Below are positions 1 to 33,457 of a stretch of 33,457 nucleotides of DNA, in pieces (position 1 is the stretch's first letter; each line of letters begins with the position of its first letter). The stretch spans positions 1 to 33,457 of the forward strand of contig JAJTCI010000001.1 in the NCBI GenBank assembly GCA_021323155.1, written 5' to 3'. The position numbers were made by a program, and so were the translations under genes. This DNA is from Chitinophagaceae bacterium (lineage in GTDB: Bacteria; Bacteroidota; Bacteroidia; Chitinophagales; Chitinophagaceae). Below the pieces are notes generated by a model. It made no database searches. It was not told the origin of the DNA and saw only the letters and a program-made list of their open reading frames with translations.

Positions 1-3000
1 ATTCCCGCCGGGCCCATCGCCAATTGCTGGGCCTACGGAATAGGGTCTCCATACACACAGTATTATGTAGACAATGCCGCCAGCACCAGCATGGTGTACG
101 ATGGCCATACAGTGATACTGACCGCGAAAGCGAAAGTGATCCCCTGCCAGACTTACCATATCAAACTGGCGATCTCGGACGTGGGCGACCGTATATTCGA
201 CAGCGGGGTTTTCCTGGAAGCAAGCAGTTTCATTTCTAAAAAATATTTCGATGTTGAAGTTAACCCGCAATACACAGACGCCACCGGGAAAGCAACATTG
301 ATTGAAGGATGCAAGAACAGCGAGGTGAAGATCAAGCGGGCAGCTGAAATAACCGGGCCGTTTGAAGTGTACGTCACCTACGGGGGAACGGCGACCGCGA
401 CGACGGACTATACACCGATCCCATCGCCCATCGTCTTCTTAGCAACAGATACAGTAAAAACATTTACCATATCTGCACCGGTAGATGCGTTGTCTGAAGG
501 CACCGAGAAAGCGGTGATCTATCTTTCAAGATATGCCAGCTGTAATTACCAGCAGTCTTCTGACAGCGCGATCCTTTACATCAGGGATTCACTGGTGTAT
601 CGCAACAGTCATGATACTTCGTTCTGCACTGCCACCCCGATATCGGTCAGTGCGCATGACCCCGAAGCCAGTACTACAAATTCTTATCAATGGAGTCACG
701 GTGCCACCACGCAAACCACCACCATCACCCAACCCGGTACCTATACCGCTGTGCATACCTGGTCACAACGCTGTTTTAATGTAGACACGTTCCGGGTTAT
801 TTCCAATGACCCCGCAATGGCCCTCTCATCTTCCAGCCCCGGGATCTGCCCCGGCGACACGGCTACACTCACGGTGACAACGGCCGCAAGCAACATTGCC
901 TGGAACAATGGCGCGACGACCAATAGCATCAAAGTAACAGCAGCCGGTGATTACTGGGTGACGGTTACCGGCCCGCAGGGTTGCGCAGGCGTAGACACTA
1001 TCACTGTTTTGGCATCGCCCGCCCCTGTCGTAAACCTTGGTGCGGATACATCCATCTGCGGTGATGCCGACGTGGTGCTCGATGCATGGTCGGCGGGGGC
1101 GACATATCTCTGGAGTACCGGATCTACAGATTCAACCATTACGGTGGATTCTACGGGAACTTATTCTGTGATCAGTACACTCAACGGCTGTAGCGCGGTG
1201 GATACGATACAAGTGTCCGTGAACCCGGTACCGGTGGTGAACCTGGGGGCGGACACCGCTATTTGCGGCAACGCGTCTGTGCAACTGGATGCCACATTCA
1301 GCGGTGCAAGCCATACCTGGAATACGGGCGCTATCACGCCAACGCTTACGGTTACCACGGGCGGAAGCTTTTCCGTTATCAATACATTGAATGGTTGTAC
1401 AGCGAAAGACACGATCAATATCGCGATCGACCCGGTGCCGGTCGTTAACCTGGGCGCAGACAAATCCATCTGTGAAGATCAGGCGACGTCACTCGACGCA
1501 ACGTACGCGGGCGCGAGCTATGTATGGAGTACCGGTGCCACATCATCTTCAATAACGGTGAATACGGCGGGGGCTTATTCCGTGGTGAGTACGGTGGGCA
1601 ATTGTTCGGCAACCGATACCGTAAACGTGGCGGTGACGCCGCTACCCGTTGTTGATCTTGGCGCGGATACTTCCATCTGCGCTGGCAATACACTCCAGTT
1701 AAATGCGGCCTATACGGGGGCAAGCCATGCATGGAGTACCGGTGCATCGTCTCCATCGATCAATGTCAGTACGGCTGGCAGTTATTCCGTGATCAATTCT
1801 TTGAATGGCTGTACGGCGAGAGACACTATCAACGTTGCCATTGACCCCGTGCCTGTAGCGAATCTTGGGACCGACCGGTCCATCTGCCAGGGTGAAACAG
1901 CACAACTCGACGCGACCTACGGAGGGGCAAGCTATGTATGGAGTACTGGCGCTACGTCCGCGACGATAATGGTGAGCGCTGCCGGGAATTATTCTGTTGT
2001 CAGTACAATAGGTAACTGCTCCGCCACCGATACGGTAGCCGTTGCGGTAAATCCATTGCCGATAATAAACCTTGGCGCGGATACTGCGATCTGCGCGGAT
2101 AAGACACTTCAATTGAATGCAACATATGCGGGTGCCAGCCATGCATGGAATAACGGTGCCTCCACTCCTTCCATCACGGTCAGCAACGCGGGAACATATT
2201 CGGTGATTAATTCTTTGAATGGCTGTACCGCGCGGGATACCATCAATGTGACCGTTAAACCCGTTCCGGTGGTGAATCTTGGTGCGGACACTGGTTTCTG
2301 CCAGGGCGGCTCGGCACAGCTCAATGCGAATTATCCCGGTGCGACACAGGTTTGGAGTACCGGTGCGACCAGTAGTATGATAACAGTGAACACGAGTGGA
2401 AATTATTCCGTGATCAATACCTTGAATGGTTGTACGGCTACCGACGCCATTGTTGTGAATGTGAAGCCGCTGCCCTTTCTGAAATTACCAGATGATACGA
2501 GCATATGCGAGAATACGGCACTGGAACTGAATGCGGCGGTGGCAGGTGTTCCGCTTCGGTTTGTTTGGAATACCGGTGATACTACCGCGACGCTATTGGT
2601 GACTACCGGCGGCACATACTCCGTAACGAGTAACCTGGATGGTTGCATGGCAAGAGACACGATCAATATCATGGTGCAACCCGCACCGGTTCTTGATCTG
2701 GGACCGGACCAATCCATGTGCACGTACGATAGCGTATTGCTCAATGCAGCGTTCACCGGCGCAACATATTCCTGGAATACCGGCGCCACCACCGCGACGA
2801 TCATGGCCAGGACATCAGGGATGTATACTGTGACCAGTTCTATCTCGGGATGCGCTTCAAGGGACTCGGTGAACATTATTTATAAAAAGATGCCCCTTGC
2901 CAACGCTGGCGCCGACCTCGTGATCGCGCAGTACGACAGTGTGCAACTCAATGCGTCGACTCATCCAGACAACCTGGCTTACTTATGGACACCCGCGGGG

Positions 3001-3387
3001 TCACTGAATAACGCCATGATCCGGAACCCGGTCGCTACCCCATCCATCGCTACCCTTTATACAGTGCGAGTTACTTCAGTGGATGGTTGTATACTGGAAG
3101 ATGCTGTGATGGTGAATATCCAGTTCCCGATGCATGCGCCTAACGCGTTCTCACCGAATGGTGATAATATCAACGATAAATGGCGTGTGACGAACCTGGA
3201 GTTCAATCCAAAAGCGCGCGTCCACGTGTACGACCGTTATGGCAGGCTTGTATTCTTATCGCAGGGTACCAGTGCCCAATGGGATGGCACGAATAAAGGC
3301 AAACCGATGCCACCTGCTACTTATTATTACATCATCGATGTGGGCAACGGTGAGAAACTGACGGGTTGGGTGTTGCTGGTGCGATAA
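1..3387 (+). CDS. Large repeat surface protein, 5'-truncated by the window: Calx-beta-like domain, about ten Ig/PKD-like repeats, C-terminal gliding-motility-associated (CHU_C / T9SS type B sorting) domain
   Basis: Frame +1 is open from base 1 (IPAGPIANCWAYGIGSPYTQYYVDNAAS...) into the listed ORF. Repeats of the form VVNLGADTSIC...W(S/N)TGA...GTYSV...NGC.A.DTI. C-terminus NAFSPNGDNINDKW...VYDRYGRLVF...WDGTNKGKPMPPATYYYIID. Confidence 0.9.
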   Translation: MPAGPIANCWAYGIGSPYTQYYVDNAASTSMVYDGHTVILTAKAKVIPCQTYHIKLAISDVGDRIFDSGVFLEASSFISKKYFDVEVNPQYTDATGKATLIEGCKNSEVKIKRAAEITGPFEVYVTYGGTATATTDYTPIPSPIVFLATDTVKTFTISAPVDALSEGTEKAVIYLSRYASCNYQQSSDSAILYIRDSLVYRNSHDTSFCTATPISVSAHDPEASTTNSYQWSHGATTQTTTITQPGTYTAVHTWSQRCFNVDTFRVISNDPAMALSSSSPGICPGDTATLTVTTAASNIAWNNGATTNSIKVTAAGDYWVTVTGPQGCAGVDTITVLASPAPVVNLGADTSICGDADVVLDAWSAGATYLWSTGSTDSTITVDSTGTYSVISTLNGCSAVDTIQVSVNPVPVVNLGADTAICGNASVQLDATFSGASHTWNTGAITPTLTVTTGGSFSVINTLNGCTAKDTINIAIDPVPVVNLGADKSICEDQATSLDATYAGASYVWSTGATSSSITVNTAGAYSVVSTVGNCSATDTVNVAVTPLPVVDLGADTSICAGNTLQLNAAYTGASHAWSTGASSPSINVSTAGSYSVINSLNGCTARDTINVAIDPVPVANLGTDRSICQGETAQLDATYGGASYVWSTGATSATIMVSAAGNYSVVSTIGNCSATDTVAVAVNPLPIINLGADTAICADKTLQLNATYAGASHAWNNGASTPSITVSNAGTYSVINSLNGCTARDTINVTVKPVPVVNLGADTGFCQGGSAQLNANYPGATQVWSTGATSSMITVNTSGNYSVINTLNGCTATDAIVVNVKPLPFLKLPDDTSICENTALELNAAVAGVPLRFVWNTGDTTATLLVTTGGTYSVTSNLDGCMARDTINIMVQPAPVLDLGPDQSMCTYDSVLLNAAFTGATYSWNTGATTATIMARTSGMYTVTSSISGCASRDSVNIIYKKMPLANAGADLVIAQYDSVQLNASTHPDNLAYLWTPAGSLNNAMIRNPVATPSIATLYTVRVTSVDGCILEDAVMVNIQFPMHAPNAFSPNGDNINDKWRVTNLEFNPKARVHVYDRYGRLVFLSQGTSAQWDGTNKGKPMPPATYYYIIDVGNGEKLTGWVLLVR
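1027..3130 (+). repeat. About ten tandem protein-domain repeats, mostly exactly 207 bp (69 aa)
   Basis: Repeat starts at 1027, 1234, 1441, 1648, 1855, 2062, 2269, 2476, 2689 and 2896, each beginning V.xLGAD or a variant. Confidence 0.9.
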
Positions 3388-3397
3388 ATTACCGTGC

Positions 3398-4090
3398 ATG
3401 GGAACATTTCTTTCCGCTTCAGGTATCATTGGCAAACGCGCTTCCGATTTGGCAACCAGCCTGGCAAAAGATGCGGTGGCGGCGGGGGGCGGCATGACGC
3501 CTGGCGGCACCATAGAGGAAGACGACAACCTGGTCGTTACCGGTGAATCGAATGGCAACAGCACCGTGATCTATCCTGATGATTTTGTTGAGTGGGATGA
3601 AGCCTCCGCGTTCTTATCACAGGACCTGCAGGCGCCGGTGTTTTCTTTTCATATACACGACGGGGATATTTGGATGTATACACTTTACCATAATGGTGAA
3701 GTGATCGACCAATTCAATCCTGTACCGGAATACTGGGAAGGCGAAGTGAGCGACGAAGAAAAGAATAAATGGAAAGGCGACGCTTCGCTGGTTGCGCAAT
3801 TCGTCCCAGGTTTAAAACCGTCTGCCATTGAAAAGTACCTGGTCCATTGGGATGAAGATCTAGAGCCGGTAAAAGCATACGAAGATGATGAGTATGCGGC
3901 GGAAGACTGGCAACTGGTTGACTTCATGAGGAAGCTGGGATTGCCTTTTCCAATGGATGACAATTGGGACCCTACGGGTGATACTTACCAGTTGTGGACC
4001 GAACAGTTCCCTTTAAGACAAAACAATAGCGGTTACGATGATGGCAGCGATGAAGCGATGTCGAAAGACCCCTGGTGGAAGTTCTGGTAA
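3398..4090 (+). CDS. Hypothetical acidic protein (230 aa), aromatic-rich C-terminus
   Basis: Intact ORF starting 11 nt after the upstream stop, with codon usage like its neighbours. No recognised domain. Confidence 0.75.
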   Translation: MGTFLSASGIIGKRASDLATSLAKDAVAAGGGMTPGGTIEEDDNLVVTGESNGNSTVIYPDDFVEWDEASAFLSQDLQAPVFSFHIHDGDIWMYTLYHNGEVIDQFNPVPEYWEGEVSDEEKNKWKGDASLVAQFVPGLKPSAIEKYLVHWDEDLEPVKAYEDDEYAAEDWQLVDFMRKLGLPFPMDDNWDPTGDTYQLWTEQFPLRQNNSGYDDGSDEAMSKDPWWKFW

Positions 4091-4169
4091 AGCCAGAGAG
4101 AGATGGGCATACCTGTAATTAAGTCCTGTTCTTCCAATTATTCTCTGCCCTGGCTGCTACCTTCGCGCC

Positions 4170-4760
4170 ATGAGCGATAATTCAAAGACTGCGCTACTCA
4201 GCCAGGTGATCCGCGAGAGAAGGTCGGTGAAGCCGGCGTCATTGGAACCTGGGGGCATCATACCTGACGAGATCATACTGCACGCATTGGAAAATGCGAC
4301 CTGGGCGCCCAACCATGGAAAGACAGAGCCCTGGTATTTTATTGTCTATACGGGGGAAGGGATCCGCCACCTTTCCGAATTCCAGGCACAGTTATATAAA
4401 CAACAGGGCGGTGAGAAATTCACCGAGGCGAAGTATACCAATCTCAAAGCGAATTACCTGAGGGCGTCGCATGTGATCGCCATTTGTATGAAACGAGATC
4501 CATCCGGCAAGATACCCGAGGTAGAAGAGGTCGCGGCTGTCGCCACTGCTGTTCAGAATTTCGCACTGACGTTACATGCGGCAGGGTATGGCGGTTACTG
4601 GACAACAGGGGGTGTGACTTATTATGAATCCGCGAAGCCGTTTTTCGGGCTGGGGGCAAGTGATAAGTTGATGGGGTTTTATTTATGCGGGGTTCCAGTG
4701 GCGCAACCCCCTGCACCTCCGCGTAAGCCGGTAGAGGTAAAGTCTGCCTGGGTGCGGTGA
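4170..4760 (+). CDS. Nitroreductase family protein
   Basis: N-terminal RRSVKPA...; W.PNHGKTEPWYF; GYGGYWTTG. Typical nitroreductase motifs. Confidence 0.9.
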   Translation: MSDNSKTALLSQVIRERRSVKPASLEPGGIIPDEIILHALENATWAPNHGKTEPWYFIVYTGEGIRHLSEFQAQLYKQQGGEKFTEAKYTNLKANYLRASHVIAICMKRDPSGKIPEVEEVAAVATAVQNFALTLHAAGYGGYWTTGGVTYYESAKPFFGLGASDKLMGFYLCGVPVAQPPAPPRKPVEVKSAWVR

Positions 4761-4829
4761 TGTCAGGAATGTCCTTTACATACAATTTTCCCGGCCGGCG
4801 CCCCCGGACCTTTGCCGGAAATTCAAAGC

Positions 4830-5312
4830 ATGCAATCAAGAAACCTGGTCTATATCCTCACCTGTCTTTCTTTTTCGGTGATCTGTGGCGCGGCCGTGTA
4901 CGAGCATGTTGCCGTGTGGCCGAAAGCGTTTGCAAAACTGCCAGCGTCCCTGTCTTCTTTCCAGGGGGAGCATGCATTCAATAACGGCATTTTCTGGATG
5001 ATGATACACCCGATCACGCTGGTGCTGTTCATCATCGCCACAATCATGCATTGGAAGACAGACCGGAAGAAGCACTTGTTGTACCCGCTCATCGCGTATG
5101 CGGTAGTACTGGTTGTCACGTCCGTTTATTTTGTACCGGAACTGCTGAGTATCCTTGGCACTGCATATTCCAACACCTATGATGCGTCACTTACGGCGAG
5201 GGGTTCCCAATGGGAGTTGCTGAGCATCATACGCGCGGTACTGTTATTTGCCACTGCGGTGTTTTTGTATCTCGGTCTCACCAAACCGGCGACGAGAAAT
5301 GTTGCGGGTTAA
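4830..5312 (+). CDS. Multi-pass membrane protein, DUF1772-like
   Basis: Four predicted hydrophobic segments. ORF track start is 4812; an internal ATG at 4830 (MQSRNLVYIL) is an alternative start. Confidence 0.7.
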   Translation: MQSRNLVYILTCLSFSVICGAAVYEHVAVWPKAFAKLPASLSSFQGEHAFNNGIFWMMIHPITLVLFIIATIMHWKTDRKKHLLYPLIAYAVVLVVTSVYFVPELLSILGTAYSNTYDASLTARGSQWELLSIIRAVLLFATAVFLYLGLTKPATRNVAG

Positions 5313-6198
5313 CGCATACAGCGCACCGCAGGTTGTTCCCCGGTTGAGTGAATCCCGGCTGAAGTCATTATCTTCATCCACACTTAACGATCGAATGGAT
5401 CTGCGCGTCCACATACCGTCTACGTCCCAGTTGTCGGATTACGTCACCAGTATCTGGGAGGTGTTCGGTGACAGCAAGATCAACGAGACGATCCTCCCGC
5501 AGGGCATTGTGGAAATGATCTTTAACCTTGGGGACCCGATGAATGGGAATCTTCCTGACGAGCAATGTTTTTCTGCCCCGTTGTGTTTTATCCAGGGTGT
5601 GAATACGGAAAGAGTGAGTGTGAATTACCAGGGCCGGCAACATTTATTTGGAATACGCCTGCAACCATCGATGGTGAAAGGCTTATTGGGGATACTGCCA
5701 TCGGAACTAAAAAACACGCTCATCGATCTGACGCTCATCAAGCCAGGCTTCAATATATTCTGGCACCAGTTGAAGGAAGCACCGTCTTTTTCAGCGAGGG
5801 TGAAGCTGGTAGAAGAACAGTTCCCTGTTTTGTCGGCAGCGGTTTGCCTGCGCACACAGAAATTGTGTAACCTGTTCGCGGCGGAGGGTATCAGCGATTT
5901 TTCATCGCTCGATAAGCTCACGCAGCAGGTGTATTATTCTTCCCGGCATTTGAACCGGAAGGCGCAAAGCATTTTCGGCATCTCTGCCGAAGAGCTGATC
6001 ACCTACAAGAAATTCCTTCACGCGGTGAAGCTGCTGCATACGAATAAGGAACCACTCACGGCAATCGCTTACGAGTCTGGCTTTTACGACCAGGCACATT
6101 TCTGCCGCATATTCAAGTCTTACGCCGGTATCACCGCGCGGCAATACCGCCAGCACAAAAGCGAACTTCCCTTTCATTTATTCACAAAGGAACAATAG
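5299..6198 (+). CDS. AraC family transcriptional regulator
   Basis: C-terminal HTH: YYSSRHLNRKAQSIFGISAEELITYKKFLHAVKLL...LTAIAYESGFYDQAHFCRIFKSYAGITARQYRQ. The start could also be 5395 (MDLRVHIP). Confidence 0.88.
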   Translation: MLRVNAYSAPQVVPRLSESRLKSLSSSTLNDRMDLRVHIPSTSQLSDYVTSIWEVFGDSKINETILPQGIVEMIFNLGDPMNGNLPDEQCFSAPLCFIQGVNTERVSVNYQGRQHLFGIRLQPSMVKGLLGILPSELKNTLIDLTLIKPGFNIFWHQLKEAPSFSARVKLVEEQFPVLSAAVCLRTQKLCNLFAAEGISDFSSLDKLTQQVYYSSRHLNRKAQSIFGISAEELITYKKFLHAVKLLHTNKEPLTAIAYESGFYDQAHFCRIFKSYAGITARQYRQHKSELPFHLFTKEQ

Positions 6199-6225
6199 TA
6201 TTTACTACTTGTCCTCCTGGTGCAA

Positions 6226-6254
6226 TTTGCCCACTCGCGGCTGGTTGATCTTTG
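6226..6254 (+). promoter_or_regulatory. Candidate Bacteroidota-type promoter (TTTG-N17-GATCTTTG) upstream of the cupin gene
   Basis: TTTG at 6226-6229 and GATCTTTG at 6247-6254, resembling -33 TTTG / -7 TAnnTTTG. Confidence 0.4.
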
Positions 6255-6278
6255 CCCTGCACAACAAAACTTTTGCAG

Positions 6279-6953
6279 ATGTTCAGAAGGATCATAAAAA
6301 AATCAGCTATGGTAATTTTGGTGGCACTTGGCAGTTACCTGCTTATCGGATATTTCCTGCACCTCGTCGTTTTCCCGGAACAGAAGCCGGAGGTCTCTAC
6401 TTATTTTACACCCGGCCAGGTGTTTTACAGCAAGGCGGAAGGATTCCGGCAGACAGTGGTGAAACAAGAAAATGGCCGGGTATATTGCGCGTTGGAGATC
6501 GAGCCATTCGCGGATGGTCCGCCGAAGCATATTCATACCGGGTTTGATGAGACATTCGCGTTGAGTAAGGGGATGCTATCAGTTTGGGTTGATGGGAAGG
6601 TGGTTCGGCTGCAGCCCGGCGATACTTTATTTGTTCCAAGGGGGACGCCGCATCAGCCATTCAACGAGACAGCAGACACTTTACGGCTGCAAGGCGATGT
6701 TTCCTTTCCTGAAAAGTTCGCGTATTACCTGCCGCAGGTGTATGGGGTGATGGATAATGTGCCAGGTTTTGGAAAAGGACCGGGGACGGTGATGCAGATG
6801 AGTCTTTTTTCCTCGAACGGGTTTGATTCCTATATTGCCGAGGGGCCTCCTGTGGTGGTTCAGAAAGCCCTCAGTTTTTTGCTTACGCCGTTGACGCGTG
6901 TACTGGGGTATAAGAGTTTTTACAAGGAATATGATATTCGAAGTAAGGGATAG
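6279..6953 (+). CDS. Cupin domain protein with N-terminal membrane segment
   Basis: HIHTGFDETFALSKGMLSVWVDGKVVRLQPGDTLFVPRGTPHQPFNE cupin motifs. Likely start MFRRIIKKS at 6279. Confidence 0.82.
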   Translation: MFRRIIKKSAMVILVALGSYLLIGYFLHLVVFPEQKPEVSTYFTPGQVFYSKAEGFRQTVVKQENGRVYCALEIEPFADGPPKHIHTGFDETFALSKGMLSVWVDGKVVRLQPGDTLFVPRGTPHQPFNETADTLRLQGDVSFPEKFAYYLPQVYGVMDNVPGFGKGPGTVMQMSLFSSNGFDSYIAEGPPVVVQKALSFLLTPLTRVLGYKSFYKEYDIRSKG

Positions 6954-6960
6954 GGAAGAT

Positions 6961-6990
6961 ATGATGCAAGAGATGGGCATCATCCTTTTT
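6961..6990 (+). terminator. Intrinsic terminator of the cupin gene
   Basis: ATGATGC-AAGAGATGG-GCATCAT perfect 7-bp stem followed by CCTTTTT. Confidence 0.6.
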
Positions 6991-7044
6991 CGCCCAGTCT
7001 GTTAATCTGGTTATCTTTATTCGAAACCAGGACAAAGAACAGCA

Positions 7045-7383
7045 ATGGCCTTCGACAAAAAGATACTCGACCCGATCAAACACTTCCTGATCGGTCTTGC
7101 CCTGACGTTAAAGGGGATCGATAAGATCGGGCATCACGCGGTCATTGGCAGTATAATTCTCGGCTTCGGAATAATTATACTTGCATGTTTTGTATACCTG
7201 CTTATCACGAAGCGTGCTTCTTCTCGGTTTGACCTGGTGTTGCACTGGTTCGAAGGGATCGCCTCGCTGTTCACCGCGTACATATATTATGACGAAGGGT
7301 CAAAGTACCTGCACTACGTGTTCCTGCTGGCAGCGATAGGGTTTTTCATTTCTGTCTACATGCATTCCAGGAAACACCGGTAG
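7045..7383 (+). CDS. Small integral membrane protein (112 aa)
   Basis: Three or four hydrophobic helices; an isolated intact ORF. Confidence 0.75.
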   Translation: MAFDKKILDPIKHFLIGLALTLKGIDKIGHHAVIGSIILGFGIIILACFVYLLITKRASSRFDLVLHWFEGIASLFTAYIYYDEGSKYLHYVFLLAAIGFFISVYMHSRKHR

Positions 7384-7607
7384 GTCTGCCTTTAATTTCC
7401 CCGGTAGAATCGACGACCAGTTTTGGAGGGTTGAATTTCTCTACGCTCACCATTAGAATGGGCTTGCGCTTGTATTTCGCCGGCGTTTTAGACCTGACCT
7501 CTTTTGGGTGGATCAGTTTAGGCGGGCCTTTTTCGGAACCTGCTTTGCTGCTACGCATTCGCTGTAATAACCAATAGGGCCAGGATGGCTATAATAATGG
7601 TCTTCAT
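7346..7607 (-). pseudogene. Frameshifted small secreted protein: signal peptide in one frame, mature part in the +1 frame
   Basis: Minus strand from 7607: MKTIIIAILALLVITANA then TAG. The +1 frame continues SSKAGSEKGPPKLIHPKEVRSKTPAKYKRKPILMVSVEKFNPPKLVVDSTGEIKGRPTGVSWNACRQK* (listed ORF 7346..7558). Confidence 0.5.
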
Positions 7608-7695
7608 GCAAAAAGGGTTCATATGGGAAGTGGCTACCCTCCATTTCCATAAGGAGAAAACAAAATTGCCCGCCGGCTAATTCTGACTGATCCTC

Positions 7696-8094
7696 CTATT
7701 TGGTAAGTGACGGGTCCGCTGACCGGTCCCGGTGTCTTACGAGCAGGTAGCTTTCGTTTTCCAATGGCAGGTATCCCATTTCATAACAGTAACAATAGGT
7801 ATCGCCGTTGCGGTTGGTGTAGGTGTGTGTTATATATTGAAAGTTGAACCCCTTCCGCAGCATTTGTTCCCGGTTGATCCTGGTGGTCTTTTCCTCGCCG
7901 AGCAGGGCTTCCAATATCCTGCGGTTCTTCGAAAGCACGCTATTGATGTTGCGGACAGGCGTGCTGTTCATGTTCCTCATGGCGTTGTTGTACATATTGC
8001 GACAGTAGTCGTTACAGAATTTTTTGTCAATACGGCCATGAAGTTGTTTGTCGCAGGAGAGGCAGTTCCTGGTTGAGCTATTGTTATCTGCCAT
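7696..8094 (-). CDS. Small putative zinc-ribbon protein (132 aa)
   Basis: N-terminal CLSCDKQLHGRIDKKFCNDYCR (CxxC...CxxxC) cysteine pattern; divergent from ssb. Confidence 0.75.
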   Translation of the reverse strand: MADNNSSTRNCLSCDKQLHGRIDKKFCNDYCRNMYNNAMRNMNSTPVRNINSVLSKNRRILEALLGEEKTTRINREQMLRKGFNFQYITHTYTNRNGDTYCYCYEMGYLPLENESYLLVRHRDRSADPSLTK

Positions 8095-8280
8095 AAGGAG
8101 CTTGTTTTTTTCCCTGAGTCAGTATAGGCTACCCGTTTCAAAACGCTTATTGTCGTTTTTACACGGAAGCAAACGTTTAAATACCGATTAACGCATTCCT
8201 GTCCACACATCTTTGCTTTGTCGATCCAGGGCGCCGGGTTGACTGGAATAAACAAATTTATCAAACGAAAAACTTAAGTC

Positions 8281-8628
8281 ATGTACGCATTAAGAAACAA
8301 AGTTCAGCTAATTGGCAACTTAGGTGCTAATCCTGAGGTAAAGAACACGGTAAACGGCAAGAAAATGGCAAGGTTCAGCATCGCAACTGATGAAAGCTAC
8401 CGGAACGCGAATGGTGAGAAGGTCACTGAGACCCAATGGCATAATGTGATTGCCTGGGGGAAGCTGGCCGACATCGCGGAGAGATACCTTACAAAGGGCC
8501 TGGAGGTAGCGGTAGAAGGCAAGCTGGTACACCGGGAGGTGATCGGTAAAGAGGGAAGCAAAAAGCGTTATACCGAGGTGCAGGTGAACGAGATGCTGAT
8601 GCTCAATGCCAGGCATGGTAAATCCTAA
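8281..8628 (+). CDS. ssb: Single-stranded DNA-binding protein
   Basis: NKVQLIGNLGANPEVKNTVNGKKMARFSIATDESY...TQWHNVIAWGKLADIAERYLTKGLEVAVEGKL: OB-fold SSB signature. Confidence 0.95.
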   Translation: MYALRNKVQLIGNLGANPEVKNTVNGKKMARFSIATDESYRNANGEKVTETQWHNVIAWGKLADIAERYLTKGLEVAVEGKLVHREVIGKEGSKKRYTEVQVNEMLMLNARHGKS

Positions 8629-8639
8629 GTCCATATACG

Positions 8640-8676
8640 ATAACTGTCCGCGGGAATTTTTTCCTGCGGCAGTTAT
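8640..8676. other. Long near-perfect inverted repeat (about 16-bp stem) between ssb and the helicase gene
   Basis: ATAACTGtCCGCgGGAA-TTTT-TTCCtGCGGcAGTTAT; one bulge and one wobble. Confidence 0.75.
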
Positions 8677-8693
8677 TCTCTAAGTTAGCAGCG

Positions 8694-11198
8694 ATGACAG
8701 CATTAGATTCTACCAACGAGGCTTTTGGTCTTGCAGTTGAGATGGTGAACCAGAGTAACCGGAATATCTTTCTCACCGGTAAGGCGGGTACAGGAAAGAC
8801 CACGTTCCTCCGTTACATCAAGGCCCACAGCCTGAAGGAGGCCGCTATAGTGGCGCCGACGGGTGTGGCGGCAATTAATGCCGGGGGTACTACGATCCAT
8901 TCATTCTTCCAGTTGCCCTTCACACCCTTTTTGCCCGATGGGTTCATGGGAGGGGAAGAAAGCACCAATAAGCACACGCTGCTTGGAAAAATAAAGCTCA
9001 ACCGGGACCGGATCAAGGTGTTGCAACAACTGGAATTACTGATCATCGACGAGATCAGCATGGTGCGATGCGATGTGTTGGATGCGATCGACACGGTGCT
9101 GCGGCATTTCCGTCATCGTCATGCGGAACCGTTCGGCGGCGTACAGGTATTGCTGATCGGGGACATGTACCAGTTGCCGCCTGTAGCGATCGACGCGGAG
9201 TGGAGCCTCTTGTCGCGTGCGTATGATTCGCCATATTTCTTTGACAGTCATGTTATGCGGCAGGCGCCGCCGGCATATATCGAATTTGATAAGATCTATC
9301 GCCAGCGTGACGATCGTTTTGTGGAACTCCTCAACCAGGTGAGGCATAATGCATTGACCGATGAAGGCCGGCAGATCTTGCAAAGTCTCTACAAGCCAGG
9401 GTTCGCGGGGGGCAAAGAAGATGGCTATATTATACTCACCACCCATAACGCCAAAGCAGACGCCATAAACAACCAGGAGTTGTCGAAGCTGAAGCAAAAG
9501 ACCGTTTCTTTCAAGGCGGAAATAAAAGGCGACTTCAGTGATAAAGCCTACCCGGCCGATGAGACATTGCAACTTAAAGAAGGCGCGCGTGTAATGTTCA
9601 TCAGGAATGATAAGGAAAAGGTCAGACGATACTTCAATGGGAAGATCGGCGTGGTGGTACGTATTTCAGACAACGGGATCTTTGTGCAATGCAACGATCA
9701 GCCGGAAGAAATTGAAGTGCAGAAGGAAACCTGGGATAACATACGGTACAATGTCAATAAAGGGAACAACCAGGTAGAGGAAAATGTGATCGGTTCATTT
9801 TCGCAGTTCCCGTTACGCCTGGCCTGGGCCATTACGATCCACAAGAGCCAGGGATTGACTTTCGAGAAAGCGATCATAGACGCGGGGGCGGCATTCGCGC
9901 CCGGGCAGGTGTACGTGGCGCTGAGCAGGTGTACGGCTTTGGAAGGGATCGTGTTGCATAGCCATGTTACCGGGGCCAGCCTGAAAACGGATCCACGGAT
10001 CGCCCAGTTTTCGCAACGTTGTTCCTCTAGCAAGTTGAAAGATGAACTGAGCCAGTCAAAGCGGGAATACCAGCAACAAATACTGCTTAACCTCTTCGAC
10101 CTTTCACAACTATCAAGAGCAACGCGGGTGTTGACTAAACTTGCTCGCGAAAATACAAAGGACTTTAACGATGCTACGCTGCCGTGGCTGGAGAACCTGG
10201 AAGTAAAGGTGGCCGCTCCTGAAAGCATCGGGCTGAAGTTCAAAGCGCATCTTGAACAATTCTTTTCCGAGCCTGTGGCACCGGAAGAAAATGTGGCTTT
10301 GCAAAAACGCGTGAAAGAGGCTTCCGAATATTTTGTAAAAGAGCTTGACGCAGTATTACAGTTGATCGGTAGCTCTCCCGCGGTCACTGACAGCAAGCTC
10401 CAGGCAAAAGCCTATAACGATGGCCTCAAAGATGTGTTCACGTTTGCCGCCGAAAAGAAACACCTGTTCCATGGGTTCGTGAATGGATTTACAATAGAGA
10501 CTTATTATAAGCAGAGAAAGAGTTTCGTTCTGCCTTCTATCCAGGTCAATAGCTATTCCACGACCACGAGTGGAGCCCTGGCCAGCGAACAACAGCACCC
10601 GGAATTACACTATCGCCTAAGACAATTGCGGAACACGATCTGCGGACAAAAGAACCTGCCGGTATTTATGGTAGCTGCTACAAAGAGCATTGATGAAATG
10701 ACGCAATTCCTGCCGCAGCGCAAGGAAGAGCTGGTAATGATCTCGGGGTTTGGCAGAGCGAAGGTCAACAACTATGGAGAGCAGTTCCTCTCGATCATCA
10801 ACGAGTACTGTGCGGAGCATGGGCTCGCTTCGAATGTAGACCAGATACCATCAAAAAAAGAGCGCACACCCAGAAGTGAACGGAAGGAGAAAGTGGACAC
10901 GAAGGCACTGAGCTATGATCTTTACAAGAAAGGGAATACGATTGCCGAAGTAGCGGCAACGAGGAACCTGGCGGTGACGACTGTCGAGGGCCATCTCGCT
11001 TCCTATGTTGCGAAAGGACTGATACCGGTGCAGGAATTCATTGAAGCGGAAAAGCTTGGCATCATAGAGCCCGCGCTTGAAAATTACGATGGCGGCCCTA
11101 TTACACCAATCATGGCGCAACTGGAGAACAAGGTTAGTTTTAGCGAAATAAGGTTTGCGCTTGCCGCAAAGGAATGGGAAAAATTGCAGACCGCTTAA
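8694..11198 (+). CDS. PIF1-like AAA helicase with C-terminal HRDC and helix-turn-helix domains
   Basis: Walker A GKAGTGKTTFLR, Walker B LLIIDEISMV, WAITIHKSQGLTFEKA...VYVALSRC. HRDC-like LRNTICGQKNLPVFMVAATKSIDEMTQFLP. C-terminal TIAEVAATRNLAVTTVEGHLASY HTH. Confidence 0.92.
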   Translation: MTALDSTNEAFGLAVEMVNQSNRNIFLTGKAGTGKTTFLRYIKAHSLKEAAIVAPTGVAAINAGGTTIHSFFQLPFTPFLPDGFMGGEESTNKHTLLGKIKLNRDRIKVLQQLELLIIDEISMVRCDVLDAIDTVLRHFRHRHAEPFGGVQVLLIGDMYQLPPVAIDAEWSLLSRAYDSPYFFDSHVMRQAPPAYIEFDKIYRQRDDRFVELLNQVRHNALTDEGRQILQSLYKPGFAGGKEDGYIILTTHNAKADAINNQELSKLKQKTVSFKAEIKGDFSDKAYPADETLQLKEGARVMFIRNDKEKVRRYFNGKIGVVVRISDNGIFVQCNDQPEEIEVQKETWDNIRYNVNKGNNQVEENVIGSFSQFPLRLAWAITIHKSQGLTFEKAIIDAGAAFAPGQVYVALSRCTALEGIVLHSHVTGASLKTDPRIAQFSQRCSSSKLKDELSQSKREYQQQILLNLFDLSQLSRATRVLTKLARENTKDFNDATLPWLENLEVKVAAPESIGLKFKAHLEQFFSEPVAPEENVALQKRVKEASEYFVKELDAVLQLIGSSPAVTDSKLQAKAYNDGLKDVFTFAAEKKHLFHGFVNGFTIETYYKQRKSFVLPSIQVNSYSTTTSGALASEQQHPELHYRLRQLRNTICGQKNLPVFMVAATKSIDEMTQFLPQRKEELVMISGFGRAKVNNYGEQFLSIINEYCAEHGLASNVDQIPSKKERTPRSERKEKVDTKALSYDLYKKGNTIAEVAATRNLAVTTVEGHLASYVAKGLIPVQEFIEAEKLGIIEPALENYDGGPITPIMAQLENKVSFSEIRFALAAKEWEKLQTA

Positions 11199-11533
11199 GA
11201 ACCACGATAAGTGGAATAACCGAAAGGGTTCAGTAAAAGAGGGACATGATAATGTTCTCCTGAATTGATCTCGAAAACGATCTCTACGTATGGATAAAAG
11301 GTCTTCACCTGTTCTTTGTCGAAATAGTCTTTCGTCTCGAAGCGTATTTTATATATGCCCTGACGCAACACCATAGAATCGCTCAGCAGGTCGGGTATCC
11401 TGCCATCGGAATTGGTAACACCGCGGGTCACTTCTTTCCACTCGTCATTGCCACCCTGGTAGAGGATGATCACGATGCCCAATGCCGGGCGGCCTTTTGT
11501 TGTGTCAAGGATATGCGTAGTGATCTGTCCCAT
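11195..11533 (-). CDS. uraH: 5-hydroxyisourate hydrolase
   Basis: N-terminal ITTHILDTTKGRPA and C-terminal HYHVPLLLNPFGYSTYRGS are diagnostic of the transthyretin-like HIUase. Confidence 0.96.
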   Translation of the reverse strand: MGQITTHILDTTKGRPALGIVIILYQGGNDEWKEVTRGVTNSDGRIPDLLSDSMVLRQGIYKIRFETKDYFDKEQVKTFYPYVEIVFEINSGEHYHVPLLLNPFGYSTYRGS

Positions 11534-11536
11534 GGG

Positions 11537-12043
11537 TTATGAATTGATAAGTTTATCCAACCGCAGCTTTGTTATTTGCATCTGTTGGTCGGCGGCGATC
11601 TCTAATTCTTCGCCCGGTTCATTGTTAATTCTTGACTCTAATAATGCGAGCATTTCTTCAGCGGATTTCCCGGTTGCACATACTATGAAGATATATCCAA
11701 ACTTGTCTTCGTAGCGACGATTCCCTTCCGACAAGCGGTTCAATGCTTCTTCCGGTGCTGTATTCACTCCGGATTGCTCACTCGAAGCCCATTGGGCAGT
11801 AGAGGCGAACTTTTCCCGGAGCGCATCCACTTCACCGATCTTCGGGTGGTGACTGAAGGCCTCTTTCCAATCTTCCTCCGAGCACTCGTACCATTTCTCC
11901 TCCGCGTCTTCCATCAGGTCAACATAATCCTCTGCGGGAAATACACCGAGCATTTTCTCAGCCCATGCGTTAGATCCGCAGCACCTGAGTAATTCCTGTT
12001 TGAGTTGTTCCGGAGGAAGGTGATTGAGTTCGTGTAAAGTCAT
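11537..12043 (-). CDS. uraD: OHCU decarboxylase
   Basis: HHPKIGEV...EQSGV...LSEGNRRYEDKFGYIFIVCATGKSAEEML...LESRINNEPGEELEIAADQQMQITKLRLDKLI. Confidence 0.95.
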   Translation of the reverse strand: MTLHELNHLPPEQLKQELLRCCGSNAWAEKMLGVFPAEDYVDLMEDAEEKWYECSEEDWKEAFSHHPKIGEVDALREKFASTAQWASSEQSGVNTAPEEALNRLSEGNRRYEDKFGYIFIVCATGKSAEEMLALLESRINNEPGEELEIAADQQMQITKLRLDKLINS

Positions 12044-12113
12044 ATGCTATAATGTAGGGAAACAGCCGCAAAGTTCCTGCCTTAATATCGCCGCCGATGA
12101 AATTATGCTTCTG

Positions 12114-13109
12114 TTATTTCTTAATCCTGCCGCGGCAGCGAATCCTGCTGATGCCTCCATCGGGGAAGATGGTCAGCTTTACATGTGTGAACGGTTCTTT
12201 GCTTTCGCTTTTGAACTCGTGTTCATGGTCCGCTTTGAGTTTGCTTTGTGGAAGGATGGTTGTCCATTTTGCTTCCCAGAAGTTGGCCTCACTGTCCTCA
12301 CCCTCGATGACGCAACCATCCACCTGGCAGCTGTCGGGATAGTTGCCTTTGAAGTGACATGTGTCGATCAATAGATTGTCGATCACACCGCGGTGGGCAA
12401 GTCGAACGATCACCCAGTCATGGTTATTCGGTGTACGGTTCCTTTTTGTTTCCCAGCCGTCACCCATGTTTACCCCCCGCCCCGGCATGATCAGATTGTC
12501 CATATGCGAGAAGAACATGTCGTTGCAAAGGATCGCCTTGGCGCCATTCACAGCCGCGGCCAGGTCGATCGTTTCCTTTTCACTTACCAGGTTCCAGTCT
12601 TTGAAGACTTCGCCATATACCTTCAGCCTGGCGACACCCCCATCCGGGTAGATGTGCAACCGGAGGTGGGTATAGATATCCCTGCCGGCTATTTCATAGA
12701 AATTCTGCGAGCCTGGTTGCAGAGATGATTTCGGAAGTATCTCCTTCCACTCGGCTTTTTCCCAGCTTTTGCCATCAATGATATATGCTGCTTCTATAGA
12801 TGCGTGTGGCGGGTGATTGCCAAGAAAGTAATTCGTGTCTATATCCACACCATGGATCTTGCCCGAGGTGGCCAGTTGAACCACGCACCAGTCGTGGCCG
12901 GGCGTACGCTTACGGCGTGATTCCCATCCATCCATCCATTTACCACGGTCGGTGTATTTGTCAGAGATAAAAATTCCCCTGCCCGGCTTGATCAGGTTCT
13001 CCTTTTCGGCGAAAAAATCATCCGTTGCATATAACACCTTGCCACCAAGACGTTCCGCCGCAAGATCAGTGAGTGCGGTAAAGGAAGGAGCTGATTTATC
13101 TTCTGTCAT
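12114..13109 (-). CDS. alc: Allantoicase
   Basis: Two allantoicase repeats: DGWESRRKRTPGHDWCVVQLATSGKIHGVDIDTNYFLGNHP and DGWETKRNRTPNNHDWVIVRLAHRGVIDNLLIDTCHFKGNYP. Confidence 0.95.
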   Translation of the reverse strand: MTEDKSAPSFTALTDLAAERLGGKVLYATDDFFAEKENLIKPGRGIFISDKYTDRGKWMDGWESRRKRTPGHDWCVVQLATSGKIHGVDIDTNYFLGNHPPHASIEAAYIIDGKSWEKAEWKEILPKSSLQPGSQNFYEIAGRDIYTHLRLHIYPDGGVARLKVYGEVFKDWNLVSEKETIDLAAAVNGAKAILCNDMFFSHMDNLIMPGRGVNMGDGWETKRNRTPNNHDWVIVRLAHRGVIDNLLIDTCHFKGNYPDSCQVDGCVIEGEDSEANFWEAKWTTILPQSKLKADHEHEFKSESKEPFTHVKLTIFPDGGISRIRCRGRIKK

Positions 13110-14451
13110 TCAGTAATATTTTGCCTTCGTTCAAATGTAACAACTTTCCCTGGCCATACACCTGCTTTCCTGAGAGGAAGGTTTGCTGCACAACACCCGA
13201 AAGGGTTTCATTTAAATAGGGCGTCGTTTTGTGGCGGTGCAGTATGATATCGCTGGTAACGGTAAAGGACTTCCCTGGATCCCAGGTAACAAAGTCCCCA
13301 TCATAACCTTTTTCGATCGCTCCTTTCCGGTTAGTGGATATTGCGCCCTGGACGAGGCGGGCTGGGTGCGCACAAAGCCAGCTGGCCACGTCATCGGGTG
13401 TGCAGCCATGCTTTTTTGCCGCTGTCCATAAAGCCGGCAATGCGAACTGTATAGAAGAGAGGCCACCCCAGGCCTCGGCGAGATTCCCGGTGTCGAGATG
13501 TTTCAGCTCCGGCGGTGCAGGTGAATGATCAGTAGCAACAAAATCGATAATGCCATCTTTTAATGCCTGCCAGAGTTTTTCGTTGTTCTCTTTTTCACGG
13601 ATGGGAGGCGCACATTTATACTCGCATTGTCCGTCCGGTATGTCTTCGGCGTTAAAGTACAGGTAATGCTGCGCGGTTTCCACCGTTAGTGGTAGTCCCT
13701 TTTGTTTTGCTCTCGTGATCTGTGTTATCGAATCGGCGGAAGAAAGGTGAACGATATGGGTACGGCAGTTAAATTCTTCGCATAATCGTATCATTAGCGC
13801 GATGGCGTTGTCTTCCCACTGTTTTGGCCGGGAGCTTAGGTATGTTTGGTAGGACCTCACGCCTGACCCCTCTCCAAAGGAGAGGGCAGTCGAAAGCTCG
13901 CAATGCACCAACAAAGGGAGACCATACTTGGCGATCAGCGGCATTACTTTTCTCAAATCCGCTTCAGTAACATTGGGGAACTCATCGATACCTGAATGGG
14001 TAAGAAAGGCTTTGAAGCCGAGGACGCCAGCCGCGATCAATGGTTCCATCTCTTTTTCATTGCCTGGTATCACGCCTCCCCAGAAGCCAACATTCGTATG
14101 CAGCTTGTTGTTTGTTGCATCCAGCTTTTCACGGAACGCTTGTTTGGTTGTGGTCACCGGTGACGAATTGAGCGGCATATCTACCAGCGTGGTAACTCCA
14201 CCAGCAACCGCGGCCCGGGTCGCCGTATCAAATCCTTCCCATTCGGTCCTTCCTGGTTCGTTGATGTGCACATGTGGATCGACAATGCCGGCCATTAGTA
14301 TATTGTCACCAACTTCTACCACGGTACAATCCAATCCTTCGGGCGCTCGTTCTGCCACTTCAACAATAACACCATTGCGTATGAGGACCCACGCTTCTTT
14401 TGTTCCAGCCGGGGTTATTGTTTTCGCGCTATGTATCACCTGGTCGATCAT
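13096..14451 (-). CDS. allB: Allantoinase
   Basis: GIVDPHVHINEPGRTEWEGFDTATRAAVAGGVTTLVDMPLNS...HCEL...HIVHLSS...ATDHSPAPPELK: cyclic amidohydrolase in a purine-catabolism context. Confidence 0.95.
   Translation of the reverse strand: MIDQVIHSAKTITPAGTKEAWVLIRNGVIVEVAERAPEGLDCTVVEVGDNILMAGIVDPHVHINEPGRTEWEGFDTATRAAVAGGVTTLVDMPLNSSPVTTTKQAFREKLDATNNKLHTNVGFWGGVIPGNEKEMEPLIAAGVLGFKAFLTHSGIDEFPNVTEADLRKVMPLIAKYGLPLLVHCELSTALSFGEGSGVRSYQTYLSSRPKQWEDNAIALMIRLCEEFNCRTHIVHLSSADSITQITRAKQKGLPLTVETAQHYLYFNAEDIPDGQCEYKCAPPIREKENNEKLWQALKDGIIDFVATDHSPAPPELKHLDTGNLAEAWGGLSSIQFALPALWTAAKKHGCTPDDVASWLCAHPARLVQGAISTNRKGAIEKGYDGDFVTWDPGKSFTVTSDIILHRHKTTPYLNETLSGVVQQTFLSGKQVYGQGKLLHLNEGKILLNDRR
13855..13889. 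repeat. REP-like palindromic element embedded in frame in allB
   Basis: CCCTCTCC-AAA-GGAGAGGG (13868-13886) plus flank CCTCACGCCTGAC; encodes STALSFGEGSGVRSYQ on the minus strand. Confidence 0.65.
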
Positions 14452-14502
14452 CGTTGACTAAAGTAAAAACTAATTCCTTACATTAGAGAGATAAACTAAC
14501 GG

Positions 14503-15903
14503 ATGCTGAACATCATCATATTTGTGGTCTTAGGGTTTATTCTTTTTATGATGTTCTTCATCGAACACAAATTCCCTTCTATTGTTAAGAAAGCCAGCGA
14601 ACACAGGGACGAAGAATATTTTCACGAAAAGGTAGAGGTATCACGCGGGTTCATTTATGCGGCGATCGTTCTGGTAGTGGTACTGATGATCGCTGCGTTG
14701 TACATGATGGTAAAAGGCACGCCTTACGAAGGCCATATCATGGAATGGCTGAACATTATTATGCGGGTGATGCACGTTACGTTCGGTATCGCCTGGATCG
14801 GGGCCTCATTTTATTTTGTGTGGCTGGAGAATGCGCTTAACCGGAAGGACGGTGTAAGGGATGAACTCGCCGGGAACCTGTGGGCGATCCATGGAGGCGG
14901 TTTCTATTACCTGGAGAAGTATAAAGTGGCGCCGCAACAGGTGCCAAAGCAATTGCACTGGTTCAAGTACGAGGCGTATTTTACCTGGCTGTCGGGTTTC
15001 TGCATGATGTTCATCGTGTATTACTTTAACGCGAAAGCCATGCTGGTAGATGACACTGTGCTCAAACTCACCGCTGCACAAGCGATTGGTATCGGCATCG
15101 GTTCGCTCGTGGTGGGCTGGGTGATCTATGACCTGCTTTGCAAGACACCACTTGCCAGGAGTAAGTGGTTCGCTCCTGTCGGATTTGTTTTACTGGTGGC
15201 GTTCGCCTGGGGTTACGCGAACGTATTCAATAGCCGCGCTGCTTATATTCACTTTGGTGCGATGCTGGGTACTATCATGGCGGCCAACGTATTCTTTGTT
15301 ATCATTCCCGCGCAAAAGGCAATGGTGAATGCTGCAAAGCAGGGGAAACCCGTGAACCCGGAACTTGGTAAGCATGCGGGACTTCGATCACTCCACAACA
15401 ACTATTTCACGCTACCCGTTTTGTTCGTGATGGTGAGCAATCATTTTCCTTCCACGTTCGGTCACCAGTACAGCTGGGCGGTGCTCGCGGCGATATCCGT
15501 TGGCGCAGCTGGCGTAAAGCATTACCTGAACCTGAAGGAACGTGGTCAATACAATATATGGGTGATGCCGGTGTCTGCGCTGATCCTGCTGGCAGTTGCT
15601 TTTGTCACCGCCCCACCCAAACCGGGCGCTTGCAAAGAGAATATCAGTTACGCGGAAGTAAATGCCATCATCACTACCCGTTGTATACAATGCCATAGCA
15701 GCAAACCGACCGATGATGTATATACCGCACCGCCTAACGGCGTGACGTATGACATACCCGCGAACATCGTGAAGCTGAAAGACCAGGTCATGCAGCGCGT
15801 TGTAGTGACGAAGACCATGCCTTTAAATAATAAGACAGGCATGACGCCGGAGGAAAGAGATGTGATCAGGTGCTGGATAGAGCAGGGGGCGAAGATGAAG
15901 TGA
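14503..15903 (+). CDS. puuD: Membrane-bound urate hydroxylase/oxidase with C-terminal cytochrome c domain
   Basis: Eight or nine hydrophobic segments, then ITTRCIQCHSSKPTD (CxxCH) near the C-terminus; divergent from allB-alc-uraD-uraH. Confidence 0.93.
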   Translation: MLNIIIFVVLGFILFMMFFIEHKFPSIVKKASEHRDEEYFHEKVEVSRGFIYAAIVLVVVLMIAALYMMVKGTPYEGHIMEWLNIIMRVMHVTFGIAWIGASFYFVWLENALNRKDGVRDELAGNLWAIHGGGFYYLEKYKVAPQQVPKQLHWFKYEAYFTWLSGFCMMFIVYYFNAKAMLVDDTVLKLTAAQAIGIGIGSLVVGWVIYDLLCKTPLARSKWFAPVGFVLLVAFAWGYANVFNSRAAYIHFGAMLGTIMAANVFFVIIPAQKAMVNAAKQGKPVNPELGKHAGLRSLHNNYFTLPVLFVMVSNHFPSTFGHQYSWAVLAAISVGAAGVKHYLNLKERGQYNIWVMPVSALILLAVAFVTAPPKPGACKENISYAEVNAIITTRCIQCHSSKPTDDVYTAPPNGVTYDIPANIVKLKDQVMQRVVVTKTMPLNNKTGMTPEERDVIRCWIEQGAKMK

Positions 15904-15948
15904 GCCGGAAGCAGGCATAGCTGCGAATAATTAAATCGACATAGACAG

Positions 15949-16485
15949 ATGCTTTCAGTGAGACCACTGCAACATGCGGACATTCCTTTGTTCCTGGATT
16001 ATTGGTTCAATTCGGATCCTGAATTCCTGGCAGGAATGGGACTGGATGTCGCTAAGCTGCCCGCCCAAGAACAATTCGCCGGGATGCTGGAGCAACTATT
16101 AGCGACACCTGTAGAGCAGCGGATGAGTTATTGCATCGTATGGTTGGAGGATGGCCAGCCGATTGGCCACTCCAATACTAACCCGACTACATTTGGCGAG
16201 GAAGCAAAAATGCATCTGCACATTTGGAATGCCGGGCGGAGAAAACAGGGAATGGGAACGAAACTGCTGAAGCTGACGTTGCCTTATTTCTTTAAAGAAC
16301 TTCAACTCAAGACACTCTGGTGTGAACCCTATGCGCTAAATCCTGCACCGAATAAGACACTGGAGAAGGCGGGATTCGAGTTCATGAAGGAATACGTTAC
16401 TACGCCCGGCGTCTTTAATTTCGAACAGCCCGTGAAGCAGTGGCGCATGACAGCGGAGCGTTTCCGCGAGCTCGATAATTCTTAA
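15949..16485 (+). CDS. GNAT family N-acetyltransferase
   Basis: SVRPLQHADIP...LHIWNAGRRKQGMGTKLLKLTLPYFFKELQLKTLWCEPYALNPAPNKTLEKAGFEF. Confidence 0.88.
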   Translation: MLSVRPLQHADIPLFLDYWFNSDPEFLAGMGLDVAKLPAQEQFAGMLEQLLATPVEQRMSYCIVWLEDGQPIGHSNTNPTTFGEEAKMHLHIWNAGRRKQGMGTKLLKLTLPYFFKELQLKTLWCEPYALNPAPNKTLEKAGFEFMKEYVTTPGVFNFEQPVKQWRMTAERFRELDNS

Positions 16486-16501
16486 TACTTTACCTTGCTG
16501 T

Positions 16502-17320
16502 ATGCCCACGGCGCCGCCTATTAATGTAAATGGGTTGTTCCCCATTCTCGATAATGAACTGACCCGGCTGTTATCTTCCCTAACGGAAGAAGAATGGCAT
16601 AGGCCCACCATTGCCCGGTTATGGAACGTAAAAGACGTCGCCGCCCATTTGCTCGACGGAAACGTTCGGGTGCTCAGTATGTCGCGCGACAAGTACTTTG
16701 GTATGAACCCGGGCGACAAACCATTACTTGATTTTCTCAACGACATCAATGCCGACTGGGTGAAAGCGATGAAGCGCATGAGCCCTGCTGTGTTGTTGTG
16801 GTTACTGGAACTTACTTCCAGGCCGGTAAGTGATCATTTCACCTCGTTGGATCCTTATGGGAAGGCGATCTTCCCGGTGGCATGGGCGGGCGAAGCAGAA
16901 TCGCTTAACTGGATGCATATCGCGAGGGAATACACCGAGCGTTTCATTCACCAGCAACAGATCCGCCACGCGGTGGATAAACCGGGCATAGTCACGAAAG
17001 AATTGTTTTACCCGTTCATTGATACATTCATGCAGGCTTTGCCCTATACATATCGTGATATACAAGCTGAAGAGGGAACCGTAGTAAAAGTCTCGGTGAC
17101 TACGGAAGCAGGCGGAGACTGGTATATCTCGAGGGAAAGGGACCGATGGAAACTAGCGGGTGCCGCTAATGCCGATGCCGCGCTGACTATCGATCCGGAT
17201 ACAGCTTGGCAATTGTTCTCTAAAGGCATCACACCTGCGGCAGCAAAGAAACGCGTAAAGATTGAAGGAGATGTTTCCCTTGCGGAAGTCGGGCTCACCA
17301 TGGTGAGTGTTATGGCTTAG
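16502..17320 (+). CDS. Maleylpyruvate isomerase N-terminal / DinB-like metal-binding domain protein
   Basis: LTEEEWHRPTIARLWNVKDVAAHLLDGNVRVL; C-terminal SCP2-like ADAALTIDPDTAWQLFSKGITPAAAKKRVKIEGD. Confidence 0.82.
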   Translation: MPTAPPINVNGLFPILDNELTRLLSSLTEEEWHRPTIARLWNVKDVAAHLLDGNVRVLSMSRDKYFGMNPGDKPLLDFLNDINADWVKAMKRMSPAVLLWLLELTSRPVSDHFTSLDPYGKAIFPVAWAGEAESLNWMHIAREYTERFIHQQQIRHAVDKPGIVTKELFYPFIDTFMQALPYTYRDIQAEEGTVVKVSVTTEAGGDWYISRERDRWKLAGAANADAALTIDPDTAWQLFSKGITPAAAKKRVKIEGDVSLAEVGLTMVSVMA

Positions 17321-17378
17321 TTTGATAAACCAGTATTACGCGAAGGCCAGTCCGCAAGAAAAGCACCTTTGATCGTTA

Positions 17379-17885
17379 TTAAGGGTTGATGTCCCCCTCG
17401 ATACCGCTATCCATCTCCTTGCCGGTTACCGCACCTGCGACGATCGATATCAAAGAAACCAGTTTATTGCTCTTGGTGTCCCAGTAATACGACTCTGCAG
17501 GTCTTACACGGATAATAGTGAGTTCCGGATCGTCCACTCCTTCGTTGAACCAGGTCTTGGCAAAAAAGCTCCACAGCTCCGCGGCTTTGTTACGGTCCCG
17601 TGTTACGTCAGCGTGACCATATACAGACAGGAACTCACTGCTGCCAGGCTTAGCATACAGCAACTGTACCTGGTCGTCTTGTTTTAATTCCAGGTTCTTA
17701 TTGCTGTCTGCCCGGCTAAAGAACCAGATATTGCCTTCGTCATCTACATCCCGGGTGCTCATCGGCCGGGTGGAGAAGGGGGCCTCGCCGAGGTTCGTGC
17801 AGAACATACAGAAATCGATCTCTTTCGCAAGGCTTCTTAACTTCTCGATGCCTTCCTTGCCGCTTAGATTCTTCATATCAGACAT
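17379..17885 (-). CDS. Pyridoxamine 5'-phosphate oxidase family / general stress protein 26-like
   Basis: MCTNLGEAPFSTRPMSTRDVDDEGNIWFFSRADSNKNLELKQDDQVQLLYAKPGSSEFLSVYGHADV. Likely start MSDMKNLSG at 17885. Confidence 0.9.
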   Translation of the reverse strand: MSDMKNLSGKEGIEKLRSLAKEIDFCMFCTNLGEAPFSTRPMSTRDVDDEGNIWFFSRADSNKNLELKQDDQVQLLYAKPGSSEFLSVYGHADVTRDRNKAAELWSFFAKTWFNEGVDDPELTIIRVRPAESYYWDTKSNKLVSLISIVAGAVTGKEMDSGIEGDINP

Positions 17886-17988
17886 ATTCAGACTTTGCAG
17901 CAGGGCAACCAAAAAGGTGCCACGGTGATGACTGCTATCAAAAACCGTGTTGCGGGTGAATTTGACTAAATTCGTTCATCTTCAGCGT

Positions 17989-18438
17989 ATGAAAATTATC
18001 CGCACCCACAGCAGCGATCCCGCGTTCCTTGGATTGGTTGCGGAACTTGACAACGATCTGAGGAGCCGTTACAAAGAACGCCAGGCTGTATACGATCCGT
18101 ACAATCAAGTGCCTAACCTCTCAACCGTGGTGGTGGCTTATGAAGGAGATACAGCAGTCGGTTGTGGTTGTTTTAAACCGTATGATGATGACTCGGTTGA
18201 AATAAAGCGGATGTTCGTAGCCCCGGCAAGTCGGGGAACAGGTGTTGCTCCTGTTATACTCAGCGAGCTGGAACAGTGGGCAAGGGAACTCGGTTATCGC
18301 AAAGCAGTGCTGGAAACAGGAACACTTCAGCACGAAGCGATCCGGTTTTACCAGCGTGAAGGATTTTCAGTCACGGAAAACTACGGGCAGTACATCGGGA
18401 TGGAAACGAGTATTTGCATGAACAAGAAATTAATTTAA
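17989..18438 (+). CDS. GNAT family N-acetyltransferase
   Basis: VAYEGDTAVGCGCFKPYDDDSVEIKRMFVAPASRGTGVAPVILSELEQWARELGYRKAVLETGTLQHEAIRFYQREGF. Confidence 0.9.
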   Translation: MKIIRTHSSDPAFLGLVAELDNDLRSRYKERQAVYDPYNQVPNLSTVVVAYEGDTAVGCGCFKPYDDDSVEIKRMFVAPASRGTGVAPVILSELEQWARELGYRKAVLETGTLQHEAIRFYQREGFSVTENYGQYIGMETSICMNKKLI

Positions 18439-18440
18439 CT

Positions 18441-18986
18441 ATGGATCTATACCGCTTCAATTCAATACCTACACTGGAAACAGAACGTACCCTTCTCCGC
18501 CAGCTGTATTCTTCCGACGCCCAGGAGATATTCATGCTGCGTTCAAACACGGCAGTGAACGAGCATATCGACCGTGAGCCGGCTACCACGATCGAAGACG
18601 GTTTTGGCTTTATCAAAAAGATCAAGATTCTCACCGATAAGAACGAATCCTTCTATTGGGCCATTACCCTGAAAGGCGTGCCCGCGCTGGCAGGCGCCGT
18701 TACGCTTTGGAATTTTGACGCGGCGAAAGACAAGGCCGAAATAGGCTATGAATTATTGCCGGAGCACCACGGCAAAGGCATTATGGAGGAAGTGATGAAG
18801 CGCGTGCTGGACTTTGCCTTCAATTCCGTAAAGATCGGGAAGCTGGAAGCCTGGGTGAAACCGTCCAATGAGCGGTCGATCCACTTGCTGGATAAATTAG
18901 GGTTCAAGCGTGACACCGAAGCAGAGGCCAGCAAGCCCGCCGAAGCAAAGGAGATCATCTATTCGCTGTCACGCTCCCAGCCCTAG
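18441..18986 (+). CDS. GNAT family N-acetyltransferase (RimJ/RimL-like)
   Basis: TLETERTLLRQLYSSDAQEIFMLRSN...IGYELLPEHHGKGIMEEVMKRVLDFAFN...SNERSIHLLDKLGFKRD. Confidence 0.92.
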   Translation: MDLYRFNSIPTLETERTLLRQLYSSDAQEIFMLRSNTAVNEHIDREPATTIEDGFGFIKKIKILTDKNESFYWAITLKGVPALAGAVTLWNFDAAKDKAEIGYELLPEHHGKGIMEEVMKRVLDFAFNSVKIGKLEAWVKPSNERSIHLLDKLGFKRDTEAEASKPAEAKEIIYSLSRSQP

Positions 18987-20227
18987 AGATAGCTGAGCCA
19001 CCAATGTTTGTGGCTGCGTTTGTACCGGTCATACCACCGGCAAATGAAGTATAAGATCAATACAAGCCCGATCCACACCAGGTAAGTTGTCGCCAGGCTG
19101 TAACCAAAACCCCGGAGTCTCGGTTCAAAGCTCACCCAGTTGGTGAGCACCATATGACTCCAGTCGTATCCCGCCGTTACTTCAGCGGCAAGCATCGCTG
19201 CAAGATGTATCAGGTAAATGTGAACGAGGTAATAGAACATCGGCACCCGGCCGATCACCTGCACCTGGTTGCTCAGCCAGCCATTCACTTTTTCGGTTAG
19301 CGCAAGGAAAATGAGTGCTGGTCCCAGTGTCACCAACAGGTATAATAGGGATGGCGGGTATTTATTCAGGTTTAAGAATGACAGTACGGTGAACGTCTCG
19401 CCTCGTGATTGTCCGCTCCACAGGAAGGGATCGCCATACCAGTTGGTGAAGCGCAATGCGATAAATAAAAGCGTGGCGGCAATGCCATACCACAACAATT
19501 GTCTCCTTCTTTTTTGGGGGCTGTAAGTCGTTTCGTAAAATGTGCCAAGACAATAACCCAGCGACATGACTCCGACCCACGGTATCAACGGATATAAGGC
19601 GAACCATGCGATGTCTTTAAAAAAGAATGGTTTAGCCTCGTGCAGGATCGCCCATATATATTGTCGGAATCCATTGTTAAAGTGAATACTGTCAAGCAGG
19701 TTGTGACCGAATATCAGCATCAGGCTGAAAGCAAGAGTAATGGCTTTCGGCAGGTGGATCAATCCGGCAAGGCCGATCATGCTGCAACCAAGTGCCCAGA
19801 TCACGAGTGTGCCCGTGTTGGCGTAACTAAAATCGAAGAACCATCCGAAGTTGACGATGGTCAGTTCCAGGAAGATGAGCCAGAGGCCACGCGTAAATAA
19901 AAACCTTGTCAGCGCCTTCTTTCCTTTGCGCTTGCCAACGATGTAAGCCGAGGTTCCACTCAGCAACATGAACACCGGTGCACAGAAATGCGTAATGAAG
20001 CGGGTGAAGAAGAGCGGCACATTGGTCTGCGTAAGATCGGTCGGGTCAAAAACAAAAGCGCCGGCGTGGAAATAGTCACGTACGTGGTCGAGGGCCATGA
20101 CGATCATCACCAGCCCGCGAAGGAAGTCGATCGATGTTACTCTCGTATTACCGGTTGCGATATGTAGGGGTGTCAGATCGGGTTTGCTGCGAAACCTGAA
20201 TAGTCTGCGGGTGCCGGTAAGTTCCAT
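18983..20227 (-). CDS. DUF1624 / heparan-alpha-glucosaminide N-acetyltransferase-like membrane protein
   Basis: RVTSIDFLRGLVMIVMALDHVRDYFH...; multi-pass with W/G-rich loops. Confidence 0.88.
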   Translation of the reverse strand: MELTGTRRLFRFRSKPDLTPLHIATGNTRVTSIDFLRGLVMIVMALDHVRDYFHAGAFVFDPTDLTQTNVPLFFTRFITHFCAPVFMLLSGTSAYIVGKRKGKKALTRFLFTRGLWLIFLELTIVNFGWFFDFSYANTGTLVIWALGCSMIGLAGLIHLPKAITLAFSLMLIFGHNLLDSIHFNNGFRQYIWAILHEAKPFFFKDIAWFALYPLIPWVGVMSLGYCLGTFYETTYSPQKRRRQLLWYGIAATLLFIALRFTNWYGDPFLWSGQSRGETFTVLSFLNLNKYPPSLLYLLVTLGPALIFLALTEKVNGWLSNQVQVIGRVPMFYYLVHIYLIHLAAMLAAEVTAGYDWSHMVLTNWVSFEPRLRGFGYSLATTYLVWIGLVLILYFICRWYDRYKRSHKHWWLSYL

Positions 20228-20432
20228 GTACGCTTTTGTTATTAAATTATGTGGAGGCGTCAGAGAGATGTTCCTGGCTGTGGATCTTTGGGACAGGCTG
20301 CTGTTGTGCCAGTGAAGTAAAGGAGTTTTTTGCAGAATCTGAAGTGATTAAACCGGGATTAGCTGGGGTGACGAGGCCGTAACGCTATCGGCTGACGCCG
20401 GAACGGGTTGATTATCAAGAGAGGCAACTACC

Positions 20433-20516
20433 CTAACTGAACATGACGATGGCAAAAAGCACCAGCGTCAGCAGGTAGAAGACCACTTGTTCGGATCTTG
20501 CAGTGATGTTTTCCAT
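20433..20516 (-). CDS. Putative 27-aa single-TM microprotein (not in ORF track)
   Basis: MENITARSEQVVFYLLTLVLFAIVMFS*; N-terminal charged segment and one hydrophobic helix in a 480-bp intergenic gap. Confidence 0.45.
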   Translation of the reverse strand: MENITARSEQVVFYLLTLVLFAIVMFS

Positions 20517-20695
20517 TGTAAGGATATTCAAGGTTAACGTACACTTAGCCAAAACAATTTACGAACCAAAACGTATTCAAATACCTGATTAGTATCAGTG
20601 GCAACAACCTGTGGAAAAAAGGAACCGACCCGGCTTATTGAAAACCCGATCGCAGCAGCATTGGCCTAAAAATAAAAATGCTGGCGCCGGCAACT

Positions 20696-20703
20696 TAGTT
20701 TTG
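20696..20703 (+). promoter_or_regulatory. Candidate -7 element TAGTTTTG six nt upstream of psuK ATG
   Basis: Exact match to TAnnTTTG. Confidence 0.45.
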
Positions 20704-20708
20704 CAGCC

Positions 20709-21641
20709 ATGTCGAAACCTGTAATCTGCATCGGGGCGGCGTTGGTGGATGAGTTGTTCCATGCAACGGATAAGATCATACCGGCCTCTACCTCAGACGC
20801 TACCGTCACCAAAACCGCCGGGGGTGTTTCCAGGAACATCGCCCACCAGCTCGCTCTGCTCGGCGTGCCGGTGCAATTGATCAGCGTGTTTGGAAACGAC
20901 AGCGATGGAAACTGGCTGAAACAGGTGTCCACTTCTGCAGGGGTAAAGCTGGATGCTTCCCTTACAATCTCGGGGCTCACCGGTAAATACACCGGTATCC
21001 TGAATGTGGACGGATCGCTGTTCACGGCATTCCTCACCAACGCGGCCAATCACCTGGTCACCCCGGAACACCTGGAAAAGCATTCCGATCTGTTGCAGAC
21101 GGCGACGGTGTTAATGGCCGATGCCAACGTAAACGTAGATACAATGGAATGGTTGCTTCGCTTCAGTAAAAGCACCGGCATTCCTTTCATCATCGAACCC
21201 GTTTCTGTGCCGCCGGCAAGCAAGCTGGCCGCCGTGAACCTGGATGGCCTGTATCTCATCACACCAAATGAAGACGAGTTGCCCGTGATCTGCCGCGAAC
21301 CGTTATCGTCCGCAAGGAAGCACGTGGACGAGTTACTGGAAAGGGGCGTTCAGAATATCTGGCTGCACAATGGGATCCACGGGTCTACCATAGTAAGTAA
21401 GGAAAAGACGATCTCACTGCATGCCTCGCTGGTTGATGTGCTGGATTGCACTGGCGCCGGCGACGGATCACTGTCAGGCTTCCTGCTTGGAAAGCACCTG
21501 GGAAAAGAAGACATGGACTGCCTGAAGATCGCACATACGCTGGCATCAGAGATATTACAGGTCAATGGAGCGATCGCCACCCATCTTACGCAGGAAAAAC
21601 TAATGGCCCTTGTACCTAAATATTTCCCCGCTAATGAATGA
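20709..21641 (+). CDS. psuK: PfkB-family sugar kinase, probable pseudouridine kinase
   Basis: GGVSRNIAHQLALLG N-terminal signature and DCTGAGDGSLSGFLLGK C-terminal PfkB signature; overlaps psuG. Confidence 0.9.
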   Translation: MSKPVICIGAALVDELFHATDKIIPASTSDATVTKTAGGVSRNIAHQLALLGVPVQLISVFGNDSDGNWLKQVSTSAGVKLDASLTISGLTGKYTGILNVDGSLFTAFLTNAANHLVTPEHLEKHSDLLQTATVLMADANVNVDTMEWLLRFSKSTGIPFIIEPVSVPPASKLAAVNLDGLYLITPNEDELPVICREPLSSARKHVDELLERGVQNIWLHNGIHGSTIVSKEKTISLHASLVDVLDCTGAGDGSLSGFLLGKHLGKEDMDCLKIAHTLASEILQVNGAIATHLTQEKLMALVPKYFPANE

Positions 21642-22542
21642 TCTGCTACAGGTGCTACCCGCGGTGCAGGAGGCGCTGTCGCGGGGTAGGCCGGTGGTGG
21701 CTTTAGAATCTACCATCATTTCGCATGGCATGCCTTACCCGCGCAATGTAGAAACAGCGCTGGCTGTTGAACAGGTGGTGCGTGAGGGTGGTGCAACACC
21801 GGCAACCATCGCCATACTAAACGGAAAGTGTTGCGTTGGGTTGGATGATGCGCAGCTGGATTTTTTTGGCCGTGGGCGCAATACCTGGAAGGTGAGCCTT
21901 CGGGATATGCCTTACGTGATAAGCAAGGGATTACCGGGAGCGACAACCGTGGCGGCGACGATGCGTATCGCTTCTATGGCCGGCATCCGTGTATTTGTCA
22001 CCGGCGGCATTGGTGGTGTCCATCGTGGCGCGGCCACTACAATGGATATTTCCGCTGACCTGACCGAGATGGCGCACACATCGGTGGCTGTTGTCTCCGC
22101 TGGCGTAAAATCAATTCTCGATATCGGCCTTACGTTAGAATACCTGGAAACGCAGGGGATACCGGTGGTGACGTTTGGACAGGACGCATTCCCGAGTTTC
22201 TATTCGGCTAAGAGTGGTTTTCCTTCACCGTTGCGTATGGATACGGTGGAAGAGATCGCTTCGCTGCTGCTGAGCAAGTGGAAACTAGGTCTGGATGGTT
22301 CGATACTCATCGCGAACCCGGTGCCTACGGCCCACGAGGTACCGGCGGATGAAATGGAAAAACACATTACGCAGGCACTTGCGGCGGCAAATGAAAAGAA
22401 CATTACCGGAAAGGAAGTCACACCCTTCCTGTTGAAATACCTCGCCGATCATACCGGCGGTGAAAGTCTCGAAGCCAATATCGCGTTGATCAAACACAAC
22501 GCAAAACTGGGTGCAGCGCTCGCTGTAGCCTTCTCGCGATAA
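21634..22542 (+). CDS. psuG: Pseudouridine-5'-phosphate glycosidase
   Basis: RPVVALESTIISHGMPYPRNVETA...FVTGGIGGVHRGAATTMDISADLTEMAHTSVAVVSAGVKSILDIGLTLEYLETQGIPVV. Confidence 0.96.
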   Translation: MNDLLQVLPAVQEALSRGRPVVALESTIISHGMPYPRNVETALAVEQVVREGGATPATIAILNGKCCVGLDDAQLDFFGRGRNTWKVSLRDMPYVISKGLPGATTVAATMRIASMAGIRVFVTGGIGGVHRGAATTMDISADLTEMAHTSVAVVSAGVKSILDIGLTLEYLETQGIPVVTFGQDAFPSFYSAKSGFPSPLRMDTVEEIASLLLSKWKLGLDGSILIANPVPTAHEVPADEMEKHITQALAAANEKNITGKEVTPFLLKYLADHTGGESLEANIALIKHNAKLGAALAVAFSR

Positions 22543-22568
22543 CTGCCGCCAGCTCAGGCAGGTTTTTT
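22543..22568 (+). terminator. Possible intrinsic terminator/attenuator after psuG
   Basis: CTGCC-GCCAGCTCA-GGCAG followed by G and T6. Confidence 0.5.
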
Positions 22569-22593
22569 GAAGCTGCAGGGGAAACAGGTTGTT

Positions 22594-22887
22594 ATGAATG
22601 ACATAAGCAATTTCCTGACGAATGAAGGATGGAGCGCGGGCCAGGAATTCGGCATCAGTATCCAGTACAAAGGAGACCATGAAGCAGTTTCGGTGACCGA
22701 GTTCATGGCGGCGGATAGTCGTTTGTTCGTTGCGGCGCTGAGCGACGACACCGAGGTGTTGCTCGTGCCCTTCAGCTTATTGCCAAAAGCGGGCGGCATG
22801 AACTGGCTGCCCGTTGACGTCGAGAACCTGGACCTTGCCGCGGTGATCGCAGGCGGTATTGCCAAATGCGAACGGTACAATGAGTGA
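22594..22887 (+). CDS. Hypothetical protein (about 97 aa)
   Basis: MNDISNFLTNEGWSAGQEFGISIQYKG...; overlaps the next small CDS. ORF track start is 22567. Confidence 0.65.
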   Translation: MNDISNFLTNEGWSAGQEFGISIQYKGDHEAVSVTEFMAADSRLFVAALSDDTEVLLVPFSLLPKAGGMNWLPVDVENLDLAAVIAGGIAKCERYNE

Positions 22888-23059
22888 TTATGTTTACCAC
22901 GGCGACCGGAACACGGATCCCTTGCTAAAGCAACAACGTTGTTCCGCGGTACGCAACGCAGGAGGCAAATGCATCCGTGGCAAGAATGGAAATATGCTGG
23001 TCCGCTTCGGGGCCCGGCCCGTAGTGGTAGTAGCAAGACTGCTGCGAAAGATCCGCTGA
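22880..23059 (+). CDS. Small conserved-looking protein (59 aa), YHGDRxTDP...GKCIRGKNGNMLVRF
   Basis: MSDYVYHGDRNTDPLLKQQRCSAVRNAGGKCIRGKNGNMLVRFGARPVVVVARLLRKIR; overlaps the preceding stop (ATGAGTGA). Confidence 0.65.
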   Translation: MSDYVYHGDRNTDPLLKQQRCSAVRNAGGKCIRGKNGNMLVRFGARPVVVVARLLRKIR

Positions 23060-23066
23060 TAACCTG

Positions 23067-23180
23067 CTAGATATTGTTGTCGAAAAATCTCCGGTATATC
23101 CTCTTTTGCCTGTAACTGTACACCAGGTAGATCAGCATAATGAAGCCGAGGAGGCCCATGAAGAAAAGGTACGTATTCAT
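23067..23180 (-). CDS. Putative 37-aa single-TM microprotein (within listed ORF 23067..23303)
   Basis: MNTYLFFMGLLGFIMLIYLVYSYRQKRIYRRFFDNNI*: one TM helix followed by a basic tail. Confidence 0.5.
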   Translation of the reverse strand: MNTYLFFMGLLGFIMLIYLVYSYRQKRIYRRFFDNNI

Positions 23181-23422
23181 CGCACTAGTTTTAAGGTCCG
23201 GAAAAAAGTTCGTGGTTATTCTTAGGTATGGGCTCCGAGGAGATTGAGTATGCAGGATACGATGAAAAAACGAAATGTGCAAGGCGGGTCGATTAAAATT
23301 CATTTAAGTGGACCGGACTTGCAGGATTCTACAGGCAACCGTGGGGAAACGCGCATATTAATGCAATTGTGGACCTGCGGACATTCCCGTTTTATTCGAC
23401 GATCTCATCCGGGATGAGGCAC

Positions 23423-23454
23423 AAAAAAAACCGCCGGCACGAAGCCGGCAGTTT
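23423..23454 (-). terminator. Strong intrinsic terminator of the OmpA-family gene
   Basis: Minus strand AAACTGCCGGC-TTCGT-GCCGGCGGTTT then T-run; 11-bp stem with one wobble. Confidence 0.85.
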
Positions 23455-23472
23455 GCAGATGCACATGTTTAA

Positions 23473-25464
23473 CTAGATGGCTGGAACGATATCGATTATA
23501 ACCGTCCGGTTATAGAAACGTCCTTCCGGTAACTTATTGCTGAAGGGAGTCATCTTTTCGTCCTCACCGAATCCATGGGATTCGAATTTCACTCCTTTTA
23601 TTCCTCTTTTCAGGATGGCCCGCTCAAGTACTTTCTGGCTGCTCATTGCTCTTTCCCTGGATAAATTATCGTTGTAATTATCATCACCGATGATATCGGT
23701 ATAACCCTGGATTATCACAGTGTTGTTATCGTGTATCAAAGGGGCTACGATCTCGGCTAAGAACGTTTCATAGGCCGTGATCGACTTAGACTCGTCAAAT
23801 CCGAACAGGATGCTGTAACGCATGCCGGTCTGCAGGTTGTCTGCCGCCTTTACCAGTTGTACATTACTTTCTTTTCTTACCGCGGTCCCATTGATTGTTT
23901 CACCCACAAGAGCGACTTTGTAGTTGCCGGTATTGCTACTGCCCAGGATCTTAGCGCCGGGGATCGTTATCTCGTCTTTCGCGTAAGGACCGAACTTTTG
24001 CATCACACCGTTGTTGTCGGTCACCTCAAGTGACCACCACTTCAGCAGTTCTTTTGAACCGTTAGCAGTAAAGATCACGTGGCTGTCCAAAGGATCTTCC
24101 TGTATCGCGGTAATTTCTACCGGTCTCAGGAAAGATGAAGTAGTGCCGCCCACCTGTAATAATAATGCAGGGGAGCTGCTCATGATGTCTACCCTGCGGT
24201 CACCTTCACGCAATAGCGCGAGGTCTTTTGTAGCGCCGGGTTGCTCTGAAGGTATAAGTGGTTTATCCCTGCCCGTAGTAGTGATCCTGGAACCGTCGAT
24301 TCCAAAAGCGGTTACCAGGTAGTTCTTTACGTTTTCCGCCATTTGTTTTCCTTCCGCAGGATTGTTGGCAGAGGATCCGCTTAAAGCGATCTGGCTGGAA
24401 GAGTTAGTCCTCATCCTGTCACCGATAATATTTAAGATGTTATGGTAAACGGCCAGCTGCCTTGCAGAACGGCCTTTGTTTAGATTATCGGGCTGTGCGG
24501 ATTGCAGCTGCGCTTCTTTGAACGTGGATGCTGCAGCAGGACTTAATAATACATACCTGCCTGGTATCTCTTTCGATCCCATGTCGAAGAACACAGAATT
24601 ACGCAAAGGGAAATGTTCCTTCACCTGTCGTGCGACGGGCACCAGCTTCGGCGCTCTCACTGAGAAGTCTACTTCCTTAACCGGTGTAACGACAACTGGT
24701 TTAACCGGGACGATCACCGTTTCCGGCTCAGGCACAGTGGCGGTCTTATCAGAAGATTTGCGTCCAGTACCAAACTTGATCGCTATACCCGCACGTATGG
24801 TATATATCGACCATGATTCAATTTTACGGGGCGCACGACCCAGGTCTGTTTGAAATGACGCGAACGGCGACAGTGTCATTTGCGTAGCGCTGGCTTTCAT
24901 GGATAAAGGGAAATCGAAACCTAAGCCCGCCTGCGCGGAGAATACCGTTTTACGCATATCACTCATCTCAGCCGTCCTGTCTGCTTGCTTTTCCTGCTTA
25001 TAGGTGAATTCATCTCTCACCTTAAAGCCCATGGTAGGGCCACCGAATAGGTAAAAGGCCGAAGCGAATGGCGCTACCCTTACACTTGGTTCGATGGAGA
25101 CATAGCTGAGGTTGGTTGCTAATGTTGCCGGGCAGTTGCACGGGGCCATTACTGTTTCAAACTTGCCGCCACGGTTGTCGTACGCGATGTTGAGCATTCC
25201 TCCCCAGACCTTGTTCGGCCTGTATTCGGTCAGCAATGAGAAGTATGGTTTGACACCATCCCCCTCATGAAATGCGGTAGGAACCGCGAACGTGCTTGTG
25301 AGCCTTTGCGTGGTACCATTATATGAGTTGATATTGGCGGCTACTGACTGACCAAACCACCATACCGGTTGAACCCGTTTTATGGTTTGCGCATTCAGTG
25401 ATCCGGCGGTCAAACACAGGAGCACAAAAGAGAGGCCCCGTGTTAGAATATATAATTTGGACAT
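23473..25464 (-). CDS. OmpA-family outer membrane protein, beta-barrel-like N-terminus
   Basis: Signal peptide; C-terminal ILFGFDESKSITAYETFLAEI...VIIQGYTDIIGDDNYNDNLSRERAMSSQKVLE...GRFYNRTVIIDIVPAI. Confidence 0.88.
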   Translation of the reverse strand: MSKLYILTRGLSFVLLCLTAGSLNAQTIKRVQPVWWFGQSVAANINSYNGTTQRLTSTFAVPTAFHEGDGVKPYFSLLTEYRPNKVWGGMLNIAYDNRGGKFETVMAPCNCPATLATNLSYVSIEPSVRVAPFASAFYLFGGPTMGFKVRDEFTYKQEKQADRTAEMSDMRKTVFSAQAGLGFDFPLSMKASATQMTLSPFASFQTDLGRAPRKIESWSIYTIRAGIAIKFGTGRKSSDKTATVPEPETVIVPVKPVVVTPVKEVDFSVRAPKLVPVARQVKEHFPLRNSVFFDMGSKEIPGRYVLLSPAAASTFKEAQLQSAQPDNLNKGRSARQLAVYHNILNIIGDRMRTNSSSQIALSGSSANNPAEGKQMAENVKNYLVTAFGIDGSRITTTGRDKPLIPSEQPGATKDLALLREGDRRVDIMSSSPALLLQVGGTTSSFLRPVEITAIQEDPLDSHVIFTANGSKELLKWWSLEVTDNNGVMQKFGPYAKDEITIPGAKILGSSNTGNYKVALVGETINGTAVRKESNVQLVKAADNLQTGMRYSILFGFDESKSITAYETFLAEIVAPLIHDNNTVIIQGYTDIIGDDNYNDNLSRERAMSSQKVLERAILKRGIKGVKFESHGFGEDEKMTPFSNKLPEGRFYNRTVIIDIVPAI

Positions 25465-25532
25465 GTTATTATTTTAAGATTTGAACATTAGTACCTGTTC
25501 ATTCCACATGAGCGGAACGATGTTGTTTATGA

Positions 25533-27374
25533 TTAGTTGGGAACATTGATCGTAGTGTTCACCATTGTCACCGAAGCGTTCAACGAGATGGCCCTGCCGT
25601 TCAGCACGGTCTGCACCATGTTACCCGCGGTAGAAAGTGTGACGCCCGCAGAAGCGATGATGGTACCGGTCATTACTCCGCCACCTGCTCCGTTGATCGT
25701 TGCCGCCGAACCTACGTACCAATAGACGTTCTTCGCCTGCGCACCGTTGATCAATATCACGCTCTTGGCACCTGTTGGTCCCGCGACGCCTACTGTCAAC
25801 CCGGCCGCCGTCTGGAAGATCCATTCCGCGTTGGGGTTACCCATAGCGTCCAGCGTAAGATTCGCTGTAGAAATGTTGAATGTTCCACCTGCTGCCTTAT
25901 AAACGCCCGGCGGTAATGTCAAGCCACCCAGTTCACCTGCGCCAGGGTCAGTACCACCTGGTCTGCCTGCGGGGGAGATGCTGTTATATGTATTGTTGGC
26001 CGCGAGCAATCCCGCTGTTGCGATCTGGAAAGACGCTGCTGAACCCGGTGGTGGGGGCGCGGTGTGTACGCGTCCTGTTACCAGGCCTATATTCAAAGGC
26101 GTTTCAGTGTAGATATCACCTGTAGTGCCATCATGGAAACCGGTTATCAGTGTAGAGGCCGCGATGGTTCCGATGCTTCCGTTGTTGATCACCGTATTTA
26201 TTCCCTGGTTCGTTATACCAGCACTTCCACCAAATGCGCCGAAGATCGATGCGTCAGTAAGTGGTGGAGGAGGTGGTGGTGGCGGTACGATAGGAACGAT
26301 GGTGGTAAAGCTCCATACATAATCAGCCGCGAGTGAGTTGCCGGCCGTGTTCTTCGCGCCGGTTGTGATAGTAGCGGTGTAAACGGTATTCGGTAAAAGG
26401 AAACCGGTCGGTGTGAATGACGCTGTATTGCCGGAGTAAGTAACGCTACCCGGTATGGTTACGGCACCCTGTTTTAATAAGAAAGTTGATGTATTAATGG
26501 TGGCGGGGTCCATGACGGAGCTGAATGTTGCCCTGATCACTTTGGCCAGCGCTACGCCTGTTTCTCCATTGAATGGATCTGTTGAAACCACTGTTGGAAT
26601 GCTGCCCGTGGCAAAACTCCAGGTGTAATTGGAAGCGATCGAGTTGCCCAAAGGATCTTTCGCGCCCGTGGTGATCGTACCGGTATATACAGTAGAAGGA
26701 GCGAGTGGTGCAGAAGGCGTAAATGTAGCCGTCATACCACTATAAGTTACCACACCAGCTACGGGTGTTGCGCCCTGCTTTAATAAGAATGTTGTTGAGT
26801 TGATCGTCGCGGGATTCATGTTGGTGCTGAACAACGCGGTGATGATCTTATTGATGGGCACGTTGGCCGCCCCATTGGCAGGATCAGTTGAGACAACGAT
26901 GGGTATCGTTCCCGTGTTAAAGGTCCAGGTATAATCTGCAATCATCGCGTTGCCGGCAGGGTCCTTCACCTTATTGGTGATGGTGGCGGTATAGACCGTG
27001 TTGGAAGCCAGCACCGATGAAGGTGTAAAGCTTGCCGTAACACCGCTATAGCTCACCGACCCGGGTATCGCTGTGGTGCCCTGGTGTAATAAGAAGGTGG
27101 TTTGATTGATCGTTGTGGGATCCATCACCTCGTTGAACATGGCGGAGATGACTTTTGTTGTAACTACGTTAACGGCGCCATTAACAGGGTCCGTGGAAAT
27201 TACTTCCGGGCATATGCCGGAGGTCTCACCGGTGAACGTGTCTTTTTTGCATTGCCATGAAACGATCGCTATAAGCAGTAACATGATCCAGCCAGTCCAG
27301 GATAGTTGCTTGCTGATCTTCCCGTAGCGGGAAGCGCTCGTTGTTTCAGCAGGCAAAGTGTTTCTATTTTTCAT
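25533..27374 (-). CDS. DUF3494 ice-binding-type protein with three Ig-like (Big_5) repeats, probable lipoprotein
   Basis: N-terminal hydrophobic segment ending WQCKKD; three 102-aa repeats (V(I/V)STDP.NG...); poly-Pro linker; DUF3494-like domain ...GGLTLPPGVYKAAGGTFNISTANLTLDAMGNPNAEWIFQTAAGLTV...VYWYVGSAATI...GTIIASAGVTLSTAGNMVQTVLNGRAISLNASVTMVNTTI. Confidence 0.92.
   Translation of the reverse strand: MKNRNTLPAETTSASRYGKISKQLSWTGWIMLLLIAIVSWQCKKDTFTGETSGICPEVISTDPVNGAVNVVTTKVISAMFNEVMDPTTINQTTFLLHQGTTAIPGSVSYSGVTASFTPSSVLASNTVYTATITNKVKDPAGNAMIADYTWTFNTGTIPIVVSTDPANGAANVPINKIITALFSTNMNPATINSTTFLLKQGATPVAGVVTYSGMTATFTPSAPLAPSTVYTGTITTGAKDPLGNSIASNYTWSFATGSIPTVVSTDPFNGETGVALAKVIRATFSSVMDPATINTSTFLLKQGAVTIPGSVTYSGNTASFTPTGFLLPNTVYTATITTGAKNTAGNSLAADYVWSFTTIVPIVPPPPPPPPLTDASIFGAFGGSAGITNQGINTVINNGSIGTIAASTLITGFHDGTTGDIYTETPLNIGLVTGRVHTAPPPPGSAASFQIATAGLLAANNTYNSISPAGRPGGTDPGAGELGGLTLPPGVYKAAGGTFNISTANLTLDAMGNPNAEWIFQTAAGLTVGVAGPTGAKSVILINGAQAKNVYWYVGSAATINGAGGGVMTGTIIASAGVTLSTAGNMVQTVLNGRAISLNASVTMVNTTINVPN
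26298..27203 (-). repeat. Three tandem 306-bp (102-aa) Ig-like domain repeats
   Basis: Repeats start at residues 58, 160 and 262 of the protein. Confidence 0.85.
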
Positions 27375-27654
27375 CTGGTGAAGGTTGCACCATAATACCT
27401 CTAAAGCATTACACGTTTACGAATAAGAATTACACATGTAACAGGTTACCGGAAGTTGGCAGGGGAAGCGAGTGGGGTGCGATGCTGACTTTTGGGAATT
27501 CCCAGCAGTTTACGCTTGGTTGATTATAGTACTACAGTAAGTGAATGGTGAATGCCCGCCCGAGCGTACGGTTCGGTATGGGCGGGGTCATGGTGAATCG
27601 CGGCGGTCATCCCCGTGTTGAACGGTTATGCCTTTTCACCTTTCAAGCCTTGCT

Positions 27655-27828
27655 TTACCCCACCTGCAACATCTTCAGAACTATTGTAACCCCGTACCCG
27701 TAGGCGGCGGCAAGGAGGGCTACTGTGATGATCTTATGTGAAAGCTTTCTTTCCCGGACAGATTCATCGGTGAGGAGAGATCGTTCTATTTTAGTTAAGA
27801 CTTTGTCGCGGAGGATCTTCATGAGCAT
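27655..27828 (-). CDS. Putative 57-aa small protein (not in ORF track)
   Basis: MLMKILRDKVLTKIERSLLTDESVRERKLSHKIITVALLAAAYGYGVTIVLKMLQVG*: amphipathic N-terminus and hydrophobic C-terminal helix. Confidence 0.5.
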   Translation of the reverse strand: MLMKILRDKVLTKIERSLLTDESVRERKLSHKIITVALLAAAYGYGVTIVLKMLQVG

Positions 27829-27988
27829 TTAGTATAAGGGAACGTCGGGCGCGCAATTTACAAGCCTCTGCTCGTATAACCACGCTAAAGTGGAACTTGT
27901 GTAACTAATCGGGGGGATTTATGTAATCCAACGGAATGATATAGGCTGAACTTTGTGATAGTTGTCCGCATTATACCCCTACCATTAA

Positions 27989-28180
27989 ATGGATCCTGAC
28001 GTTCAGATACAATTGGAATTAATTAAGAAGCTCCTGGAATGGAACGCCGAACGGTACGCGCTTGCCGTGCAGGCAGACGATTTTGACGAGGCGGCGAAGG
28101 TTAACGCGGCCATCAACCGGCTACAAATGAAAATGGATGAGCTTATGCCTTATCTCGCCGGCCGCAGTAACCAGTCCTGA
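27989..28180 (+). CDS. Small hypothetical protein (63 aa), UvrB/UvrC-motif-like helical hairpin
   Basis: LIKKLLEWNAERYALAVQADDFDEAAKVNAAINRLQMKMDEL. Confidence 0.65.
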   Translation: MDPDVQIQLELIKKLLEWNAERYALAVQADDFDEAAKVNAAINRLQMKMDELMPYLAGRSNQS

Positions 28181-28318
28181 TGGGCAGCACTATCCAGCTG
28201 CTACCACTTCCCTTCCAAGCGCTAAACTACACCCGTTTGACATAGATGTGTTAGGTGAATTGGTGCAGATCTCCTTGGCACATTTAGTGCTCGTTATCCC
28301 TACATCAAACATCTTCCT

Positions 28319-29272
28319 ATGTATTATCATGTACAAGAGCTAATCAACCCAATCATCGCTGACGAGCCAGATCCTTCCGCCGCTAATGCTTTGCAGGAAG
28401 GGCTGGGTGGACAGTTTGGAGAAATGCGCACCATGATGCAGTATTTTTTCCAGGCATGCAATTACCGCGGTAATGCCCTCGCTTACCGCGACCTGATCCA
28501 TGGCATTGGAGTAGAAGAGATCAGCCATGTAGAGCTGATCACTAAGACCATTTCAACGCTGCTCGATGGATCACCCCGTTATAACGGTAAGAAGTTCGAC
28601 ACGCCGGGCGCAGGCGGCAAACCGGTTATGGATATGGCTAAGGAGCAGATGAACCCACATCATTTCATTGTCGGTGCGCAGGGCGCCTTGCCTGTAGATT
28701 CCGCCGGCAACCCCTGGATGGGTTCCTATGTACATAACCATGGAAACCTGGTACTGGATCTATTGGATAACCTTGTTTTGGAATCAACAGGTCGCTTACA
28801 GAAATGCCGGATCTACCAGATGTCGTCGAATAAGACATTCCGTGCGACGGTATCATTCCTGATAGCGAGGGATGAAGCCCACGAGATGGCGTTCGCGAAA
28901 GCGTTGGAGACATTAGGTGTAGACTGGGGTAAGATATTACCGGTACCCAAGTTCGACGCGACGAAGTATCCCGAGGTGAAGAAGCTGATGGACGCAGGTG
29001 TGAACAGGGAGCAGTATTCTTTCCGCCTGGATTCATCTCAACTGGCGACCATATTCCAGGGTTCCGCACCCGCTAATGACGGCACTACGCTGGAAGCACT
29101 AAAGGAACCGAGGAAATCATTCCCTGACCCGGTAGCGCCTGAAAGGCCCGAAGAGTTCGCGCCCGGACTGGATCCAGAACTGCAGGAGTTAGTGGACGCG
29201 TTACAGGATTATAAAGAGAAGAACGCCAAGAAGACTAAGGCGGCAACGCCGAGGAAGAAGGCGCGTAAATAA
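28319..29272 (+). CDS. Manganese catalase family protein
   Basis: GLGGQFGEMRTMMQYFFQACNYRG...DLIHGIGVEEISHVELI...RDEAHEMAFAKALETLGVDW; diiron/dimanganese ferritin-like motifs. Confidence 0.93.
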   Translation: MYYHVQELINPIIADEPDPSAANALQEGLGGQFGEMRTMMQYFFQACNYRGNALAYRDLIHGIGVEEISHVELITKTISTLLDGSPRYNGKKFDTPGAGGKPVMDMAKEQMNPHHFIVGAQGALPVDSAGNPWMGSYVHNHGNLVLDLLDNLVLESTGRLQKCRIYQMSSNKTFRATVSFLIARDEAHEMAFAKALETLGVDWGKILPVPKFDATKYPEVKKLMDAGVNREQYSFRLDSSQLATIFQGSAPANDGTTLEALKEPRKSFPDPVAPERPEEFAPGLDPELQELVDALQDYKEKNAKKTKAATPRKKARK

Positions 29273-29403
29273 AAGCGATCACCCACCACCGGGGGATGGC
29301 GTTTACGCTGTGCCCCGGTGGTTCTGAATTACCACTCCCGTATTCCCCGCTTGTGTTTCGATCTGTAATGCTTTACCTTCATTACACATACAAACACGCT
29401 GCT

Positions 29404-32400
29404 ATGAAATCTCTCCTGACCGCTGTTTTACTCATCGTTTTAACCAGTCATCAACTCTCCGCCCAAACAAGGCTGCTGCGGCAGCCCGCCATCTCCGCTA
29501 ACGAGGTCGCGTTTGTTTACGCGGGAGATATATGGACCGTTTCAAAGAACGGTGGTAATGCAAAGCGCATTACCAGCACCGATGCAACGGAGTCTAACCC
29601 TTGTTTCTCACCAGACGGTAAATGGATCGCTTTCGCCTCTAACCGTTCCGGCATCGCGCAGGTATACACTGTATCCTCTTCAGGCGGCACACCCACAAGA
29701 CTCACCTGGTATCCCTCGGCATCACAGCCCAGAGGATGGTCGCCGGATGGTAAGAATGTATTGTATGCTTCCGGCAGGGAGAACGCGCCCACCACGTTCA
29801 ACCGGTTGTGGACCGTTCCCGCGACGGGTGGTCCATCTGTTTTGCTTCCCGCGCCCTGGGGCTACGACGCGTATTATTCACCCGACGGCAACAAGCTGGC
29901 TGTCGATCGCATGAGCCGGTGGGATGTGGAGTTCCGTCACTACCGCGGCGGGCAGAACACGGCGCTCCAGGTGCTCGATCTGAAGACACTTAATGAAACA
30001 AACATTCCCTGGGACGGCAGCACCGACCTGCACCCGGTATGGATGAACACCAACGAAATATATTTTCTCTCCGACCGCGACTTCATCATGAACGTGTTTG
30101 CCTACAACACTTCCACCAACGCGGTGCGGCAGATCACCGATCAGAAATCGGGTGATGTAAAATGGCTGGAGGGCAACGGCAAGGAACTGGTGTACGAACA
30201 CAATGGCGACCTCTACCTCCTCGATGCTGCAGGCAAGAGCAAGCAACTCAACATTAATGTTACCGGCGACTTTCCCTGGTCTGAGCAACGCAACGAGCAT
30301 GTGACGAACAGCGCCACTAACGCTTCGTTATCACCCACCGGTAAACGCATCGTAATGGAAGCGCGCGGTGAAATATTCACCGTACCGGTAGAGAATGGCG
30401 ACCCGCGCAATCTCACACGCAGTACAGGCGCGGCCGACCGTGTGCCACTCTGGAGCCCTGACGGAAGAGAGGTGGCGTGGTTCTCGGACAAAGACGGCAA
30501 AGGCTACGCGTTATACATCACAGACCAGGAAGGCACGAAAGCACCACGCAAAATATCCATCGGTGAAAGTAAAATGGCCTGGGACCCGGTATGGAGTGCT
30601 AACGCGAAATACCTGGCCTTTACAGATGATAAGACGCGCGTGCAGGTGGTGGAACTATCCACTGGTAATATCACCACTGCCGATATCGGCGGCGCCAACC
30701 TGGATCGCGGCAATATGGGTCTCACCTGGAGTCCCGACAGTAAATGGCTCGCCTATACCAAATCAGCCAGCAACAACTTTCGCAACGTGATGGTATGGAA
30801 TATCGACACCAAAAAAGCAACCCGCCTCAGTGATGACATGGCAGACGCCATCTCTCCTGCCTGGGATGCGAATAACCGTTATTTATATTTTCTCGCCAGC
30901 ACAAACGTGGCACTCGGTTCGGGCTGGGCTAATACCAGTTCGCAGTATGCGCGGCCAACTTTCGGCGTGTACATAACATTATTGCGCAAGGAAGAACAGA
31001 ATCCTTTCCCGCTGAAGACAGATGAAGAGCCTGACACTACCAGGCCGAAAGCAAAAGACACTTCAAGTGTAAAAGGCGTTCGCATCGATTGGGAGAACAT
31101 CGGCCGTCGCATCATCGCGATGCCGGTACCCGTGGGCGAATACAATGCATTACTCGCCGGGCCTAAAGGAACCGTTTTCATACAGGCGGGCCCGACACTC
31201 AGCAAGTATTCAGTAGCTGATAAAAAACTAGATGAGATGGTAAAGGGCGGCGCGCAGTTCGCGGTCTCCGCCAATGGCGAAAAACTATTGTTCCGTTCGG
31301 GCAGCGCCTGGCGTGTGGTGCCCACATCCAAACCGCCGTCTCCAACAGAAGGTGTAGTACCCGTGGTGCTGCGCATGGAACTGGACAGGGTAGCCGAATG
31401 GCAGCAGGTATTCAATGAAGCCTGGCGTTACCAGCGCGATTATTTCTACGACAGGAATATGCACGGCCGCGACTGGGATGAAGTATGGAAACAATACGCG
31501 CCGCTTGTTCCTTATATCCGCCATCGGAGCGATCTCACTTACCTGCTCGACCAGTTGGGTGGTGAAACGTCCGTGGGCCACAGCTTTGTATTCGGTGGTG
31601 ATTTCCCCGCGGTAGACACTTCACGTGTAGGTGTATTGGGCGCTGACCTCGCCGCAGACGCGGGGCGTTGGAAAGTAACCAGGATATATACTACTGAAAG
31701 CTGGAACCCGGGCGTGGTAGCACCGATGGCGCAGCCCGACCTGAAAGTGAAAGAAGGCGATTATATTCTCGAGGTGAACGGTCAACCGTTAACCGCGAAT
31801 GAGGATCCGTATAAATTACTCAACGGCACGGCGAAGTTGCAAACAGTATTACTGGTGAACAACAAACCCTCCGCCGACGGCGCATGGACCATAAAAGTGC
31901 AGCCCATCGAAAGCGAGAACCAGTTGCGGCAACTGGCCTGGATAGAAGACAACCGGAGAAAAGTAGACGAGCTGTCCAACGGCAAACTCGCTTATGTATG
32001 GATACCCAATACCGGTGGCCCCGGTTTCAACGCGTTCAACCGTTACTATTTCGCGCAGCAACATAAACAAGGCGCGGTGATAGATGAGCGCTTCAACGGC
32101 GGCGGCTTACTGGATGATTACATGGTTGACATGATGACGCGCCGGCTGCGTGCGGCCATCAGCAACGAAGTGCCTGGTGGTAGTCCTACCAATTTACCTG
32201 CAGGGATCCTCGGTCCGAAAGTGTTGTTGATAAACGAGCTCGCGGGCAGTGGTGGTGATTTCTTCCCCTGGGTGTTCAGGCAGCAGAAAGTAGGACCATT
32301 GATCGGTACGCGCACCTGGGGTGGACTGGTAAAGAGCACGGTGCATTATGCATTCGTTGATGGAGGCGCGATGACCGCTCCTGATAACGGCATCTTCGAC

Positions 32401-32601
32401 CCGCGCAACAATAAATGGATCGCCGAGAATACAGGCGTGGCCCCGGATATAGAGGTTAAGATCACCGCTAAGTCTGTAGCGCAGGGCAAGGACCTGCAGC
32501 TGGAAAGAGCGGTGGAGGAATTGCTGAAATTGCTGGAAAAAGAGAAGATGCCGGAGGTGAAGCAGCCACCGTACTCTTCACCTGGGAAGCGGAACAGGTA
32601 G
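29404..32601 (+). CDS. Tricorn-type S41 family peptidase, WD40/beta-propeller N-terminus, secreted
   Basis: Signal peptide MKSLLTAVLLIVLTSHQLSAQ; repeated F.YAGDIWTVSKNGG.AKRIT / SPDGKWIAF motifs; PDZ EGDYILEVNGQPL; catalytic region LLINELAGSGGDFFPWVFRQQKVGPLIGTRTWGG. Confidence 0.93.
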   Translation: MKSLLTAVLLIVLTSHQLSAQTRLLRQPAISANEVAFVYAGDIWTVSKNGGNAKRITSTDATESNPCFSPDGKWIAFASNRSGIAQVYTVSSSGGTPTRLTWYPSASQPRGWSPDGKNVLYASGRENAPTTFNRLWTVPATGGPSVLLPAPWGYDAYYSPDGNKLAVDRMSRWDVEFRHYRGGQNTALQVLDLKTLNETNIPWDGSTDLHPVWMNTNEIYFLSDRDFIMNVFAYNTSTNAVRQITDQKSGDVKWLEGNGKELVYEHNGDLYLLDAAGKSKQLNINVTGDFPWSEQRNEHVTNSATNASLSPTGKRIVMEARGEIFTVPVENGDPRNLTRSTGAADRVPLWSPDGREVAWFSDKDGKGYALYITDQEGTKAPRKISIGESKMAWDPVWSANAKYLAFTDDKTRVQVVELSTGNITTADIGGANLDRGNMGLTWSPDSKWLAYTKSASNNFRNVMVWNIDTKKATRLSDDMADAISPAWDANNRYLYFLASTNVALGSGWANTSSQYARPTFGVYITLLRKEEQNPFPLKTDEEPDTTRPKAKDTSSVKGVRIDWENIGRRIIAMPVPVGEYNALLAGPKGTVFIQAGPTLSKYSVADKKLDEMVKGGAQFAVSANGEKLLFRSGSAWRVVPTSKPPSPTEGVVPVVLRMELDRVAEWQQVFNEAWRYQRDYFYDRNMHGRDWDEVWKQYAPLVPYIRHRSDLTYLLDQLGGETSVGHSFVFGGDFPAVDTSRVGVLGADLAADAGRWKVTRIYTTESWNPGVVAPMAQPDLKVKEGDYILEVNGQPLTANEDPYKLLNGTAKLQTVLLVNNKPSADGAWTIKVQPIESENQLRQLAWIEDNRRKVDELSNGKLAYVWIPNTGGPGFNAFNRYYFAQQHKQGAVIDERFNGGGLLDDYMVDMMTRRLRAAISNEVPGGSPTNLPAGILGPKVLLINELAGSGGDFFPWVFRQQKVGPLIGTRTWGGLVKSTVHYAFVDGGAMTAPDNGIFDPRNNKWIAENTGVAPDIEVKITAKSVAQGKDLQLERAVEELLKLLEKEKMPEVKQPPYSSPGKRNR

Positions 32602-32813
32602 GAATTTATGGTATGGAGACGGCAGATCGCGGGTGACGCGGACCAAATGGATTTGACTCGCAGGCACTTGCGGGTGCGCATTCACCAGTGTGGGAGGAGC
32701 AGGTACGCATCATGCATGCCTGAGGGTGGAGGCAAGGTGGGAGGAGGGTGGTAGGAAATGCCAGGGTGATACGGGGGCAATTCGAAGGCAGATCGAGGGT
32801 ACTACGGAGGAGA

Positions 32814-32868
32814 TACTCTATAGGTACTCTATATGTACTCTATATGTGCTCTATATGTGCTCTATACC
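32814..32868. repeat. Five tandem copies of an 11-bp unit (T[A/G]CTCTATAtg)
   Basis: TACTCTATAGG TACTCTATATG TACTCTATATG TGCTCTATATG TGCTCTATACC. Confidence 0.95.
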
Positions 32869-32869
32869 T

Positions 32870-32900
32870 CTTGCATTTCCCGGGGGGAAATATTATTTTG
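32870..32900 (+). promoter_or_regulatory. Candidate promoter CTTG-N19-TTATTTTG directly downstream of the tandem repeat
   Basis: One mismatch in each element to TTTG / TAnnTTTG. Confidence 0.35.
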
Positions 32901-32925
32901 GAGCCGAAAACACCAACCTTACCCC

Positions 32926-33457
32926 ATGGCAAAGCGGCCACCTTGCCCGGACCCGGACAGATACGTATGGATTCAGCCCAAAGACGGCAAGGGATATTGG
33001 CGCCTTAAACGAGGCGAAGGCAAGGAGGCCACACTTAACGAGAGCCTGCAAATCAATTCCAAGCTCACCGGTTTTACCAATAAATGCGCGAATAACGTAA
33101 TTGCAAAGCTGGGTCCATACCTAAACCACCTGGCCCGGGAGAGGTTCGTTTCGCGGCTTAGCGGCGCCCTGAAGCGCGGCTTTAAAGTGAACGACACAAT
33201 GGATTACGGGTTCGTTCGGGACATGGAGGTGCAGAAGCGGTACCCGTTGGGCAGGGTACTCAGCGGGTATACGGTCGCCATCAAAGAAGACGCGGTAGAG
33301 GTGAGTGTTGACATCAATATCGCTACTATCAAGACGCACGGCAAGCTGGCAACGCATTATTTCCTGGAACTGATCCTGCTTCAAGGGGACGCGAGCGAGC
33401 CGTATGACATGCGTATCGAGGATGACAGCACCGATGTTTACCCTATCGACGCAACTG
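32926..33457 (+). CDS. Hypothetical protein, 3'-truncated by the window (177+ codons; absent from ORF track)
   Basis: MAKRPPCPDPDRYVWIQPKDGKGYWRLKRGEGKEATLNESLQINSKLTGFTNKCANNVIAKLGPYLNHLARERFVSRLSGALKRGFKVNDTMDYGFVRDMEVQKRYPLGRVLSGYTVAIKEDAVEVSVDINIATIKTHGKLATHYFLELILLQGDASEPYDMRIEDDSTDVYPIDAT..., open to the window end. Confidence 0.8.
   Translation, partial: MAKRPPCPDPDRYVWIQPKDGKGYWRLKRGEGKEATLNESLQINSKLTGFTNKCANNVIAKLGPYLNHLARERFVSRLSGALKRGFKVNDTMDYGFVRDMEVQKRYPLGRVLSGYTVAIKEDAVEVSVDINIATIKTHGKLATHYFLELILLQGDASEPYDMRIEDDSTDVYPIDAT

Follow-up and report, generated by a model that had tools for sequence, protein, structure and literature searches.

A short palindromic element lies in frame within an intact allantoinase gene (AllB) of a Chitinophagaceae bacterium, and we show here that it is a solo member of a family of units, each consisting of a GC-rich hairpin and a GTGAGG-type foot, that is scattered across this bacterial family. 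Separate AllB lineages carry the same unit at the same loop, and units of this kind flank DUF559 nuclease domains that lie in frame within housekeeping proteins, their feet facing outward. We propose, with a probability of roughly two in three, that the AllB element is a solo end unit of a family of palindrome-bounded, in-frame DUF559 cassettes, of which the DUF559-bearing form would be mobile, and that it was captured by a permissive, disordered loop.

The window, by which we mean the whole stretch of 33,457 nucleotides that was analysed, reads CCCTCTCCAAAGGAGAGGG at 13868–13886 and CCTCACGCCTGAC at 13855–13867 on the plus strand; on the minus, coding, strand the element is CCCTCTCCTTTGGAGAGGGGTCAGGCGTGAGG, which encodes LSFGEGSGVRS, and the in-frame translation of the full unit is (A)LSFGEGSGVRS (Table 1). 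This confirms the description in an earlier note on this DNA of a perfect palindrome with 8-bp arms and a 3-nt spacer that encodes SFGEGSGVRS within AllB, and a search of the window bore out that the copy is the only one there. By chance, about 0.5 perfect hairpins with 8-bp arms and a 3-nt loop are expected in 33 kb (33457/4^8, our own arithmetic), and the hairpin alone is unremarkable. By the same arithmetic, the exact 19-nt core common to the dispersed family has a chance expectation of about 2e-7 per window, and the match of the AllB element to the repeat family is far beyond chance.

Table 1. Features of the AllB element and its host gene, in window coordinates.
Feature	Position	Strand	Description	Basis
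Solo palindromic unit	13853..13886	-	Hairpin CCCTCTCC-TTT-GGAGAGGG, spacer GTCAGGC, foot GTGAGGTC	Window sequence and family copies
Hairpin core	13868..13886	-	Perfect 8-bp arms, 3-nt loop	Window sequence
Foot	13853..13860	-	GTGAGGTC, outer end of the unit	Window sequence and family copies
Variable AllB loop	13852..13896	-	LSTALSFGEGSGVRS, residues 186-200; almost all element sequence	Low-confidence loop in model
Allantoinase AllB	13096..14451	-	451 aa, intact	451-codon ORF; TIGR03178 profile match

The match of the host gene to TIGR03178 (E 1.9e-159) exceeds the profile's own cut-off, and residues H60, H62, K147, H183, H235 and D308 are invariant among 24 homologues. AllB is probably a working enzyme, because genes of purine breakdown adjoin it, namely those for allantoicase, OHCU decarboxylase, HIUase and a PF06181-type urate oxidase. 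The cluster spans 11195–15903 of the window, with HIUase, OHCU decarboxylase, allantoicase and AllB on the minus strand and the urate oxidase on the plus strand; elsewhere (25533–27374) the window encodes an Ig-like repeat protein with an ice-binding-like domain (PF11999).

Alignment of 55 AllB homologues supports the earlier placement of the element in a variable loop between the HCE motif and the YxxSRP region (YxxYxxSRP in our analysis): between HCE and YxxY the sequence is free to vary and is mostly 13–17 residues long. Loops with and without the element are nearly equal in length, and the original reading of an insertion into AllB therefore gives way to one of no net insertion. Most AllBs lack the element, which fills the loop in three separate lineages (L014, L065 and L071) and in two reading frames; the window's own loop is filled by it, as is that of L065 (genome G411) in the same frame (PLSLGEGTGVRS), and L071 (G108) carries it in another frame (SPLLWRGVGGEV). 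On the tree, three changes are needed to account for the element-bearing AllBs, and at least two of them are required by branches with good support. A fourth lineage, L233 (G064), has a decayed-looking sequence in the loop that is a probable copy of the element. A loop that is ancestral and conserved at the protein level in distant AllBs, which the earlier note had named as telling against capture, is not what we find: judged from these homologues, the loop sequence is not ancestral, and protein-level conservation is ruled out because different reading frames are used. Modelling of the loop, also suggested earlier, was carried out with AlphaFold2 from 24 homologues and gave a good fold (pTM 0.90) with the element loop at low confidence; the loop is probably disordered and seems permissive, its length kept and its sequence overwritten. 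A collection-wide pattern search for AllB with the element in this loop returned a single Archangium match, chance-like in appearance. Separately, the loops of L060, L062, L068, L070 and L077 resemble repeats with a 7-nt period (ACTCACA, GATTCAC), and similar arrays of heptamers are scattered through most of the respective genomes as well as the MAG that contains the window (G000 C1:5217-5290).

The proposal that the element belongs to a dispersed, REP-like palindromic family is supported by its distribution, with a half-hairpin-plus-foot pattern present in 179 of 399 same-family genomes at up to 107 copies each. The exact 19-nt core occurs in 6 of 60 relatives, including six copies in a same-genus genome that is 99% complete, and a reversed control pattern of the core had zero matches in the same 60. 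An absence of further genomic copies, which had been named as a result that would weaken the proposal, does obtain in the window's own MAG, where the core occurs once, but not in the genus or the family; that MAG is 76% complete and in 321 contigs, so more copies may be absent from it. The units are not intergenic alone, as had been claimed: of 38 copies that were classified, 18 are well inside long ORFs, in both orientations. From hairpin start to foot end, 44 of 57 distinct copies at fetched loci measure 30, 33 or 36 nt, lengths that result from arm and spacer changing together. This is suggestive of a frame-neutral unit length, but the copies are related, the same lengths also occur outside genes and the AllB copy is 32 nt by this measure.

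Dihydroorotase provides a case of clean insertion. Exactly 14 residues separate ATDHAPH from the next motif in the dihydroorotase-like proteins of 22 relatives, whereas the element-bearing proteins of G009 and G014 have 34, an insertion of 20 residues at which the solved dihydroorotase 2gwn shows a gap. Between the G014 and G009 genes, third-position identity at same-residue codons is 54%, whereas the 30-nt element itself is 97% identical and the sequence just upstream of it 50%; likewise, in the leucyl-tRNA synthetase (LeuRS) genes of G001 and G402 the element is 97% identical and its flanks are 63% and 53% identical. Selection at the DNA level, or homogenisation among copies, thus acts within coding sequence.

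The units also occur in pairs around a nuclease domain. PF04480 matches are common across the 399 genomes, many of them within very long open frames, and all 40 long-frame loci that we fetched proved to be DUF559 domains (PD-(D/E)XK, Vsr-like nuclease domains) within larger proteins, 15 of which were checked by Pfam. The hosts include LeuRS, MetRS, chorismate synthase (AroC), methionine synthase (MetH), CinA, adenine deaminase, tryptophan dioxygenase and methylmalonyl-CoA mutase fusions. The inserts were placed against solved MetRS, LeuRS and chorismate synthase; at the insert sites, the solved relatives without DUF559 have six residues (MetRS 1rqg) or directly adjacent residues, 237 and 238 (LeuRS 1h3n). 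Positions of the catalytic E, D, E, D and H are kept in 39–40 of the 40 domains. In two LeuRS proteins, those of the same-genus genome G001 and of genome G009, the domain lies between two inverted units. More generally, hairpins lie within 150 nt of embedded DUF559 on 28 of 39 5′ sides and 23 of 39 3′ sides, compared with 12 of 329 control windows from the same ORFs. Hairpin-plus-foot units are found within 300 nt of 30 of the 40 embedded domains, on both sides in 13, and the foot faces outward in 42 of 43 such units; by these criteria and within this distance, the remaining 10 domains have no unit. The same 300-nt test found units near 2 of 20 free-standing DUF559 genes and near 1 of 20 Y1 (RAYT-type) genes in element-bearing genomes, none of the latter, which sample a subset of Y1 subclasses, having units on both sides; the link is therefore with the embedded form. 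Across different host genes, the similarity of the units tracks that of the DUF559 domains (r 0.44 and 0.42; 0 of 500 permutations; shared ancestry uncorrected).

The AllB unit matches the ends of the LeuRS and AroC cassettes in both its hairpin and its GTGAGG-type foot. DUF559 was not found at the AllB locus, where the unit stands alone, nor was there a PF04480 match in the window's own, incomplete MAG; the AllB copy is therefore at most a non-autonomous relative of the proposed cassette family.

Some of the embedded domains have further peculiarities. Three LeuRS proteins (L114 in G015, L154 in G150 and L157 in G248) have a DUF559 insert at both of two recurring sites; in a fourth (L176, G232), tandem palindromic units (DIPNTSPKERG-type repeats) lie upstream of the insert; and a type I restriction HsdR protein (L174, G078) combines GIY-YIG and DUF559 domains in one ORF (residues 265–331 and 466–571). 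GIY-YIG, considered as an alternative partner of the units, showed no clear excess in element-rich genomes (10 genomes searched).

The foremost alternative is that the unit is an ordinary REP mobilised by a RAYT (HUH Y1 transposase) and that the link with DUF559 is secondary, for instance through cassettes that insert into or recruit existing REPs. Hairpin and conserved foot do give the unit REP-like anatomy, Y1 matches occur in 305 of the 399 genomes, and a Bacteroidetes RAYT subclass (2.6) is flanked by atypical structures (PMC6006769). At the genome level, with a strong-match threshold of 1e-15 and shared ancestry uncorrected, at least three elements are present in 83 of 230 genomes with a strong Y1 match versus 21 of 169 without (odds ratio 4.0), and in 83 of 175 genomes with a strong DUF559 match versus 21 of 224 without (odds ratio 8.7). 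Genomes with both genes are the richest, 56% of them reaching three elements, as do 30% of those with DUF559 but no strong Y1 match, 15% of those with Y1 but no strong DUF559 match and 4% of those with neither. Six genomes (G065, G071, G216, G246, G261 and G341) have at least ten elements without a strong DUF559 match. Against these correlations stand the single Y1 gene of 20 with a unit nearby, the persistence of elements in three well-filled genomes that have DUF559 but no strong Y1 match (G068, G168 and G262), and the outward-facing paired units specific to embedded DUF559. The association with a TnpA-REP/RAYT transposase that the earlier note had proposed to check is accordingly not supported, and we regard mobilisation by RAYT as unlikely.

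Less probable again is a passive origin, in which units whose hairpins promote slippage during replication, or template switching, gather in permissive loops and linkers with no dedicated enzyme, and DUF559 cassettes merely share such places. The heptamer-like loops of other AllBs, which resemble unrelated dispersed repeats, suggest a loop that accepts any repeat; AllB shows no length gain, and the tandem run in L176 would also fit. Such a process would not, however, be expected to yield strictly outward-facing pairs or units that co-vary with the DUF559 sequence, and it sits poorly with DNA-level identity kept across diverged orthologues. Selection of the unit as a regulatory or functional RNA or DNA feature, or as a useful peptide in AllB, is very improbable: the predicted transcript hairpin is stable (-18.8 kcal/mol for 43 nt), but this is not exceptional relative to shuffled sequences (z -1.5; 18 of 200 as good), and most AllBs lack the unit, which is read in two frames in a low-confidence, probably disordered loop. 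An accidental likeness, or an AllB loop that is ancestral and palindromic by coincidence, would accord with the unchanged loop length, the single copy in the MAG and the chance-level hairpin, but is next to untenable in the face of an exact 19-nt core and foot matching family copies and of L071, whose different frame protein conservation cannot explain.

We infer that DUF559 moves the units. In the cassette reading that we favour, palindrome–DUF559–palindrome would be the autonomous mobile form; its nuclease would cut or nick near unit or target sites, repair or gene conversion would then copy units to new places, and solo units such as that in AllB would be non-autonomous end copies. Telling against this reading are the single unit and the lack of a PF04480 match in the incomplete MAG, the six element-rich genomes without a strong DUF559 match, the scarcity of units at free-standing DUF559 genes, the ten embedded domains with no unit nearby and the unchanged length of the AllB loop. 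The precise ends of units and cassettes would be expected near GACCTCAC...GTGAGGTC. Survival within genes could be favoured by most frames through the unit being stop-free and by many of its lengths being frame-neutral, with the copies that last lying in surface loops tolerant of change. The AllB unit would have replaced the resident loop, through conversion or through insertion plus deletion, and the enzyme most likely carries it as a neutral passenger. That these findings reveal a class of selfish element in Bacteroidota, in which a palindrome-bounded DUF559 nuclease enters coding sequence and stays unspliced in essential enzymes, with solo palindromes like that in AllB as non-autonomous derivatives, is a broader proposition that we consider evenly balanced.

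Rickettsia and some REPs provide known cases of palindromic repeats read in frame in proteins, and no one enzyme is agreed to be responsible for them; the consistent association of such repeats with a conserved nuclease domain inside essential enzymes offers a testable candidate mover, and would point to a little-described form of selfish DNA that lives inside proteins. If correct, it would account for unusual additional domains and short peptides (PSPLERG, LSFGEGxGVRS) that are annotated as ordinary protein sequence in many proteins of these bacteria, and it calls for an explanation of how a nuclease domain is tolerated by LeuRS or MetRS.

Inteins and homing endonuclease genes likewise give conserved enzymes an in-frame nuclease domain, at sites used repeatedly in the same host gene, and the embedded DUF559 domains resemble them in each of these respects. 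The ends of the DUF559 cassette differ from those of inteins in being REP-like palindromes, and the domain presumably stays in the host protein, because Pfam detected no intein splicing domain around DUF559 in the 15 host proteins scanned. The endonuclease-like protein 3hrl is a direct sequence homologue of the embedded domain (E 2.8e-21) but is a small separate protein. Searches confined to the open-access literature returned nothing relevant on DUF559 with palindromes, tRNA synthetases, homing endonucleases or Bacteroidetes.

The likeness to REPtrons lies in a hairpin with a conserved foot, in paired inverted units around a candidate enzyme and in many solo copies, the hairpin being dispersed and multi-copy in the family although present once in the window's incomplete MAG. 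The unit departs from them in that neither a GTAG nor a CGTC tetranucleotide tag marks one end, the foot being GTGAGG-type and both tags absent from the unit, and in that no cognate Y1 gene flanked by units was found among the Y1 subclasses sampled. Instead of an HUH Y1 transposase, the units here flank a DUF559 domain that lacks a start and a stop of its own and is embedded in a host protein, and a DUF559 link is not found in the available text on RAYT–REP systems (PMC6006769). Rickettsia palindromic elements (RPEs) and other intragenic REPs are described, in the available part of the source, as in-frame palindromic repeats inside ORFs of functional proteins in several host genes, with REPs in tRNA synthetase genes also on record (PMC3733652); the same text contains no link to a DUF559-type nuclease. 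Like RPEs, the units described here are palindromes in frame within protein genes and absent from orthologues, as seen in AllB, dihydroorotase, LeuRS and MetRS; they differ, as far as that text goes, in sequence, in flanking a DUF559 nuclease domain and in occurring in a group of housekeeping genes.
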